Below are positions 1 through 64,000 of a stretch of DNA of 64,000 nucleotides, piece by piece. The notes under the pieces are model-generated. The model saw nothing but the letters and a program-made list of their open reading frames with translations, searched no databases and was not told the origin of the DNA. The stretch's first letter is position 1; every line of letters starts with the position of its first letter. The DNA is taken from assembly GCF_018687785.1 (NCBI RefSeq), contig NZ_LTBL01000001.1, forward strand, positions 1,603,780 to 1,667,779, written 5' to 3'. A program made the position numbers and the translations under genes. Origin of the DNA: Methanovulcanius yangii. GTDB taxonomy: Archaea > Halobacteriota > Methanomicrobia > Methanomicrobiales > Methanomicrobiaceae.

Positions 1-1
1 C

Positions 2-670
2 GCCCGCGGCCTCGGCGTGATCATCATGGAGCCCCTCCGCGGCGGCCATCTCGCGAGGGCCGTCCCGGACGAGGTGCGGGCCATCGAGGCGGAGACCGGG
101 GTGTCCCGGACGCCCGCCGAGTGGGCTCTCAGGTGGATATGGAACCGTCCCGAAGTCACCGTCGTCCTCTCCGGCATGAGCGATGAGGCGCAGCTGCGGG
201 AGAACATCCGGACGGCTGAAGACGCCCTTCCCGGTTCGCTTTCGCAGGGCGACCTTGCAATGATGGCACGCGTCCGCGACATCTACCGGGACCGGATGAT
301 GGTGGACTGCACGGGATGCGGCTACTGCATGCCCTGCCCCTATGGGGTCGACATCCCCGGCTGTTTTGCCCACTACAACAATTACGGCCTCTTCGGAAAG
401 GAACCGGCCGTCCGGTATTATTTTGCACAGATGACCGGGATCATGGATAAGGAGGGGTATGCAGGCCTCTGCCGCGGGTGCGGAAAGTGCGTCCGGGCAT
501 GCCCGCAGCACCTCCCCATCCCGGACCTCCTGCAGGATGTCTCCCGCACGTTCGAGGGCCCTGCCTTCACGGTGCTCCGCCCTGCAATGAAGCACCTGAA
601 GGGGATCCACCGCCACTGGACAAACCTAAAAAACCGCCGCTATGCGGCATCCGGAGGAGAAGAGTCATAA
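2..670 (+). CDS. Aldo/keto reductase with C-terminal ferredoxin-like domain (5' partial)
   Basis: The reading frame is open from the window edge, so the N-terminal part of the barrel lies outside. What remains is the end of an aldo/keto reductase TIM barrel (TPAEWALRWIWNRPEV, then VVLSGMSDEAQLREN, the usual NADPH-site end of the family), followed by a ferredoxin-like tail with two cysteine clusters: CTGCGYCMPCP near 307-340 and CRGCGKCVRACP near 470-505. This AKR plus 4Fe-4S architecture is common in methanogens and anaerobic bacteria and is annotated as a putative iron-sulfur oxidoreductase; the substrate is unknown. It ends with TAA at 668-670. Confidence 0.88.
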   Translation, partial: ARGLGVIIMEPLRGGHLARAVPDEVRAIEAETGVSRTPAEWALRWIWNRPEVTVVLSGMSDEAQLRENIRTAEDALPGSLSQGDLAMMARVRDIYRDRMMVDCTGCGYCMPCPYGVDIPGCFAHYNNYGLFGKEPAVRYYFAQMTGIMDKEGYAGLCRGCGKCVRACPQHLPIPDLLQDVSRTFEGPAFTVLRPAMKHLKGIHRHWTNLKNRRYAASGGEES

Positions 671-770
671 TACATCCCGGCATCCCCGGCAGGGCCCCGA
701 CCACCGCCGGTGCGCCCCGTGTGAATCGCGGACGCCCACATCTCTGTCTCCGGGGGAGTGGCCAATCAGG

Positions 771-1376
771 GTGACCGTCGCCGGGAGGGTTATCACCCTC
801 CACGACGGCGTTCCGGCCGCCTCCGACGGATTCGTCACCGGCCTCGCCGCTACAATCAGGGATTCCTGCGGGTATGTAATGACCGGCCCCTACCTCGCCA
901 CCCTCTTCGGGAGGGAAGGCGGATGCCGGGAGGCAGAGTTCCTCCTGCCGCACCTGAGCCCCTCGCTCTTTCTCGACGTCATGGCAGGAATCCGTGCGGC
1001 CGGGTATACCATCATGACGCCGGGGGAGGAGAGGGACCTCTTCCGGATGGTGGGCGGGCAGGGCATCCGCATCGCCCCCGGGGACGGGTTTTTCCCCAAC
1101 GCACTCGTCCGCTGCATCCATCATGACGCCGAGGAGTACGCCTACCTCCACCGCCGCCATCTCCGGTTCGGCCCGCACCGCCTCTTCATCACGCCCCCGG
1201 AGATTCTGATCCCCTCCATACTCATGCCGGGAGCACACTGCGGGACTTCGGGGGACGCCGTGTATCTCCATACCCTCCTCGAAGATCAGCTCTGCCGGCG
1301 GGATCTCAGGACCTGGATACGGCATCTCGGGGTCACGGCGGAGGCTTCGGCCGCAGGAATCGAAGCACCGCCCTGA
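771..1376 (+). CDS. Hypothetical protein, possibly degenerate nucleotidyltransferase-like
   Basis: A 201-residue protein from a GTG start at 771 that follows a purine-rich GGGGGAG at 752-758. The frame stays open upstream to an ATG at 642, inside the preceding gene, but the extra 43 residues are rich in Arg, Pro and Ser and look non-coding, so I prefer the later start. I do not recognise the family with confidence. The stretch SCGYVMTGPYLATLFGREGG loosely resembles the 'GYvAilfGR' segment of small archaeal nucleotidyltransferase-fold proteins, but catalytic acidic residues are not obvious. The following 169 bases to the next gene hold the promoter of the permease operon. Confidence 0.6.
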   Translation: MTVAGRVITLHDGVPAASDGFVTGLAATIRDSCGYVMTGPYLATLFGREGGCREAEFLLPHLSPSLFLDVMAGIRAAGYTIMTPGEERDLFRMVGGQGIRIAPGDGFFPNALVRCIHHDAEEYAYLHRRHLRFGPHRLFITPPEILIPSILMPGAHCGTSGDAVYLHTLLEDQLCRRDLRTWIRHLGVTAEASAAGIEAPP

Positions 1377-1545
1377 ACCGCCGCACCGGCGTTTCCGGCA
1401 GAACCCCGGCCGATTCCCCTCTCTCCTGCACCCTGCTACTTTCATGAGAGAAAATCGTTGTTTTAATCCCGGATTTCGAAAAAATTATGGAAATGCTGAT
1501 GTATCCGGCAGGCAACATGAACATACATTAAACGGAGATATCCCC

Positions 1546-2628
1546 ATGGCCGCACGGAATTTTGCCCAGTGGCAACAATATATCATCACCGGCGGGGCGC
1601 TCGCCCTTCTCATCATCGGGATGATGATGACCGCCGACGTCCTCAATATCATATTCTTCGGCTTCTTCTTCGCGCTGCTCGGCGCTCCCTTCTCTGCGTG
1701 GCTGCAGGAACACCGGGTCCCGCTGCCCCTCGCCGTCGCCATCGTCCTCGGCCTTCTCTTCATCGTCCTCGCATCATTCTTCGGGGTGTTCGCCCTCTCG
1801 TTCGGCCTCCTGATCGAGGATCTCCCAACGTACCAGGCCCAGCTGAATGCGAACCTGTCGGCGATCACCGTACTCCTGCAGCAGTACGGGTTCAGCGGGT
1901 TTACGGAGGAGACGTTCCTCCATCCCGACCTGTCCACCCTCGTCAAACCAGCGGTGACCATCCTCTCCAACCTGACCGTCGTCGCTGCGGATGCGTTCTT
2001 TGTACTTGTCATTGCCGGATTCGTCCTTCTCGAACTCCCCACCTTCCCCGAGCGCCTCCAGAAGGGATTTCCTGCCCACGACGACATCCCTGCAAAGGTG
2101 AACCGCTTCATCCGGAGCGTCATCGACGTGATGATCGTCCGGACCAAGACGAACATCGTCCTCGGTGCCGCCATCGGCGCCTTCTTCTGGGCGCTCGGCG
2201 TCGACCTTGCCATCATGTGGGGCGTGCTCGCCATCATCCTCAGCTACATCCCCTATATCGGCCTCATCCTCGCCTGTATTCCGGCCATCGTCCTCGCATG
2301 GCTCCAGTTCGGGATCCCCGGCGCCCTGATCGCACTCGTCGGCATCGCGGTGATCAACTTCGTCGTCGAGACGATCTATTTCCCCCGGATTGCCTCGCGC
2401 CACCTCAGCCTGACGGCGCTCTATATCCTCGTCTCCCTTCTCGTCTGGGAACTGATCCTCGGGCCTGCAGGCATGTTCCTCTCGCTTCCGCTTGCCATCG
2501 TCGTCGCATTCATCCTTGCCTCACAGGAGGAGACACGGTGGCTTTCGACACTCATCACGGAGACCGGATCACCGGACGAAGAACCGTCTGAGACGATCTT
2601 TCGCAGAATACGCAAACGGATCGGATAA
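1546..2628 (+). CDS. AI-2E (PerM/YdiK) family permease
   Basis: Encodes a 360-residue polytopic membrane protein of the AI-2E/PerM family. The family layout is visible: paired N-terminal hydrophobic segments (YIITGGALALLIIGMMM; LAVAIVLGLLFIVLASFF), a central soluble part with the DLPTYQAQLNANL region, and a C-terminal core beginning VLGAAIGAFFWALGVDLAIMWG with the motif IPYIGLILACIPAIVLA. The ATG at 1546 is chosen because GGAG lies 8-10 bases upstream; the frame runs further back to 1444 without a better signal. Family members export small molecules or act as ion antiporters, so the substrate cannot be read from the sequence. Only 21 bases separate it from the next gene, suggesting an operon with the Nramp-like fusion and binding protein. 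Confidence 0.85.
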   Translation: MAARNFAQWQQYIITGGALALLIIGMMMTADVLNIIFFGFFFALLGAPFSAWLQEHRVPLPLAVAIVLGLLFIVLASFFGVFALSFGLLIEDLPTYQAQLNANLSAITVLLQQYGFSGFTEETFLHPDLSTLVKPAVTILSNLTVVAADAFFVLVIAGFVLLELPTFPERLQKGFPAHDDIPAKVNRFIRSVIDVMIVRTKTNIVLGAAIGAFFWALGVDLAIMWGVLAIILSYIPYIGLILACIPAIVLAWLQFGIPGALIALVGIAVINFVVETIYFPRIASRHLSLTALYILVSLLVWELILGPAGMFLSLPLAIVVAFILASQEETRWLSTLITETGSPDEEPSETIFRRIRKRIG

Positions 2629-2649
2629 TCATCCCCCAGGGAGACGGCA

Positions 2650-4680
2650 ATGAAACGCAGCGGCACCATCCACCCCTTCCGGCCACCCCAACCTCCATCC
2701 GGAACCACCGGACGAAAGGACGGTGACGGCCGCTTTGCCGATTCACTCCGGTTCATCGGTCCCGGCCTGCTCCTTGCCATTGCGGCAGCAGGAGAGAGCG
2801 GTATTGCCGAGGCAATCGAGATCGGGGCACACTTCGGCTATGCCCTCATCTGGGTGATCATCCTCACCCTCGCATTCAAGTTCGCCTTTGCAAACGGCAT
2901 CGCCCGCTACACGCTCGTCACCGGAGAGACGATCTTCGAGGGGCTCGGGCGCATCCCCGGTCCCCGGCACTGGGCCAACTGGCTCGTGATGGCCATCTAT
3001 CTCCTCGAGATGTTCGCCTTCGGGGGCATGCTCCTTCTCGGCGCCATCTTCATGGACTACCTCCTCCCCGGCATATTCTCGCCGGAGATCATTGCGGTCG
3101 TGACCATCACCGCCTCCATCCTGCTCCTCTGGAAGGAGTCCTATGAACGCCTCGAGAAGGTGATCCTCGCCATCGCCCTCCTCCTCTTCTTCGGCATCGG
3201 ATTCTCCCTCATGGAGTTCCCCCTCGCACTCGGGGCGGTCGGGACCGGCCTTGCCCCGGCAATCCCCGAGGGCTCGCTCCTTGCCATCATGGCCCTGATG
3301 GGAGCCGTGGGATCCGGCCTCAACCTCCTCCTCTACTCCATCTGGCTGAAGGAGAAGACCGGAGGGGCCCACGGCATCACCTATTTCCGGCGCTGGATGC
3401 CCGCCATCAACCTCGACCTCGCTCTCGCCTTCCTCTTCATCGGCGTGATCACCGTCCTCTTCATCTCGCTGGGAGTCACCGGGTTTGCCGTCTCCTATCT
3501 TCAGCACGGCGAGGCGATATCCCTCGACGCCCTCATCGCCCAGGTCCTCTATGTGATCGCGTATATCCCGCACGGGGTCCCGATCTTCCTCGTCTTCGGG
3601 TATTTCGTCATGTTCGGTGCCGTCCTGACCGGGATGGACGGTCGCGCACGGGCGATCGCCACGTTTCTCCGGGGGGAGGTCGGCGTGCGGTCGACCGAGC
3701 ACGACCTCTACCGCCTCCTCCTGATGCTCTTCTCCCTCATGATCCTCATTGCGGTCTTCGCAGGCGAACCGCTTGCCATCGTGCACATGGTTTCGGCCGT
3801 GGCCGCCATCGCCTTTGCCCTGATGGGATTCGTGCTGATGTATCTGGACGTGCATCTGCCGGAGGAGGCGCGTGGTTCCCGCCTCTGGCTGCTCGTCATA
3901 GGCGCGGGCAGCACCGTCTTTCTCCTGATGGCGCTCTTCATGGAGGAGGCCGTTCTCGCCTTCGGTCTCCCGCTTGCAGAACGGCTCATCGTCGTTGCCT
4001 TCGTCCTCTTCCTCTTTGCCCGGACGAAGCTCTTCCGATCGCTCATTGCCGGGACGGCCGGGCGGTGGGACCGGCTCTGGGCCGTCTTCGTCTTCGGCGC
4101 CCTCTCGGTGTACGGGACATTCCGCGGAATTCCCTACGGAGATCTCATCATCAACTTCCGTGACCTGGGACCCATCATTGCAGGGATGGCCGGCGGACCT
4201 GTCATCGGGGCGGGGGCAGGGCTCATCGGAGCCCTGTACCGCTACCCCCTCGGGGGAAGCACCGCCACCGCCTGCGCCGTCGCGACGGTTGCGGCGGGCA
4301 TCATCGCGGGCCTCTACACGAAGATGTACCGCGGCGACATCACCGTGCTGAGGGCGTGTCTCCTTGTTGCGATCATCGAAGCCGTGCATATCTTCGTACT
4401 CGTGCCGCTCTTCTCCGACATTCCCTCCTTTGCCGCTTTCGTCGAGATCGTTCGGGTCACCTTCCTTCCGATGGTCGCCGCCCAGTCGCTCGGCGTGGTC
4501 ATCTACCTCTTCATTCTCGCCGACGAGGGGCTCTCCCTGAAGGAGCGGTTTGCCGCGCGTCCCGGCCCCGAAAAGGGGAAAAAAACGCAGGGAGACGGGG
4601 ATGACGGGAAAACCACGGAATCCTGCACCGTGGAGACGGAATGCCTGCCAGGAGCGCCGGAAGGAGGCGATGAGCAGTGA
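2650..4680 (+). CDS. Nramp-like transporter fused to a LytS-type 5TM domain
   Basis: A 676-residue membrane protein with two parts. Residues about 35-430 have the Nramp/LeuT-like layout, starting with RFIGPGLLLAIAAAGESGIA and continuing through about eleven hydrophobic segments. In place of the TM1 metal motif DPGN the sequence is GESG, and in place of the TM6 MPH motif it is SGL (MGAVGSGLNLLLYS). Residues about 465-640 match the 5TMR-LYT sensor module of LytS/YhcK: NFRDLGPIIAGMAGGPVIGA, then GLIGALYRYPLGGSTATA. The tail is hydrophilic. The start follows AGGGAG at 2637-2642. Loss of both metal motifs argues against ordinary Mn/Fe transport. The stop codon overlaps the start of the binding-protein gene, so the two products are probably made together. 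The fusion is clear from sequence; the function is unknown. Confidence 0.8.
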   Translation: MKRSGTIHPFRPPQPPSGTTGRKDGDGRFADSLRFIGPGLLLAIAAAGESGIAEAIEIGAHFGYALIWVIILTLAFKFAFANGIARYTLVTGETIFEGLGRIPGPRHWANWLVMAIYLLEMFAFGGMLLLGAIFMDYLLPGIFSPEIIAVVTITASILLLWKESYERLEKVILAIALLLFFGIGFSLMEFPLALGAVGTGLAPAIPEGSLLAIMALMGAVGSGLNLLLYSIWLKEKTGGAHGITYFRRWMPAINLDLALAFLFIGVITVLFISLGVTGFAVSYLQHGEAISLDALIAQVLYVIAYIPHGVPIFLVFGYFVMFGAVLTGMDGRARAIATFLRGEVGVRSTEHDLYRLLLMLFSLMILIAVFAGEPLAIVHMVSAVAAIAFALMGFVLMYLDVHLPEEARGSRLWLLVIGAGSTVFLLMALFMEEAVLAFGLPLAERLIVVAFVLFLFARTKLFRSLIAGTAGRWDRLWAVFVFGALSVYGTFRGIPYGDLIINFRDLGPIIAGMAGGPVIGAGAGLIGALYRYPLGGSTATACAVATVAAGIIAGLYTKMYRGDITVLRACLLVAIIEAVHIFVLVPLFSDIPSFAAFVEIVRVTFLPMVAAQSLGVVIYLFILADEGLSLKERFAARPGPEKGKKTQGDGDDGKTTESCTVETECLPGAPEGGDEQ

Positions 4681-5843
4681 CGAGAGTTCTCGAGATCTTC
4701 CCGTATATCCTCGCCGTCTGCCTCATCGGTGCGACCTCTGCCGGGATACTAATCGCCGTCCCGTATTCTGGTGAGAACGTGACGATAGATGTGGGAGTCC
4801 TTGTTCCCCTCACGGGGGATCTTGCGGTCTACGGCGGCGATGTGCTGGAGGGCATCAATATAGCCGTCGATGAGATCAATGAAGGAGGCGGCATCGGGGG
4901 AAAGGATGTCCGCATCATCTGCAGGGACACCGGAGGTGACCCGGACCGGGCCGCCGCGATGATGGAGGACCTGGCGGATCAGGGCGTCCCGGTCGTCATC
5001 GGGCCGGTAACCAGCAGCAGTGCGATTTCGGTTGCCCCCATCGCCGAGAAGAAGCAGATCGTCATGATATCCCCGACCGCCACGACCCCCCTCCTTTCCG
5101 GGGCGGGCCGGTATGTCTACCGGACGATCTCCTCGGATACCTACCAGGGCCGGGGCATGGCAACGGTCCTCCGGAGTCTCCACCCGGAGGTCAACAGCGT
5201 CGCGGTGCTCTATATCGAAAACACCTACGGCGCCGGCCTCAGGGAATCCTTCACCGCTGCATGGACCACACAGGGGGGGACGGTCGTCTGCGAAATCCCC
5301 TTTGAGAACGGCCGCACCGATTTTAGCGCGGTCATCGCAGCCGTCCGCGATTCGGATGCCGACGCCGTTGCCCTGATCAGCTACCTTCCGGAGGCGAAGG
5401 CCATCTTCCGGGAGGCGGCCCGGCAGGAGCTGGGGGGGCCCTGGATAGCCTCGGACGCCATCGTCACCGCGGAGTTCATCGCCGCGGCAGGGCCCGCGAC
5501 GGAGGGGATCGTCGCGACGATCCAGGCAAACCAGGTGCAGTCCCCTTCCTTCATCACCGAATACTGCCGCCGGACGAATGCCACCTCCGTCAACTGGCAG
5601 GCGGCCTATGCCTACGATACGATGATGATCATCGCCGAAGCGATCGAACACGGAGGATATACGGCGGACGGCATCCGCAACCATCTTGATGTCATCCGCT
5701 ACCTGGGCATCTGCGGGCCGAAGGTCTTCGACGAAAACGGGGATATTCCCCCTGCATTCGATGTGATGCGGATCCGGGACGGGAGATGGACCCGCGTCCC
5801 CTGGACCGAACTCGCGGAAGCGAGCGAAGTCCGTCAGCATTGA
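4677..5843 (+). CDS. Membrane-anchored branched-chain amino acid-type solute-binding protein
   Basis: A 388-residue protein starting at GTG 4677, overlapping the previous stop by four bases, with AAGGAGG just upstream. An N-terminal hydrophobic helix (residues about 8-28, ILAVCLIGATSAGILIAV) has no lipobox cysteine at a typical site and may be a membrane anchor or signal. The rest is a type I periplasmic-binding fold of the Leu/Ile/Val (Peripla_BP_6) family: IDVGVLVPLTGDLAVYGGDV, IGPVTSSSAISVAPIAE, and VNWQAAYAYDTMMIIAEAI. No LivH/LivM/LivG/LivF genes are nearby. The translational coupling to the Nramp-like/5TM protein suggests it supplies ligand to that transporter or sensor; this is inference. 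Confidence 0.87.
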   Translation: MTRVLEIFPYILAVCLIGATSAGILIAVPYSGENVTIDVGVLVPLTGDLAVYGGDVLEGINIAVDEINEGGGIGGKDVRIICRDTGGDPDRAAAMMEDLADQGVPVVIGPVTSSSAISVAPIAEKKQIVMISPTATTPLLSGAGRYVYRTISSDTYQGRGMATVLRSLHPEVNSVAVLYIENTYGAGLRESFTAAWTTQGGTVVCEIPFENGRTDFSAVIAAVRDSDADAVALISYLPEAKAIFREAARQELGGPWIASDAIVTAEFIAAAGPATEGIVATIQANQVQSPSFITEYCRRTNATSVNWQAAYAYDTMMIIAEAIEHGGYTADGIRNHLDVIRYLGICGPKVFDENGDIPPAFDVMRIRDGRWTRVPWTELAEASEVRQH

Positions 5844-6065
5844 AGCCAAAATACGACAGATATGAGATAGGTATAAATACAGCTTCCAAATGTTAATCAT
5901 ACACAGCATATAAATGAACCCATTGCATAGCATAAATTTATATTAGATTGTGCCAAACTACCTGAAAACAGAGATGCATGAAGGGCCCCATTCCTTCCGT
6001 AGATATGAATTCCCTAATACATCTCAAGAATTTGAATTGCATACCAGATTGTAAGGAGACAATGA
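5844..6065 (+). promoter_or_regulatory. AT-rich intergenic region with promoter for the acetyltransferase
   Basis: A TATA-like TTTATATTA lies at 5937-5945 in a markedly AT-rich block, which would give a leader of about 95 nt. A ribosome binding site AAGGAG is at 6053-6058 just before the start codon. No open frame of note is present. Confidence 0.45.
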
Positions 6066-6611
6066 ATGGCACATCCTACCCTGACAACAGAACGGCTGCT
6101 CCTCAGGCCGTTTACCCCCGACGACGCCCGTTCCATTGCCGGCCTCGTTGACAGGGCGTACAACCCCGCCCGGCAGGAAGATGTGGCGGTGAATGAGAGC
6201 ATCGATATCATTGAAGACCGCCTGGCGTTCAACCGCGGCTGGGCCTGGGACGGTTCTTCGGTAACCTTTGCGGTCGGTATTGCGGAGACCGGCAGCCTCA
6301 TCGGAACCAGCACCCTGATGAACATCAACCCCGAACACCGCAATGCTATGCTCAGCCTCTGGATCGCGCCCGATCACCGGTGCAGCGGGTACGGTACCGA
6401 GGCCGCGGAGGAGAGCATCAGATATGGGTTTGATACTCTCGGGCTTCATCAGATCTATGCGATCCGGCTTCAGGACAATCAGCTCTCTGCAAAACTCATG
6501 AAACGGCTGGGTATGCGGCAGAAAGGGGTACTCGAGGAGTATTTCCTCCATAACGGCACCTATTACGACTGCATCCTCCATGCCGTCATGGAGAGTGACA
6601 GATCACCCTGA
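6066..6611 (+). CDS. GNAT N-acetyltransferase (RimJ/RimL-like)
   Basis: A 181-residue acetyltransferase of the GNAT fold that would transfer acetyl from acetyl-CoA to an amine, often a protein N-terminus in the RimJ/RimL-like branch. It opens with the family phrase LTTERLLLRPFTPDDARSIA, has the central strand region LIGTSTLMNINPEHRNAMLS, the CoA-binding segment DHRCSGYGTEAAEESIRYGF, and the C-terminal NQLSAKLMKRLGMRQKGVL. Length fits the family. Two overlapping ATGs occur at 6062 and 6066; only 6066 is in this frame, with AAGGAG just upstream. It appears to be a single gene with its own promoter; the substrate is unknown. Confidence 0.9.
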   Translation: MAHPTLTTERLLLRPFTPDDARSIAGLVDRAYNPARQEDVAVNESIDIIEDRLAFNRGWAWDGSSVTFAVGIAETGSLIGTSTLMNINPEHRNAMLSLWIAPDHRCSGYGTEAAEESIRYGFDTLGLHQIYAIRLQDNQLSAKLMKRLGMRQKGVLEEYFLHNGTYYDCILHAVMESDRSP

Positions 6612-6876
6612 TATACACATTTTCCACGGATAAAATTGCATTTTCCCGCCAAAACAACTGAAATACACCAAATAATCATTTTTCAGCAATTTATCCATAA
6701 TTTATCCATGAAATTACCGCAAAAACCAAAGAATATTCGCGAAATCAAGCGGATATTCCTTATTCTATAGTTTTTTACGATCAGAAATCCACCTCTCGGT
6801 ATCCCCACACGCGTGGGGACCAGTATCGCAGGGGCAGCCGGAATCAGGGAATCGGGCTGCCTCGGGAGGTTTCCAG
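6612..6876. other. AT-rich intergenic region with a strong 18-bp hairpin
   Basis: About 170 AT-rich bases (6612-6780) are followed by a hairpin at 6802-6819: TCCCCAC and GTGGGGA around a 4-base loop. With its flanks (CGGT before, CCAG after) it resembles a single type I-E-like CRISPR repeat. No second copy is present within the following spacer distance, so it is not an array. It may equally be an operator or RNA hairpin ahead of the flavin reductase gene. Confidence 0.35.
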
Positions 6877-7500
6877 ATGCAGCAAAATACAGACAACCAT
6901 ACAGCGTCCGGGACGGCGGTTGCCAAAAGGGCATCGAAGAGAAAAGTGGGCACCAATCTTTTTCTCTGCCCGATGCCTGTCACCATCGTCGGGACCATGA
7001 ACGGCTCCAAACCCAATTTCGTCTCCGCCGGCTGGGTCACCCGGGTCAATACCGCCCCTCCGATGCTCGGGGTCGCCATCGCAAAATCGCGCATCACCCC
7101 CGCATCCATCCTGGACGAACAGGCCTTCAGCGTCAACTACCCGAACCAGGATCTGCTCATCGAGACCGACTACTGCGGCCTCGTCTCCGCAACGACCAAC
7201 GACAAGTCCGGACTGTTCGATACGTTCTACGGCGAACTCGGAAACGTTCCGATGATCGAAAACTGCCCGATGAGTGCGGAATGCGCCCTCGTGGAGATGA
7301 TCGATCTCCCCACCGACTACCTCTTCATAGGCGAGATCGTCGCCGCCTATTCGTCGGACGACTATTTCAGGAACGGAGTACCGGATGTCCGGAAAGTCAA
7401 CCCCATTCTTCTGACCATGCCCGACAATTCGTACTGGACCATGGGCGAGTATGCCGGGAAGGCATGGACCCTTGCCCAAGGCTACAAAGGCAGGGCCTGA
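6877..7500 (+). CDS. Flavin reductase-like FMN-binding protein
   Basis: A 207-residue member of the flavin reductase-like, FMN-binding split-barrel family. Family features are the N-terminal PMPVTIVGTMNGSKPNFVSA, then WVTRVNTAPPMLGVAIAKSR, FSVNYPNQDLLIETDYCG, and FIGEIVAAYSSDDYF near the C-terminus. In methanogens such proteins are annotated as flavin reductases or flavoredoxins, passing electrons from NAD(P)H or ferredoxin through FMN; the partner is not shown by the sequence. The ATG at 6877 follows GGGAGGT, a good ribosome binding site. Confidence 0.87.
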   Translation: MQQNTDNHTASGTAVAKRASKRKVGTNLFLCPMPVTIVGTMNGSKPNFVSAGWVTRVNTAPPMLGVAIAKSRITPASILDEQAFSVNYPNQDLLIETDYCGLVSATTNDKSGLFDTFYGELGNVPMIENCPMSAECALVEMIDLPTDYLFIGEIVAAYSSDDYFRNGVPDVRKVNPILLTMPDNSYWTMGEYAGKAWTLAQGYKGRA

Positions 7501-7632
7501 ATCCTGCACAGGATGGGGACAAAACCCCCTTTTGTCTCTTCCGGAGCCCTCCCGGGGGAGAAAACTCAAATACCGTGCACGAGAGTATTCAGATATGGGA
7601 CCGCAGGGCCCCATTCCAGGGTGAATGCATAC

Positions 7633-7821
7633 ATGTGGGTTAAGGTTGAACGACCCGACGGGGAGATTGTGGAAAAGGAAGTCCCCCCCCGTGCGTATCT
7701 TACCATCGGTGACGTGCTGGAAGACGGATCCGTCATCATCGATCTCCCGTATTCGGAAGACGATGACGACGATATGACAGCCTATGGCCTCTACGACGGG
7801 GATGATGACGACTTCCTCTGA
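7633..7821 (+). CDS. Small acidic hypothetical protein
   Basis: A 62-residue protein beginning MWVKVERPDGEIVEKEVPP and ending in a very acidic tail (DDDDDMTAYGLYDGDDDDFL). I chose the ATG at 7633 because AGGGTGA at 7617-7623 is well placed as a ribosome binding site; the frame is open further upstream to 7513, but that part looks non-coding. The fold is not recognised; the start could form a small beta barrel-like strand pair. It sits alone between the flavin reductase and the potassium channel. Confidence 0.55.
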   Translation: MWVKVERPDGEIVEKEVPPRAYLTIGDVLEDGSVIIDLPYSEDDDDDMTAYGLYDGDDDDFL

Positions 7822-7927
7822 ATCTTCCGCCTGCTAAAGACGGCATACGGGGGCAGGGAGCCGCCGGTGCGGTAGAGTACCCTGACATATGGCGTACAGA
7901 ACAGGAGACGCCATAACGGAGAGTATC

Positions 7928-8701
7928 ATGGGAGAGAAGAACACAGGATGCCAAAGAAAGGTGCTCGGACGGTGGTATGGCCGGACGGAGAATCGATTCC
8001 TCTTCCTCCTTGCAAGCCTCATACTCATCATTTTTGTCTATCCCTTCGCCGAATCGTTCGATACGGGAGGCCTCATCCTCAGGGTGCTGACGACGGCCAT
8101 TATCATCCTCAGCGTCTACGCCCTTCTCGACGTAAAGCGCCACTTCATCATCGCCGTACTCCTCCTCATTCCGACCGTCGTCATGTCGTGGGCCGAATAC
8201 CTTGGACAGGAGACGGCCTTCATCAGCACCTTTGCCCTCCTCACCAACATGGCATTCTTCCTCTTTGTCACCCTCATCATACTCCACCGCATCCTCACCA
8301 CCCGCATCGTCACGAAAGACACCATCTACGGAGCCATCTGCGTCTATTTTCTCTTCGCCTATCTCTGGGGCGCCCTCTATCTCTTCACCGCCCTCACAGT
8401 GCCGGGCTCCTTTGCAACATTCTACCCCGATACCGCGGTGCTCCCCACCATCGGGTTCGGTGAAGCCATGTACTTCAGCTTTGTTACGATAGCCACACTC
8501 GGCTACGGAGATATCATCCCTGTCGGCAATGTGAGCAGGTCGCTTGCGATGCTCGAGGCCGCAACGGGCGTCCTCTTCGTTGCAACCTTCGTCGCCCGCC
8601 TGGTGGCCCTTGCCGGGACCGGCAGCCTTTCCCCCACGGACGAAAAGATGGGGGATACGGGCTCCTCCCGAAAAGACGAGGAGGAAGAGGAGGAGAGATG
8701 A
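7928..8701 (+). CDS. Potassium channel protein (two-pore-helix ion channel family)
   Basis: A 257-residue membrane protein with about six hydrophobic segments and a potassium selectivity filter TLGYGD at residues 190-195, preceded by the pore helix GEAMYFSFVTIA and followed by the inner helix AMLEAATGVLFVATFVARLV. The charged C-terminal tail (KDEEEEEER) has no RCK domain. The ATG at 7928 follows GGAGAG; an alternative in-frame ATG at 7889 has no good ribosome binding site. Its stop overlaps the start of the ABC ATPase gene (ATGA at 8698), so the channel is probably co-translated with the exporter, an unusual pairing. Confidence 0.88.
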   Translation: MGEKNTGCQRKVLGRWYGRTENRFLFLLASLILIIFVYPFAESFDTGGLILRVLTTAIIILSVYALLDVKRHFIIAVLLLIPTVVMSWAEYLGQETAFISTFALLTNMAFFLFVTLIILHRILTTRIVTKDTIYGAICVYFLFAYLWGALYLFTALTVPGSFATFYPDTAVLPTIGFGEAMYFSFVTIATLGYGDIIPVGNVSRSLAMLEAATGVLFVATFVARLVALAGTGSLSPTDEKMGDTGSSRKDEEEEEER

Positions 8702-9708
8702 TACCGGCAAAGAAGGAGGCCGGTGACGTCGCAGCTGCCCCGGCTTTTGATGACGTGATCATCAGAGTCGACGGCCTTCGCCACCGTTACGGCGATTTCG
8801 CGGCGGTGGACGGCGTCTCCTTTGCCATCCGCAAAGGGGAGATCTTCTCCTTTCTCGGCCCCAACGGCGCCGGAAAGAGCACCGCCATCAACGTCCTGAC
8901 CACGCTCCTGCGCATCCAGGAGGGGACGGTGACGATTGCCGGCCACGACCTCGCCCGCGACCCCCGCCGCGTCCGGGAAGACATCGGCATCGTATTCCAG
9001 GAGGTCACCCTCGATCGGGATCTGACGGTGGCGGAGACGCTGGAATTTCACGGCATGCTCTATGGCCTCCCACGGACGGAACGGCGGAGACGAATCGAGG
9101 CACTCCTCGACCTCGTCGAACTGACCGCCTGGGCAAAAGTCCGCACCAAACGCCTCTCAGGCGGTATGAAACGCCGCCTCGAGATTGCCCGCGGCCTCAT
9201 GACCCGCCCGGCCGTCCTCTTCCTCGACGAGCCCACCATCGGTCTCGACCCCCAGACCCGCCTGAAGATGTGGGACTACCTGCAGGCAGTGAACCGCGAG
9301 GGTACGACAATCTTTCTCACCACCCATTACATGGACGAGGCCGACCGGCTCTCCGACCGCATCGCCATCATCGACCATGGAAAAATCATCGCCGAAGGGA
9401 CGCCGCTCTCGCTGAAAAACGCCCTCGGGGAGGACATCATCATGCTCTGCACCGGTGACGACCAGGGCGCAAAGGAGGCCATCACCGGGATGGACGGGGT
9501 GGCCCGGATACAGGAGACCACCGCCGGCCTCACCCTCCTCGTCGACGGCGACGGCACCCACATCCTTCCGAGGGTGATGCACCGGCTGGAAGAGGCGGGC
9601 ATCGGCGTGATCTCCGTCAACCTGAAGAAACCCTCCATGGACGACGTCTTTGTCCACTTCACCGGCCGCGAGCTCCGGGACGCCACCGCCCGGGAGGAGA
9701 GGGAATGA
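8698..9708 (+). CDS. ABC transporter ATP-binding protein (DrrA/daunorubicin-type)
   Basis: A 336-residue ATPase of the DrrA-like ABC-2 exporter group. Motifs in order: Walker A GPNGAGKST (residues about 57-65), Q-loop IVFQEVTLDRDLTV, signature LSGGMKRRLEIARGL, Walker B VLFLDEPTIGLDPQT, and the switch histidine in FLTTHYMDEADRL. The C-terminal extension with KKPSMDDVFVHFTGRELR is typical of the DrrA branch. It overlaps both the channel gene upstream and the permease gene downstream by four bases. The exported substrate is unknown; lipids or hydrophobic compounds are typical of the family. Confidence 0.93.
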   Translation: MIPAKKEAGDVAAAPAFDDVIIRVDGLRHRYGDFAAVDGVSFAIRKGEIFSFLGPNGAGKSTAINVLTTLLRIQEGTVTIAGHDLARDPRRVREDIGIVFQEVTLDRDLTVAETLEFHGMLYGLPRTERRRRIEALLDLVELTAWAKVRTKRLSGGMKRRLEIARGLMTRPAVLFLDEPTIGLDPQTRLKMWDYLQAVNREGTTIFLTTHYMDEADRLSDRIAIIDHGKIIAEGTPLSLKNALGEDIIMLCTGDDQGAKEAITGMDGVARIQETTAGLTLLVDGDGTHILPRVMHRLEEAGIGVISVNLKKPSMDDVFVHFTGRELRDATAREERE

Positions 9709-10547
9709 GAATCTTCGGCTTCTTCACCGTCTACTGGCGGGACATGCTGCGGTACTTCCGGTTCAGGACGCAGCTCTTCTCCTCACTCCTCCAGCCCGCC
9801 CTCTGGCTCGCATTCTTCGGCATCGCGATGGCGGCGAACTTCGACAGGATCATGATGGGCGATACCGGGGGGCTGCCGGGGGTTCCCGGCGTCGGGTACA
9901 TCACCTTCATGGCGGCAGGAGTGATTGCGATGAATGTCCTCTTCACCAACCTCTTCGGGGGCTTCATTCTCCTCTTCGACAAGAACTGGGGACTGATGCG
10001 CGAGATGCTCGCCTCCCCGATGCCCCGCCGTGACATCATCTTCGGCCTCTGCCTGTCGGGGGTGACGAAGTCCTGCATTCAGGCGGCGGTGATCATCGTC
10101 ATCGGCCTCCTTCTCGGCGTCAGCTTCTTTGGAGGGAAGACACCCGCGGAGGTGGCATGGTCCCTCTGCGGAATATTCGCCTTCATCGCGGTCTTTGCCA
10201 TCGGATTCCTTTCGCTCTCCACCGCCATCGCTCTCGTCACCGAGTCGCCGGAGGGATTCCAGGGGGTGACGACGCTCCTTACGATGCCCCTCTTCTTCGC
10301 CTCGAATGCCCTCTATCCGACCGACGCGTTTCCCGAAGCCCTCCAGTGGCTGGTGGCGGTCAATCCCCTCACCTACCTCGTCACCGGCATCCGGCACTTC
10401 GCCATCGGGGATCACTTCACCGCCATCGGCGTGGAGTACCTGACGACGACGGGGGACATCCTCATTGCATTCGGGGCTCTCCTTCTCTTCTCTGCAGCGA
10501 CCTTTGCCCTTGCATGGCGGACCGTCGAACGGGCCGTCATCACCTGA
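9705..10547 (+). CDS. ABC-2 type transporter permease
   Basis: A 280-residue ABC-2 permease with about six membrane helices, the partner of the ATPase just upstream (4-base overlap). It starts FFTVYWRDMLRYFRFRTQLF and includes FDKNWGLMREMLASPMPRRD, the intracellular loop typical of DrrB/NodJ-type permeases that contacts the ATPase, and later ALYPTDAFPEALQWLVAVNPLTY, the conserved 'P.....NP' stretch. The gene ends the channel-ABC unit; the next 258 bases to the small gene on the opposite strand show no further member. Confidence 0.92.
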   Translation: MRIFGFFTVYWRDMLRYFRFRTQLFSSLLQPALWLAFFGIAMAANFDRIMMGDTGGLPGVPGVGYITFMAAGVIAMNVLFTNLFGGFILLFDKNWGLMREMLASPMPRRDIIFGLCLSGVTKSCIQAAVIIVIGLLLGVSFFGGKTPAEVAWSLCGIFAFIAVFAIGFLSLSTAIALVTESPEGFQGVTTLLTMPLFFASNALYPTDAFPEALQWLVAVNPLTYLVTGIRHFAIGDHFTAIGVEYLTTTGDILIAFGALLLFSAATFALAWRTVERAVIT

Positions 10548-10805
10548 GCGAAAAAAACAGGGAAGCCTCTCGAATCGAACTCGGACAGCGACTGGCACAA
10601 AAAGCGATGATACCAGCAGAATGGAGATGAATATCTCCATAAACCCACATACGGTTTATCTCCTTATTGTATCGGTGCGTACGCAGGAATGGACAAAAGT
10701 TGGGGGAAAATGCCCCGGGAACGGCCCGTGTCCCGGGACGTGGATCCTGCAACGGCGATGGAACATTGGAGGGAGGGCGGGGTGACCGAAATTCAATGTC
10801 TCTTT
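10548..10805. other. Intergenic region with no supported gene
   Basis: No gene is supported here. An open plus-strand frame from 10689 to 10958 overlaps the better supported minus-strand small gene and has no promoter or family signal. The GC-rich CCCGGGA..TCCCGGG near 10713-10739 could form an RNA hairpin. Confidence 0.4.
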
Positions 10806-10991
10806 CTAGTCAACCTCATCCCGTTCGGATACCATGGACAGAGTTTCGCGATCCTCGATGTGCCATTCGGACGCATAGTCCAGGCTCGATATGTCCGAGT
10901 ACCTCTCGGGAACATACTCATCGCGTTCCTCCATGTCATAGATCCTCATGGGCTTTAAGGCTCCAAAGCCGGGTATGAAACCAAACTCCAT
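10806..10991 (-). CDS. Small acidic hypothetical protein
   Basis: A 61-residue minus-strand protein (MEFGFIPGFGALKPMRIYD, then EERDEYVPERYSDISSLDYA). The family is not recognised. The case for a real gene is composition, an acidic and well-balanced sequence, together with a TATA-like TTTATATG on the minus strand around 11023-11030, roughly 30-35 bases before the start. That spacing would give a short-leader or leaderless mRNA as in other genes here. It could be a remnant of a longer gene. Confidence 0.45.
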   Translation of the reverse strand: MEFGFIPGFGALKPMRIYDMEERDEYVPERYSDISSLDYASEWHIEDRETLSMVSERDEVD

Positions 10992-11522
10992 TTTTATCTA
11001 CATTGAAGCCTCTTGCAGGCTCACATATAAAGGTTTCGGCGTCGCCAACCCAATATTTGAACCCCGATTGGCAAAACAGACCTTAGATACGTCCAGATAT
11101 CCATTCGATTAAGAAATACAGCCATATGGGGCAAAATTTTGATTTTTAAAGGTATTTTTTTTCAAAAAATAACTTTAAGGCATTATTTTCCGATTTAAGC
11201 GGCAAATACTCCGGATCACCATATTCCGGAGGAAAAACATCCCCACGAAATTCACCGGCCGCGCATATTCTCACGACTAAAAATCATGACAAATACGGGG
11301 GGTGCCGCAGAAATATTTATAGCAGACCCATGTCACGGGCCTGATGATCCACCATCCGCATATGAATGTATCCTTATCCAGGCACCTCGGGGAAGGGGGA
11401 AGTAATCTTCCGGCCTTCGCTGTCCCCGGGATGCCGTGAGACGGTTTCAGGCGGACTTTGGGCACCTTTTGATAGGCGAAATCCCCGACATTCTTTCAAC
11501 AGTTGTCGAAGTCAAAACCCGG
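10992..11522. other. AT-rich intergenic region
   Basis: About 530 bases without a supported gene. 11100-11220 is strongly AT-rich. A plus-strand TATA-like AATATTTATAGC at 11310-11321 precedes a stretch with only short, low-quality frames; it could drive a small RNA, for which I see no recognisable structure. Confidence 0.4.
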
Positions 11523-11951
11523 TCACGGAAGGAGATCAAATGCCGAGACCATGTGCTTTCGAATGATTTCCTTCGGATAGGCGCCGGTGAGGCGGCCGAC
11601 CATCTGGCCGTTCCTGAAGAACAGGAGCGTGGGAATCGCACTTATCTGGTACGAACGAAGCACACCGGGGTTGGCATCCGCATCGCATTTTGCCACCGTC
11701 ACGATACCGGCAAACTCAACCGCCAGTTCGTCAATCACCGGCCCCACCGTCCGGCACGGCCCGCACCACTCCGCCCAGCAGTCAACGAGAACACACTCAT
11801 TGTCACGGACGATCGCAGGAAAATTCAGGTCGGTGACCTCCACCACCCCGGTTGCCTCGCCTTCCCTGCCCATCACCGCTTCCAGTTCCAGGCGGCGCTT
11901 TTCGCGCAGCCTTTCGAGCTCATCATCGCCGAACCCTTCGGTCATACTCAT
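11523..11951 (-). CDS. Thioredoxin
   Basis: A 142-residue thioredoxin with a 40-residue N-terminal extension rich in Glu and Arg (DDELERLREKRRLELEAVMG). The thioredoxin fold follows: ECVLVDCWAEWCGPCRTVGP with active site WCGPC, then VAKCDADANPGVLRSYQI and the cis-proline loop SAIPTLLFFRNGQMVGRLTG. The ATG at 11951 is selected because GGAGGGGG lies nine bases upstream; the frame remains open further but the extra residues look non-coding. It would be a protein disulfide reductase of the cytoplasm, a possible partner of the thioredoxin reductase at 23838-24995. Confidence 0.93.
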   Translation of the reverse strand: MSMTEGFGDDELERLREKRRLELEAVMGREGEATGVVEVTDLNFPAIVRDNECVLVDCWAEWCGPCRTVGPVIDELAVEFAGIVTVAKCDADANPGVLRSYQISAIPTLLFFRNGQMVGRLTGAYPKEIIRKHMVSAFDLLP

Positions 11952-12041
11952 CCGGTACGTCCCCCTCCAATATATTGATGACTGCAAAATGCCTCCACCG
12001 CACAAATTTTCGGAAATACGGCCGCAAAGGGACAATGAAAA

Positions 12042-12049
12042 GTTATATC
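12042..12049 (+). promoter_or_regulatory. TATA box of the initiator tRNA gene
   Basis: GTTATATC inside an A-rich stretch, centred about 42 bases before the mature tRNA 5' end. This fits an archaeal promoter with a tRNA leader of roughly 17 nt. Confidence 0.55.
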
Positions 12050-12086
12050 AGTAGACGAACCATAGTAGTATGGCACAGTTCTCGGA

Positions 12087-12160
12087 AGCGAGGTGGGGTA
12101 GTCAGGAAATCCCGACGGGCTCATAACCCGTAGACCGATGGTTCAAATCCATCCCTCGCT
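12087..12160 (+). tRNA. tRNA-Met (CAT), initiator type
   Basis: A complete 74-base cloverleaf with no intron. The acceptor stem pairs AGCGAGG with CCTCGCT, giving the A1:U72 pair of archaeal initiators. The anticodon arm is ACGGG-CTCATAA-CCCGT with anticodon CAT at 12122-12124 and three consecutive G:C pairs next to the loop, the initiator hallmark. The T arm has GGTTCAAATCC. CCA is not encoded. Confidence 0.95.
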
Positions 12161-12377
12161 ATTTTTGCAATTATTTCTGTTTTATTTGTTAATTTGCTGA
12201 CATCAGGCCATTTCCCCGCAGGGATGCCCATCTGCCTGAATTTTTTTTGCTGCACCGGTTTCCCATGTACGACACATCATGCCTGCATCACACCGCCCCT
12301 TCCTCCGGCGCATGATCTGCCCGGCATGAGATACCAAAAAGAAAAATCACCGGAATCCCGGTGAAAAAAATATCCGG
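12161..12377. other. Intergenic region downstream of the tRNA
   Basis: Contains T-rich runs just after the tRNA (12162-12190 and 12241-12248) that would serve as archaeal terminators. 12345-12375 carries a short hairpin (CACCGG, AATCC, CCGGTG) just past the purF stop. No gene is seen. Confidence 0.4.
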
Positions 12378-13844
12378 TTATATCCGGGACGTATCCGAAG
12401 GGGACTTCTCCACCGGAGATGCATCCTTCGAGAAGGTATCAAGCCCCGACTGATAGGTACGTGCGACACACCGCATCAACCGCGGACAGCAGCACTCGGT
12501 TCCTATGGGAATCGGATATTCACCGGTCAGGCACCCGGTGCAGAGATCCTCACCCGGGATGCCCACTGCATCGATGAGCGCATCGAGCGTGATGTGATGC
12601 AGCGAGGTTGCCCCGATGGATGATCTGACCTCCTCGTTGTTGAGATCGGACGCGATCAGTTCCGCACGCGTGGGCATATCGACACCCAGATAGCACGGTG
12701 CCTTGATGGCAGGCGACCCGATGCGCATATGCACCTCGCGCACTCCCGCCTCCCGGATAATATTGATGATACGCCGCGACGTGGTCCCGCGAACAATCGA
12801 ATCGTCGATGAGCACCACAGAGCGGTCCCTGAGATGGTTCCGGATAGGGTTGAGCTTCATCCTGACCGCCGCTTCCCGGTCCTTCTGGGTCGGCATGATG
12901 AACGTCCTGCCCATGTACCTGTTCTTCATCAGCGATTCGAGGAACCGGATCCCCGACGCCTCGGCGTAGCCTGCCGCATGGGCGGTCCCGGAATCCGGCA
13001 CCGGCGAGACCTGGTCGGCCGCAACCGGGGCCTCCTCAAAGAGCGCCTTTCCTATCCTGCGCCGGACGTCATACACCAGCCGGCCGTCGATCACCGAATC
13101 GGCACGGGCAAAATAGACATACTCGAAGATGCAGTGCGCCTTGTGGGAGGCCTCTGCGACCATCAAAGACTCGATGCCCTCCGATGTGATGCGTACGAGT
13201 TCCCCGGGGCGCACGTCCCGCAGGAACGTTCCGCCGAGCGCATCGATGGCGACCGACTCCGAACAGACGACATGCCCGTGATCCGTCTTGCCAAGGCAGA
13301 GCGGGCGTATGCCGAGGGGGTCGCGGAAAGCCCAGACATCACTGTCCAGCATCATCACGACGGAATAGGACCCCTTCAGCTTCTGCATACAGATCTGAAC
13401 CGCTTCGAGGACATCCTCCGACTTTCTGAACTCATCTGCGATGATATTCCCAATGACCTCGGTATCGCATGTCGTGCAGAAGATCTGCCCGCGTGCCTCA
13501 AACTCGTCCCTCAGCTGTTGTGAATTGACCAGATTGCCGTTATGGGCAATGGCGACCTTATGGTTCCTGAAGGTAAAATTGAATGGCTGAACATTCTCCG
13601 GTATCTTCGACCCGGTGGTCGGGTACCGGACGTGGCCGATACCGACGGTCCCTGCAAGCGAGCGGAGTACCTCCTTATTGAAGACCTCTGACACGAGCCC
13701 CTGCTCCTTATGCTTGTAAAGCAGACGCCCGTCAAAAGTAGATATTCCCGCGCTCTCCTGCCCGCGATGCTGCAGTGCATAGAGAGCATAATACAGCGGG
13801 AATGATGCTCCGCCAGCATCCACGATGCCAACGATTCCACACAT
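12378..13844 (-). CDS. purF: Amidophosphoribosyltransferase
   Basis: A 488-residue enzyme of the first committed step of purine synthesis, converting PRPP and glutamine to 5-phosphoribosylamine. It begins MCGIVGIVDAGG, with Cys2 as the glutaminase nucleophile after removal of Met. Further glutaminase motifs are LQHRGQESAGIS, GHVRYPTTGS and AHNGNLVN. The phosphoribosyltransferase half carries the PRPP loop VVLIDDSIVRGTTSRRI. CTGCLTGEYPIP near the C-terminus resembles the iron-sulfur cysteines of the B. subtilis type. The gene follows L37e by 13 bases, completing an LSm-L37e-purF order common in euryarchaea. Confidence 0.96.
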   Translation of the reverse strand: MCGIVGIVDAGGASFPLYYALYALQHRGQESAGISTFDGRLLYKHKEQGLVSEVFNKEVLRSLAGTVGIGHVRYPTTGSKIPENVQPFNFTFRNHKVAIAHNGNLVNSQQLRDEFEARGQIFCTTCDTEVIGNIIADEFRKSEDVLEAVQICMQKLKGSYSVVMMLDSDVWAFRDPLGIRPLCLGKTDHGHVVCSESVAIDALGGTFLRDVRPGELVRITSEGIESLMVAEASHKAHCIFEYVYFARADSVIDGRLVYDVRRRIGKALFEEAPVAADQVSPVPDSGTAHAAGYAEASGIRFLESLMKNRYMGRTFIMPTQKDREAAVRMKLNPIRNHLRDRSVVLIDDSIVRGTTSRRIINIIREAGVREVHMRIGSPAIKAPCYLGVDMPTRAELIASDLNNEEVRSSIGATSLHHITLDALIDAVGIPGEDLCTGCLTGEYPIPIGTECCCPRLMRCVARTYQSGLDTFSKDASPVEKSPSDTSRI

Positions 13845-13857
13845 GACTAATCCGGTA

Positions 13858-14040
13858 TTAGTGAGTTGGAGTCTTCGGTTTCTTGCTCATCCAGCGGTAT
13901 TTGCGCAGCCGTGGGCTCTTACCAAAGCCGCAGGAGGAGCAGACTTTATGGCGTGCGTGGAAGGAGATCTTTCCACAGCGTCTGCATGCAATATGCGTGT
14001 GTTTCTGCCGTTTTCCCATTGAGGGTGTGCCTTTGCTCAT
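13858..14040 (-). CDS. rpl37e: 50S ribosomal protein L37e
   Basis: A 60-residue zinc-binding ribosomal protein of archaea and eukaryotes. It opens [20 protein letters not shown] and has the zinc ribbon CRRCGK...CSSCGFG, then a basic tail. Both sequence and length match the family. It lies between LSm and purF on the minus strand with short spacings. Confidence 0.96.
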
Positions 14041-14061
14041 TTCTTGTCACCTGTATGAAAT

Positions 14062-14289
14062 TTATTCCACTGACGGGGAGATATAAAGTACATTGTCCCC
14101 GCGTACGATTAGAGTCCCGCGTTTCTCGGTCACTCCGTCAATTTCCTCCTCTGCATTGTCGAGGACGAGGTTCATATGGACATCGTATCCCTGAAGGATA
14201 CCCCGTAGCTCCCTGCCCCCTTTGAGGCTGACGATAACCGGTTTCTGGTTCAGAGCCTTATCTAAAATTTCCAATGGTCTTCTGGTCAT
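14062..14289 (-). CDS. LSm (Sm-like archaeal) RNA-binding protein
   Basis: A 75-residue Sm-fold protein that forms heptameric rings binding U-rich RNA. Sm1 motif: [26 protein letters not shown]; Sm2 motif: [13 protein letters not shown]. It heads the LSm-L37e-purF cluster. The 130-base divergent region to the PUA gene contains TATA-like elements for both directions (ATTATACTAAT on the minus side near 14325, GATAAATATAG at 14341-14351 on the plus side). Confidence 0.96.
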
Positions 14290-14419
14290 TCGACTCCCTT
14301 CTCTAATCGATGAGGATTAGTATAATTGCGCAAGGAAGATAGATAAATATAGCGACAATACACCCCGCAACCGGAGGCCCTCCGGGTAAAAAATCTCCAG
14401 AATGAGGTCGAAAGAACAA

Positions 14420-14917
14420 ATGGCAAAAATATCACCGAAAAAGAGGCACACCATCCGAAAGTCAAAACAGTCGAAAATCTTCGCGGCGTTACGCGAGGAG
14501 ATAGGGGAGAGCGCAGAGGCCTACACAGGAAAGAGCATCGAGATGGTCGAAACGACCGGCGAGACGACGGTCTTCCTGGTCGACAGACACCCCGTGATCA
14601 TGGAGATGGGCGAGATAGTCTTTCCCACCCTGCGCGGGGCAGTGGAGCGCCCGTTTCCTGAAAAGAATATTACCGTCGATGCGGGCGCCATCGCATTCAT
14701 GGCAAAAGGTGCGGACGTGATGCGCCCCGGCATCGTGAAGATCTCCCCCGATGTCAAAAAGGATCACCCGGTCCTCATCATAGAGGAACGATACGGAAAG
14801 CCGCTGGCCGTGGGAATCGCCCTTTATGACGCAGAAGAGATGGAGCTCTGTGAGACGGGAAAAGTCATCAAAACCATCCACCATGTGGGTGACGATCTAT
14901 GGAATATGGAGATCTAA
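14420..14917 (+). CDS. PUA domain-containing RNA-binding protein (MCT-1-like)
   Basis: A 165-residue archaeal PUA protein related to the MCT-1/eIF2D N-terminal unit. The pre-PUA part is basic (KISPKKRHTIRKSKQSKIFA); the PUA domain follows from about residue 75 (KNITVDAGAIAFMAKGADVM, RPGIVKISPDVKKDHPVLII, GKPLAVGIALYDAEEM). The ATG at 14420 is preferred over 14402 because GAGGTCG is well placed before it. It is likely to act on rRNA or tRNA in translation; the target is not known. Confidence 0.87.
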   Translation: MAKISPKKRHTIRKSKQSKIFAALREEIGESAEAYTGKSIEMVETTGETTVFLVDRHPVIMEMGEIVFPTLRGAVERPFPEKNITVDAGAIAFMAKGADVMRPGIVKISPDVKKDHPVLIIEERYGKPLAVGIALYDAEEMELCETGKVIKTIHHVGDDLWNMEI

Positions 14918-14978
14918 AGAGCCCCGCAATACCACGGGAAAGATATCCTTAAATAAATTCATTCGATAATGTATTTTC

Positions 14979-15353
14979 ATGTCAGTCCTGGACAAAATCC
15001 TCGGCAAGGGCCCCTCTCAGGGAATCGAGTCCGATTATATGGATCTCGATCTTGCATCCTTCGAGACCGTATCGGGTGACCGGCCGGCCTCGATGTACGT
15101 CAAGATCGCCGCAATCAATGACCTGAAGGACACACCAAAAGTAAAAGACGAGGTCTATAACGGAAACATCGTCATCGTCGACATTTCCCGACTGAAGATG
15201 GATAAGATCACCTACGAACGCGTTCTCAAGGACCTCTCTGCCGTTGCAAATGACATCAACGGCGACATTGTCGGCCTTGGCGACCAGAAATACGTGATCA
15301 TCACCCCGATGTCGATCAAGATCTCCCGTGAGAAGATCGTCGGAGGGGCCTGA
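14979..15353 (+). CDS. sepF: Cell division protein SepF, archaeal type
   Basis: A 124-residue SepF homologue, in archaea the membrane anchor of FtsZ. The N-terminus MSVLDKILGKG is the amphipathic membrane-targeting segment. The core SMYVKIAAINDLKDTPKV, VYNGNIVIVDISRLKMDK, ANDINGDIVGLGDQKYVI matches the SepF fold. A TATA-like CTTAAATAA around 14949-14957 lies about 25 bases ahead of the start, so the mRNA may be leaderless. The ZPR1 gene starts two bases after its stop. Confidence 0.93.
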   Translation: MSVLDKILGKGPSQGIESDYMDLDLASFETVSGDRPASMYVKIAAINDLKDTPKVKDEVYNGNIVIVDISRLKMDKITYERVLKDLSAVANDINGDIVGLGDQKYVIITPMSIKISREKIVGGA

Positions 15354-15355
15354 GG

Positions 15356-15889
15356 GTGCGCCGGGTCATCGTCGCCCCGTGCCCGTTCTGCTCCACTGAA
15401 ATAGAATACTTATACCAAACGGAAGAAATTCCATATTTTTCGGATATTCTCCTGACGACTGCCATCTGTCCCAGCTGTGGCTTTCGCTCGGTTGATGTGA
15501 TGGTCCTCGGGGAGGGTGAACCAGTCCGGTACGAATTCTCCGTTTCAGAGCCAAAGGATCTGGAGGCGCGGGTGGTTCGCAGCACCACCGGGCTCCTCCA
15601 GATTCCCGAACTGGGAATCCTGGTCGAACCGGGGCCTGCATGCGAAGGATTCATCACCAATGTCGAAGGCGTCCTCCAGCGCCTCGAAGAGGTGATGGAC
15701 AGGATCCTCACCTGGGCCGAGGGGCAGGAACACGACACTGCAGTTGCGCTGAAAGAGAAGATACGGGAGGCGAGGGACGGCGGGGTCCCCTTCACGCTGA
15801 TTGTACAGGATGAGGACGGCAACAGTGCCATCATCCATCCGGCTGCAGTGAAATGCGAACCCGTCAAGATGACCGAAGACGAGTGCTAA
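15356..15889 (+). CDS. ZPR1-type zinc finger protein
   Basis: A 177-residue archaeal ZPR1 homologue, starting at GTG 15356 two bases after sepF stops. The four-cysteine zinc finger is CPFC...CPSCGFR at residues about 9-43, followed by the ZPR1 alpha-beta domain (GEPVRYEFSVSEPKDLEARV, STTGLLQIPELGILVEPGPA, GFITNVEGVLQRLEEVMDRI). Eukaryotic ZPR1 binds eEF1A and is a folding chaperone for it; a similar role for aEF1A is an extrapolation. Co-transcription with sepF is likely. Confidence 0.9.
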   Translation: MRRVIVAPCPFCSTEIEYLYQTEEIPYFSDILLTTAICPSCGFRSVDVMVLGEGEPVRYEFSVSEPKDLEARVVRSTTGLLQIPELGILVEPGPACEGFITNVEGVLQRLEEVMDRILTWAEGQEHDTAVALKEKIREARDGGVPFTLIVQDEDGNSAIIHPAAVKCEPVKMTEDEC

Positions 15890-15926
15890 AACCCACCACC
15901 ATCCCCTGTTTTTTTCACCCGCGATA

Positions 15927-16673
15927 ATGAATAGATATGAGTGTTCCGCCCCCCGGCGGTATGTGATTGAGGCACACCCCATACCCGAGCATGCGGACCT
16001 CGTCCAGGCCATTCAGCGCATCGCCATGATCTTCTCCCTCGCACCGGCCCAGTACCACCGGGTCCCCCATGTCACCCTCTATGGCACGTTCGATCTCCGC
16101 GAGGGTGCCGATGAGCAGCAGGTGACGGCCGCCATCGCCGGGGCCCTCGCCACTGAACGCCCGCCCAGATATACCTTCGACGGCTGGGAACGGCGGCAGA
16201 CCGGAGGGACGTGGGCCATTGCCTTCCGGATTAAACCCTCCCGGAGGCTTGTTGCAATCAGAAAGCGGCTTTTGCGGGCACTCGAGCCGTTCACCGTCCC
16301 GGAATACGGGCGTGACGTCCCCGGCAGACCCGGACGCGGCGAGGAGGTCTGGTTTCACTGTACCCTTGCCCGCAACCTCTCCGGCGAGGAGTGCAACCGG
16401 ATCTGGCGATACCTGCGCAATGCGGAGAAACAAAATGCCCTTCACCGGCGCCTGTGGCGCTTCATCCTCTACCGCGTCCTGAGCCGCCCGCGGACGACCA
16501 GTCTCCCTGTCCAGCCCCTCAGGACAACAAGCGCCGTTCTCCGGGTCACCCTGATGAGGGGCTTTCGGATCGTCCGGGCCTACGACCTGGTTCATCACCG
16601 CACCCTCTCCCGTGATGAAGCCCTGAATCGTCCGCTCTGGAGAAGAACCCTCGAGGAATACCAGGGCCGCTGA
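15927..16673 (+). CDS. 2H phosphoesterase / 2'-5' RNA ligase family protein
   Basis: A 248-residue protein with the two HxT motifs of the 2H phosphoesterase (LigT/2'-5' RNA ligase) superfamily: HVTLYGTF (about residues 48-55) and FHCTLARNL (about residues 145-153). Between them is the expected KPSRRLVAIRKRLLRALEPF helix. The C-terminal third (FILYRVLSRPRTTSLPVQPL) is longer than in simple LigT proteins. Predicted to act on cyclic phosphodiesters or RNA ends. It starts 37 bases after the ZPR1 gene. Confidence 0.85.
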   Translation: MNRYECSAPRRYVIEAHPIPEHADLVQAIQRIAMIFSLAPAQYHRVPHVTLYGTFDLREGADEQQVTAAIAGALATERPPRYTFDGWERRQTGGTWAIAFRIKPSRRLVAIRKRLLRALEPFTVPEYGRDVPGRPGRGEEVWFHCTLARNLSGEECNRIWRYLRNAEKQNALHRRLWRFILYRVLSRPRTTSLPVQPLRTTSAVLRVTLMRGFRIVRAYDLVHHRTLSRDEALNRPLWRRTLEEYQGR

Positions 16674-16974
16674 CGAACGGAGGTTCCCGGCGGGACCGGG
16701 TTCCCGTCCCGATATTTCTCCCCCCTCCACTAAAAATTCTGAATTTCCAATGGTTTGAGAAAAGAACCGCTATTATACTTTTAGAATGGATACCGACAGC
16801 CAATCATCGACATGGCAGTGATATACTACCAAAGAACGCCGTAAGGATTCCATTTTGTTGTTTTGCGCCTGTATCCATCAGTTCAGGCGCCCGGTAGCGC
16901 CGACCCCTCCGGTAGATATATATCCTCCTATGCGGATTCCCGGTCAATCACCAACAGGAGGTGGTAGCAAACAA
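16674..16974 (+). promoter_or_regulatory. Intergenic region with promoter and strong ribosome binding site
   Basis: About 300 bases. TAGATATATATCC at 16913-16924 is a good TATA element about 55 bases before the next start codon, and CAGGAGGTGG near 16955-16964 is an almost ideal ribosome binding site. No other gene is seen. Confidence 0.55.
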
Positions 16975-17181
16975 ATGGGTTACCGATGGAACAACAGGAT
17001 AGATGTGGATGAGGCTGTCGTCGTATTGATGAACTCTCTGGAAAAGGACGGCAGTATTCCCGGATGGCTTTCAAAAACGATAAACCAGTCAATTAAGGAC
17101 TCAGACGCCGATTATGGGAAATATTTCTTTGAAGAAGTCCGGCAGCACGCACCCGCTGCACTCAAGTATTTCGAAGAATAA
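16975..17181 (+). CDS. Small hypothetical protein
   Basis: A 68-residue protein (MGYRWNNRIDVDEAVVVLMN, then SIPGWLSKTINQSIKDSDAD) with a mixed charged and helical pattern and no recognised family. Evidence for a gene is the strong ribosome binding site GGAGGTG ten bases before ATG 16975 and the TATA element at 16913-16924. An upstream extension of the frame to 16855 would ignore these signals. It is followed by about 270 bases without a supported gene before purM on the other strand. Confidence 0.65.
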   Translation: MGYRWNNRIDVDEAVVVLMNSLEKDGSIPGWLSKTINQSIKDSDADYGKYFFEEVRQHAPAALKYFEE

Positions 17182-17454
17182 TCCCCGATGGGAAGACCAA
17201 ATAATAATTCCACACCCGCAATAACACATACTGGGGACCACGCCTCATATCGGTGGACAGACACACCAATCACCTTGATGAGACCATTGCCTCCGGAGTC
17301 GCCACCCAGGCTCCGGAAATGGTTCCCCCTTTTTGGAATGATTTGCCGAAAGAGACCCTGTCGTCTTCGGAGACGGGCCGGTAGACGAAACACGCGTCAG
17401 GAGATACGGAAGGCCTCCACCTGATGTCGTTGTCTGATTATCGGGATGAAGAGA

Positions 17455-18456
17455 TCAGGAGATCTCTTCGCCGCGGAGGCGCACCCCGGGCTTCTCCGTG
17501 ATTTGTCCGACGACCCGTGCCTCCGGAACAAGGTCAAGGACAGCCGCAACACTCGCTTCGGGAACGATGAAACAGTAACCCATTCCCATATTGAAGGTCC
17601 GGTACATCTCGTTCTCTGACACGTTTCCGACGGTCGCCATCCACTCGAAGATGGGCAGGGGTGGCAGCGGGTCGGTGATCTCGTATCCCCATGGACCGAG
17701 ACGGCGCAGGTTCAGGAGGCCGCCGCCGGTGATGTGGCACATACCGTGCACCTCACAGGCGGCCGTGACCTTCAGGACCTCGGCGTAGATGCGGGTCGGG
17801 GTGAGAAGCTCCTCGCCGAGGGTCCGGCCCCACGGCATCTCCTGATCGAAGTCACCATACGTCTCGACGAGTTTGCGGGCGAGGGTGTAGCCGTTCGAAT
17901 GAATACCCGTCGAGGGGACGCCGATGATCACGTCTCCCGGTGCGATCGCGGCACCGGTGATGATCCGCTCCCTCTTCTGCACCCCGAGGCAGGTGCCGGC
18001 GACGTCGAGGCCGGTCACCATGCCCTTCAGGGTCGCCGTCTCGCCACCGATGATCGTCATGTTCGCGAGCCGTGCCCCCTCATTGAGCCCGGCACCGACC
18101 TGCTTCATCTTCTCCACGTCGAGTGCGTCGGTCGCCACGTAGTCGACGAAGGCGACCGGCTCCATGTTCATTACGTAGAGGTCGTTTACGTTCATCGCGA
18201 TGCAGTCGATCCCGATGGTGGACCAGTCCTCCATCCGGTCGGCGACGAGCATCTTCGTCCCCACGCCGTCGACCGCAAGGGCGAGAACCATATCCCCGAA
18301 CTCGATGAGCCCTGCAAAATGCCCGGACTCGGATGCCGGGGCAAAGTCCCCTTCGCGCCGGTAGGTGAGACGGGAGACGAGCGCCCGGACCGCCTCCGCC
18401 TCGAGGTCGATATCAACGCCCGCATCGCGGTAGGTGTGGCCCGCGGGAGCCGTCAT
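17455..18456 (-). CDS. purM: Phosphoribosylformylglycinamidine cyclo-ligase
   Basis: A 333-residue AIR synthetase, which closes the imidazole ring of FGAM to form AIR using ATP. Family motifs are TYRDAGVDIDLEAEAV at the N-terminus, LALAVDGVGTKMLVADRM, IAMNVNDLYVMNMEPVAFVD, IIGGETATLKGMV, VPSTGIHSNGYTLARKL and HITGGGLLNLRRLG. Length is normal. Its start overlaps the aspartate kinase stop by four bases, so the two are co-transcribed on the minus strand. Confidence 0.96.
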   Translation of the reverse strand: MTAPAGHTYRDAGVDIDLEAEAVRALVSRLTYRREGDFAPASESGHFAGLIEFGDMVLALAVDGVGTKMLVADRMEDWSTIGIDCIAMNVNDLYVMNMEPVAFVDYVATDALDVEKMKQVGAGLNEGARLANMTIIGGETATLKGMVTGLDVAGTCLGVQKRERIITGAAIAPGDVIIGVPSTGIHSNGYTLARKLVETYGDFDQEMPWGRTLGEELLTPTRIYAEVLKVTAACEVHGMCHITGGGLLNLRRLGPWGYEITDPLPPLPIFEWMATVGNVSENEMYRTFNMGMGYCFIVPEASVAAVLDLVPEARVVGQITEKPGVRLRGEEIS

Positions 18457-19850
18457 TCGTCCTCCTCCGAGAGGCCGAACTCATCGTGCAGCACGCGAAC
18501 GGCACGCGGGCCGTCGTTCTGCTTGACGACGAAGGAGATGTTCACCTCGCTCGACCCCTGCGAGATCATCATGAGGTTGATGCAGGCATTTCCAAGGGCG
18601 GTGAAGATCCGGCCCGAGATGCCGGGGGTCCCCGCCATCCCGACCCCGACGACGGCAACCGCGACCACATCACGGTCGTGGGTGACGTCCTGGATGTATC
18701 CCTTCTCCATCACATCGTTCAGGGCGACGAGGGCGACCTTCAGGTGCTCGTCATCGACGATGAGGGAGATGTTCGCCTCGCTCGACCCCTGCGAGATCAT
18801 CATGATATTGACGTCGTACTCGGCAAGGGCGGTAAAGATCGCCCGTGCCACGCCGGGGCGGCCGATCATCTGCGCACCGGTGATGTTGATCAAGGAGACC
18901 TTCTCGATGTAGGTGATCGCCTTGACGACCCGGCGGTCGTGATACTCGGTATCGACGACGCAGCTGCCGGGACCTGCCGGGGAGAAGGTGTTCTTCACCC
19001 TGATGGGGATGCCCTTGACCATGGCGGGTTCGATTGAGCGCGGGTGCAGGACCTTTGCCCCGAAGTAGGAGAGCTCCATCGCCTCGAGGTAGGAGACGTC
19101 GGGGAGGACGCGGGCATCATCGATGATCCGCGGGTCCGAGGTCATCACGCCGTCGACGTCGGTCCAGATCCAGATCTCGTCCGCCTCGACGGCGGCCCCG
19201 ACGATCGCCGCCGAGTAGTCGGATCCGCTCCGGCCGAGGGTTGTCACGATGCCGTCGGCGGTGCACCCCATGTATCCCATGACGACCGGAACATATTCCG
19301 AGAGAAGCGGAACGATGCGGCTTTTTATCTTGTTCTCGCTCTCCGGGAGGACCTGTGCGCAGCCGTGCTGGCCGTTGGTGAGAATCCCCGCCTCACAGCC
19401 GTTCATCGGCCGGGAGGCGATGCCCGCTTCACGCAGCGCAGCGGAGACGATGACCGCCGAGAGGCGCTCTCCGAAGGAGATGATATAATCGCGTGAGCGG
19501 GCGGTGAGCTCACGCAGGTTGTAGACGGAGGTGAGAATGGTCCGCAGGTTGTCGAGACGGCTGTCGATCTCCGGCATCACGCTCCCGAATTCCCCGGGCG
19601 CAACTCCCCGCAGTACCTTTTCATGGCGGGACCGCATCGAGGCGATAAAGGTCTCGATCGGCGGTTCGTCCCGCGCTGTTTCCACCTCTGCTGCAATGGC
19701 GTGGAGCTGATCAGTGACGCCGGACATCGCTGACACTACCACCACCAGTTCGTTGCCGGTTGACCGGTAATGCGAAAGAATCTTCACAACACGGCCGATG
19801 CAGTCCTCATCGGCGACAGAAGTGCCGCCGAATTTCATCAAAAGCCTCAT
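18453..19850 (-). CDS. Aspartate kinase
   Basis: A 465-residue aspartokinase, phosphorylating aspartate at the head of the Lys/Thr/Met pathway. The N-terminal kinase domain starts RLLMKFGGTSVADEDC and has VVVVSAMSGVTDQL, GRSGSDYSAAIVGAAVEADE and IWTDVDGVMTSDPRI. Two C-terminal ACT domains follow from about residue 315 (ISQGSSEANISLIV and ISQGSSEVNISFVV), the usual sites for allosteric control by lysine or threonine. The promoter region to the divergent tfrA is only 46 bases. Confidence 0.95.
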   Translation of the reverse strand: MRLLMKFGGTSVADEDCIGRVVKILSHYRSTGNELVVVVSAMSGVTDQLHAIAAEVETARDEPPIETFIASMRSRHEKVLRGVAPGEFGSVMPEIDSRLDNLRTILTSVYNLRELTARSRDYIISFGERLSAVIVSAALREAGIASRPMNGCEAGILTNGQHGCAQVLPESENKIKSRIVPLLSEYVPVVMGYMGCTADGIVTTLGRSGSDYSAAIVGAAVEADEIWIWTDVDGVMTSDPRIIDDARVLPDVSYLEAMELSYFGAKVLHPRSIEPAMVKGIPIRVKNTFSPAGPGSCVVDTEYHDRRVVKAITYIEKVSLINITGAQMIGRPGVARAIFTALAEYDVNIMMISQGSSEANISLIVDDEHLKVALVALNDVMEKGYIQDVTHDRDVVAVAVVGVGMAGTPGISGRIFTALGNACINLMMISQGSSEVNISFVVKQNDGPRAVRVLHDEFGLSEEDE

Positions 19851-19896
19851 TCTGGCTCACACACCCAGCTATTTCTTTATGTAAGTCTACCGCATA

Positions 19897-21537
19897 ATGG
19901 ATAATATCATGCCTGGAGATGATGTGGTGGACTGCCATGTGCTGGTCATAGGCTCGGGCGGCGCAGGATGCCGTGCGGCACTGGAGGCACAACAGTACGG
20001 AGAAACCGTGCTTCTCTCCCGGACGCTGACCGGCAAGGGAGGATGTACAATAATGGCCGAGGGCGGGTACAACGCCGTCCTCAACGAAAACGATTCATGC
20101 CTGCTCCATTTTGAGGATACGCTCCGGGGCGGGGCATACCTCAACGACCCAGAGCTTGCCGACGTGCTGGTGACCGAATCGCCGGACCGCTTCTTCGACC
20201 TTGCCCGGTGGGGGTCCGTCTTCGACGTCGCCGAGGACTTCGTCGCCGCCCAGCGGCCCTTCGGCGGCCAGCGGTTCAACCGGACCTGTTATGCAAGCGA
20301 CCGTTCCGGGCACGAGATCATGGCAACGCTCGTCGAACAGGTGCGAAACTCCGACATCATCCAGATCCAGGAAGAAGCCGCAATAGAACTCCTGATGGAG
20401 GACGGAAGAGCCGCAGGGGCGTTCACCCTTGATACCACCGGTACCCCGAACGTCATCCGGGCCGATGCGGTGGTGCTTGCCACCGGCGGCGGAACGCAGG
20501 TCTACGACATCTCCACGAACTGTGCCGCCGGAACGGGAGACGGCTTTGCCATCGGATGGCGGGCCGGCGCCGAGCTCATCGACATGGAGATGGTCCAGTT
20601 CCACCCGACGGGTGCGGTCTATCCCCCCGATGCACGGGGGCGACTGATCACCGAGGCAGTACGCGGGGAAGGCGGCGTGCTGAAAAACAGGGATGGCGAG
20701 CGGTTCATGGCCCGCTACGATCCCGAGAGAATGGAACTATCCACCCGCGATGTGGTCTCACGGTCCATTGAAACCGAGATTCTCGAGGGGCGGGGCAGTC
20801 CGCACGGTGGCGTCTACCTCGATGTCTCGCACCTGCCGGCCGCTTTGATCGAGGAGCGCCTCCCCATCATGCTCGAACAGTACCTCAAATTCGGTGTGGA
20901 CATCCGGACCGAACCGATGGAGGTCGCCCCCACGGCTCACCACATCATGGGCGGCCTGCGCATCACCCCTGCATGTGAGACAACCATCCCGTACCTCTAT
21001 GCCTGCGGCGAGGTGACCGGGGGCGTCCACGGCGCAAACCGTCTCGGCGGCAACGCGCTCGCCGATACACAGGTATTCGGAAAACGGGCCGGCGAAGGTG
21101 CAGGGAAGTCCCCCGTCCGGGAGAAGGCGGACTATGCCGCCCAGCTGGCCGGTCAGGAGAAGCGGCTCTCGCGATTTGCCGAGGGAACCACCCCGCCGCA
21201 CGAGATCGTCTCGGCCCTGAAACGGACGATGTGGAACGGCGTCGGCATCTTCCGGACAAAAGAGAGACTGCTTGCCGCACAGGAGGAAGTTGTTCGCCTC
21301 AGGACCCTTGTTCCACGTGCCTACGGCCCGCAGGGATACCTCGAGTGCTGCACGGTAGAGAACATGCTCTGCCTTGCCTCGCTCATCATCCGCGGTGCCC
21401 TCATCCGCGAGGAGTCCCGCGGCGCCCATGTGCGAAAGGACATCACGCAGGACTGGACCCCCGAGACCTCCCCCTTCGGTCATACCGTTCTGAGAGGAGA
21501 TACCTGCCTTATCGAGAGGAAGGGAGGTGCCGCATGA
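19897..21537 (+). CDS. tfrA: Thiol:fumarate reductase subunit A (FAD)
   Basis: A 546-residue flavoprotein of the fumarate reductase/succinate dehydrogenase family. Near the N-terminus VLVIGSGGAGCRAALEAQ is the FAD Rossmann site; GKGGCTIMAEGGYNAVL, MVQFHPTGAVYP, EAVRGEGGVLKNRDGERF, APTAHHIMGGL and GGNALADTQVFG are catalytic and FAD-contact motifs. In methanogens TfrA with TfrB reduces fumarate using CoM-SH and CoB-SH, giving succinate plus the heterodisulfide. The downstream TfrB start overlaps the stop by four bases, which supports this assignment over a membrane SdhA. ATG 19912 is a possible alternative start. Confidence 0.93.
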   Translation: MDNIMPGDDVVDCHVLVIGSGGAGCRAALEAQQYGETVLLSRTLTGKGGCTIMAEGGYNAVLNENDSCLLHFEDTLRGGAYLNDPELADVLVTESPDRFFDLARWGSVFDVAEDFVAAQRPFGGQRFNRTCYASDRSGHEIMATLVEQVRNSDIIQIQEEAAIELLMEDGRAAGAFTLDTTGTPNVIRADAVVLATGGGTQVYDISTNCAAGTGDGFAIGWRAGAELIDMEMVQFHPTGAVYPPDARGRLITEAVRGEGGVLKNRDGERFMARYDPERMELSTRDVVSRSIETEILEGRGSPHGGVYLDVSHLPAALIEERLPIMLEQYLKFGVDIRTEPMEVAPTAHHIMGGLRITPACETTIPYLYACGEVTGGVHGANRLGGNALADTQVFGKRAGEGAGKSPVREKADYAAQLAGQEKRLSRFAEGTTPPHEIVSALKRTMWNGVGIFRTKERLLAAQEEVVRLRTLVPRAYGPQGYLECCTVENMLCLASLIIRGALIREESRGAHVRKDITQDWTPETSPFGHTVLRGDTCLIERKGGAA

Positions 21538-22997
21538 AGACGCTCACCTTCACCATTGCGAGATTCGATCCGTCCGCCGACGACACCCCCCGCTTCGAGG
21601 AGTACACCGTGGAGGTGAACGACGGCGCCCGCATCCTGCACGCCCTGCATGCGGTCCGGGATACGATCGACCCGACGCTTGCCTACCGCTACTGCTGCGG
21701 GTCGGGGCAGTGCGGGAGCTGTGCGGTCCGCGTCGACGGCGAACCGGTCCTCGCCTGTATGGAGGAGGCGACGGACGGCATGGTCGTCGAGGCGCTCAAC
21801 CTCCCCCTTGAACGCGACCTGAAGGTGGAGATGACAAGCTACCTTCTCGAGATGGAGGGTCTTGTTCCCACGGATGAGACGCGCCTCCTGACCCGTGCCG
21901 AGAACGAGGCCCTCAAACCCCTGCGGGACTGTATCGAGTGCCTCGCCTGTGTCTCGGAGTGCCCCGCCCTGCAGGTGGCTGAGTTTACCGGGCCGACGGC
22001 GATGCGACAGGAGATGCGCATCGCCCTTGACCCCCGCGATGACCGCGACCGCGTCGAGCGAAACGTTGCCGACGGACTCTTCACCTGCACGACCTGCCAG
22101 CGCTGCGTGCAGGTCTGCCCGAAGGACATCAAAATCCCCGGGAAGGCCATCGAAAAGCTGCGGGAATTCGCGAACCGGGAAGGCCTCACCCTCCCGAAGC
22201 ACCAGGAGGTCGCCCTCCTCGTCCAGCGGACCGGGAGGTCGGTGGAGCGCATCAAGCCGACCTTCATGGAGCAGGTCCCCGATGTCATCGAACCGGAGGG
22301 CGAGGTAAAAAGAGAGGTCGCCTTCTTTGTGGGGTGCATGTACAACGGCCGGCTTCCCGAGACGGCCCTCGACATGATCGAGGTGATGCGGCGAAACGGC
22401 TACCGCATCCACATCCCGAAAGACCAGGTCTGCTGCGGATCGCCCCTGATTAGAACGGGCCAGACGTGGATTCTCGACGAGTTGAAGCACACGAACATCC
22501 TGGCGTTCGAGAAGACCGGCTGCGATGTGGTGATGACGATGTGCGCCGGGTGCGGCTCAACCCTCAAGAACGATTACGTGACGCCCTTCACGGTCAAGGA
22601 CGTCAACGAGCTCCTCACCGAGGACGGATTCGAGGCGCCGGAGTCACTCCCCCTCCGCGTCACCTACCACGATCCCTGCCACCTCTACCGCGGCCAGGCC
22701 GTCCACGACCCCCCTCGCGAGATACTCAGGAAGCTCGTGAAAGAATTCATAGAGATGCCGGCCCGGTGCTGCGGAGCGGGCGGCGGTGTCCGGTCCGGTC
22801 TCCCCGACGAGGCGGCCGATCTCGGCCGTGAGCGTGGCGAGGCAATTGCAAAGACCGGCGCCGAGATGGTCGTCACCTCCTGCCCGTTCTGCGAGTTCCA
22901 TATCGCCGAGCACACCGACAAACCGGTGATCAATATCACGACCCTTCTCAGGAAGGGATATGCGAAGAAGGACGAGGAGAAGGGCAAAAAAGAATGA
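21534..22997 (+). CDS. tfrB: Thiol:fumarate reductase subunit B (FeS, CCG domains)
   Basis: A 487-residue protein from ATG 21534. The N-terminal domain resembles SdhB with a 2Fe-2S ferredoxin site (CCGSGQCGSCAVRVDG), then two 4Fe-4S cysteine sets (CIECLACVSECP and CTTCQRCVQVCPKD). The C-terminal half holds two CCG domains (VCCGSPLIRTGQ; CCGAGGGVRSGLP) like HdrB, where the CoM/CoB thiols react. This SdhB plus HdrB combination is diagnostic for TfrB of methanogens. It completes the soluble enzyme with TfrA. Confidence 0.94.
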   Translation: MKTLTFTIARFDPSADDTPRFEEYTVEVNDGARILHALHAVRDTIDPTLAYRYCCGSGQCGSCAVRVDGEPVLACMEEATDGMVVEALNLPLERDLKVEMTSYLLEMEGLVPTDETRLLTRAENEALKPLRDCIECLACVSECPALQVAEFTGPTAMRQEMRIALDPRDDRDRVERNVADGLFTCTTCQRCVQVCPKDIKIPGKAIEKLREFANREGLTLPKHQEVALLVQRTGRSVERIKPTFMEQVPDVIEPEGEVKREVAFFVGCMYNGRLPETALDMIEVMRRNGYRIHIPKDQVCCGSPLIRTGQTWILDELKHTNILAFEKTGCDVVMTMCAGCGSTLKNDYVTPFTVKDVNELLTEDGFEAPESLPLRVTYHDPCHLYRGQAVHDPPREILRKLVKEFIEMPARCCGAGGGVRSGLPDEAADLGRERGEAIAKTGAEMVVTSCPFCEFHIAEHTDKPVINITTLLRKGYAKKDEEKGKKE

Positions 22998-23088
22998 GCC
23001 GGGCCCTCAATGTACCGCGTAGGGACAAGGGCATAAATACGAAAAAAATCAGGGAAGCAGGAGAGGGTGCTGTCCCGCAGCCGGGGGC

Positions 23089-23691
23089 CTAGTCCGCCCC
23101 TTCCTCCCCGCTCGTCACATTGATCCCGCCACTTTGCAGCTGGGCCGTATACTGCAGCGAGAGAAGAAGCGCATCGGCCTCGGCCTTATCGTCCGCATCA
23201 CCGCTGATGAGTCTCCCCTCGAGGAAGGGGACGGCCGTCTCGCCCATCCGTACGATGACCTCTTTTGCGCCGGTCTTTGTCGCTGCGTTGCCCTCCATCA
23301 CGCCGTCCCAGACGGCAGGAAGGGCAACCGTGCCCATCCCCACGAGCGTTCCCTTTGCGACGAGAACCGTATCCTCATCGGGATTGTCAAGGGCGTCCAC
23401 CAGCGGGGCCGCCGCCGGTTCCCCTATCTGGGTGAGGATAAAGGCGCCGTAGATGCGGGTCTTGTTGTCGCCCGAAGCAAAGGAGGCGATGATAGGCTGC
23501 ACCGCCGGTTCACCAATGGCGGTGAGCGTATTGATGGCGGCAAGCTCCTTCTCCTGGTCCCCGGAGGAGAGGTCTGCGATCGCCCCGGTGATCTCGGCAT
23601 CCTCTTCGGGAGTGCCTGTGCACCCGGCGATGCATACCGCCAGACAGAGGGCGGCCGTAAGGAGCAGATAGCCGTGTGTGGTGCTCTTCAT
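23089..23691 (-). CDS. HEAT-repeat lipoprotein
   Basis: A 200-residue exported protein. A signal peptide with LCLAVCIAGCTG (lipobox-like, candidate lipidated Cys) is followed by HEAT-like helical repeats: AAINTLTAIGEPAVQPIIAS, AFILTQIGEPAAAPLVDAL and MGETAVPFLEGRL. HEAT repeats are protein-protein interaction scaffolds; the partner is unknown. It is a single gene on the minus strand between tfrB and the thioredoxin-reductase fusion. Confidence 0.8.
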   Translation of the reverse strand: MKSTTHGYLLLTAALCLAVCIAGCTGTPEEDAEITGAIADLSSGDQEKELAAINTLTAIGEPAVQPIIASFASGDNKTRIYGAFILTQIGEPAAAPLVDALDNPDEDTVLVAKGTLVGMGTVALPAVWDGVMEGNAATKTGAKEVIVRMGETAVPFLEGRLISGDADDKAEADALLLSLQYTAQLQSGGINVTSGEEGAD

Positions 23692-23837
23692 ATACCAGAA
23701 TGATTGGCCCGGCAGACCAAAAAAGATGACGCGGTCCGATACGAAGCCCCGTCACCGCGATGAGCGTGAGGCGGGAGAAACCGGTGGACCGACGATGGAC
23801 ATCGGTGGGGAAAACAGGAGAGAAAAAAGAGGAGCGC

Positions 23838-24995
23838 CTACCCGAGGCGTCCCAGGTACTCGTAGGCCTCGAGCGCCGCCTTTGCCCCCTCACCGGATGC
23901 TACGATGATCTGCTTGGCCTTCACCGCCGTGACGTCTCCCGCCGCAAAGACCCCCTCCTGCGACGTGTGGCAGTTGATATCGACCACGATCTCGCCATGG
24001 TCGGTCAGGTCCACGAACCCGTCCAGAAACGCATTGTTCGGCTCGTGGCCGATGGCAAGGAAGAGACCCTCGACGGGGAGCGTCTGCTCCTCCCCCGTAT
24101 CGCGCTCCGTCACCGTGATGCCCTTCAGGAGGCTCTCCCCGGAAAGCCCCGTGACCACATAGTTCTGGAGGATGGTGAGATTCTTCAGCCCCTTCAGCTG
24201 CGAGGTATAGACCTCGTCGGCCCGTATCTTCGATCGAACGATAAGGAAGACGGACCGGGCAATCGGGCTCATCTCGATCGCCGTGGTGAGGGCATAGTTC
24301 CCCCCTCCGACAATAGCGACGTCCTTCCCGCGGAAGAGCGGTCCGTCGCAGGTCGAACAGACACTCTCGCCTCTGCCGATATACTTCTGCTCGTCCGGCA
24401 GGCCGAGCCAGCGGGGTTTCGCGCCCGAGGTGATGACAAGTGCCCGGCCTGCAAACTCCTGGTCCGAGGCGGTCTTCACCGCAAAGGTCCCGTCATCGCG
24501 TTTTTGGACCGAGGATACCGAATCGAGCTCGATTGCGATGCCTTCCTCCCGGACCTTCTCCTCGAACCGGTCCATCAGCTCGGCCCCGGTCACCAGCCGG
24601 AATCCCATATAGTTCTCGATGGACCACGACTCCAGCGCCTGCCCCCCGATATTCTCGGTCACCACGAGAACCGAGAGCATCTTGCGTGCCCCGTACATCG
24701 CCGCCGTCAGGCCAGCCGGTCCGCCGCCGATGATGAGGAGATCATACACGTCCCGGCGCCCTCCTTCGCCAAAAATCTCGTTGAATCGCGCCGCATCGAA
24801 CCCGACGATCACCTCACCGTCAACAATGGTCACCGGCACGCCATACTGCCCTGACTTCTCCACCATCTCGGCGGCCGCAGCAGTGTCCGTACCGACATCG
24901 ATCTCCTCATACTCCACGCCATGTTTCTGGAAAAACGCCTTTGTGAGGCGGCAGTACTGGCAGTTTGCCGTCGTATAGATTGTGACCTTTGGCAT
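23838..24995 (-). CDS. Glutaredoxin-like domain fused to thioredoxin reductase
   Basis: A 385-residue fusion. Residues about 1-78 are a glutaredoxin/NrdH-like domain with active site CQYC (residues 13-16) and the cis-proline segment YGVPVTIVDGEVIVGF. From about residue 83 a thioredoxin-reductase-type flavoprotein follows: DLLIIGGGPAGLTAAMYGAR (FAD), the redox pair CSTC at Cys213-Cys216, VAIVGGGNYALTTAIEM (pyridine nucleotide domain) and GVFAAGDVTAVKAKQIIVAS (second FAD motif). This suggests an intramolecular relay from the reductase disulfide to the glutaredoxin site. In archaea the electron donor is not always NADPH. The rubrerythrin gene lies just upstream on the same strand. Confidence 0.92.
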   Translation of the reverse strand: MPKVTIYTTANCQYCRLTKAFFQKHGVEYEEIDVGTDTAAAAEMVEKSGQYGVPVTIVDGEVIVGFDAARFNEIFGEGGRRDVYDLLIIGGGPAGLTAAMYGARKMLSVLVVTENIGGQALESWSIENYMGFRLVTGAELMDRFEEKVREEGIAIELDSVSSVQKRDDGTFAVKTASDQEFAGRALVITSGAKPRWLGLPDEQKYIGRGESVCSTCDGPLFRGKDVAIVGGGNYALTTAIEMSPIARSVFLIVRSKIRADEVYTSQLKGLKNLTILQNYVVTGLSGESLLKGITVTERDTGEEQTLPVEGLFLAIGHEPNNAFLDGFVDLTDHGEIVVDINCHTSQEGVFAAGDVTAVKAKQIIVASGEGAKAALEAYEYLGRLG

Positions 24996-25057
24996 GCTCT
25001 TTTCTCCTGCACATCTGCTCTGTCAATGTCGTCAAAAGGGAGACGGAAATACCCGCC

Positions 25058-25558
25058 CTACTTTATGAGGATGAACTTCGGACCCGGCACCCCGCAGATC
25101 GGGCAGTGTTCGGGGGGTTCGTCCAGAACGACATTCCCACAGTACGGGCAGACATAGACCTCCTTTCCATCAAGGTCCTTTCCTTCCTTCACGGCAGCAA
25201 GCGCCGCAGCATAGATACCCGCGTGGACCTTCTCCGCCTTCATCGCATGGGTGAAGATGTCGATAGGGGCCGTGACACCCTCCTCCTCTGCCTCCTTGAT
25301 GAAGCCGGGATACATCGCCTCGTACTCCTCGGTCTCCCCGCTCACCGCGGCAGAGAGGTTCTCCTCCGTCGTCCCGATCGCCTTGAGAGCGATGAGAAGC
25401 CTGCGTGCGTGGATGGCCTCCGCCTCGGAGGCCGCACGGAAGATCCGCGCCACAAGAGGGAAGCCTTCGGAATCCGCCTGCTGTGCAAAGTTCGCATACT
25501 TCCGGTTCGCCTGTGATTCTCCGGCAAACGCCGCCCATGCATTCTCTTCGGTTGTCAT
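25058..25558 (-). CDS. Rubrerythrin
   Basis: A 166-residue rubrerythrin, a non-heme diiron hydrogen peroxide reductase. The ferritin-like four-helix domain carries ENAWAAFAGESQANRKYANF, ASEAEAIHARRLLIAL and AMKAEKVHAGIYAAAL with the ExxH iron ligands. The C-terminal rubredoxin domain has CPYCGNVV and CPICGVPG. It is 62 bases upstream of the glutaredoxin-reductase fusion on the same strand and may supply peroxide defence with it. Confidence 0.95.
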   Translation of the reverse strand: MTTEENAWAAFAGESQANRKYANFAQQADSEGFPLVARIFRAASEAEAIHARRLLIALKAIGTTEENLSAAVSGETEEYEAMYPGFIKEAEEEGVTAPIDIFTHAMKAEKVHAGIYAAALAAVKEGKDLDGKEVYVCPYCGNVVLDEPPEHCPICGVPGPKFILIK

Positions 25559-25686
25559 GGTCTGTCAACTCCTATAGTCCCGTATAAAGGAGGTAATATT
25601 ATTAAAGCCTCCGTTCGGATCAGAAGAATTCATTCTGCCATCCCTATTCCTTTATCGTCCCGTTTTGCCTACTATCAGATATTCAG

Positions 25687-26364
25687 GTGGATATTATTGT
25701 GAGAATAAAACCATTGCGCGATTTTCACGACATAGACAAGCCAAGAGAGAGGATCAAATCCGGGAAAATCAGTGCTCTCAAGGAACGGGATCTCATCGCT
25801 GCCATCATCGGACGGGGGGTCCCCGGACATGATGTCAATGCAATTGCGACTGATATCTACCACCTTCTGGAGAAGAGAGGCGCGAAAGTGTCCCATGACG
25901 AGCTTATGGAAATACCAGGAGTTGGGGAGACGAAGGCAGCCCAGATCCTCGCCGCCTTCGAACTTGCCCGGCGATATTTCGACCAGGAGGGCAGGCGGAT
26001 CACCACCCCCGCCGATGTCGCTCTCATGACGAGGGATATCGCAAAAAAACAACAGGAACACTTCGAAACCTTCACGCTCGACGGCGCGGGACAGGTCATC
26101 GATCGCCACCCAATCACCAAAGGTATTCTCAACCACAGCCCTGTCCATCCACGGGAGGTCTTCGCGCCGGCTATCGAAGAACGGGCTGCATCGATAATCC
26201 TCGTCCATAATCACCCGTCGGGCAACCCCGAACCCTCATCCGCAGACATCGAGATCACCCGGATGCTGAAGGAGGCAGGTGATCTCCTCGGAATCGAGGT
26301 CCTCGATCATGTCATCGTAACCAGCAAGGACTTTGTCTCGCTGAAGGAGCGGGGGCTGCTTTGA
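25687..26364 (+). CDS. radC: RadC family JAB/MPN domain protein
   Basis: A 225-residue RadC homologue. Residues about 15-95 form a helix-hairpin-helix region (LMEIPGVGETKAAQILAAFE). The C-terminal JAMM-like metalloprotease fold has the zinc motif HNHPSGNPEPSSADIEITR and a preceding GxxxxxxxHPREVFAPAIEE. The start is GTG 25687 (or GTG 25699, in frame). The name 'DNA repair protein' is historical; the biochemical role is unknown. Its presence in an archaeon is not rare among Methanomicrobia but limited elsewhere. Confidence 0.9.
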   Translation: MDIIVRIKPLRDFHDIDKPRERIKSGKISALKERDLIAAIIGRGVPGHDVNAIATDIYHLLEKRGAKVSHDELMEIPGVGETKAAQILAAFELARRYFDQEGRRITTPADVALMTRDIAKKQQEHFETFTLDGAGQVIDRHPITKGILNHSPVHPREVFAPAIEERAASIILVHNHPSGNPEPSSADIEITRMLKEAGDLLGIEVLDHVIVTSKDFVSLKERGLL

Positions 26365-26419
26365 AGGGTAGGGAAACGTAGGGGGATAAGGCGAGATTCG
26401 GTCCCCCATCGTACCCTTA

Positions 26420-27199
26420 TCAGAAAATATCTTCCCCGCACCCGATCTCCGGGTCAAAGGCGACAATAAACGACCGCATCATGAACGCGAGTTCGGGGGC
26501 CATGATGACCGTCGCAACATCCCCGCCACTCGCCTGTTCGAGGATGAGGGCTTCCTTGCCGTCCGCAAAGAGGAGAAAGCCCGGACGGGAGAGATGGTTG
26601 GCCCGTGAAATATGAGTCCTTTTCATCTTGGCGAAGTATTGCCGGAGCCTCTCGTTCGGGACATGCACCTCCAACGGAAGCCCCTCTCCACGGTCCTCTT
26701 CACTGAGAGAGACGACGGAGACGCGAATCCGCTTCTCCGCTGCCTGTATCTCCTTCATGAAGGGAAAGAGGGTGGAAGAGTCTAAAAAGAAGATGATGAC
26801 CTCTTTTTTTGCATTCTCCACCATCGACCGGATACGCCGGTTGATGCCCCATTCGCTGTGAATTGACCAGAAAGGAAGCGGGTGTCCGGTCTCGATTCTC
26901 AGTGATTTCAGGTAGGCAAGGGAGCCGTCCACCCTCTCATTCAGTTTCGCCTTCAGGGTTCCGACTACGAGGTCCGGATCCTCCGCCCGGTAGTACGTGG
27001 GCGATCCCTTCTGCACCGTCACGTACCCCTTCTCCGAAAGGGCCTTTAGAACGGAGTAGATTCGGCCGTGCGGCACGCCGGAGATATCATGGACTTCCCG
27101 TGCCGTTCCCATGCCTAGGCCCACAAGGGAGGTATACGCCTTCGCCTCGTACTCGGTGAACCCGAGCATGACCAGAGATTCAATGACCCCTTTTTGCAT
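26420..27199 (-). CDS. TrmB family transcriptional regulator
   Basis: A 259-residue regulator with an N-terminal winged helix (SLVMLGFTEYEAKAYTSLVG, then VHDISGVPHGRIYSVLKALS) and a C-terminal sensor-like domain of the TrmB/PLD-like type (WSIHSEWGINRRIRSMVENA, VIIFFLDSSTLFPFMKEIQA). The ligand is unknown; TrmB proteins often bind sugars. The ATG at 27199 overlaps a perfect inverted repeat (27198-27220) and an AT-rich TATA-like block 25-30 bases away, so the mRNA is probably leaderless and self-repressed. Confidence 0.87.
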   Translation of the reverse strand: MQKGVIESLVMLGFTEYEAKAYTSLVGLGMGTAREVHDISGVPHGRIYSVLKALSEKGYVTVQKGSPTYYRAEDPDLVVGTLKAKLNERVDGSLAYLKSLRIETGHPLPFWSIHSEWGINRRIRSMVENAKKEVIIFFLDSSTLFPFMKEIQAAEKRIRVSVVSLSEEDRGEGLPLEVHVPNERLRQYFAKMKRTHISRANHLSRPGFLLFADGKEALILEQASGGDVATVIMAPELAFMMRSFIVAFDPEIGCGEDIF

Positions 27200-27220
27200 T
27201 ACAACTGTGTTAGTTGTAAT
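27198..27220. promoter_or_regulatory. Palindromic operator at the trmB-type gene start
   Basis: A perfect inverted repeat: ATTACAACT and AGTTGTAAT separated by five bases. It covers the regulator's start codon and transcription start region and also lies within the promoter of the divergent gene at 27284. Likely the autoregulatory site of the TrmB-type protein; inference from position and symmetry. Confidence 0.7.
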
Positions 27221-27283
27221 TAATTTAATACCTTGCCTTCCGAATACGTACCTGCCATAACCGTACAGGAATCCAAGAAGACC

Positions 27284-27745
27284 ATGGACCAAACCAAAGA
27301 TCTGAAAACAGCGCCATTTATCGATACATGGCAAATCTGGGAAGAATCAGGGATTGTACCCGAGCCCGCCTGGCTTCTCGCCGTCGAGTGCCTCCACCGG
27401 CACGCGATGAAGGAACCGGAAGCGGACCTGCACCCTGCAGCGCTTTTCGGCATGTATGATATCGTTCAGATGGCAGCATCATTGCCCGGATTCCGTGTCC
27501 GGGACCGGGACCGGATGCTCACCTATGCACGCCTCTGCGGGATCGACGTGTCGGGCTGTTCGAACCACGAGATTGCTCTCCGAATCACAGGGATCATCTT
27601 GGGCGATTATGGCGTTCAACTATCTGATATCCATGACCTGATCCCGCCCGTTCCCTTCGAAGAAGGTCAGAAGTTACTCCGCTCTTCGGGCCGATACACC
27701 ATTCCGTCCGAACGTAATACCAACCCATCAGGAATCACATCATAA
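27284..27745 (+). CDS. Hypothetical protein divergent from the TrmB regulator
   Basis: A 153-residue soluble protein of unrecognised family, beginning MDQTKDLKTAPFIDTWQIWE and continuing GIVPEPAWLLAVECLHRHAM, then FRVRDRDRMLTYARLCGIDV. No membrane segments or cofactor motifs are seen; there are several spaced histidines and cysteines. An upstream extension to 27233 is possible but less likely. The shared promoter region carries the perfect palindrome at 27198-27220, so it may be controlled by the neighbouring TrmB-type regulator. A short hairpin (TTCACC, GAAAG, GGTGAA) follows the stop at 27750-27766. Confidence 0.72.
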   Translation: MDQTKDLKTAPFIDTWQIWEESGIVPEPAWLLAVECLHRHAMKEPEADLHPAALFGMYDIVQMAASLPGFRVRDRDRMLTYARLCGIDVSGCSNHEIALRITGIILGDYGVQLSDIHDLIPPVPFEEGQKLLRSSGRYTIPSERNTNPSGITS

Positions 27746-27949
27746 ATCATTCACCGAAAGGGTGAAAACTGACAGATACGCCCGGAACCTGTTTCATTCA
27801 CACCAAAACCGGGGCAGGGCACCCCGTCATGAGGCCCTCCCTGTCGTCCACCTCCACACATGACATAGGGAGAGCCTTCCGGGCAAAAATTTGATTTTCG
27901 ATGACGGGGAACGGTCCAGCACCATACCCCCTCTCCGTCGTCGATTAAG

Positions 27950-28558
27950 CTACTTTTTTTCCATATCGCTTCGAATCAGCGTGCACATCTCGTACGATTT
28001 GGTATAGGCATCGCGCATCACCTCGGGTTTTGTCGTGATATCGATGATCTCATCCATATTGTTCTGGAGCACCTCCCCCCAGTATTTGATATCGAGGATA
28101 TCGCAGAAGCATTGCACCGTCGTCCGCAGGCCGTCGAAGTCATGGTCGATATTCTGCCCTCCAATCGAAAGGAGAAGAGCCCTCCGGTGCTTCTTCCTTG
28201 CCGGGTCGGCGAGCGGCTCCTTTCTGAAATATTTGGCCATGAAATAGACCTGAAAGCGGTCCATGAACGATTTCAGGGCGCCGGGAACGCCCATCGTCAT
28301 TACCGGCGTTGCGACGATCATCCCGTCGATGGTCCGGAACGTATCAAAATAAGGCGTCACATCATCCTCGATGGCGCAGGTCTCATGGTCCTGGCAGTAG
28401 AGAATTTCCATGCAGGGTTTGAACTTCAGGTGAGGTACATCGACGACCTCCACCTCGCATCCTGCGTCCTGTGCTCCCCTGACGGCTTCGGCGAGAAGTT
28501 TGCCGGTATTTCCCTTCGGCCGGGGGCTGCCCATCAGCGCGATAATCTTCGGTGCCAT
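27950..28558 (-). CDS. NADPH-dependent FMN reductase / flavodoxin-family protein
   Basis: A 202-residue flavodoxin-fold protein. The FMN phosphate loop is ALMGSPRPKGNTGKLL, and VATPVMTMGVPGALKSFMDR is the isoalloxazine-binding region. At the place of the four-cysteine motif of iron-sulfur flavoproteins it reads PCMEILYCQDHETCAIEDD, keeping three of the four cysteines seen in its relatives at 32513, 33148 and 62660. It may therefore lack a normal 4Fe-4S cluster. It is a lone gene; the electron donor and acceptor are unknown. Confidence 0.85.
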   Translation of the reverse strand: MAPKIIALMGSPRPKGNTGKLLAEAVRGAQDAGCEVEVVDVPHLKFKPCMEILYCQDHETCAIEDDVTPYFDTFRTIDGMIVATPVMTMGVPGALKSFMDRFQVYFMAKYFRKEPLADPARKKHRRALLLSIGGQNIDHDFDGLRTTVQCFCDILDIKYWGEVLQNNMDEIIDITTKPEVMRDAYTKSYEMCTLIRSDMEKK

Positions 28559-28740
28559 GAGAGGGTATTGGCCGATGAAATAATTATAGATATACCCATT
28601 TCTCCTCCATTCCCTTCATACCGCCACTATTGGCGACAGCCTTTCCCCCGTGTACAGAGGAGGTGCAAATAAACCCAAACCCGGCCCGACCAAAGAAATA
28701 TATAGGTATCTCTGTAATTAGGGGACTGAGGGAATCGACT

Positions 28741-28959
28741 ATGACAGAAAGCCCCAAGAGAGTGAAAGCCGGCGAGAAGGTGGGTCCCGGCAAGTACGTG
28801 TGTGTTGATTGTGGTCTTGAGTTTGCCGTCGACGAAGCCGACAAGGATCTCAGGCCATGCCCGTCATGCGCCTGCGAGATGTATGACTGCTTCCCGATGA
28901 CACACATCCGGGAGGATGTCAAGACACCGGAAGACGCCCGGCACCCGCCGAAGCGCTGA
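28741..28959 (+). CDS. Zinc ribbon-containing protein
   Basis: A 72-residue protein (MTESPKRVKAGEKVGPGKYV) with two CxxC knuckles: CVDCGLEF and CPSCACEMYDC. This is a rubredoxin-like or zinc-ribbon small protein of methanogens without assigned function. A TATA-like AAATATATAGG near 28696-28706 precedes it. It appears to start the desulforedoxin/AhpD-like series, suggesting a redox or peroxide role. Confidence 0.82.
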   Translation: MTESPKRVKAGEKVGPGKYVCVDCGLEFAVDEADKDLRPCPSCACEMYDCFPMTHIREDVKTPEDARHPPKR

Positions 28960-29029
28960 AGGGACAGAACAGGTGCCTCCCCCGAAGAGGGGGAGACAGG
29001 AATAACCAATCCGAAGAGAGGTGGTATGT

Positions 29030-29155
29030 ATGGTAAATGTTTCGGAAGAAGGACAGGTATACGAATGTGAGATCTGTGGTAATGTGGTGAAGGTTGTCAC
29101 CGTCGGCGGCGGGGAACTCGTCTGCTGCGGCGAACCGATGTCACTGCAGGAGTAG
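29030..29155 (+). CDS. Desulforedoxin-like small protein
   Basis: A 41-residue protein: [20 protein letters not shown], then a C-terminal half with LVCCGEPM. It matches the desulforedoxin/desulfoferrodoxin N-terminal domain, which binds one iron with four cysteines (CxxC...CC). Stand-alone versions serve as small electron carriers. GAGAGGTGG just upstream is a strong ribosome binding site, and the next gene begins six bases after its stop. It is very short but its pattern and position leave little doubt. Confidence 0.88.
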
Positions 29156-29160
29156 GAAAA

Positions 29161-29502
29161 ATGGACAAGCAACTCAGAGACCTTGAGGAGAATATCGGTA
29201 AGGTGCCGATGATCCTCAAGAAATGGGCCGAAGAAGACCCCGAGATGGAGAAGTTCGTCCTTGCCCTCGACAAGGGGGTATGGGGTGACGGCGCCCTATC
29301 CAAGCAGACCAAAAAGATCATCGCCATCTGTGTGGCAGCCGCCATGCGCGACCGTCATGCCGTCCGTGCCCAGGCAGCAGGTGCATCCGCCCTCGGCGTC
29401 AACTATGACGAGGTCGAGGAGGCACTCAGGGTTACCTTTCTCCTTGCTGGAATGCCTGCCTACACCTACGGCAGGACCGCAATCGACGACTTCATGAAAT
29501 AA
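29161..29502 (+). CDS. Carboxymuconolactone decarboxylase/AhpD-like protein
   Basis: A 113-residue helical protein of the CMD/AhpD family (LSKQTKKIIAICVAAAMRDR, then HAVRAQAAGASALGVNYDEV). AhpD proteins normally carry a CxxC with a nearby His to recycle peroxiredoxin; here that site reads AMRDRHAV with no cysteine pair, only a single Cys in AICVAA. It may thus have another role than disulfide reduction. It is six bases downstream of the desulforedoxin and ahead of the peroxiredoxin. Confidence 0.85.
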   Translation: MDKQLRDLEENIGKVPMILKKWAEEDPEMEKFVLALDKGVWGDGALSKQTKKIIAICVAAAMRDRHAVRAQAAGASALGVNYDEVEEALRVTFLLAGMPAYTYGRTAIDDFMK

Positions 29503-29504
29503 TC

Positions 29505-29545
29505 CACCTCTTCCACCTTTTGTGGGGGAGGGGAGGTGATTTTTC
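29505..29545 (+). terminator. Hairpin terminator after the AhpD-like gene
   Basis: CACCTC at 29505-29510 pairs with GAGGTG at 29533-29538, followed by ATTTTT. Confidence 0.5.
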
Positions 29546-29675
29546 GATGATCCGCACCCGTCGAGCGGAGCATTCAACGATGTCCCGGGCGTGGTGAGAA
29601 AACAGCCCCTTGCCGGGCAGCAGATATTACCAAATATTTCACAGAAGACTGGAAATCCATATCAAAGGAGGAACC

Positions 29676-30344
29676 ATGTGCGACGACGAAGAAATGTATG
29701 AGGACTATTATGAGCAGAGGAGCCTTCCGATCCTTGGAGAGGAGGCACCTGCCTTTGAGGCCGTCACGACGCACGGGCCAAAAAAACTGGAGGATTACCG
29801 GGGGCAGTGGGTCGTCCTCTTTTCCCATCCCGCAGACTTTACCCCAGTCTGCACGACGGAATTTATGGCTTTTGCAGGGGCCTTTGACGAACTGAAATCG
29901 CTCAATGCACAGCTTATCGGACTCTCCATCGACTCCGTGCACTCCCATATCGCATGGGTGCGCAATATCGAGGAGAAGTTTGGGGTACGAATTCCGTTCC
30001 CGGTGATCGCCGATCTCGATATGAACGTGGCACGGATGTACGGAATGATTCATCCCGGCCAGAGTACGACCGCGGCCGTTCGGGCGGTATTCTTCATCGA
30101 CCCCGAGGGAATCATGAGGGCGATGATCTATTATCCGCTCTCCAATGGCCGCTACATCCCCGAGATCGTCCGGCTGGTCCGGGCGCTGCAGATGACCGAC
30201 GAGAAGGGCGTCGCCACCCCCGCCAACTGGCAGCCGGGCGACAAAGTCGTCGTTCCGCCGCCGGCTACCCAGGAAGCGGCGGAAAAACGACTCAAAGAAG
30301 GGTTTGAATGCAGGGACTGGTATCTCTGCTTCCGGGAGCCCTGA
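29676..30344 (+). CDS. Peroxiredoxin (Prx6/AhpC-TSA family)
   Basis: A 222-residue peroxiredoxin of the archaeal Prx6 group, reducing hydrogen peroxide and alkyl hydroperoxides. The peroxidatic Cys is in HPADFTPVCTTEF, the conserved Arg in GQSTTAAVRAVFFIDPEG, and the C-terminal CRDWYLC pair likely provides the resolving cysteines, as in Aeropyrum-type proteins. The N-terminal MCDDEEMYEDYYEQ extension is acidic. ATG 29676 follows AAGGAGG. It belongs with the zinc-ribbon, desulforedoxin and AhpD-like genes upstream. Confidence 0.93.
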   Translation: MCDDEEMYEDYYEQRSLPILGEEAPAFEAVTTHGPKKLEDYRGQWVVLFSHPADFTPVCTTEFMAFAGAFDELKSLNAQLIGLSIDSVHSHIAWVRNIEEKFGVRIPFPVIADLDMNVARMYGMIHPGQSTTAAVRAVFFIDPEGIMRAMIYYPLSNGRYIPEIVRLVRALQMTDEKGVATPANWQPGDKVVVPPPATQEAAEKRLKEGFECRDWYLCFREP

Positions 30345-30393
30345 CCCGACACCCTTTTTTTCCCGGTTTGCCCGCACCCCGGCACCGTATTAT

Positions 30394-30411
30394 TGACACG
30401 ACATATGTCGT
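30394..30411 (+). repeat. Left inverted repeat of the DUF1670 unit
   Basis: TGACACGACATATGTCGT. The central part extends to a perfect 16-bp palindrome CACGACAT/ATGTCGTG at 30397-30412. It matches the right copy in 16 of 18 positions. Confidence 0.65.
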
Positions 30412-30458
30412 GGGGTTTATCGTCTCATGCATCCAATCACCTCAGTAATGCGGGGAGT

Positions 30459-31293
30459 ATGCCACCATTGACCAATGACTTCAGTGCGCTGAAGAATGCG
30501 TGGCTGAAGACCAAGGAACATCAGTTGCTCCGCCTGCTTGAGGAGGAGTACGGTTTTGACCGTCCGGTCTGCCGGTCGCTGGTGCACCTGATGCACGAAT
30601 TTGCCGAGGAGTACTACGGGTGGCAGCGGGGGGATCAGCAGATCATCTATCAGGCCGTGGATCTACGGGAATCGTCCGGCAGAACGATGGATGACCTCGC
30701 AACCATTCCGGTGAAACTGACCGTCTCCCACCCCGACGATGCGGATGTACTGAGGGAAGAGGGACTCAGCGGCCTTCGCCGATATAAACTCCTTCGCCTC
30801 GCAAACGAGTCATATGACCAGGGAGGACTTCTCACCCAGGCCGATATTGCCCTCCTCCTGACCACTTCCCTGCGCACCATCCAGCGCGATGTGAAGGAGA
30901 TGCGCCGTTCCGGCATATTCGTCCCCACCCGTGGATGGGTGCAGGAGATGGGTCACATGCCGACGCTGTATACCCGCTGCATCCGCTGTTATCTGGAGGG
31001 GGACGGACCCTCCGAGGTTGCAATACGGATTGGAAACTGCCGAACATAATGTCAAAAAAGCGTATCGTCTCTTCGCAGACACCATCGTCCTCTATGCCCG
31101 GGGCTATAATTCGGACCAGATCCTCGATATTACCGGTCTGCCCCCGAGGGTTGCCGGGGAATTCCTCATCCTGTACGAAACATTCGGCCGCGGCAAGGGC
31201 AGTCGCCTGGACGAACTGTTCTCTTCCTATACCCCCGGCATCACCCAGCGCCCTGTCCGCGTGGAGCGCGCACCTGAACGACATATGGCATAA
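30459..31293 (+). pseudogene. DUF1670 family protein, frameshifted
   Basis: A DUF1670-type protein split over two frames. The first part (30459 to a stop at 31049) has the family core SYDQGGLLTQADIALLLTTS, RTIQRDVKEMRRSGIFVPTR and ends CYLEGDGPSEVAIRIGNCRT. The expected continuation AEHNVKKAYRLFADTIVLYA, then GYNSDQILDITGLPPRVAGE, is found in the next frame up to 31293. The switch lies near 31030-31045 and needs a +1 shift or removal of one base. The protein has helix-turn-helix-like repeats; function is unknown. It could be a decayed gene, a sequencing error or a programmed shift. ATG 30459 follows GGGGAG. Confidence 0.75.
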
Positions 31294-31602
31294 AGAAAAC
31301 GGATGCGGCATTCCCCGTCCCCCCATTGGAGCCTGAATTATACCCTGTACTGACCAATTGGTATAATTCAAAGATTATTTTGTATTTTTACGATTCTCCG
31401 CCAGATTATCAGATATCTTCATTCGTAGTCATACGAACATTCAGGCAACCATTATATACTGGGTAGAACAAGTATAGGATGACAAATGTCGTGTCACTCC
31501 CATCCCGGTTGAAACCGGCACACCGGTGGGAGATGCACGCGGGAAATGTCCCCTACATCATGCCGGATACCCGGCACCGGACCCGCTGCGGCGGGAGAAA
31601 GG
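31294..31602. other. Non-coding stretch around the right inverted repeat
   Basis: AT-rich part (31320-31475) with a TATA-like ATTATATACTGG at 31451-31462, then the right repeat and a GC-rich section. No supported gene. Confidence 0.4.
31479..31496 (-). repeat. Right inverted repeat of the DUF1670 unit
   Basis: On the minus strand it reads TGACACGACATTTGTCAT, the partner of the left repeat at 30394-30411. TGACA and TGTCA halves around seven bases give it a dyad of its own. Confidence 0.65.
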
Positions 31603-31806
31603 GTGGAACTGTGTCCCGAAAGCAGGACGGACTGGGAAGGCAAACAGTATGCAATTCCCGACACATTATCGCTTACCAAATCGGGACCTTCGTTCGAATT
31701 CCCGGAATCATTCCAATTCAATCGAGGTAAATGGAAGGTTCTGCGAGATTTTGAACATTGGGGGAATCCCGCTCTCATGCGCGAATTTGCAGAAAAGCTT
31801 AAGTGA
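31603..31806 (+). CDS. Small hypothetical protein
   Basis: A possible 67-residue protein from GTG 31603 after GGGAG. The sequence SRTDWEGKQYAIPDTLSLTK, then FEFPESFQFNRGKWKVLRDF has a normal protein-like composition but no recognised family. The frame is open upstream to ATG 31546. It might be a remnant of a larger gene interrupted by the DUF1670 unit. Low confidence. Confidence 0.35.
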   Translation: MELCPESRTDWEGKQYAIPDTLSLTKSGPSFEFPESFQFNRGKWKVLRDFEHWGNPALMREFAEKLK

Positions 31807-31944
31807 TCTCAGACTGTAAGACAAAATATTCTACAGTGAACAGCCGCCACCGCGAACCCCCGAAGGGTGCGGCGAGGGCCAGAGACCCACAGAGCTGACC
31901 GACGACGACACGAACACCAATCAAGTGTATCGAAGTGATGTACC

Positions 31945-32208
31945 ATGGCAGCAATTACCAACGCAGATGAAGTATTGGCAGCGATTACCCAGACAGCAGG
32001 GATGGACACCAAACTCCCGAGCTCGGCAAAGTCGGTTCTCGACATTCTCGAGGACCATGAACCGAGAACCTTCTCGGACATCTCCGACCGGGTGAACTGG
32101 GCCCCCCGGACGGTGAGAAATGCACTTCGCAGACTCATCGACGAGGGACTGGTCGTCAGGAAATTCAATTTCCAGGACGCCCGCCAGGTCTACTACATGC
32201 GGACATAA
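31945..32208 (+). CDS. Winged-helix DNA-binding protein
   Basis: An 87-residue protein with a winged helix-turn-helix: LPSSAKSVLDILEDHEPRTF, SDISDRVNWAPRTVRNALRR, LIDEGLVVRKFNFQDARQVY. Small stand-alone regulators of this type are common in haloarchaea and methanogens. A TATA-like ACAAAATATTC near 31822-31832 suggests a leader of about 95 nt, which includes a GC-rich hairpin (CCGC...GCGG around 31855-31880). The target is unknown; the tandem iron-sulfur flavoprotein genes lie 305 bases downstream. Confidence 0.82.
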   Translation: MAAITNADEVLAAITQTAGMDTKLPSSAKSVLDILEDHEPRTFSDISDRVNWAPRTVRNALRRLIDEGLVVRKFNFQDARQVYYMRT

Positions 32209-32512
32209 ACCGTGCACAGACGAAGACGATCGTCGCACGGCAGCCCGCAGGCGGTGCCCTCACCCCCAATTCCCTTATCAACGACATGCTCCCGGGATGT
32301 GATGAACTCCCCCCCGATGTTTCATACCCCACAAGGGCCCCGGGGAGCGTATCACCCCTTTTCTGATGCATTCCTACCCGGCAGCAACCGCGATATGTTG
32401 CGCTGACGAGCGTATCCCCCCGATGCCGCATAGAATGGCTGTCGCCAGGACGAGGACCGCCCCCACAAACTCTTGGAAACCCTAAAGTAACATTCCGGCG
32501 AACAATCCGCCA
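32209..32512. other. Intergenic region, no supported gene
   Basis: About 300 bases between the winged-helix gene and the first iron-sulfur flavoprotein. No convincing frame, strong TATA element or hairpin was seen. Confidence 0.35.
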
Positions 32513-33151
32513 ATGGGAGTAAAGGTGCTCGCCTTCGCAACCAGTCCCCGCCGACACGGGAACTCCGAGGATCTGCTCGATTTCCTCCTTGAGGGAATGG
32601 AAAGCGAGGGCGACGTGGCCATCGAGAAACATGCACTCGACGAGATCGAGATCCGCCCCTGCAGGGGGTGTAACGCATGCGAGAAGCTGAACCGCTGCAT
32701 CATCGAGGACGATGATCTCAACTGGATACTGGAGAAGATCATCGATGCGGACGTCGTGGTGATGGCCTCCCCCGTCTACTGCATGGGACTCTGCGCCCAG
32801 GCAAAGGCTCTCGTCGACCGCATGCAGGTGCTCCGATCCAGAAAATACGTCCTCCGGCTGCCGGTCGTCCCCCCTGAACGTCACGGCAAACGTCTGGGCG
32901 TCTTTCTTGCAACGGCCGGTCAGGACTGGGACTATGTCTTTGACGCCCTCATCCCGTCCGTGAAGTGTTTCTTCCATGTCATGGACATTAAAAACAAAGA
33001 CATCTCGTACCTCATGATCAACAATGTCGATCATAAGGGAGAGCTCCGCGCCCACCCGACAGCACCCGATGAGGCACGAGAGCTCGGCCGCACCGTCATC
33101 CGGGAAATAAAGGGAAGGCTGGCACAGGAATATACAGGAGAGAAGGAATGA
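32513..33151 (+). CDS. Iron-sulfur flavoprotein (ISF family)
   Basis: A 212-residue flavodoxin-fold protein with FMN loop FATSPRRHGNSEDLLDFLLE and the compact ISF cluster motif CRGCNACEKLNRC (CX2CX2CX5C), then IIEDDDLNWILEKI. ISFs are dimers carrying FMN and a 4Fe-4S cluster; in Methanosarcina they reduce oxygen and peroxide with electrons from ferredoxin. The stop overlaps the start of the next ISF gene (ATGA), so the pair forms an operon and perhaps a heterodimer. Confidence 0.9.
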   Translation: MGVKVLAFATSPRRHGNSEDLLDFLLEGMESEGDVAIEKHALDEIEIRPCRGCNACEKLNRCIIEDDDLNWILEKIIDADVVVMASPVYCMGLCAQAKALVDRMQVLRSRKYVLRLPVVPPERHGKRLGVFLATAGQDWDYVFDALIPSVKCFFHVMDIKNKDISYLMINNVDHKGELRAHPTAPDEARELGRTVIREIKGRLAQEYTGEKE

Positions 33152-33756
33152 TTGTACGCGTACTCGGGATCTCGGGAAGCCCGCACCGCAGGGGCAATAC
33201 GGAACAGCTGCTGGACAGTTTCCTCGCCGGAGCGGAGGAGGCGGGGGCGAAGGTGGAAAAAGTCGTCATCAGCACGCTCACCTACCGTTCCTGCCAGGGA
33301 TGCAACGCCTGCCACAAGACAGGAGTCTGCGTCATCAAGGACGACTTCATCCCCCTCCTTACCCAGAAGGTGCCGGAGGCCGACATCGTCGCTCTTGCCT
33401 CCCCCATCTATTCGATGTCCATCACTTCCGAACTCAAGTCCTTCATCGACCGGGCCCACACCATGTGGGCACTGAAGGAGAAGCTCAAGAAGGTCACATA
33501 TAGTAAGGAACACCGGGCGTCCCATCTCGGCTTTTTCATCGGCACAGCAGGGATGGACAGGGCCGACATCTTCGATTATGCCAAACCGGTGATCACCGCC
33601 TTCTTCAACGGCTACGGACTCTCCTACCCCCCGGACAACAATATCACCGCCGGTGCCATGGACAGGTACGGCGGCATCAGGGGCCATCCGACCGCCCTTG
33701 CAGAGGCGTTTGAGGCAGGCAAGGCTGCAGTCGGGCGCCTGAAAAAAGAAGATTAA
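33148..33756 (+). CDS. Iron-sulfur flavoprotein (ISF family), second copy
   Basis: A 202-residue paralogue of the preceding gene, translationally coupled to it. FMN loop GISGSPHRRGNTEQLLDSFL, cluster motif CQGCNACHKTGVC (CX2CX2CX5C), flavin-contact segment ASPIYSMSITSELKSFIDRA. Both copies keep all four cluster cysteines. Expected to transfer electrons between ferredoxin and small oxidants. GGAGAGAAGG precedes its start. Confidence 0.9.
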   Translation: MIVRVLGISGSPHRRGNTEQLLDSFLAGAEEAGAKVEKVVISTLTYRSCQGCNACHKTGVCVIKDDFIPLLTQKVPEADIVALASPIYSMSITSELKSFIDRAHTMWALKEKLKKVTYSKEHRASHLGFFIGTAGMDRADIFDYAKPVITAFFNGYGLSYPPDNNITAGAMDRYGGIRGHPTALAEAFEAGKAAVGRLKKED

Positions 33757-34059
33757 CGTCCTGAAATCCGCGGGTCCGGGACAACCTCTCATGAGGCACC
33801 AACAGGGAAGAACCCGGGCGCCGACAAACCTATGTATGGCACCATTTTTTGTTCCCGTCGCAGCCCAGATATATCGCCGCCATCTATCCCGGCGGCCGCC
33901 GGAAAAAACCCCGCGCATACGGGTCCGACACCCCCACACAGGCATTTATTATATTTAAATATTTCTATCTGCGCAGAAAATACTTATATGTCTAAATGAG
34001 CATCTTTTCAAAAATGGAAGAAGAAAGCGCCATTTTTACATGCATTGCATATCTGTTCC
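33757..34059. other. Intergenic region before the surface-protein triplet
   Basis: About 300 bases, turning strongly AT-rich after 33945. A T6 run at 33845-33850 could terminate the flavoprotein operon. No gene is supported. Confidence 0.4.
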
Positions 34060-34089
34060 GATAGGCAAATGTGCAATACCGTTATATAC
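34060..34089 (+). promoter_or_regulatory. Promoter of surface protein A with conserved upstream motif
   Basis: GATAgGCAAATgTGCA followed by TTATATAC, shared almost exactly with the promoter of the second paralogue (37837-37866). The TATA box at 34082-34088 is about 28 bases from the start codon, so the mRNA is probably leaderless. Confidence 0.65.
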
Positions 34090-34112
34090 CCATCTGGGAA
34101 AGATCATAAATC

Positions 34113-37100
34113 ATGTATGGATCTTTCAGGTGTGTAGTGGGGGCACTCCTTGTCTTCCTCCTGGTCGCTGTTACCGGCGCAGCGGCACTGACGGAGGATG
34201 AGATCTCTGTCCTCCCGGATACCACAATAATCACCGCCGGCGATGAGGGCGCCCTCATCACTGTATCAATAGAGAATGCCTCGGCCACCATCGACCGGGT
34301 CACCTTCAGCTACCTTGGTGCGGCGGGCGACCCATCGGGTACCCTGAGTGTGGCAACCGACACCTCGGCACCGTATCAGAGCAGATTTACATCAACCCTC
34401 GCCGGTGACGCGGATATCAGGGTTGCCGTGACGTATCTCGATGGCGGCATTCTCCGGTCAACGGAAAAAACATGCCGCATCCGGGTCATCCCGTCCGACC
34501 CCTATGCCTATACCGTTCCCATAAGTTTTGCCGACGAGGTGCAGGTGACCCAGACGCTGCCGATCACCGTCCTGATGGAGGACATGTACGGCAATACCAT
34601 CAATAATGAGACCGGAGATACCGTCGATTTCTGGGTCTCCACAGAAGGCACGGGGTTCGTCGACGGGGCGACGATATCCCAGCATGTAAATGTGCCGTTC
34701 AGCGCAGATGGGGAGTGCATTGTGACCTTTCAGTCATCAACCATTGCAGGTCCTGCAATCATACTGGTTGACCCGGGACAGGGTTCATACCTTAAGCGCC
34801 TCGTCGTCATCGATATGGTGGCGGAGCGAATCGCGTCAGATATCACTGCATATATCGTCACGGTACCCCACTATCCGGTGCTCTATGAATGTCCGGCGGA
34901 CGGAAGCAGTTACTTCGATATGAGCTATCTGGTACGCGATCAATACGGCAATCCCATCAGCGACTACCAGGTGGACTTCTCGACGACCCTCGGGGAGACC
35001 AAGACCATCTTCACCAATGACAATGGCCTTGGACGACTGGAATATGGCCGCAGGATCGCACTGGGGAACGTAACGGCAACAGCTGTCGCAGGCACCATCA
35101 CCCACGAGCAGGAGCTCATCTTCACCGCAGGGATGGGGACGGATTTCGCCGTCTCCACCAACCCGAACAATCTCCCGAGCGGCGATGTTGACCCCTCGGC
35201 CCGGATTGCCGTACAGGCCAGGGTCTTCAATGATTACGGGACCGGTGTCGCAGGGGAGACCGTCACATTCTGGATCAACAGCGGAACCATCTGGAGTTCA
35301 AACAACATGACCACAGATCCCGGCATCTCCCTTACGGGCGAGAGCGGGTGGACGCACACCTCCGTGCTGACCGCGACGACCGATGTCAATGGGTATGCGA
35401 CCGTCTACTTCAAAGGCGGCTCGTTCCCGGTCAGGGGAGAGGAAGACTTTGATCCCTTCTGCCGCGGAAGCTGCACCATCACTGCGATGTGGAACAGCGA
35501 GTCCAAGGTTTCACCCTTGATCACTTGGAGAAACTACCCGTACCTCAGGGTGGAGACCGAGGTCTCAGAGGTCCAGGTCGCCCCGGGTGATACCCTCAAT
35601 GTGAGCATCCGCCTGATAGGAGACGGCAATGAACTCCTCAGCCACAACCCCATCGATGTGGTCCTCTGCCTCGACCGTGGCGAGGATATGCTCATTACTG
35701 AAGACAAAACCGGGAGGGACAGGATGGAGTTGGCACGGGAGGCTGCCATGTACCTCGTCGGCGGCGGAACGACCGGTGAAATCGGCCTGACACCCGGCAT
35801 GGACCGCGTGGCGCTCATCTCATACAGCGATCCCACAACCAACGACACTTCGGTGTTCCCAGCAGGAACGGCCAACATACTCACGGTCCCCACGACCTTC
35901 AACTGGAAGAAGAACGTCGGAAAGGATGGAAATCCGGGCGATGATGAAACCTATACCAACGCCCATTATTACGGCAACGCCATCACCGCATACAGCGATT
36001 ACGCAACCCTGGACTATGGCTTCAGCTATGGCAATGCAACGGACTGGAGTGCCCTTGAAGACGTTCTCAACGACGTTGTTCCCATCAAGAAGGACGATAC
36101 GGGACAGGCAAGCGCACCGCTCAGACGCGGGCTGAAAGACTCCGTCGAGTATCTCGAGACGCAGGGATCTTCCAGCTCCGTAAAGGCAATCGTGCTTCTC
36201 ATGCAGAATAACTACCGCTACTTCGGCGACCCGTTTGCCGACGGCTCGGTCATGACAGTCGCACCGGACTCCAATACGCTCCCGAAGGGCGGATCGGACT
36301 ATTATCCCTTCGCCGGGCTTTCAGCAGAACAGCAGAACATGGCCCGGTACGCCGCAGATAACGGTATCAAAATCTACGCCATCTACTATCCCACCGGTGC
36401 ATCCGTCAGCGACGAAGCGGTCCCGCAGAGACTTGCCAACGAAACCGGTGGCGAATACTACTTTGCGGCAGACCAGGCAGCGCTGATCGAGGCATTCCGG
36501 GAGATCCGTGACAACCTCCTTCGTGATGCCGGTGTCAACACCCAAGTCAACCTGAACTTCGCCGGCCTTCCCGAGAACTTCACCTACACCGCAAGCGAAC
36601 TCCTCGGCTACGTACCGCCAACGGCTGTCGACTTCTATAACTGGTCGGTAGATGGATACACGCCGACCACACACCTTGCGGGCTACCCGCTCTCCATCAA
36701 CCAGACGGACATGTGGACAGGTGCTGACGGAAGCGATCCCACCTCCCTCACCTTTACCGTCGGCAACGTCACCGTCAAGCAGACCTGGATGACTGAGTTT
36801 ACACTCAGCATCAACGAATCCATCAACCAGCCGGTCAATTTCAGCCTCTTTGCCGACGGGTCGTATGTGGAGTTCGAAAACCAGGACGGCGGCCGTACCC
36901 TGGAACTGCTCCCATCCACCATCATCACGGTAATCCCGGGCCTTACGCCCGAGGGGCTCATCAATGCGACGGTTGCGATCACCAGCTTCGAGGTGACCGA
37001 TCAGGATCCGAACTTCGTGAACCTCGGATGGGAGATCTCCTACAACGGCGACTATCCCATGACAGAGGAGCTCGCCATCAAGGACAAAAACGAACCCGGC

Positions 37101-37301
37101 CCGACATGGAAGACCGTGGGCATCTCCACCCTGCCGCCTGAAGGCGCCACGGATTCATCCGCCATCTATATCGCCGACCTTCCGATTGGCGAGTACCAGG
37201 CACGCATTCACGTGGCAACGGAGGATGCAGGAACCGACGATGCCTACCTCACGTTTGCGGTCGGCGATGTCAATGACGATGTGTATATCCGACTGACCTG
37301 A
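34113..37301 (+). CDS. Secreted Big-1/VWA-like surface protein, paralogue A
   Basis: A 1,062-residue exported protein. The signal peptide GALLVFLLVAVTGAAA is followed by Ig/Big-1-like domains (about residues 26-480; typical segments PITVLMEDMYGNTINNETGD, RDQYGNPISDYQVDFSTTLG, VFNDYGTGVAGETVTFWINS), then a von Willebrand A-like domain (about 505-820) and two beta-sandwich domains to the end. The VWA metal motif DxSxS is DRGED (Asp521), the later threonine region is GQASAPLRRGL, and the third-motif Asp is replaced by Gln698 in VLLMQNNYRYFGDP. No C-terminal anchor is seen; it ends YIRLT. A T-rich terminator follows. First of three tandem paralogues, each with its own promoter; probably a cell-surface or extracellular protein. 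Confidence 0.85.
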   Translation: MYGSFRCVVGALLVFLLVAVTGAAALTEDEISVLPDTTIITAGDEGALITVSIENASATIDRVTFSYLGAAGDPSGTLSVATDTSAPYQSRFTSTLAGDADIRVAVTYLDGGILRSTEKTCRIRVIPSDPYAYTVPISFADEVQVTQTLPITVLMEDMYGNTINNETGDTVDFWVSTEGTGFVDGATISQHVNVPFSADGECIVTFQSSTIAGPAIILVDPGQGSYLKRLVVIDMVAERIASDITAYIVTVPHYPVLYECPADGSSYFDMSYLVRDQYGNPISDYQVDFSTTLGETKTIFTNDNGLGRLEYGRRIALGNVTATAVAGTITHEQELIFTAGMGTDFAVSTNPNNLPSGDVDPSARIAVQARVFNDYGTGVAGETVTFWINSGTIWSSNNMTTDPGISLTGESGWTHTSVLTATTDVNGYATVYFKGGSFPVRGEEDFDPFCRGSCTITAMWNSESKVSPLITWRNYPYLRVETEVSEVQVAPGDTLNVSIRLIGDGNELLSHNPIDVVLCLDRGEDMLITEDKTGRDRMELAREAAMYLVGGGTTGEIGLTPGMDRVALISYSDPTTNDTSVFPAGTANILTVPTTFNWKKNVGKDGNPGDDETYTNAHYYGNAITAYSDYATLDYGFSYGNATDWSALEDVLNDVVPIKKDDTGQASAPLRRGLKDSVEYLETQGSSSSVKAIVLLMQNNYRYFGDPFADGSVMTVAPDSNTLPKGGSDYYPFAGLSAEQQNMARYAADNGIKIYAIYYPTGASVSDEAVPQRLANETGGEYYFAADQAALIEAFREIRDNLLRDAGVNTQVNLNFAGLPENFTYTASELLGYVPPTAVDFYNWSVDGYTPTTHLAGYPLSINQTDMWTGADGSDPTSLTFTVGNVTVKQTWMTEFTLSINESINQPVNFSLFADGSYVEFENQDGGRTLELLPSTIITVIPGLTPEGLINATVAITSFEVTDQDPNFVNLGWEISYNGDYPMTEELAIKDKNEPGPTWKTVGISTLPPEGATDSSAIYIADLPIGEYQARIHVATEDAGTDDAYLTFAVGDVNDDVYIRLT

Positions 37302-37304
37302 AAC

Positions 37305-37328
37305 CCCATTTTTTTTATTTCTTTTTTC
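37305..37328 (+). terminator. T-rich terminator of paralogue A
   Basis: CCCC followed by T8, A, T3, C and T6 directly after the stop. The same CCCC-plus-T-run arrangement follows each of the three paralogues. Confidence 0.6.
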
Positions 37329-37836
37329 GGTTGTTTCCCTTTTCTCTCTCTGCCCTTACCGCTCCATGAATCCGGGAGCCCGGCAGGCCCATCACCGACA
37401 CCTACCACATCATCCATCACCCCGGTGTTGTCTCCCGTCAGATGGCACCGGAAGGAGAAAGAGATGCCCCAAAGCATCAGGAACCCCCCTGCAGGCATTG
37501 CGGCACGTTACTGAGGAGAGGGAGAATGTGCCCATTTCCCTATGATAAAGGTACCATTCCCGCTCAGACAGAGGAGAAACAGCTCAAAAAATACCCAAAA
37601 AATCAGGCAAAATATTATATACATCCTAAAAGTTTTCATGCAGGGAAATATCCTTTCCCCTTCTTGGCAAATCCCCATCACTCATCAACAACACACACAA
37701 AGAGGCCATATTGAGCCCAAAATAGGATTTCTGCTTATAATAATTGGCCAGAATATCACAAGCATTTATATGGGATATGCCCATTTCATCGCAGATCCAT
37801 GCTCCCGGAACGTCCCTATATATGCCTATCGTTCAC
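37329..37836. other. Intergenic region between paralogues A and B
   Basis: About 500 bases, AT-rich in the second half with several TATA-like runs (for example around 37615 and 37766). A 90-codon frame at 37442-37714 lacks promoter, ribosome binding site and family features and is not annotated. Confidence 0.4.
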
Positions 37837-37866
37837 GATATGCAAATATGCATTACAATTATATAC
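37837..37866 (+). promoter_or_regulatory. Promoter of surface protein B with conserved upstream motif
   Basis: GATAtGCAAATaTGCA followed by TTATATAC, aligning with 34060-34089 over about 30 bases. TGCAAATATGCA is a near-palindrome. TATA at 37859-37865 is about 26 bases from the ATG at 37888. Confidence 0.65.
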
Positions 37867-37887
37867 TATCATCCAAAACTGATGATC

Positions 37888-40800
37888 ATGCACAGATCTT
37901 GCTGGCGTGCCGGGGGGGCACTCCTTGTTCTTCTATGTGTTGTCGCGAGTGGAGCGGCGGCACTGACCGAAGACGAGATCTCAATACTCCCCGAAAGCGC
38001 AACAATTACTGCCGGTGATGAGGGAGTACTCATCCAGGCGACGGTTACCAATGCAACCGTCAATGTAGAGCGAGTGACCTTCACCTACCTGGGTCAGACC
38101 GAGGACCCATCGGGACACCTCAGTGTCACATCGACCACGACCGCCACGTACCAGACGGTCTTCACTTCGACCCATGCGGGTGATGCCACCATAGCCGTCA
38201 CGGTCGAGTATAGTGCCGGCGCACAGCATGATGCGTTGACCAGGACCAGCACCGTGCGGGTGATCCCGTCGGATCCCTATGCCTATGCCTCGCCCATCAG
38301 CTTCGCAGCGGGTATACAGGCTGCCTCCACCACCCCTATCACCGTCGTGATGAAGGATGTCTATGGCAACACAATCAACGACGAGACCGGTGCAACGGTT
38401 GAGTTCCAGGTGGCTGCCGAAGGGGCAGGATTCGTCGACGGCGGCGCAACGGTGGACTATATTACCGTTCCCTTCGGGGCGGACGGGAAGTGTGTGGCTA
38501 CCTTCCAGGCACCGGAGACCGCAGGATCTGTTACCGTACGGGTAGACCCCGGTATTGGTTCAACGCTCCAGAAGTTCATCACCCTCACCATTATCGGAGA
38601 AAAAAATCCTGCCGCCATTACGCCGTACATCGTAACGGTCCCCTCTTACCCGGTACCATATGAATGTCTCGCGGATGGCAGCAGCTTCTTCGATATCCGC
38701 TATCTTGTGACCGACCGGTTCGGCAACCCCATCGGCAATTACAAGGTGGTGGCCACCACCACCCTCAACGAGACCACCACCATTGTAACGAACATCAACG
38801 GATTGGCGCACATGACCTACGGCCCGAAGACAGGAATCGGCAATACCACCCTTACTGCAACAGCAGGAGATGTGAACACGTCACAGCTCCTCACCTTCAT
38901 CGGGGGGGAGGGGGCCTCCTTTGCCATCACCGTCAATCCGATCAACCTCCCAAGCGCCGATGTGGATCCGTCAGCGACCATCGCTGTCCAGGGGAGGGTC
39001 TTCAACCTGGCCGGGATCGGTGTTGCCGGTGAGACGGTCTCCTTCTGGGTAACAAGCGGAGATACCTGGAGTTCATCGCCCATGACCGCAGATCCCGCCC
39101 TTTCCCTCACGGGCAACAGCGGGTGGACGCAGTCTGCGATCACCGCAACCACGGATGAGGATGGTATTGCGACGGTCTACTTCAAGGGAGGCACATTCCC
39201 CGTCCACGGCGAAGAAGACTTCGATCCCTTTGCCCGCGGCAATACAACGGTAACAGTGATGTGGAACGATGAGACTCAGAAATCTTCTGTGGTCACGTGG
39301 AGAAACTATCCCTACCTCAGGGTCGAGACCGAAGTCTCCGACTATGCAGTCGCCCCCGGCGATGAACTCAACGTGACCATCCGCCTCATCGGGGATGGCA
39401 ATGAACTGCTTCACCACCTCCCCATCGATGTTGTCCTCTGTCTGGACAGGGGCGAAGATATGCTCCTGGACGAAGGCAAGTCCAACAGGGACCGCATGGA
39501 AGCGGCCAGGGAAGCGGCAATGTTTCTGGTTGGAGGGAGTGCAAACGAAGAGATCGGGTTTACCCCGGGCCTTGACAGGGTGGCCCTTCTCAGCTATAGC
39601 GATATGACAACGGATACATCCGTCTTCCCGTCCGGCACCGCCGATCTGCTCGATCTCCCCATCACCTTCAACTGGAAGAAAAATGTAGGCAAGGACGGGA
39701 ATGGAAATGATGATGAGGACTACACCGACGCACACTATCCGGGAAACGGCATCACCGTATATGATGATTTTTCAACCCTTGACTATGGATTCACCTATAC
39801 CCCGGAAACCAACTGGAACGGCCTGCACAATGCCCTGTGGAACACCGTCCCCGTCAAAAAGGATGACAGCGGCCAGGCAAGCGCACCCCTCAGGCTCGGA
39901 CTCAAGGAGTCCATACAGTATCTCGAGAATAATGCTACCGCCAGCTCGGTCAGGGCTATTGTAGTGCTGATGCAGAACAACTACCGGTACTTTGGGGATC
40001 CCTTTGCAGAGGGAGCCGTGATGACGGTCGACCCGGATGACAATACCCTGAGTCCGGGGTCTGTGAATTACTATGAATTCGCCGACCTCTCCGAGGAGAA
40101 CCAGAACATGGTGAATTATGCCCTCGCAAACGACATCCAGATCTTTACCATTTATTATCCCCAGAGCAGTTCGAGCGATTATCTCGTCCCCCAGCGCCTG
40201 GCAGAAGAGACCGGCGGACAATTCTACTATGCCGGTGACGAGGAACAGCTCAAACTGGCATTCCAGAAGATCAGGGACGAACTGCTCCGCGAGGCGGGTG
40301 TCTCAACCGTCGTCGACCTGAGCTTTGCCGGTGAACTTTCCGAGGGGGTCGACTACACGGCAAGCGAACTCCTCGCCTACGTTCCCCCGACAACGATCGA
40401 CTTTTACAATTGGTCGACAGACCCGCATATCGTCACTGATCACCTCCCGGGATACGCGCTCGACATTGACCAGATGGAGATGTGGACAGGGGAGGACGGT
40501 AGTGCCCCTGCATCCCTCCACTTCGATGTCGGCAACATCACCATCAAACAGACATGGGAGACACAATTCACCCTTCGTATCAATGATTCTGTGATAAAAC
40601 CCCTCAACTTCAGCCTCTTTGCCGAACCTTCATCCGTCTCATTCCAGAACCAGGAAGGCAGCTTCACCGTTGAACAGCTCCCCAAGACGATTATCTCAGT
40701 GATCCCCGGGCTTACTCCGGAAGGGTTGATCAATGCCACCGTAGCGGTGACGGACTTCACTGTGATCGGCCAGGACCCCAGCTTCCTCGACTTCGGGTGG

Positions 40801-41064
40801 AACATCGTCTACAATGGTGACTACGACATGGACGAGATCGTCTACTTCCGCGATACCGGAGACACCAACTGGAAAAAGATAGGAACAAAGATGCTCCCCT
40901 ACGATGGGGACAGTGACTCACTGCCGATGTACATTGCAGATCTCCCCCCCGGGGAGTACGAGGCATGGGTACGGGTTTCCACAGAGGATGCGGGATTTGA
41001 CGATGCCTACACCACCTTTACCATTGGCGACCCCGCCGCCGCCCCTTTTATCCTGTTGACGTGA
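37888..41064 (+). CDS. Secreted Big-1/VWA-like surface protein, paralogue B
   Basis: A 1,058-residue paralogue of protein A with the same domain order: signal peptide (GALLVLLCVVASGAAA), Ig/Big-1-like repeats (MKDVYGNTINDETGATVEFQ, TDRFGNPIGNYKVVATTTLN), VWA-like domain and C-terminal beta domains, ending FILLT. The metal-site motifs are again DRGED (Asp520), GQASAPLRLGL, and VLMQNNYRYFGDP, identical in kind to copy A. ATG 37888 is chosen because it aligns with the starts of A and C (eight residues before GALL) and is 26 bases after the TATA; ATG 37882 is also in frame. An open extension to 37744 crosses the promoter and is rejected. Confidence 0.85.
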   Translation: MHRSCWRAGGALLVLLCVVASGAAALTEDEISILPESATITAGDEGVLIQATVTNATVNVERVTFTYLGQTEDPSGHLSVTSTTTATYQTVFTSTHAGDATIAVTVEYSAGAQHDALTRTSTVRVIPSDPYAYASPISFAAGIQAASTTPITVVMKDVYGNTINDETGATVEFQVAAEGAGFVDGGATVDYITVPFGADGKCVATFQAPETAGSVTVRVDPGIGSTLQKFITLTIIGEKNPAAITPYIVTVPSYPVPYECLADGSSFFDIRYLVTDRFGNPIGNYKVVATTTLNETTTIVTNINGLAHMTYGPKTGIGNTTLTATAGDVNTSQLLTFIGGEGASFAITVNPINLPSADVDPSATIAVQGRVFNLAGIGVAGETVSFWVTSGDTWSSSPMTADPALSLTGNSGWTQSAITATTDEDGIATVYFKGGTFPVHGEEDFDPFARGNTTVTVMWNDETQKSSVVTWRNYPYLRVETEVSDYAVAPGDELNVTIRLIGDGNELLHHLPIDVVLCLDRGEDMLLDEGKSNRDRMEAAREAAMFLVGGSANEEIGFTPGLDRVALLSYSDMTTDTSVFPSGTADLLDLPITFNWKKNVGKDGNGNDDEDYTDAHYPGNGITVYDDFSTLDYGFTYTPETNWNGLHNALWNTVPVKKDDSGQASAPLRLGLKESIQYLENNATASSVRAIVVLMQNNYRYFGDPFAEGAVMTVDPDDNTLSPGSVNYYEFADLSEENQNMVNYALANDIQIFTIYYPQSSSSDYLVPQRLAEETGGQFYYAGDEEQLKLAFQKIRDELLREAGVSTVVDLSFAGELSEGVDYTASELLAYVPPTTIDFYNWSTDPHIVTDHLPGYALDIDQMEMWTGEDGSAPASLHFDVGNITIKQTWETQFTLRINDSVIKPLNFSLFAEPSSVSFQNQEGSFTVEQLPKTIISVIPGLTPEGLINATVAVTDFTVIGQDPSFLDFGWNIVYNGDYDMDEIVYFRDTGDTNWKKIGTKMLPYDGDSDSLPMYIADLPPGEYEAWVRVSTEDAGFDDAYTTFTIGDPAAAPFILLT

Positions 41065-41065
41065 T

Positions 41066-41083
41066 CCCCCAATTCTTTTTTAC
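41066..41083 (+). terminator. T-rich terminator of paralogue B
   Basis: CCCCC, then AATTC and T6 right after the stop codon, like the terminators of copies A and C. Confidence 0.5.
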
Positions 41084-41155
41084 TTCGTCGCCGGAATGCC
41101 GGGATAACGATCGAAAATAGATTTTAGGGTTTTTCTGAAAATCAGGCGAAGTTCC

Positions 41156-41377
41156 CTATTCATCGTCCACATGGATCTTCTGCACCCTCCCAACCCTGCC
41201 GTCGGCAAGGCGCACCTTGATCCCGTGCGGGTGAAACGAAGAGTTGGTGAGAATCTCCCTGACAGTCCCTTCGGTCAGCTTCCCGGTCCGCTGGTCCTGT
41301 TTCATGACGATGCTCACGGCAGCCCCCTGCCGTATGTTCTTTCTCTGTTTTGGATCCGCCCCTGCCTCGTTCTGCAT
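41156..41377 (-). CDS. YwbE family protein (DUF2196)
   Basis: A 73-residue protein with the YwbE signature AAVSIVMKQDQRTGKLTEGT, VREILTNSSFHPHGIKVRLA, then GRVGRVQKIHVDDE. The family is a small KOW/SH3-like barrel of unknown function. ATG 41377 fits the usual family length; an in-frame ATG at 41428 after GGAGGG is also possible. It lies alone on the minus strand between the second and third surface-protein copies. Confidence 0.85.
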   Translation of the reverse strand: MQNEAGADPKQRKNIRQGAAVSIVMKQDQRTGKLTEGTVREILTNSSFHPHGIKVRLADGRVGRVQKIHVDDE

Positions 41378-41817
41378 GCTTCTCGTATCTCCGGTGGAGT
41401 GCCGTCTGCGGCGGGCCTGGTATGGCATCCGCTGTGGGCCCTCCGGTCTGTCTTCATATATTGCACCGGACACCTGATGAAGATCATGAACCGGGCACCA
41501 CCGCCGATTACCATAAATAACCAGCAAAATACCGTCGGTAGGCACGGGTACGACCTGCCGGGCGGACCATATTATGTGAGAGCGCATGCAGATTCCTCGA
41601 AACCGCGAAAATGCACAGACTCCGTACCGGTTTCCACCCCGATGCCATCGGCCTCACCAAGCCTCCGCAGAACGGCACGACCAAAAGTAATATTAATGAT
41701 TTCTCCCATCAGCCAAACAGCTGTTCTGGAGGTATATACCGGTTTTTTTTGGATTACAGGAATTTTCTGTTATCAAATCAGAATGACAGGATATTTCCTG
41801 AATTGTGAGGATAGCTT
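41378..41817. other. Intergenic region between ywbE and paralogue C
   Basis: Contains the ywbE upstream region and an AT-rich part (41680-41830). The frame of paralogue C stays open back to 41171, but this runs antisense over ywbE and lacks start signals. Confidence 0.4.
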
Positions 41818-41829
41818 AATTATATATAG
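41818..41829 (+). promoter_or_regulatory. TATA box of paralogue C
   Basis: AATTATATATAG, centred about 28 bases ahead of ATG 41852. The GCAAAT/TGCA element seen before copies A and B is absent here. Confidence 0.55.
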
Positions 41830-41851
41830 TATGTTTCCATTAATGCGTACC

Positions 41852-44800
41852 ATGGGAAGATTATCCTGGCGTGCCGGGGGGGCACTCCTTCTCTTCCTGT
41901 GTGTTGCTGTTGTGGGAGCGGCGGCACTCACAGCGGAAGAGATCGACATATCCCCTGGCGAGCTAACAATAACGGCCGGAGACGGCGGAGGGATGATCGG
42001 CGTTGAGATCAATGATGGCGCGGTGACCGTCGATCGGGTCACCTTTACGTACCTGAACGCGAGTAGTGATCCATCCGGGAAGCTGAGTGTTACCGATTCG
42101 GCAAATCCCGGCCCTTATCAGACCGTCTTTTCGTCAACCAAAGCCGGTGACGCCTCTATAAAAGTAACCGTCCATTACCGGGTGGGAGACGAGGTACAGA
42201 CTCCGATAGAAAAGGAGTACGATCATATTCGGGTGATCCCCGATGCCCCGTACCAGTACATCGCCATCACCCGTGAAGGAATCGTCCCCGCCGGGGGAAG
42301 CACCCCCATCACTGTTCGGATGAAAGACCGCTACGGTAACGTGATCAATGATGAAACCGGGGATACCGTCGATTTCTGGGTTTCCGTTGACGGTGCTGAG
42401 TTCCAGTACGAAAGCATTACTGCACAGCATGTTGCCGTGCCTTTCAGTGCTTCAGGCAACTGTACGGTCACCTTCCAGGCCCCGGAGAAGGCGGTGCCAG
42501 TCATTATCCGGATTGATCCGGGTTATGGTGCCACTCTTGAACGACTAATTACCATCGATGTTGTGGGTGAACGGGTACCCGTGGCCCTCACCGCGTCGGT
42601 TGTTACGGTGCCAGCATACCCGATACCCTTCCAATGTCTTGCGGACGGGGAGAGTTATTTCAGGGTCAATTACCTCGTCACCGACCGATTCGGTAATGGT
42701 ATCGAGGACTACCCGGTCGACGTCTCGACCAACATGGGTGAGTCGGTAACCATTTACACAGCTGCATCGGGCTACGCCATGATGAATTACGGGCCCAGAA
42801 CCGCGATAGGGACGGTGACCATGATGGCAACCGCCGGCGGCATTGACGCAGAAGATCTAATCCTTCGCTTCACCGGAGGTACGGCAGAGGGATTCGAAAT
42901 AATCGTCAACCCCTCGAATATCCCCAGTGCAGATACTGATGCGTCGGTGGTTTCATCCATCAGTGCACGAGTCAACAACATTGTCGGAACTGGTGTTGCC
43001 GGGGAAACCGTCAATTTTAAAATCAAAACCGGAACCATCACAAACTCAACCATCATGACAGATCCGGTGCTTACTTACGCACGGGACGACGCAACTGGAC
43101 CGGAAATACTGACCGTTACCACTGATGAGGAGGGATATGCGACCGTGTACCTTCATGCCGGTGCCTTCCCCGAGCAAGGCGAAGAGGGTTTTGACCCGTA
43201 TGCCCTGGGCAGCTGCATCGTCGATGTCTCCTGGAATGGCAAGACTAAGAACACAGGTAACATCACGTGGCGTAATTACCCCTACCTCCGTGTCGAGACG
43301 AGTGTATCCGCTGATGTCGTGGCACCCGGCGATACCCTGGATGTCACCATCCACCTCATTGGCGATGGGAACAACTACCAGGATCATGGCCCAATCGATG
43401 TGGTCATCTGCCTCGACCGTGGCGAGGACATGCTCATTTCTGAAGGCCTGAAAGACCGGATGGAGATTGCACGTGAAGCAGCAATGATCCTGGTGACAGG
43501 AGGCAACAATGGTATCAGCTTTGATCCCGATAATGACAGGGTCGCACTTATCACCTACAGCGACCCGACGACGACAGATGATATTGTATTCCCGTTAGGT
43601 GTTGCCGATATTCTAACGGTACCCGGCACTTTCAACTGGAAAAAGAATGTCGGAAAGGATGGAAACAAGAATGATGACGAAGAATATATCGGGAATTATT
43701 CTGGAAACGGCAACACGATATACAATAGTTATGCGACCGTAGACTTCGAGTTCGGTTCAGAAGCTGGAGCAAACTGGATCAACCTCCATGATGTGCTTTG
43801 GAAGGTTGTTCCCATCAAAAAGGACGACTCGGGCCAGGCAAGTGCACCCCTCAGGCTCGGCCTTGCAAAATCCATTCAATACATAGAGGAGAACTCCGGA
43901 AACCCTGAAGCGGTAAAGGCAATCGTGCTTCTCATGCAGAACAATTACCGCTACTTCGGCGACCCGTTTGCCGAAGGACCGGTGATGACGGTGCTTCCGG
44001 ATTCAAATACCCTCGCAAAGGGCGGTGCCCCGTATTACCAATTTTTACCCAATGATGAATACCTCGACAACGGCGCAACAGTACCGCCCCAGAATATGGT
44101 CGAGTATGCCAAAGCCAATGGCATAAAAATATACGCGATATATTACCCCAGCGGTGGTTCCGTCAGCGATGAGGCGGTGCCAAAGCGACTTGCCGAAGAG
44201 ACCGGCGGAGAATACTTCTTCGCAGGAGACGAGGCGGCGCTCGAAGAGGCTTTCCACGAAATCAGTCTCGCTTTGCTCCGTGAGGCCGGTATCCATACCA
44301 GCGTTGACCTCACCTTTGCCGAACTGCCGGATGATGTCACCTACACGGCAACGGATCTGCTCTCGTATGAACCGTATACCAATGTAGACTTCTTCAACTG
44401 GACAACATACCCCTATGCGGCAGCGTCTCAGGAAGACCGCCTCCCCGGCTTCGCGTATGTGGTGGACCAGACGGACATGTGGGAAGCGACAGGAGATTAC
44501 GCCGGAAATGAGCCAGGAACTCTTCAGTTTGAAGTAGGGAACGTCTCGGTCAAGCAGACCTGGATGACACAATTCTCCCTCATGATCAATGCATCCATCA
44601 CCGAACCGATTAACTTCACCCTCTTTGCGCCGGGGTCTATGGTCGAGTTTGAGAGCGGTGAGGATGTCATCACGGAAATCATCCCTGCGGTTATCGTGAC
44701 CGTCATGCCCGGCCTTACCCCACAAACGCTGTTCGATGCAACGATTGATGTGGATCATCTTAATCTCACAGATTGGGATGCATCCTTTGCCTACTTCGAG

Positions 44801-45073
44801 TGGCCAATCAATTACACCGGCTCATTCCCATTGGATGAACAGTTCTATATCAGGAGAATAGACGGCGAAGATACCAACTGGAAAAATATCGGGTCGTTGA
44901 CCGTGCCTATGACCTGTACCGGTGACACGCTGTCGCTGTACACTGCAGATCTCGAAAAAGGGTTGTATGAGGCACGTATCAAGGTCTCATCTGCTGATGC
45001 GGGATATGATGAAGCAGTAGAAATGTTCCCTGTTGGCTATACCCTTGAAGACTACTACATTCTGCTGACCTGA
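41852..45073 (+). CDS. Secreted Big-1/VWA-like surface protein, paralogue C
   Basis: A 1,073-residue third paralogue, more diverged. Signal peptide GALLLFLCVAVVGAAA; Ig/Big-1-like repeats (MKDRYGNVINDETGDTVDFW, TDRFGNGIEDYPVDVSTNMG); VWA-like domain with DRGED (Asp522), GQASAPLRLGL and VLLMQNNYRYFGDP; C-terminal beta domains ending YILLT. The VWA is preceded by YPYLRVETSVSADVVAPGDT as in A and B. ATG 41852 aligns with the starts of the other copies and sits 28 bases after its TATA box; ATGs at 41843 and 41831 are also in frame. Its terminator (CCCC, T9) follows at once. Confidence 0.85.
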   Translation: MGRLSWRAGGALLLFLCVAVVGAAALTAEEIDISPGELTITAGDGGGMIGVEINDGAVTVDRVTFTYLNASSDPSGKLSVTDSANPGPYQTVFSSTKAGDASIKVTVHYRVGDEVQTPIEKEYDHIRVIPDAPYQYIAITREGIVPAGGSTPITVRMKDRYGNVINDETGDTVDFWVSVDGAEFQYESITAQHVAVPFSASGNCTVTFQAPEKAVPVIIRIDPGYGATLERLITIDVVGERVPVALTASVVTVPAYPIPFQCLADGESYFRVNYLVTDRFGNGIEDYPVDVSTNMGESVTIYTAASGYAMMNYGPRTAIGTVTMMATAGGIDAEDLILRFTGGTAEGFEIIVNPSNIPSADTDASVVSSISARVNNIVGTGVAGETVNFKIKTGTITNSTIMTDPVLTYARDDATGPEILTVTTDEEGYATVYLHAGAFPEQGEEGFDPYALGSCIVDVSWNGKTKNTGNITWRNYPYLRVETSVSADVVAPGDTLDVTIHLIGDGNNYQDHGPIDVVICLDRGEDMLISEGLKDRMEIAREAAMILVTGGNNGISFDPDNDRVALITYSDPTTTDDIVFPLGVADILTVPGTFNWKKNVGKDGNKNDDEEYIGNYSGNGNTIYNSYATVDFEFGSEAGANWINLHDVLWKVVPIKKDDSGQASAPLRLGLAKSIQYIEENSGNPEAVKAIVLLMQNNYRYFGDPFAEGPVMTVLPDSNTLAKGGAPYYQFLPNDEYLDNGATVPPQNMVEYAKANGIKIYAIYYPSGGSVSDEAVPKRLAEETGGEYFFAGDEAALEEAFHEISLALLREAGIHTSVDLTFAELPDDVTYTATDLLSYEPYTNVDFFNWTTYPYAAASQEDRLPGFAYVVDQTDMWEATGDYAGNEPGTLQFEVGNVSVKQTWMTQFSLMINASITEPINFTLFAPGSMVEFESGEDVITEIIPAVIVTVMPGLTPQTLFDATIDVDHLNLTDWDASFAYFEWPINYTGSFPLDEQFYIRRIDGEDTNWKNIGSLTVPMTCTGDTLSLYTADLEKGLYEARIKVSSADAGYDEAVEMFPVGYTLEDYYILLT

Positions 45074-45075
45074 TA

Positions 45076-45092
45076 TCCCCTCTTTTTTTTTG
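45076..45092 (+). terminator. T-rich terminator of paralogue C
   Basis: CCCC, TC and then T9 after the stop. Confidence 0.55.
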
Positions 45093-45188
45093 GATAACAA
45101 ACTCACACCACGCATCATCAATATCTGACCTTACAACTCCCCCCGGTGGCTATCCTTATATTTCAGCAAGGCATGAATGAGTGCTATT

Positions 45189-46367
45189 ATGAAACACATC
45201 CTCCCCCTCCTGCTGCTGCTCCTCTGCTGCATCGCAGCCACCCCTGCGGCAGGAATGAACATCACCTCCGGGAACACCATCGTCATCAACACCACGACCG
45301 ATGACGACATCCTCTCCGGGGCCAACACCCTTATCATCAACGCTCCTGTAAAGAGCGTCACCTGGGCGGGGACGACACTTATCGTCAACGCTCCCGTCGA
45401 GACGAACATCATTGCAGCGGGAGAAACCGTCACCCTCAATGCACCCGTCGGGGCGGACATCATGGTCGCCGCAGGCCGACTCACCACAGAGGATGATATC
45501 GGCGGCAAGGCGATGATCATCGCCGATACAACGGTGTTTGGCGGCAATGCCACCAATGTGATGGTAACCGCCTCCACAGTCACCCTCGGGCCCGAGGCTG
45601 TCATCAGCCATGACATGATGGTCTCCGCCGAGTCCTACGATGAACAGGGCACGGTCCTGGGGACCACTTCGTTCGACCGGCAGGACCCGTTCGACTTCAC
45701 CCTCTTCGCCGCGATGATGGGATTTCTCTTCCTCGTCATCAGGATCCTCTGCCTCATCGGCATCTTCCTCCTCGGCCTCGTCCTCATCGCCGTCGCCGGT
45801 GACCATGTCCGTGCTGCGGCGACGCCGATGTCCACCCCCGGAGGTGCGCTGCTCTCCTTTGTGACGGGCCTTGCAGGGGCCATCGTCGCAGGCTTGCTCC
45901 TCTTCCTCCTTGCCCTCACGGTATTCGGGATTCCGATCGCGATCCTCCTCTCCTGCCTCCTCATCCTCGCCCTTCTTGCCGCCGTCCCCGTCGCCGCATG
46001 GTGCACGGGCCGGTGGGTGATGACCCTTGCCGGAGACGAGGTCCCGGAAAAGGGCACCCGCCCGATGTACGTTCCCTTCACCGTCGGCTACGTCATCCTC
46101 ACCATCCTCTTCCTCCTTCCGTGGGGCATCGGCATCATCATCCAGTGCATTACGGTTCTCACCGGATTCGGCGCCATCCTCCAGATATGCTATGAGGAGT
46201 ACAACCAGCGCAGGGATGCCAAAAAGGGAACAGAAACAGAAGGTGCAACGGCCGCAGGTCCAACCGATACCACCACGGATACCGGTACGGACACCTACGA
46301 AGAATCCAAACCCGCCATCGACGCCGAACTGGAACGCGAGATCGAAGACGCCGCAGAAGAGGACTGA
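45189..46367 (+). CDS. Bactofilin-like polymer-forming domain with membrane domain
   Basis: A 392-residue exported membrane protein. After a signal peptide (ILPLLLLLLCCIAATPAAG) residues about 25-140 form regular short beta repeats (NTLIINAPVKSVTWAGTTLI, VNAPVETNIIAAGETVTLNA, PVGADIMVAAGRLTTEDDIG) like a bactofilin/polymer-forming beta-helix. Four to six hydrophobic helices follow (FLFLVIRILCLIGIFLLGLV; AIVAGLLLFLLALTVFGIPI), and the tail is acidic. Related proteins occur in many archaea; the role may be envelope scaffolding. The TATA CCTTATATTTC at 45154-45164 fits a leaderless start at ATG 45189; ATG 45177 is in frame. Confidence 0.75.
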   Translation: MKHILPLLLLLLCCIAATPAAGMNITSGNTIVINTTTDDDILSGANTLIINAPVKSVTWAGTTLIVNAPVETNIIAAGETVTLNAPVGADIMVAAGRLTTEDDIGGKAMIIADTTVFGGNATNVMVTASTVTLGPEAVISHDMMVSAESYDEQGTVLGTTSFDRQDPFDFTLFAAMMGFLFLVIRILCLIGIFLLGLVLIAVAGDHVRAAATPMSTPGGALLSFVTGLAGAIVAGLLLFLLALTVFGIPIAILLSCLLILALLAAVPVAAWCTGRWVMTLAGDEVPEKGTRPMYVPFTVGYVILTILFLLPWGIGIIIQCITVLTGFGAILQICYEEYNQRRDAKKGTETEGATAAGPTDTTTDTGTDTYEESKPAIDAELEREIEDAAEED

Positions 46368-46513
46368 GCAAGGCAAATACTTCGCCACGTAATGGGTTCA
46401 CGACGAAATCACTTCAAAGTCCTTTCCGGGAAATATCCGGAAATTTCAATTTTTTGCCACCTCCCAGAGTAATTACGTAGTGCACACTTCTTCCAAAGGG
46501 GCTTTTCGCAATT

Positions 46514-46555
46514 CCCCCTCCCGCTCCGGGAGGAGTCAGGGGGAGGGGATTTTCT
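46514..46555. terminator. GC-rich hairpin between convergent genes
   Basis: CTCCCG/CGGGAG hairpin inside a larger CCCCCTCCC...GGGGGAGGGG inverted repeat, followed by ATTTT. It lies between the bactofilin-like gene and the oppositely oriented RND gene and could terminate both. Confidence 0.5.
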
Positions 46556-46644
46556 GGAGAAAATAACCCAGGCAACGATGCAATAAAAAGGGAATGATTT
46601 TTACAGAGAGATCGGATTCTATTCGATATTCAACCCTATTTCTC

Positions 46645-48900
46645 TCAATGCCCTACAGCTGCATTCTCGTTCTTCGCATGGTGATCCCGGTACCTGCAGG
46701 TGAGCGAGAGCACCGCAGGCATCACGAGGATTGCTCCTATGAGCGAGAAGCCCACGGTGAGCACCGTCACCAGCCCGAAGTTGGACATGATGGGGAAATC
46801 CGAGAGCGTGAGCGCCGAGAAGCCGAAGACCGTCGTCAGCCCTGAGATGGTGATCGCCGTTCCTATCTTCTGGATGGCCGTCTGAATGGCCTCAGTGCAC
46901 CCGCAACCCCGTTCCCGTTCCTCATCATACCGTTCCATGATGAGGATCGTATACTCGGAGGCGATACCGATGGACATCGCCCCGAGAGTCGCCGTCAGGA
47001 GGTTGTACTGGAGGCCGAGGACATACATGATGACCGTGTTCCACCCGATGATCATGATGATGGGAATCATCGGCGTGATGGCCGCGACACGCCGGTAGAC
47101 CAGGATCAAAAAGCCTGTTATGAGGATGAACCCAAGGATGTTCATCCCGGCCTTGGACTCGGTGATATCACTGATCATACCGGTGAACATCACGATCTGC
47201 CCGCTGAAGACCGCTGTTACGCCTGCAGGCGGTTCTCTCCAGTCAAGGTCGCTTTCGAGCTTGCTTACCACCCCGTCGGCTTCGGACATCGAGATATCGA
47301 TCATCGAAAACTGTATCACCGCCTCGGTGCCGCCGGTCAGGTATCCCTCCCGCGTGTCTTCGGGAATGAGGGCAAGCGCCTCCTCGATTGCGACCTTGTC
47401 CGTCGGGAGCGTTCCTCCGTTTGCCGCCGTCAGAAGGGTTGCAATACTCGTTGCTCCGGTGATTTCGTCATTGTGGTCCGTCGCATAGTTCCCGAACTCA
47501 TCCATCCATTGAAGGACATCGGGGGCGAGGACATCATTAGAACGGACGATAAGCGGGAGGGACGAGGTCGACCCGACGACATCCCCAAGTTTTGACATGC
47601 TCACCATCGCGGGCATATCCTGCGGCACCATCGACTCCTCGTCGGTGCTGATGATCACCTCGCTGTCGAGCGGGATGCCGAGCACCGCAACGCACCCGAG
47701 CAGGAGGAGAATGGGAACCGGGTTGTTCGCGATCTTCCCGGCAACGCTTCCGAGCGCCATATCGTAGCGCTCCATCATGCCGGGGCCCGACTTCTTCCCT
47801 TTCGAGCGCACCTCACGTGATTCCAGTGGGCGGTACTGGACCAGCGTTCCGAAGGTCGGAATGACCACAAGGGCGGAGAGGTAGCAGCAGGCGACACCGA
47901 TGATACATATAACGCCGAAATCAACAACCATGGGAAAGGGAGCTATACTCAGCGCAAAGAATCCAAGACACGTGGCACCCAGCGCAACCATCACCGCAGG
48001 ACCCGACTGGGTGATCGTGGTGGTGACCGCATCCCTGATGGACCCTTTTCTGACCTCCTCGTCAAAACGCGTCTGGAACTGGATGGCGTAGTCGATCCCG
48101 ATACCGATCATCACCGGGAAGGCGGCCATCACGACCATCGAGAGCGGGGTTTTACTCCAGCCCATCACCCCGAAACTGAGGATGACGCCCATCACGACGA
48201 TCGCGACAGGGAGGAACCGGTACCGGACGTTGCCGAAGAGAAGCCCCATCGCAACGACCATGAGGAGAAGGGCAAGCCCTATCAGCATACCGGTGGAGGT
48301 GCCCATCTCCTCCTGCATCTCCTCGGCAAAGGCCGGGGAGCCCGTGACGGTAACCGTTACTCCCGGTGGCTGGGGAATCGCGTCGATGATGACCTTGATA
48401 TTCTGCAGGACGGCGGACTGGACCTCCTCCGAAAGTCCCGCTTCAAGATCCGCCCCCACAAGTGTCATCATCCCGGTCTGCCCGTTCGCGGTCAGCATAT
48501 TCGGCTGTTCTTCGACGATTGCCTGAATCTCCGCTGCACTGCCGGGAATGGTTCCACCGTTTGCCGCCTTCACCACATCGGCGACGCTGTATACCGACGT
48601 GATATGCTGTTCATTTGAGATATCCGCCGTGACGGTATCAAGATACGCGAGTACCTCCGGATCGTAGAGGTTCTCCCCCTCGACCATGAGGAAGATCATA
48701 TCGCTCCCGTAGGTGTTTTCGTACTGGTAGATGAGCGACCCTTCGGGAGTGGTGATATCGATGTAGGTCTCTGTTCCGGTCGCCATCGTCACCATGGTCG
48801 CCCCGTAAAGGCCGAAGACCATGATTACCACGATGGTCGCCGCAACGGTCTTCGGATGGTTGTTGATGGTATCGGCGAGGGCTGCAAATATGGATTTCAA
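46645..48900 (-). CDS. RND superfamily (HAE3/MMPL) transporter
   Basis: A 751-residue membrane protein with the doubled RND layout: TM1, large extracytoplasmic loop, TM2-6, then a repeat. Typical segments are VVMAAFPVMIGIGIDYAIQF and ATLGAMSIGIASEYTILIME, the TM4-type motifs with acidic residues, and QSGPAVMVALGATCLGFFAL and ISGLTTVFGFSALTLSDFPI. This is the hydrophobe/amphiphile efflux-3 group, which in archaea may move hopanoid-like lipids or drugs. GGAGACA precedes the ATG at 48900. The divergent promoter region is shared with the MFS gene. Confidence 0.92.
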   Translation of the reverse strand: MKSIFAALADTINNHPKTVAATIVVIMVFGLYGATMVTMATGTETYIDITTPEGSLIYQYENTYGSDMIFLMVEGENLYDPEVLAYLDTVTADISNEQHITSVYSVADVVKAANGGTIPGSAAEIQAIVEEQPNMLTANGQTGMMTLVGADLEAGLSEEVQSAVLQNIKVIIDAIPQPPGVTVTVTGSPAFAEEMQEEMGTSTGMLIGLALLLMVVAMGLLFGNVRYRFLPVAIVVMGVILSFGVMGWSKTPLSMVVMAAFPVMIGIGIDYAIQFQTRFDEEVRKGSIRDAVTTTITQSGPAVMVALGATCLGFFALSIAPFPMVVDFGVICIIGVACCYLSALVVIPTFGTLVQYRPLESREVRSKGKKSGPGMMERYDMALGSVAGKIANNPVPILLLLGCVAVLGIPLDSEVIISTDEESMVPQDMPAMVSMSKLGDVVGSTSSLPLIVRSNDVLAPDVLQWMDEFGNYATDHNDEITGATSIATLLTAANGGTLPTDKVAIEEALALIPEDTREGYLTGGTEAVIQFSMIDISMSEADGVVSKLESDLDWREPPAGVTAVFSGQIVMFTGMISDITESKAGMNILGFILITGFLILVYRRVAAITPMIPIIMIIGWNTVIMYVLGLQYNLLTATLGAMSIGIASEYTILIMERYDEERERGCGCTEAIQTAIQKIGTAITISGLTTVFGFSALTLSDFPIMSNFGLVTVLTVGFSLIGAILVMPAVLSLTCRYRDHHAKNENAAVGH

Positions 48901-49319
48901 GATAGTGTCTCCAATAATTCTTTGTATTCTGGTTATGCTGTGAACTCGTTTCCGAAGTGTTCCGGTCAGCAGCTGCTGGTTGCTTCTATTTGTCCCGTGT
49001 CATTGACACGCCATGCCGTCTCCCACGCACCCCGTGGAAAGGCATATTCCGACACTTGCTGGAGACAATGTTGCCGCGGCGGAGTAATAATATTATTACA
49101 ACCCCTAAAGTTGCATCCATATATCCAGGGGTGTTTCGTGCTGTGGCAGGATCTGCTGCGCATCTGCCATTCGTGGATCGAACGCAGAAAAAACGTTCCA
49201 GCCCATTATCGTCTCCGCAGACTCCTTGTGCAGCGCCGGGAATACTTCGACCCTGCAACATCCATCGCATGACCGAATGTTCTTCCCGTGGCGGAATATA
49301 CCCTATAGCAGAAACGTCC
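48901..49319. promoter_or_regulatory. Divergent RND/MFS region with two perfect palindromes
   Basis: Contains CGTGTCA-T-TGACACG (48996-49010) and GTAATAAT/ATTATTAC (49084-49099). The second is a perfect 16-bp dyad in an AT-rich island. GGAATATACCC near 49293-49303 is a TATA-like element about 25 bases before the MFS start. These could be operators for one or both transporters. Confidence 0.5.
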
Positions 49320-50729
49320 ATGGTACCCGCCGCCACCCCTTCCGTCCTCTCCAGAAGATGCCTTGCCGCCCTTCTCCTGACGACCTGCCTTTCGTCCTTT
49401 GCCACCCCCTATATCTCCTCCGGTGTCCAGATTGCCCTGCCCGTCATCGCGGCGGAGTATGGTGTCAGCGCGACGCTCATCGGGTGGGTACCGACCGCGT
49501 TTCTCCTCCCGTACGCCATCTTTCTCCTCCCGTTCGGGAAGATCGCCGACACCTGGGGACGGCGGAGGATCTTCCTCGGCGGCACCGCGACGATGACGGC
49601 AGGCATTGCAATCGCAGGCCTCGCACCCGGATTCTGGTTCATCCTTTTCGGGATGGCGGTGGCGGGATTCGGGAGCGCCATGACCTTTGCAACATCCGTC
49701 CCGCTTCTCACCACCAACTACCCGCTCCGGGAGCGTGGCAAGGTGATCGGCATCAATACGGCGGTCGTCTATATCGGCCTCTCCTCCGGTCCGTTCATCG
49801 GCGGCATCCTTACCGACGCCTTCGGATGGCGGGCCCTCTACATCGCAGCCGTCCCGGCGGCGCTCGCCGCCCTTGCAGCGGGCGCACTCTTCGTACCCCG
49901 TGATCCCGGGCAGAAGCACGAACAGACCCTTCGTTTCGATGGGTACGGAACAGCCGTCTATGCAGCGGGGCTCATCCTGCTCATCATCGGTGCCTCGCGT
50001 CTCCCCGAACTCTGGGCGGCAGCCCTGGTGGTTGCAGGAACGGCAGCCATTGCCGGCTTTCTCGCATGGGAGGGAAGGACTGCAAACCCAATCTTTCCCG
50101 TGCGGACATTCGTGGGAAACCGCCCCTTCACCTACTCGAATGTCGCAGCCCTCATCAACTACTCTTCCACGTATGCAATCACGTTCCTCCTCTCGATGTA
50201 CCTCTATCACATCCAGGGATTTTCGACAGCGGCCGCCGGCACCGTCCTCGTCGCCCAGCCGGTGATGATGGCGATCACCACCCCGCTTGCCGGCCGCCTC
50301 TCGGACCGCATCGAACCCCGGCTTCTTGCCACCGCAGGAATGGCCATCGTCGCCGCCGGGCTCTTTGCACTCGCCTTTGTCGGATGGGACACCCCGGTTG
50401 CGGCGGTAGTGGCCATCCTCCTCTTCCTCGGATTCGGCTATGGCGTCTTCTCCTCGCCGAACATGAACTCGATCATGAGTTCGGTGGCGGATTCGCGGGC
50501 GGGCATCGCCTCGGCGACCGCCGGGACGATGCGGGTCCTTGGGCAGATCGCCTCCATGGCAATTGCGATGACCGCCTTCTCCGTCGTCATCGGAACCGTC
50601 GTCATCTCCCCGGAGGTGGCGGATCAGCTGCTCCGGGCAATCTCCGCCTCATTCGTCGTCTTCGGCTGCCTCTGTACGGTCGGCATCTGGTTCTCCTATG
50701 CCCGTGGAGATCTCCGGCCGAAGACCTGA
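49320..50729 (+). CDS. MFS transporter (DHA2-type, 14 TM)
   Basis: A 469-residue major facilitator of the DHA2 drug:H+ antiporter type with about fourteen hydrophobic segments. The first helix region is CLSSFATPYISSGVQIALPV; FLLPFGKIADTWGRRRIFLG is the conserved loop 2-3 motif; NTAVVYIGLSSGPFIGGILT matches motif C (gxxxGPxxGG) of drug exporters; RPFTYSNVAALINYSSTYAI follows mid-protein. ATG 49320 suits a leaderless mRNA from the TATA near 49298; the frame is open to ATG 49269 and further. It is divergent from the RND gene. Confidence 0.9.
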   Translation: MVPAATPSVLSRRCLAALLLTTCLSSFATPYISSGVQIALPVIAAEYGVSATLIGWVPTAFLLPYAIFLLPFGKIADTWGRRRIFLGGTATMTAGIAIAGLAPGFWFILFGMAVAGFGSAMTFATSVPLLTTNYPLRERGKVIGINTAVVYIGLSSGPFIGGILTDAFGWRALYIAAVPAALAALAAGALFVPRDPGQKHEQTLRFDGYGTAVYAAGLILLIIGASRLPELWAAALVVAGTAAIAGFLAWEGRTANPIFPVRTFVGNRPFTYSNVAALINYSSTYAITFLLSMYLYHIQGFSTAAAGTVLVAQPVMMAITTPLAGRLSDRIEPRLLATAGMAIVAAGLFALAFVGWDTPVAAVVAILLFLGFGYGVFSSPNMNSIMSSVADSRAGIASATAGTMRVLGQIASMAIAMTAFSVVIGTVVISPEVADQLLRAISASFVVFGCLCTVGIWFSYARGDLRPKT

Positions 50730-50892
50730 AGAGCAGAACCCGATCCGATCAATATTTTCCTGTTTTCGCGCTCTCCGGGATGTATCAGGATTTTGCATTT
50801 TTCATGACCTCCAGCCTTGGCACGACGGCGCTGAGCGATTCCCCCGCATATCCTTCCTGCGATCTCCTCACGTGACGTTAGAAATAAATAAC

Positions 50893-50918
50893 ATTGTGTT
50901 ATAATTACATAACATAAT
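50893..50918. promoter_or_regulatory. Inverted repeat over the DUF2178/XRE promoter
   Basis: ATTGTGTTAT and ATAACATAAT around six bases, ten paired positions with one mismatch. It overlaps the TATA region (GTTATAATTA) about 45 bases ahead of the start, suitable for repression by the XRE protein encoded in the same operon. Confidence 0.55.
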
Positions 50919-50947
50919 ATGGGAAATACCTCACATATGGAGGAACC

Positions 50948-51340
50948 ATGACAGAACGTAACTACATGCTCAAGAACTGGATGGGCATCGCGCTCATCAT
51001 TGCCGGCGCTCTCATGCTCCTGTTCGTATCGTCGCTTTCGATGATGGGCAACATCCTGCTCAGTATGGGTGCCGCCATCATCTTCATCGTCTTCGTCCAG
51101 CGCAGGTGGCGAAAGGAACCCGACATCCAGGACGAGCGGACGAAGAAGATCGGGGCTCACGGCCTCTCATGGTCATGGCTGCTGACGCTAATGCTGATGT
51201 GCGTGCTCTATCTCCTCACTGCCGGACAGGTGATCAATCCGGACCCCGGCCTCCTCCTCGTCGGTCTGATGCTCTTTCTGGGGGTCAGCGGCCGCCTCTG
51301 CCAGGTCTACTTCTACCGGAAGGGAGACATCGGGTACTGA
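50948..51340 (+). CDS. DUF2178 family membrane protein
   Basis: A 130-residue membrane protein with four predicted helices in two pairs ([80 protein letters not shown]) joined by the conserved [20 protein letters not shown] loop of DUF2178. Such genes are typically next to a small XRE regulator, as here (24 bases). TATGGAGGAACC gives a good ribosome binding site. The function is unknown. Confidence 0.85.
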
Positions 51341-51363
51341 CCGGTGGTCGGGAGCAGAGGGAT

Positions 51364-51588
51364 ATGCAGACAAAAATGAAGGAATTTCGTGCCCGGCACG
51401 GCATCACCCAGGCCGATCTTGCAGACCGCGTGGGGGTCCGGCGCGAGACGATCGTCCATCTCGAGAAGGGAACCTACACCCCCTCCCTGCGCCTCGCATG
51501 GCAGATTGCTTGCGAACTGGAGACGACGGTGGACGAGCTCTTCAGCTTCGATGACGAAGTCCCGCAGAATGGACAGAAGAAAGAATAG
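51364..51588 (+). CDS. XRE-family helix-turn-helix regulator
   Basis: A 74-residue Cro/C1-type HTH protein: [40 protein letters not shown], then [18 protein letters not shown]. It matches the short YozG-like regulators that accompany DUF2178 or similar membrane proteins. In-frame ATGs occur at 51364 and 51376. Likely represses its own operon through the inverted repeat at 50893-50918. Confidence 0.9.
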
Positions 51589-51663
51589 AGCGGGGATCTG
51601 CATCCGGGTTGGCAGCCGGAACCCTAAGAGATGATCGATCCCGCTGCACTGCGGCGGTTCCTA

Positions 51664-52503
51664 CTACTTTTTTGCCGCCCGTATCTTTACCGAGGCGATG
51701 GCATCGCCGATACGGGCAACCTCTTCCTTCGTGAGGGTCAGTCCCTCGATGAGCTCCTCTCCGGGGGTACAGCAGCCGGTCTGTTCGAGGGGATACGGCC
51801 GGGATTCGAGGATCTCGATCTCATGGAATCCCGCCTTCTCCAGGAGGCGGATGTACTCCTCCTGTTCAACGGCCCCGGCGATGCATCCTGCGTACATCGC
51901 CGCCGATCCCCGCACCTCGTCGGGAAGAACGCCCGTCACGACGATATCCGAGATCATGAGGCTGGCCCCGTTTCTTAGGACGCGATAGGCCTCGCGGAAG
52001 ACCTGTTCCTTGTCCGGAGAGAGGTTGATGACGCAGTTGGAGATGACGAGGTCGATCGATTCGTCCTCTACCGGGAGGTGCTCGATCTCTCCGAGCCGGA
52101 ATTCCACCTGCGATAACCCGGCGATCTCCGCATTCTTGCGGGCCCGGGCCACCATCTCGTGGGTCATGTCAACCCCTATCACATGGCCCTTTGGTCCGAC
52201 CCGGTAGGCGGCAAGGAAACAGTCGAACCCCGCTCCCGACCCGAGGTCGAGGACCGTCTCCCCGCCCTTCAGGGCAGCAAGGGCGAGCGGGTTGCCACAC
52301 CCGAGACCGAGATGGGCGCCTTCGGGGACCTTTTCGAGCTCCTCCTCGCTGTACCCGAGGGCGTCGGCGATGGCGTCGAGGTCCGGCCCGCCGCAGCAGC
52401 AGCCGCATTCATTCCCGGCGACCGCCGCATATTTCTCCCGCACCGTATCCCTAATCCCCTTTTCGTCTTCCGGAATTCCTGTATCTGCTGGTCGTTTGGT
52501 CAC
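51664..52503 (-). CDS. arsM: Arsenite S-adenosylmethionine methyltransferase
   Basis: A 279-residue SAM-dependent methyltransferase of the ArsM type. SAM motif I is VLDLGSGAGFDCFLAA. The N-terminal cysteine cluster ECGCCCGG, the cysteines in SNCVINLSPDK and MYAGCIAGA match the arsenic-binding residues of ArsM, and HLGLGCGNP is also conserved. It methylates trivalent arsenic to volatile or less toxic forms. The start is GTG 52503, about 25 bases from the minus-strand TATA GGTATATTCGG, so the mRNA may be leaderless. No arsR or arsB was seen nearby. Confidence 0.92.
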   Translation of the reverse strand: MTKRPADTGIPEDEKGIRDTVREKYAAVAGNECGCCCGGPDLDAIADALGYSEEELEKVPEGAHLGLGCGNPLALAALKGGETVLDLGSGAGFDCFLAAYRVGPKGHVIGVDMTHEMVARARKNAEIAGLSQVEFRLGEIEHLPVEDESIDLVISNCVINLSPDKEQVFREAYRVLRNGASLMISDIVVTGVLPDEVRGSAAMYAGCIAGAVEQEEYIRLLEKAGFHEIEILESRPYPLEQTGCCTPGEELIEGLTLTKEEVARIGDAIASVKIRAAKK

Positions 52504-52872
52504 CTTCGCACCTCATTCCCCGAATATACCAGCATTTGATTGGCGCATGACACAAAGAATATTATGCAGGATGACGGAAGAGCACCCCGGATGCGAACGG
52601 TCTTCTCCCGGAGCATCACTTCGACAGAGGCATAATACGCAGCAAACAATCGTACATACGACGCCCATGCAATGCACTGCCCTCTTCACGGTGACACCGA
52701 CCCGCACAACACAGTTTCACCCTGCAGGAGAATTCTTCTTCAGCCTGTCCCGGAAACATCCTGGCATGGCTATCGCCGGCAGCACGGAACCCTCGTTTTT
52801 TTCCTGTTGTCCCTCCGGCAATCCCGTCCTCCCTGTCGCCACGACACCGCCCTTCCTCCCGGAGGGATACAA
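52504..52872. other. Divergent region between arsM and sbcD
   Basis: Holds the arsM promoter near 52520-52535. The sbcD frame stays open back to 52672, but the added residues look non-coding. No other gene is supported. Confidence 0.4.
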
Positions 52873-54111
52873 ATGAGGATCCTCCACACCTCCGACTGGC
52901 ACTTGGGAATGACGCTGTGCGGCAGACGCCGCGAGAAAGAGTCGGCCGAATTTCTTGCATGGCTCGCGGGTGTGATCAGGGATACGGACGTCGACGTCCT
53001 CCTCGTCACCGGCGATATCTTCGACAACGGCACCCCTCCGACGTGGGCCCAGAGGCTCTATTACCGCTTTTTGATGGAGGCCGCAGAGGCAGGGTGCCGC
53101 CATATCATCATCACCGCCGGAAATCATGACTCTCCGACGTTTCTCGAGGCTCCCCGCCACCTCCTCGAAGCGCTCAATATCCATGTCGTCGGGTCTGCCG
53201 GAACGGACGATATGCGGATCATCCCGCTCCCCAGTGAGGGCGGGGAGACCGGCCTCCTCGTCTGCGCCGTCCCGTACCTCCGCGACCGGGACATCCGGCG
53301 GTCGGCGCCCGGCGAGTCCGTCGCCGACAAGGCTGCACGGGTCCGCGAGGGGATACAGCAGCATTACCGGGATGTCTGGGACGCGGCAGTGGCGATGCGC
53401 CGGGAGACGGGAACGGAGGTGCCCGTCGTCCTGACCGGCCACCTCTTTGCGGCAGGCGGTATCACCGTCGAGGGCGACGGGGTGCGTGACCGGCTCGCAG
53501 GCTCCCTCGATCGCGTCGGGGCCGACGTCTTTGACGGGGATGCCGCATACGTCGCGCTCGGGCACCTCCATGTCCCCCAGACGGTCGGAGGCCGCACAAC
53601 CGTCCGGTATCCCGGCAGTCCCGTCCCCGTCGGCTTCGCCGAGGCCGGACAGGAGAAGGAGGTGCTCATTGTCGATGTTGCAGCCGGCGCCCCCACTATC
53701 ATAGAACCCGTCTCCGTCCCCTGCTTCCAGCGGCTCGCCACCCTCCAGGGTGATATGGATGACATCGCGGACGGACTGGCAGCCCTGAAGATGGAGGGAA
53801 CTCCCGTCTGGGCCGAGGTGATCTACGACGGCGACGAGGTTCCCGGCGACCTGATGGCCTGGGTCGCCGAACTGACCGGCGAATCCACTATCGAGGTGCT
53901 CCGGGTTACGGATGCCCGGCTGGTTTCGCAGGCGATTCGCGCCGGCGAGGGCTGCGAGGATCTGTCCCGGCTGACCGAAACGGAGGTATTCCTGCGCTGC
54001 ATGGACGACAGAAACGTCCCGGAGGACCAGCGGGGAGTGCTGATGGATGCATTCATAGAGATCCTCGATGCCGTCCACCTCTCCCCTGATGAAACGGAGG
54101 AGGAGGCATGA
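52873..54111 (+). CDS. sbcD: DNA double-strand break nuclease SbcD/Mre11-like
   Basis: A 412-residue calcineurin-like phosphoesterase with all metal motifs: ILHTSDWHLGMTL, LLVTGDIFDNGTPP, IIITAGNHDSP, VVLTGHLFAAGG and VALGHLHVPQ. It works with SbcC in DNA end processing. ATG 52873 is preferred because the protein begins with the family-typical MRILHTSDWHLG and GGAGGG lies upstream. Its stop overlaps the sbcC start (ATGA). Confidence 0.94.
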   Translation: MRILHTSDWHLGMTLCGRRREKESAEFLAWLAGVIRDTDVDVLLVTGDIFDNGTPPTWAQRLYYRFLMEAAEAGCRHIIITAGNHDSPTFLEAPRHLLEALNIHVVGSAGTDDMRIIPLPSEGGETGLLVCAVPYLRDRDIRRSAPGESVADKAARVREGIQQHYRDVWDAAVAMRRETGTEVPVVLTGHLFAAGGITVEGDGVRDRLAGSLDRVGADVFDGDAAYVALGHLHVPQTVGGRTTVRYPGSPVPVGFAEAGQEKEVLIVDVAAGAPTIIEPVSVPCFQRLATLQGDMDDIADGLAALKMEGTPVWAEVIYDGDEVPGDLMAWVAELTGESTIEVLRVTDARLVSQAIRAGEGCEDLSRLTETEVFLRCMDDRNVPEDQRGVLMDAFIEILDAVHLSPDETEEEA

Positions 54112-57100
54112 AGATCCTGAAGGTGACCCTCAAAAACCTCAACTCCCTCGCAGGCACATGGATCATCGATCTCACCCACCCGGCCTACAGTGACGACGGC
54201 ATCTTTGCCATCACCGGCCCCACGGGCTCGGGGAAGACCACCATCCTCGATGCCGTCAGCCTCGCCCTCTTCGGGAGGACGCCCCGGCTGGACAGGATCA
54301 GCAGCACCACCAACGAGATCATGCACCGGCAGGCGGCCGAATGCCTCGCAGAGGTCGAATACGCGACCGCGACTGGCACCTTCCGGTGTACATGGGCACA
54401 GGAACGGGCGTACCGGAGGACCGACGGGAAGCTCCAGCAGCCGCGCCACGAGATTGCCGACTGCCGCACCGGCGATGTGCTCGCAACGAAGAAAAAGGAG
54501 GTCCAGGAGCTCGTCGAGGAGACCTGCGGGATGGACTACGAACGCTTCACCCGCTCGGTGATGCTTGCTCAGGGGGCCTTTGCGGCGTTTCTGAACGCCT
54601 CCCCCGACGAACGCTCCCCCCTGCTGGAACAGATCACGGGGACGGAGATCTACTCGGATATCTCCAGGGCCGTCCATGCCAGGACGAAGAGCGAACAGGA
54701 TACCCTCAGGGTTCTTCAGGCGGAGATGGAGGGCATCCGGCTTCTCGCGCCTGAGGAGCGCGAGGCGCTCCGTCACCGACAGGCGGAGCTTGCCGCCGCC
54801 GGCGAGGCCCTCAGGACCAGAACCGGCGCAGTCAGGGAAGACCTCGCATGGCACCGCACCATGCAGCGGATAGCCGCAGAGGTTGGCGCCATCGCGATCG
54901 AACGGGCCGATCTCGTCGAACAGACCGCACAGGCGCAGGAGGAACTCGGCCGCCTCGCAGCAGACAGGAAGGCTGCGGCGCTGGAGGGGGACTACAGGAG
55001 TCTCGTCACCCGCCGGGGCGCCCAGGAGCATGACCGCCAGATCCTCGATGGGCATCTCGCCGCCCTTCCCGGCCTGAGGGAGGCCGTTGATCTCGCCGGG
55101 GGGGCGGTTGCAGCAGGGCAGACCGCCCTCACAGAAGCACGGGCTGCGGCCGAGAGAGCGGCACCTGTCCTCCGGGAGGCACGTGAACTCGACCTCCGGC
55201 TGCAGGCGGCAGCCGGCCGGCTGGAAGACCTCGGGGATGCCCTTGCGGAGGATGAACGGGAATGGAATGCGGCGGAGTCGGCCCTGCGCCGTACCCGTGC
55301 CGTCACCATCCCGGACGATACCATGGATGCTGCCGGCGCCTTCCTCGCCGCCTGTGGCATCACCGGCGCACCCGCTGCGGAGTATGCCGCCATCTGCATA
55401 GCCGTGGATGCCCTCCCTGCCTCCCCGGACGGGACGCCCGGCGGCCCGGCAACTCTCCTTTTCGACGCTTGTGACGCCGCCGAAAGCCGGAAGGCGGCGC
55501 TTCTGTCCTCCCTTGCAGCAGCCCCGTCGTTCCGGGACCCGGCCACCATCCGCCGGGAGGAGGCCGCCGCACAGGAAAAGACCATCCGGCTCACCCTTCT
55601 TCTCGAGGGACTTGCCCGGGCGGACGATGACCGGAAACGACAGGTGGACCTTGCCCTCCACATCGACGAGGCGCAGAGGGAGAGAGACCGGCATGAGACT
55701 GCTCTTCAGGTCTGCCGGGACCGCAGGGAAGACAAGGAAAAGCTGATACGCCAGATGGAAGAGAACGCCCGCACCATCGCGCTCATAAAAAACTTTGAAG
55801 AGGAGCGGCGCCACCTCCGTGAAGGGGAGATGTGTCCCCTCTGCGGTGCAACGTCGCACCCGCTCGCTATCGGCGGGGAGGCCATCCCCCGGGAGAATAC
55901 CAGGGAGATCCTGCAGGAGCAGGAGGCGCTGGGCACGCTCCGGGATGAGGAGACGGAACTCAGGTCCGCCATCGCCCGATGCGGGAGTGTCATCGACGCC
56001 GCCGGAAAGGAGCTGGAGGAGATTGCCGCCCGGGCTGCGGAGGCGGAGAGGAAATGGACCGATGCATGCAGGGCATGCAGACTGGACCCCGGTGCCCCCG
56101 ACCGCGAAGCGGGGGTGAGGGCGGCCCTCCGAAAGATCGAAGACCGGTTGCAGCACCTGGATGCCACCGGGCGTGGCGTTGCATCCTGCACCCGGCTCCT
56201 CGACGCAACGGAGACCCTCATTCTCCGGGGGCGGCAGGCCGCCGCATCCGCCCTGAAACGGGCCGCATCGGTCACCCGTACCAACGACGCCATGGCCGTC
56301 TGTGAACGGCTTGCACACGAACGACGTTCCCTTCCCGCCCCTGACGACCCGTCTGCAGAGGAAGAACGGCTTTCCCGGGAGATCCGGAGGGCCGAAGGGT
56401 CCCTCGAGGCCGCACGGGAGCGCCATGCAGCCGCCGTTCAGGCGGTAAGCGGCAGGGAGGGGGAAGTGCGCACCCTCAAAGATGCCCTGCGCAGACGCGG
56501 AGAGATGATAGCGGACACGGAAACTGCATTTGGCGATCTGCTCCGGGACGCAGGATTTGGCGGTGAGGAGGAGTTTGTCTCCTCCCTCCTGTCACCCGCG
56601 GAGCGGACGGCGCTCGAGAGCGAACGTTCCCGCCTTGAGACATGGGCCGCCGGCCTCGATGCCCGGGAACGGAGACTCGCCACAGAACAGGACGACCATC
56701 TCCGGCGTGGCAGGCCGGCGGCAGAGGCGGAGGCGCTCGAGGAGGAACTTGCCGCCCTGAACACCGCACAGGAAGAGAACGCGGCGGCCGTCGGGGAGGT
56801 GCGTCAGCAGCTGCGCCGGGACGATGAGGAACGGGCCCGCTGCGGCGAGCAGGAGCGCCGCATCGAGGCGCAGAAGGCCGAGACCGACCGGTGGAACCGG
56901 CTTCACAATCTCATCGGCTCGGCCGACGGAAAGAAATTCCGCAACTACGCCCAGGGGCTCACCTTCGAACGCATGGTCGCCGCGGCGAACCGCCAGCTGA
57001 TGCAGATGAGCAGACGCTACATACTCACCCGCTCCCCGGAAACCCCGCTCGAACTCTCGGTGATCGACAATGACCAGGGCGGCAGGATCCGGTCGACCCG

Positions 57101-57407
57101 CAACCTCTCCGGCGGTGAGAGCTTCCTCGTAAGCCTCGCTCTCGCCCTCGGGCTTGCTTCGATGGCCTCGGGGAGGGTCAGGGTCGACTCCCTCTTTTTG
57201 GACGAAGGATTCGGCACCCTCGACGAGGACGCCCTCGAGATGGCACTGGCCACGCTGACGACGCTTCGCGATCAGGGAAAACTCATCGGGGTCATCTCCC
57301 ATGTTCCGGCCTTAAAGGAGCGTATCGGGACGGCAATCACCGTGAGCAGATCCGGCGGCGGCACCTCCCGTCTCGAGGGTCCCGGGATCACTTTTCTCCG
57401 GAGATGA
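54108..57407 (+). CDS. sbcC: SMC-like ATPase SbcC
   Basis: A 1,099-residue partner of SbcD. The split ATPase has Walker A GPTGSGKTTILDAVSLALFG in the first 50 residues, and signature LSGGESFLVSLALALGLA with Walker B DSLFLDEGFGTLDED near the end. Long coiled coils rich in Glu, Arg and Ala lie between, with the zinc hook CPLC at Cys576-Cys579. This matches bacterial SbcC in length rather than archaeal Rad50 with its herA-nurA neighbours, which are absent. Confidence 0.94.
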   Translation: MKILKVTLKNLNSLAGTWIIDLTHPAYSDDGIFAITGPTGSGKTTILDAVSLALFGRTPRLDRISSTTNEIMHRQAAECLAEVEYATATGTFRCTWAQERAYRRTDGKLQQPRHEIADCRTGDVLATKKKEVQELVEETCGMDYERFTRSVMLAQGAFAAFLNASPDERSPLLEQITGTEIYSDISRAVHARTKSEQDTLRVLQAEMEGIRLLAPEEREALRHRQAELAAAGEALRTRTGAVREDLAWHRTMQRIAAEVGAIAIERADLVEQTAQAQEELGRLAADRKAAALEGDYRSLVTRRGAQEHDRQILDGHLAALPGLREAVDLAGGAVAAGQTALTEARAAAERAAPVLREARELDLRLQAAAGRLEDLGDALAEDEREWNAAESALRRTRAVTIPDDTMDAAGAFLAACGITGAPAAEYAAICIAVDALPASPDGTPGGPATLLFDACDAAESRKAALLSSLAAAPSFRDPATIRREEAAAQEKTIRLTLLLEGLARADDDRKRQVDLALHIDEAQRERDRHETALQVCRDRREDKEKLIRQMEENARTIALIKNFEEERRHLREGEMCPLCGATSHPLAIGGEAIPRENTREILQEQEALGTLRDEETELRSAIARCGSVIDAAGKELEEIAARAAEAERKWTDACRACRLDPGAPDREAGVRAALRKIEDRLQHLDATGRGVASCTRLLDATETLILRGRQAAASALKRAASVTRTNDAMAVCERLAHERRSLPAPDDPSAEEERLSREIRRAEGSLEAARERHAAAVQAVSGREGEVRTLKDALRRRGEMIADTETAFGDLLRDAGFGGEEEFVSSLLSPAERTALESERSRLETWAAGLDARERRLATEQDDHLRRGRPAAEAEALEEELAALNTAQEENAAAVGEVRQQLRRDDEERARCGEQERRIEAQKAETDRWNRLHNLIGSADGKKFRNYAQGLTFERMVAAANRQLMQMSRRYILTRSPETPLELSVIDNDQGGRIRSTRNLSGGESFLVSLALALGLASMASGRVRVDSLFLDEGFGTLDEDALEMALATLTTLRDQGKLIGVISHVPALKERIGTAITVSRSGGGTSRLEGPGITFLRR

Positions 57408-57476
57408 GCCGGCGGTACACACGATCTTTTTTCCCTCTTCCTTTCGTATCAGGATACACCGACCGGTGATACGACC

Positions 57477-58883
57477 ATGCCGACCTGGATGACCCGTCTC
57501 GCCCGCCACTATCGTGCGGCAATGCTCCGCTTTCCCGACAGCAGGCAGCTGATCCTCTTCGATATCGACGGAACGATCGTCGACAGCCGTGAATCCGTGC
57601 GCACCCTGCTCCAGGCCTACGACCGCGAACACGCCACCGCCTACTTTGCGGATCTTACGGCAGATGCCGTCACGGTCACCGAGGATCACCTGGTGGCACT
57701 CCTCGCCGCACGAGGGGTGCCGGAGGTTCTTCACACTCCCATACAGGAGTGGTGTTCGGCCCGGCGGTGGTCAAAGGAAGCCGCCCTCGCCTCCCACCGC
57801 CCCTATACCGGTGTTCTCGAAGTGATCCGGTGGTTCCAGCTTCAGCCCCGGACATTCGTGGGCCTCAACACCGCACGGGACGAGACGCTCAGGGAGACGA
57901 CCCTTCGCTCCCTGAACGCCATCGGAAGGGAATACAAGGTCCGGTTCTCCTCCGACCTCCTGCACATGAACCCCGGCGGATGGGAGGAGATCCAGCGGAG
58001 CAAGGCGGCGGCGATAGACTTCTTCACCGGGCAGGGGTATCACGTCTTTGCGATGATCGACAACGAACCGGAGAACCTGAGGGCGGTCGCCCTCGAACAC
58101 CCCGAAGAGACGCTCCTCCTTCTGCACGCCGATACCATCTTCCGGACGCGGCGGACCCGTCTTCCGCCGGAGGCGGTAAGCGGGACCGGCTACCGCCTCG
58201 CCGACATCGTCCGGACACGAGGCGACCTCCCCCGCCACATCACCTTCGTCTGGCACGGGGTCAACAACCCCCGTACACTCCGCCAGTTCCTCGCATCGGG
58301 GATTACATGGGCGGAGGTGGACATCCGGACCGGACCGGACAGCGAGTGCGTCTGCGGGCGGGAGAGAGAGGGCGAAGCCTCCCTGTCCTTTGCCGCAGCG
58401 CTCGCTGCCGTCGGCAATGCGGGCAGGAGCCTGCGTATCGAACTCCGCGAGGGTGGACGACTTCCCGCCCGGTGCATCGATGCCCTGAACGAAAAGGGCT
58501 GGAAGGAGGAGAAGCTCTGGTTCCACTGCGACCCGGAGTTGACCGGCCCCGGGGCTGTCGGGGCACTGCGGGATGCCTTTCCCGCCGCTCTCATGCAGGT
58601 CCCCGGCGATGCTGTTGCCCTCGCGCTCCAGGAGGGAGAGGAGCATGCCTGCGGGGCGGTCGCCGCGGCACGGGCCCTCGGGGCAGAACGTCTCTCCTTT
58701 CGTTTTACGACGCCAAATCTCGCGGACACCCTCGATTTTCTGGACCGCTGCGGCATGACGGCGGACATACGCAGGGAAACGGAGCTCGACGATTTCCTGC
58801 GAAGCGTCCTTCTGATGCCCGCATCCGTCGCTTCGGACTTCCGCTTCCCTCCGGGATGGGATTTTGCCGGAAGAACCGAATGA
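57477..58883 (+). CDS. HAD phosphatase fused to a GDPD-like (FAM151/DUF2181) domain
   Basis: A 468-residue two-domain protein. Residues about 24-230 are a HAD-like hydrolase (LILFDIDGTIVDSRE nucleophile loop, FVGLNTARDETLRET, FAMIDNEPENLRAV). From about residue 250 the sequence ITFVWHGVNNPRTLRQFLAS, GITWAEVDIRTG resembles the start of the FAM151/DUF2181 branch of the glycerophosphodiesterase-like TIM barrels, with the catalytic His and an E-x-D. This suggests successive cleavage of a phosphodiester and a phosphomonoester; the substrate is unknown. GGTGAT precedes the ATG at 57477. Confidence 0.75.
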   Translation: MPTWMTRLARHYRAAMLRFPDSRQLILFDIDGTIVDSRESVRTLLQAYDREHATAYFADLTADAVTVTEDHLVALLAARGVPEVLHTPIQEWCSARRWSKEAALASHRPYTGVLEVIRWFQLQPRTFVGLNTARDETLRETTLRSLNAIGREYKVRFSSDLLHMNPGGWEEIQRSKAAAIDFFTGQGYHVFAMIDNEPENLRAVALEHPEETLLLLHADTIFRTRRTRLPPEAVSGTGYRLADIVRTRGDLPRHITFVWHGVNNPRTLRQFLASGITWAEVDIRTGPDSECVCGREREGEASLSFAAALAAVGNAGRSLRIELREGGRLPARCIDALNEKGWKEEKLWFHCDPELTGPGAVGALRDAFPAALMQVPGDAVALALQEGEEHACGAVAAARALGAERLSFRFTTPNLADTLDFLDRCGMTADIRRETELDDFLRSVLLMPASVASDFRFPPGWDFAGRTE

Positions 58884-58902
58884 AGAAAAGAGAGGAAGAA
58901 CC

Positions 58903-58935
58903 CGGGCATGCCGTCGATGCCCGCAGGTGTATTTT
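58903..58935. terminator. Hairpin between convergent genes
   Basis: CGGGCAT and ATGCCCG around seven bases (58903-58923), followed by T6 at 58932-58937. It can terminate the HAD fusion gene and, from the other side, lies just past the pepD stop. Confidence 0.5.
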
Positions 58936-60426
58936 TTAGGCCGTTTCGGCAACCGCCGCAAGGCGTGCGAGAACCGTTGCGAGGAGCCGGTACACCTTCC
59001 CGATGGAGACGACCGTCACCGATTCGCGGTGCGTATGGGCGTCCGAGATGTCGGGCCCGACGGCGATGATGTCTGCATCCTCGATTTTGCGGGCAAACTG
59101 GGCTGCCTCGAGCCCGGCATGGAGCGCACGGACCTCGGGGTCGGTTCCGAAGAGATCGCGGTAGGCCGCAGCCATCACCTCCCGCAGGGGGGAGTCATCC
59201 CGGCGCTTCCAGGCGGGGGAGACCCCGAGAGTCTCCACAGGGATATCCGCCCCGCGGCCGATGGCACGCAGCCGCTCCCCGACGGCGGCGAGCTCCCCGT
59301 CGTCGTTGCTGCGGGCAGAGATACTGATGGACATGATGCCCGCCGACTCGGTGCAGAGGGCGGGGTTTGCCGAGGTGGCAACGAGTCCGGGGATGGCGGC
59401 GTCCATGGCAAGCACACCGGAGGGAAGGGCGGCGAGAAGATTCACCATTATCAGGGCGGCCTCCGGCAGGAGGACGCTCTCCTGCGGGGAGGCGGGGAAT
59501 ATCCGGATGCGGAGGTCCGGGTCCTTTTCCCGGTATTCGGCCCTGACAAGGCGTTCCTCCTCCCGGATGAGACGCGATGCAGTCCCGCGGGCGGCACCGT
59601 CGAGGCCGATGACCGCCACCGCGTGGCCGGGAATCACATTCGCACGCTCCCCGCAGGTGACGGACGCAACCGCACACCCCGTCTCCCGCATCAGTTCGGT
59701 GAGGATGCCACCGAGAAGGATGAGGGCATTTGCCCGGCCGGCATCGGCCTCGATGCCCGAATGGCCTCCCCGTCCCCCCGCAACCTCGATGGTCTGCCAG
59801 CTCACGTCCCCGCCGACACGGATACGGGGGGCGGGCACCGAGAATCGTGCCTCCATCATTCCCGCAGAACTGACGGTGAACGCCCCTTCCTCCTCGTCGT
59901 CGAGGTTGATGATGGTCGTTCCGGCAACGGAGGCAGGATCGAGTGACTCTGCGCCGTGCATGGTCGTCTCCTCCTCGGTCGTCGCGATCAGCTGGAGCCG
60001 TGGATGGACGAGGTCCGGGTCGGCGAGAAGGGCAAGACCGATCGCAAGGCCGATGCCGTTGTCGGCCCCGAGCGATGTGCCGCGGGCCCGGATGACGCCG
60101 TTCTCCTCGTACCAGTCGATACCCTCGCGGGCGAAGTCATGCTCCTCACCCGGCGCCGCCACGCAGACCATGTCCATATGTGCCTGTAGAACGACCGCAG
60201 GGGCGTCCTTCTTTCCGGCCGACGCCGCCTTTTCAAGAAATACATTCCCAGCCCCGTCCTGACGGGCAGTGCAGCCGTGCTCTTCCCCCCATCGCATCAG
60301 GTGTGCCGCGAGCTCCGCTTCCCCCCCCGAACAGTGCGGGTACGCCGCCAGCTCTCCGAAGAGCTGCACCACCCGCCGTGCATCCTGTCCGCCTGCCGTC
60401 TCCTCTGTCGCTGAGCCGTCTGTCAT
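58936..60426 (-). CDS. pepD: Cytosol dipeptidase PepD (M20 family aminoacyl-histidine dipeptidase)
   Basis: A 496-residue zinc peptidase of the M20/PepD group. Motifs: VVQLFGELAAYPHCSGGEAE, VVLQAHMDMVCVA (first metal ligand), RARGTSLGADNGIGLAIGLA, LIATTEEETTMHGAESL, and EVRALHAGLEAAQFARKI near the end. It would hydrolyse dipeptides in the cytoplasm. ATG 60426 is chosen; a GTG at 60435 and further upstream extension are possible. Confidence 0.92.
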   Translation of the reverse strand: MTDGSATEETAGGQDARRVVQLFGELAAYPHCSGGEAELAAHLMRWGEEHGCTARQDGAGNVFLEKAASAGKKDAPAVVLQAHMDMVCVAAPGEEHDFAREGIDWYEENGVIRARGTSLGADNGIGLAIGLALLADPDLVHPRLQLIATTEEETTMHGAESLDPASVAGTTIINLDDEEEGAFTVSSAGMMEARFSVPAPRIRVGGDVSWQTIEVAGGRGGHSGIEADAGRANALILLGGILTELMRETGCAVASVTCGERANVIPGHAVAVIGLDGAARGTASRLIREEERLVRAEYREKDPDLRIRIFPASPQESVLLPEAALIMVNLLAALPSGVLAMDAAIPGLVATSANPALCTESAGIMSISISARSNDDGELAAVGERLRAIGRGADIPVETLGVSPAWKRRDDSPLREVMAAAYRDLFGTDPEVRALHAGLEAAQFARKIEDADIIAVGPDISDAHTHRESVTVVSIGKVYRLLATVLARLAAVAETA

Positions 60427-60594
60427 GTCCGTCACGTCTGAACAGTGATCTTCTCTCAATACAGAAGAGAGTATCCATCCACGGCGGGAAAGCCGGGAAA
60501 TCAACCGGAAGAACACAGGAGGGCGTTTAGGGCAGAGCCCCGGCGCGGCGGAGGAGGAGAACCGGCAGTACGGGTCTTTAAGGGCACGCCGGAG

Positions 60595-60614
60595 ACTGTT
60601 GACATGTCAACAGT
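60595..60614. promoter_or_regulatory. Perfect palindromic operator of the MarR-MATE operon
   Basis: ACTGTTGACA/TGTCAACAGT, a perfect 20-bp dyad. It abuts the TATA-like GTTATACC (60613-60620), about 25 bases before the start of the MarR gene. Position and symmetry fit an autoregulatory MarR site. Confidence 0.75.
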
Positions 60615-60641
60615 TATACCCGCTGAGAGCGACCTTTCTCA

Positions 60642-61085
60642 ATGCAACCGGACGAATCCCTCCCGTCGGACCTCCCCGTCGGAGCCCTCATCTCCGTCCT
60701 CTACCGTCATAGGAACATGCTCATCAATGCCCGCATGGCACACCTTGGCATCTCGGCCGGGACCTTCCCGCCGCTGATGTACCTCTCCCACCACCCGGAT
60801 GCCACGCAGGACGACATTGCGATGCGACTGTGCATCGACAAGGCCGCGATTGCACGGGCCTTCCGGAAACTTGAGGAGGAGGGGATCGTCCGGAGAATGC
60901 CGGATGAGGAGAACCGCAGAAAGGTGCGGCTCCTCCTCACGGAGAAGGGGGGGGCCACGGTCCGTGAGAGCACCGCCATCGCGGACGCCATCGACCAGGA
61001 GATCACGGCAGGCCTGACCAGAGCCGCCCACGGGCAGTTCGTGGCGTCCCTCCGGACAGTGGCGCAAACAATCATTCACCTGTAA
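60642..61085 (+). CDS. MarR family transcriptional regulator
   Basis: A 147-residue MarR protein. The DNA-binding winged helix reads YLSHHPDATQDDIAMRLCID, KAAIARAFRKLEEEGIVRRM, then DEENRRKVRLLLTEKGGATV with the wing. Helices at both ends form the dimer domain. It precedes the MATE gene by 24 bases and likely represses it; the inducer would be a substrate of the pump. The TATA near 60617 suggests a leaderless mRNA. Confidence 0.93.
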   Translation: MQPDESLPSDLPVGALISVLYRHRNMLINARMAHLGISAGTFPPLMYLSHHPDATQDDIAMRLCIDKAAIARAFRKLEEEGIVRRMPDEENRRKVRLLLTEKGGATVRESTAIADAIDQEITAGLTRAAHGQFVASLRTVAQTIIHL

Positions 61086-61109
61086 TAACAGCACCAGCAC
61101 GGATATTCC

Positions 61110-62576
61110 ATGACACACCACCATACCGACGCACCACCAGAGAGCGGGGCCGCCGCTCACACCACGAATACGCCATCCAGCACCTCTCAACCATCCCCCA
61201 CACGGGGCGTCTCCATACTCACCGGCGATCCGAAAAAGGCTATTCTGAAACTCTCAGGCCCGATGATCGTCGCGATGTTTCTCCTGATGGTCTACAACAT
61301 CGTCGATGCGATTTGGGTGGCGGGGCTTGGCGCCGACGCACTCGCGGCGATCGGGTTCTTTACGCCGATCTTCCTGATCCTCATCGGTCTCGGAAACGGC
61401 ATAGGCTCGGGAGTGACTGCAGCGATCGCCCGTCACATCGGTGCCCGGGATAAGGCTTCCGCGGACAACACCACGATGCATGCCTTTCTCATCACGGGTA
61501 TCCTCTCGATCGTCCTGACCGTCGTCCTCCTCGCATGCCTCGAACCCCTTCTCGTCCTCATCGGGGCGGGGCCAACTCTCGACCTTGCATTGGAATACGG
61601 CACCATCGTGCTTGCCGGGACCGTCTTCGTCCTCTTCACGAACATAGGCTACGGGATTCTCCGTGCCGAGGGTGACATGAAACGGACGATGTACGCCCTT
61701 GCCGCCTCCTCGGTCCTCAACCTCGTCCTCGACCCGATCTTCATCTACACCCTCGGGATGGGCATTGCCGGGGCGGCCGTCGCCACCGTGATCTCCGTTG
61801 CCGCGGTCTCGGGGGTCCTTGTCTACTGGTTTGTGATACGAAGGGACACCTATGTGGACATCCACCGGAGGAGCTTCTCCTACAGTCCTGTCATCATCAG
61901 GGACATCCTCAGCGTCGGATTGCCGGCGAGCGCGGAGTTCATGCTGATGTCCCTCGTTGCGGTCGTGATGAACAGCCTCCTCGTCTTCATCGCCGGGACG
62001 GATGCGGTTGCGGTCTACACCGCCGGATGGCGGGTCATCCAGTTTGCGATGGTTCCCCTGATCGCCATCGGTACCGCGGTGATCGCGGTCGCAGGCGCCC
62101 TCTACGGAGCCCGGCGCATCTCAGACCTGAAAGTGGTCCATACCTATTCGGTCGGCATCGGCACCGCGGCATCCCTTGCGATGAGCGTGCTTACGTGGGT
62201 GTTTGCATCGCAGATCGCGATGGTATTCTGCTACACGGAGGAGAGCGCCCACCTGCTGCCGGAACTGACCGCCTTCCTGCGCACGATGTGCTTCCTCTAC
62301 CCCTTCATTCCGATCGGTATCATGTCCTCGAACATCTTCCAGGCGATAGGAAGGGGACTTACCTCGTTCATCCTCGCCTTCATGCGAAACGTGATTCTCA
62401 TCATCGTCTTTGCAGCTCTTCTGGGGCTTGTCCTCGGGCTGGGGGAGAGGGGAATCTGGTGGGGCATCATTGCAGGAGACGTGGTGGGAGGTATCCTTGC
62501 CTACTCATGGGCCGTCCTCGCCATTCGCCGGCTGAATAAGGAAGTTTCGGAGGCGACGGAGGAGAGGGCGGCATAA
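61110..62576 (+). CDS. MATE family efflux transporter
   Basis: A 488-residue multidrug/cation antiporter with about twelve helices. ILKLSGPMIVAMFLLMVYNI, VDAIWVAGLGADALAAIGFF and GSGVTAAIARHIGARDKASA are typical of the first repeat; LSVGLPASAEFMLMSLVAVV begins the second. The hydrophilic N-terminal 45 residues are Thr/Ser/His-rich. It is controlled with the MarR gene upstream. Confidence 0.94.
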   Translation: MTHHHTDAPPESGAAAHTTNTPSSTSQPSPTRGVSILTGDPKKAILKLSGPMIVAMFLLMVYNIVDAIWVAGLGADALAAIGFFTPIFLILIGLGNGIGSGVTAAIARHIGARDKASADNTTMHAFLITGILSIVLTVVLLACLEPLLVLIGAGPTLDLALEYGTIVLAGTVFVLFTNIGYGILRAEGDMKRTMYALAASSVLNLVLDPIFIYTLGMGIAGAAVATVISVAAVSGVLVYWFVIRRDTYVDIHRRSFSYSPVIIRDILSVGLPASAEFMLMSLVAVVMNSLLVFIAGTDAVAVYTAGWRVIQFAMVPLIAIGTAVIAVAGALYGARRISDLKVVHTYSVGIGTAASLAMSVLTWVFASQIAMVFCYTEESAHLLPELTAFLRTMCFLYPFIPIGIMSSNIFQAIGRGLTSFILAFMRNVILIIVFAALLGLVLGLGERGIWWGIIAGDVVGGILAYSWAVLAIRRLNKEVSEATEERAA

Positions 62577-62659
62577 CCTCCTTCTTCTCCCATGCGGTGC
62601 TCCTTTGCCGGAGAGGGGGCCCGGAGAACACCGGCCCCATCGGGGCGGGTAAAAAAGAG

Positions 62660-63235
62660 TTATTCCTGTATCTTCTTTAAGAGCCAGGCCATGTTTCGGC
62701 CGAGGTTTTCCATCGTGACGATCCCCTCCTCGTCGTCGTCCACATCCCCCGGGGCGAGGCCGACGCCGAGGTTCCAGTAGGTGGAGCCCACCGTCACCAT
62801 CTCGGAGATCCCGAAGAGGTGGTTGATCGTGTCATAGGCATGGATGGCCCCGGCACGGCGCACCGCGACGACGGCGGCACCCGCCTTTCTCCGGAGGAGG
62901 CCGTCGTTTGCAAGCCCCACATACCCGGCACGGTCGATGAGGGCCTTGGTTGCGGTCGAGACGTCCGCGAAGTAGGTTGGGCTTCCGATGAGGATGCCGT
63001 CGGCCGCAAACATCTTCGCCATCCACTCGTTCATCGGGTCGTCGTCGAGGATGCAGCGGCGATCCTTCGTCTCGAAGCAGCGGTTGCAGGCGATGCAGCC
63101 GTTCACCTTCGTCGCCCCGATATGGATGATCTCGGTCTCGATGCCCTCCTGTTCGAGCTCGTCACAGGCGGCCCGGAGGAGATGGTAGGTATTCCCCTTC
63201 TTGCGGGGGCTCCCGTTGAATGCGACAACCTTCAT
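62660..63235 (-). CDS. Iron-sulfur flavoprotein / NAD(P)H-dependent FMN reductase family
   Basis: A 191-residue ISF-type flavoprotein: FMN loop AFNGSPRKKGNTYHLLRAAC, cluster motif CIACNRCFETKDRRC (CX2CX2CX7C), flavin segment GSPTYFADVSTATKALIDRA, then MENLGRNMAWLLKKI. The ATG at 63235 is the family-typical start; the frame is open to 63391. A TATA-like GATAAATAC is found on the minus strand around 63269-63277. It is the fourth flavodoxin-family gene in the window and the third with a full cysteine motif. Confidence 0.9.
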   Translation of the reverse strand: MKVVAFNGSPRKKGNTYHLLRAACDELEQEGIETEIIHIGATKVNGCIACNRCFETKDRRCILDDDPMNEWMAKMFAADGILIGSPTYFADVSTATKALIDRAGYVGLANDGLLRRKAGAAVVAVRRAGAIHAYDTINHLFGISEMVTVGSTYWNLGVGLAPGDVDDDEEGIVTMENLGRNMAWLLKKIQE

Positions 63236-63584
63236 GGCGGATTCACTTCCCGCAGATATGCCGGGCGTGGTATTTATCGGTAACGGGGGCAGGACAAAAG
63301 AGTACGAGGGGCTTGGGAAATGGCCACCAACGCGGACACCGAATTCACTGACCCGCAGATCCGGAGAATGGCCGATCTTCCTTATTTCCACACCGAATCT
63401 TCATCCAGGTTCATTCTATATCCAAAAATACATTTGATTTCCATTTAATCAATTTTTTTCTTGAAATATCTCAAAATGGTGTTTTATTTATATTAGACAT
63501 CATACGCCGCTTATTTATGGATCCTATTTCTGAAGAGCGCTTATCATCTCTCAGGTGAACCAGACGAAACAGGAGCCTTTCATC
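63236..63584 (+). promoter_or_regulatory. Intergenic region with promoter of the beta-helix protein
   Basis: AT-rich from 63400 to 63540. TTTATATTA at 63486-63494 is a likely TATA box giving a leader of about 70-75 nt, and ACAGGAGC at 63570-63577 is a ribosome binding site. Confidence 0.5.
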
Positions 63585-64000
63585 ATGACCCGCCACCTGT
63601 TTTCCACCTGTATTGGTATCGCAATCCTTCTCCTCATACTCGGTACGGCAGCACCCGCCGCCGCCACCGACTGGGGCGTAAACACCACCCACTACCGGGA
63701 GCTTCCGTCCGGTCCATCCTATGCCAGCGCCACTCCCATCCAGGGCGCCATCGACGCCGCAGCCACCGGCGATACCATCACAGTGGAATACGGCAGCTAC
63801 GACGAAGCTGTCACCGTTGCGGACAAGGATCTCGAAATCACCGGAACGCCGTCGGGGGATACCCTGCCCATCCTCCATGATTCATCCGGGACGGCATCTG
63901 CACTTGTCTCCTTCACCAACACGAGCCCGTCATTCGGGGGTTTTGCACTGGAGAACGATGTAAGCACGGATTATGGCATAAACATCGCTATCGCCCGCAA
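63585..64000 (+). CDS. Secreted beta-helix surface protein (3' partial)
   Basis: The first 138 residues of a protein cut by the window end. A signal peptide (IGIAILLLILGTAAPAAA) is followed by DWGVNTTHYRELPSGPSYAS, then the beginning of a right-handed beta-helix: IQGAIDAAATGDTITVEYGS, YDEAVTVADKDLEITGTPSG. This is the NosD/pectate-lyase-like pattern of methanogen surface proteins, often followed by PKD domains and a C-terminal membrane anchor. The start ATG follows AGGAG. Confidence 0.82.
   Translation, partial: MTRHLFSTCIGIAILLLILGTAAPAAATDWGVNTTHYRELPSGPSYASATPIQGAIDAAATGDTITVEYGSYDEAVTVADKDLEITGTPSGDTLPILHDSSGTASALVSFTNTSPSFGGFALENDVSTDYGINIAIAR

Follow-up and report, generated by a model that had tools for sequence, protein, structure and literature searches.

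Why should an archaeal membrane protein combine an Nramp-like half devoid of metal motifs with a sensor-type module, and be encoded next to a binding protein (SBP) that has no permease of its own? The question is raised by a locus of Methanovulcanius yangii that lies in a window of 64,000 nucleotides, the whole stretch of DNA analyzed here and the frame of all coordinates below. The source genome, of 2.29 Mb, is archaeal and its relatives are Methanomicrobiales. The first gene of the pair (2650 to 4680, plus strand) codes for a protein of 676 aa in which Pfam detects both Nramp (PF01566, residues 52 to 399, E value of 2.7e-15, above the cutoff) and 5TM-5TMR_LYT (PF07694, residues 460 to 625, E value of 2.5e-34). 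Both domains are thus located in one chain, as a first-pass annotation made from the sequence alone had stated. The AF2 model, built from a 28-sequence alignment (pLDDT 84, pTM 0.75), has about eleven helices up to residue 431, a helix at residues 433 to 457, and then the C-terminal module. Its top PDB match is the Nramp of Bacteroides fragilis (10ky/10le, TM 0.84 by target length); EleNRMT and an entry presented as a YcsG-FabL model are also matched, both at 0.81. Unfused relatives from the same order (417 to 440 aa) match only residues 29 to 432 of the fusion, which places the joint just after helix 11. With these limits and the AF2 helices, the Nramp-related half covers about residues 31 to 431 (11 helices; 2740 to 3942, plus strand), and the 5TMR-LYT (S-component-like) module, delimited by PF07694 and the AF2 helices and taken with its preceding helix, about residues 433 to 625 (3946 to 4524, plus strand). 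We rejected the notion that the C-terminal half is an ordinary Nramp extension, one of two objections that the first-pass annotation had foreseen, because the unfused Nramp-related relatives lack the module and stop where it begins. From the helix count and an assumed Nramp-like cytoplasmic N terminus, helix 12 would be equivalent to helix H0 of LytS-type sensors, leaving the NXR loop outside and the C-terminal tail in the cytoplasm. On the 5' side, 21 bases separate the fusion gene from the end of a gene for an AI-2E-type membrane protein; this neighbor is not kept even in the nearest relative (L035).

The Nramp-related half does not carry the motifs of canonical Nramp (SLC11) transporters, i.e., DPGN in TM1 and MPH in TM6. 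Profile alignment to the B. fragilis protein (PDB 10ky) puts GESG (residues 48 to 51; 2791 to 2802, plus strand) in the place of DPGN and SGLN (residues 222 to 225; 3313 to 3324, plus strand) in the place of MPHN, and so bears out the loss of both motifs already noticed in the first-pass annotation. With PF01566 above the cutoff and an Nramp fold lacking the canonical motifs, the protein falls among the Nramp-related members of PF01566 outside SLC11. The alignment of fusions reveals a third motif, GMDGRARA, in TM8 (residues 328 to 335; 3631 to 3654, plus strand). Throughout the 28 aligned fusions, G48, E49 and G51 (TM1), G218, G221 and L224 (TM6), W232, and D330, R332, A333 and A335 (TM8) are invariant; beyond this alignment, exceptions were found in TM1 (GR-G in L057 and L058, VDS in L134). 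Since the TM1 and TM6 motifs are near-invariant while the Nramp half of the SBP-linked set averages only 54% pairwise identity, the site is under selection. A dead or decaying carrier was rejected on the near-invariance of the TM1, TM6 and TM8 motifs over many genomes, and a plain metal transporter because the metal motifs are replaced rather than merely varied. The pattern of conservation indicates that the metal site is exchanged for another conserved site and not lost through decay. The unfused relatives have other small-residue motifs at these positions (GWVG or GWIG in TM1, GTGL or GSGF in TM6). We do not claim E120 in TM3 as the conserved TM3 glutamate of Nramp proteins, given that the profile alignment assigns them to separate columns.

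The second half has PF07694 together with the NXR motif, as expected for a 5TMR-LYT module with the S-component fold. The two motifs picked out in the first-pass annotation are where it had put them, NFRDLG at residues 502 to 507 and LYRYPLGG at 529 to 536, and its comparison of the latter to an HRY motif was right in position (HRY at 98 to 100 of BtsS, YRY in the fusion). NFR (residues 502 to 504; 4153 to 4161, plus strand) is the form taken here by the ligand motif NXR, which PMC11109136 (available text) describes for LytS-type sensors. In the alignment to Escherichia coli BtsS, N502 and R504 match N70 and R72, R531 (4240 to 4242, plus strand) matches R99, and C542 (4273 to 4275, plus strand) matches C110, with A545 at the position of S113. 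The pyruvate site of BtsS is formed by R72, R99, C110 and S113 (PMC10653868), three of which are therefore kept in M. yangii. This pocket varies within the family: the equivalents of R72, R99 and C110 are all gone in four SBP-linked members (L042 to L045), and those of R72 and C110 in the kinase-linked paralogues. Members with two 5TMR modules also match, weakly, the ECF riboflavin S-component family, which agrees with the proposal of an S-component fold in PMC11109136 (available text). LytS-type receptors (BtsS, YpdA) and the fusion have in common the module with its NXR motif and the pocket R and C, but in M. yangii the module sits C-terminal to a carrier and there is no kinase domain. No Pfam match to a cytoplasmic kinase output domain was obtained in the 676 aa, and in SBP-linked fusions the module is followed by no output domain, only by a C-terminal tail (pLDDT below 50 in the AF2 model).

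The second gene (4677 to 5843, plus strand) codes for a tethered Leu/Ile/Val-type SBP of 388 aa (Peripla_BP_6, PF13458, E value of 1.1e-55). Its GTG start codon lies in the 4-base overlap (GTGA) with the end of the fusion gene that the first-pass annotation had described, and a Shine-Dalgarno-like GGAGG (4663 to 4667, plus strand) is found nine bases 5' of the GTG, within the end of the fusion gene. The protein has an N-terminal hydrophobic helix (about residues 10 to 28) without a lipobox; of 19 orthologues, only L041 is lipoprotein-like. Its nearest solved relatives in the PDB are LIV-type binding proteins, and besides the Peripla_BP_6 fold, it retains S113 (18 of 19 orthologues) and T136 (19 of 19), which align with the ligand-site Ser/Thr of these proteins. 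A third position, E239, is E, Q or D depending on the orthologue; it aligns with the acid that holds the amino group (ammonium) in LIV-type proteins. The variation suggests that the ligand may differ between genera. Together, the three positions make a carboxylate-bearing ligand likely and an amino acid plausible, if not certain for every genus.

LIV-type (HAAT) ABC importers use SBPs of the same family, but no LivH/LivM-type permease (BPD_transp_2) was detected in the M. yangii genome (96% complete), where the fusion-linked SBP is the only Peripla_BP_6 protein. The impression of an orphan SBP gained from this stretch therefore holds genome-wide, and we rejected the SBP as a component of an ABC importer for lack of LivHM. 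Across the order, BPD_transp_2 is present in 28 of 120 genomes, none of which is among those found with an SBP-linked fusion. As the absence of LivHM tracks family lines, it is consistent with functional replacement, although it does not prove it.

The pairing of both genes extends well beyond M. yangii. A search for other proteins with both domains, one of the checks suggested by the first-pass annotation, yielded 52 distinct full-length fusions. An SBP gene is directly adjacent on the same strand in 35 of them (34 downstream, 1 upstream) and missing in the other 17. In a maximum likelihood tree of the Nramp half only (25 SBP-linked, four kinase-linked and five unfused rows), each set groups apart: the SBP-linked fusions in one clade (25/25 rows, support of 100/97), the kinase-linked rows in a second (100/99), and the unfused rows by themselves (100/99). 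Conservation of the operon, another of the checks proposed, is thus complete within the SBP clade, which disposes of the other objection foreseen in the first-pass annotation, genes unlinked in relatives. Even in L049 (Methanospirillaceae), which is SBP-linked and has the gene order swapped, the adjacency is kept. Since the linkage persists over dozens of genomes, it is not due to chance. The distances of fusion and SBP correlate (Mantel r of 0.93 for the Nramp half and 0.86 for the 5TMR half, shared species history contributing to both values), and common ancestry partly explains this correlation as well as the absence of LivHM. No conserved neighboring kinase gene was found at the SBP-linked loci. 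In a phylum-wide sample of 393 genomes, full-length fusions were confined to the Methanomicrobiales plus one genome outside. When 85,000 prokaryote species were scanned with two peptide patterns, Methanomicrobiales alone were recovered; divergent bacterial cases could escape such patterns.

We tentatively favor, with a probability of roughly 0.4, a secondary carrier that depends on the SBP, takes up an amino-acid-like carboxylate and has an S-component sensor fold built in. The fusion and the SBP would assemble into a dedicated complex in the membrane. Held on the outside by the helix at its N terminus, the SBP would catch a carboxylate-bearing, probably amino-acid-like solute, dock on the fusion protein, and hand the solute to the LeuT-fold Nramp-related carrier, in which the metal site would have been remade as a conserved small-residue/glutamate site (GE.G in TM1, SGLN in TM6). 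The S-component-like module, with its ligand-site loop facing outward, may serve as docking platform, as allosteric ligand sensor, or as both. What favors the carrier is the conserved SBP in a genome with no ABC permease, the conserved altered site, the lack of an output domain, and a 5TMR pocket that is dispensable in some SBP-linked members. The absence of any output domain and the loss of the pocket in L042 to L045, where carrier and SBP stay, point to carrier plus SBP as the constant core. A binding protein that feeds a secondary carrier without an ATPase is known from TRAP and TTT systems. By analogy, the principle would be shared with the fusion-SBP pair, but the membrane folds are unrelated and, unlike TRAP and TTT, the pair would join a LeuT/Nramp fold, an S-component fold and a LIV-type SBP. 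In working LeuT-fold carriers, TM1 is not one unbroken helix; in the AF2 model of the fusion it is, which would count against a carrier, but confidence at that spot is low and we draw no conclusion from it. The available text of PMC13274462 reports that YcsG and PxpT are needed for growth on 5-oxoproline, so the superfamily may move amino-acid-like solutes. Pointing the other way, the available text of PMC10448178 claims YcsG as an Mn importer.

The main rival, which we place close behind on account of kinase-linked sister fusions and SBP-receptor neighbors in the order, is a receptor (transceptor). The SBP would present its ligand to a 5TMR/Nramp-related protein that no longer transports and that passes the signal to a soluble histidine kinase from another locus; LuxP-LuxQ, in which a binding protein is used as receptor input, is comparable. 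M. yangii itself has a second fusion, 46% identical and belonging to the sister clade, whose gene lies 34 bases downstream of one for a REC-HisKA_2-HATPase kinase; the same arrangement is found in Methanogenium species and corresponds to a single clade. Two longer proteins, L057 (1167 aa) and L058 (1152 aa), have the order Nramp-5TMR-5TMR followed by a tail of 300 aa that Pfam does not recognize. For the low-confidence model of this tail (pLDDT 55), used only as a hint given that just two sequences carry it, nearly all of the 50 PDB matches listed are histidine kinases or related to kinases. The number of modules also varies in other members, with two 5TMR modules in L055 and L056 and three in L134 and L142, from outside the order. 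Elsewhere in the order, orphan Peripla_BP_6 genes adjoin those of a Cache-HAMP protein (L149) and a Cache-PAS-kinase (L151). The kinase-paired sisters, the kinase-like tails and these orphan SBPs all favor sensing over the carrier model, and 5TMR modules are sensors, with three of the four BtsS pyruvate-site residues kept in M. yangii. However, the SBP-linked members have neither an output domain nor a conserved adjacent kinase gene, several have lost the 5TMR pocket, and the near-invariant core motifs of TM1 and TM6 would suggest an active substrate site. On balance, we regard the receptor as possible rather than probable.

It is unlikely that the protein is still a transporter of metal (Mg, Mn or a metal chelate) whose 5TMR module and SBP sense a carboxylate or chelate, a reading that follows the authors of PMC11109136. 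Membership in PF01566 speaks for it, as do two other members of the family, EleNRMT, which moves Mg (PMC12873925, available text), and YcsG if the Mn claim is accepted. In several genera, moreover, genes convergent to the locus resemble, read from sequence, a putative metal ABC transporter. On the other side, the metal-coordinating DPGN and MPH positions are replaced, and the SBP belongs to the amino acid/amide class rather than to a metal-binding one. Proteins of this kind, i.e., Nramp-related and without metal motifs, are a recognized, mostly uncharacterized and paraphyletic group (PMC12873925, available text). EleNRMT, YcsG/MntG and PxpT all have the PF01566 fold without DPGN/MPH; the available text on them describes no 5TMR fusion or coupling to a binding protein, and the fusion differs in its GE.G/SGLN motif. 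Finally, operons can unite unrelated functions, but mere coexpression of the fusion with an SBP of unrelated function is very improbable, considering the 25/25 retention in the clade, the adjacency that survives the swapped order in L049, and a genome without a LIV-type ABC partner.

Not all of this architecture is new. An NRAMP-like domain N-terminal to 5TMR, prevalent in archaea, was reported by Partipilo and Slotboom in 2024 (PMC11109136, available text here and below), with the same domain order as in M. yangii. By their account, no other assembly has an integral membrane transporter for its fused domain; they regarded the NRAMP part as transporting metals and suggested a bridge of ion transport and sensing. 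The fusion has been in print since then, so the novelty that the first-pass annotation assigned to a transporter with a sensing module and a tethered SBP does not extend to the fusion itself, while the anatomy it described stands. The available text of that paper makes no mention of an SBP gene, a kinase gene, tandem 5TMR modules or replaced metal motifs. A search of openly available main texts for Nramp with 5TMR or with an SBP in Methanomicrobiales found nothing further, and a viral structure library gave nothing relevant. The conserved fusion-SBP pairing appears to be unreported. What is new is the conserved SBP adjacency in one clade, the kinase gene in its place in the sister clade, the variants in which the 5TMR module occurs two or three times or a kinase-like tail is added, and the near-invariant altered motifs, along with the lack of a LivH/LivM-type permease beside a single Peripla_BP_6 protein in M. 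yangii and the three pyruvate-site residues kept there. More speculatively, the pair could represent a new class of binding-protein-dependent secondary carrier in which a LeuT/Nramp-fold carrier, joined to an ECF S-component-like sensor fold, is fed by a tethered LIV-type SBP with no ATPase, and whose sister forms have been converted to kinase-coupled receptors.

Transporters and receptors share folds, but to our knowledge few families have been found with partners of both kinds. In this one, within one archaeal group, the partner is an input protein (the SBP) in one clade and an output protein (the histidine kinase) in its sister, and a further clade has a kinase-like tail fused on. Such a switch of partners within a family opens the transition from carrier to receptor to a direct test. 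We know of no characterized system in which a LeuT-fold carrier works with an amino-acid-type binding protein. The SBP-fed form, if it transports, would be such a system and would extend Nramp-fold chemistry beyond metals. The conserved pairing in these methanogenic archaea suggests a complex of a new kind, for uptake or sensing.

The fusion, in which an Nramp-related carrier half and a 5TMR-LYT module form one chain, is encoded by two ORFs instead of one in Methanocalculus taiwanensis (L060:4902-6820), where the two overlap by four bases. The same split was found in a MAG related to this species (L061:4902-6828), the break being located in both cases near profile position 243-263. The contigs of a third MAG (L062 and L063) end at roughly the same point. 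Outside Methanomicrobiales, one genome encodes an Nramp-related protein with three 5TMR modules in succession (L142:7328-10708).

Composite proteins were also detected in Peripla_BP_6, the family of the Leu/Ile/Val-type binding protein (SBP) encoded next to the fusion. Two single ORFs from Methanomicrobiales (L147:1314-3539 and L150:7677-9818) combine this domain with a legumain-like Peptidase_C13 domain. Two further single ORFs contain two binding-protein domains each: one (L146:772-2952) joins Peripla_BP_6 to a Bmp/PnrA-like domain, and the other (L148:5795-8080) carries Peripla_BP_6 in tandem. At L151:5560-8956, a Peripla_BP_6 gene is immediately followed by one coding for a dCache-PAS-histidine kinase; this genome has nine Peripla_BP_6 matches and, among the matches listed, none to the LivH/LivM-type permease family BPD_transp_2.

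Regarding the neighborhood of the locus, in the window a gene for an AI-2E-family membrane protein (1444-2628) is located 21 bases upstream of the fusion gene. In Methanogenium (L036 and L037), an AI-2E-family gene is also found near the fusion, with a PAS-histidine kinase gene between them. A small membrane protein of the window (7889-8701) contains TLGYGD, a potassium-channel-like selectivity filter. In several genera (L039-L045), three genes downstream of the SBP gene are convergent with it. Judging by sequence alone, they resemble those of a metal ABC transporter and would encode its ABC-3 permease, an ATPase, and a ZnuA-like protein.
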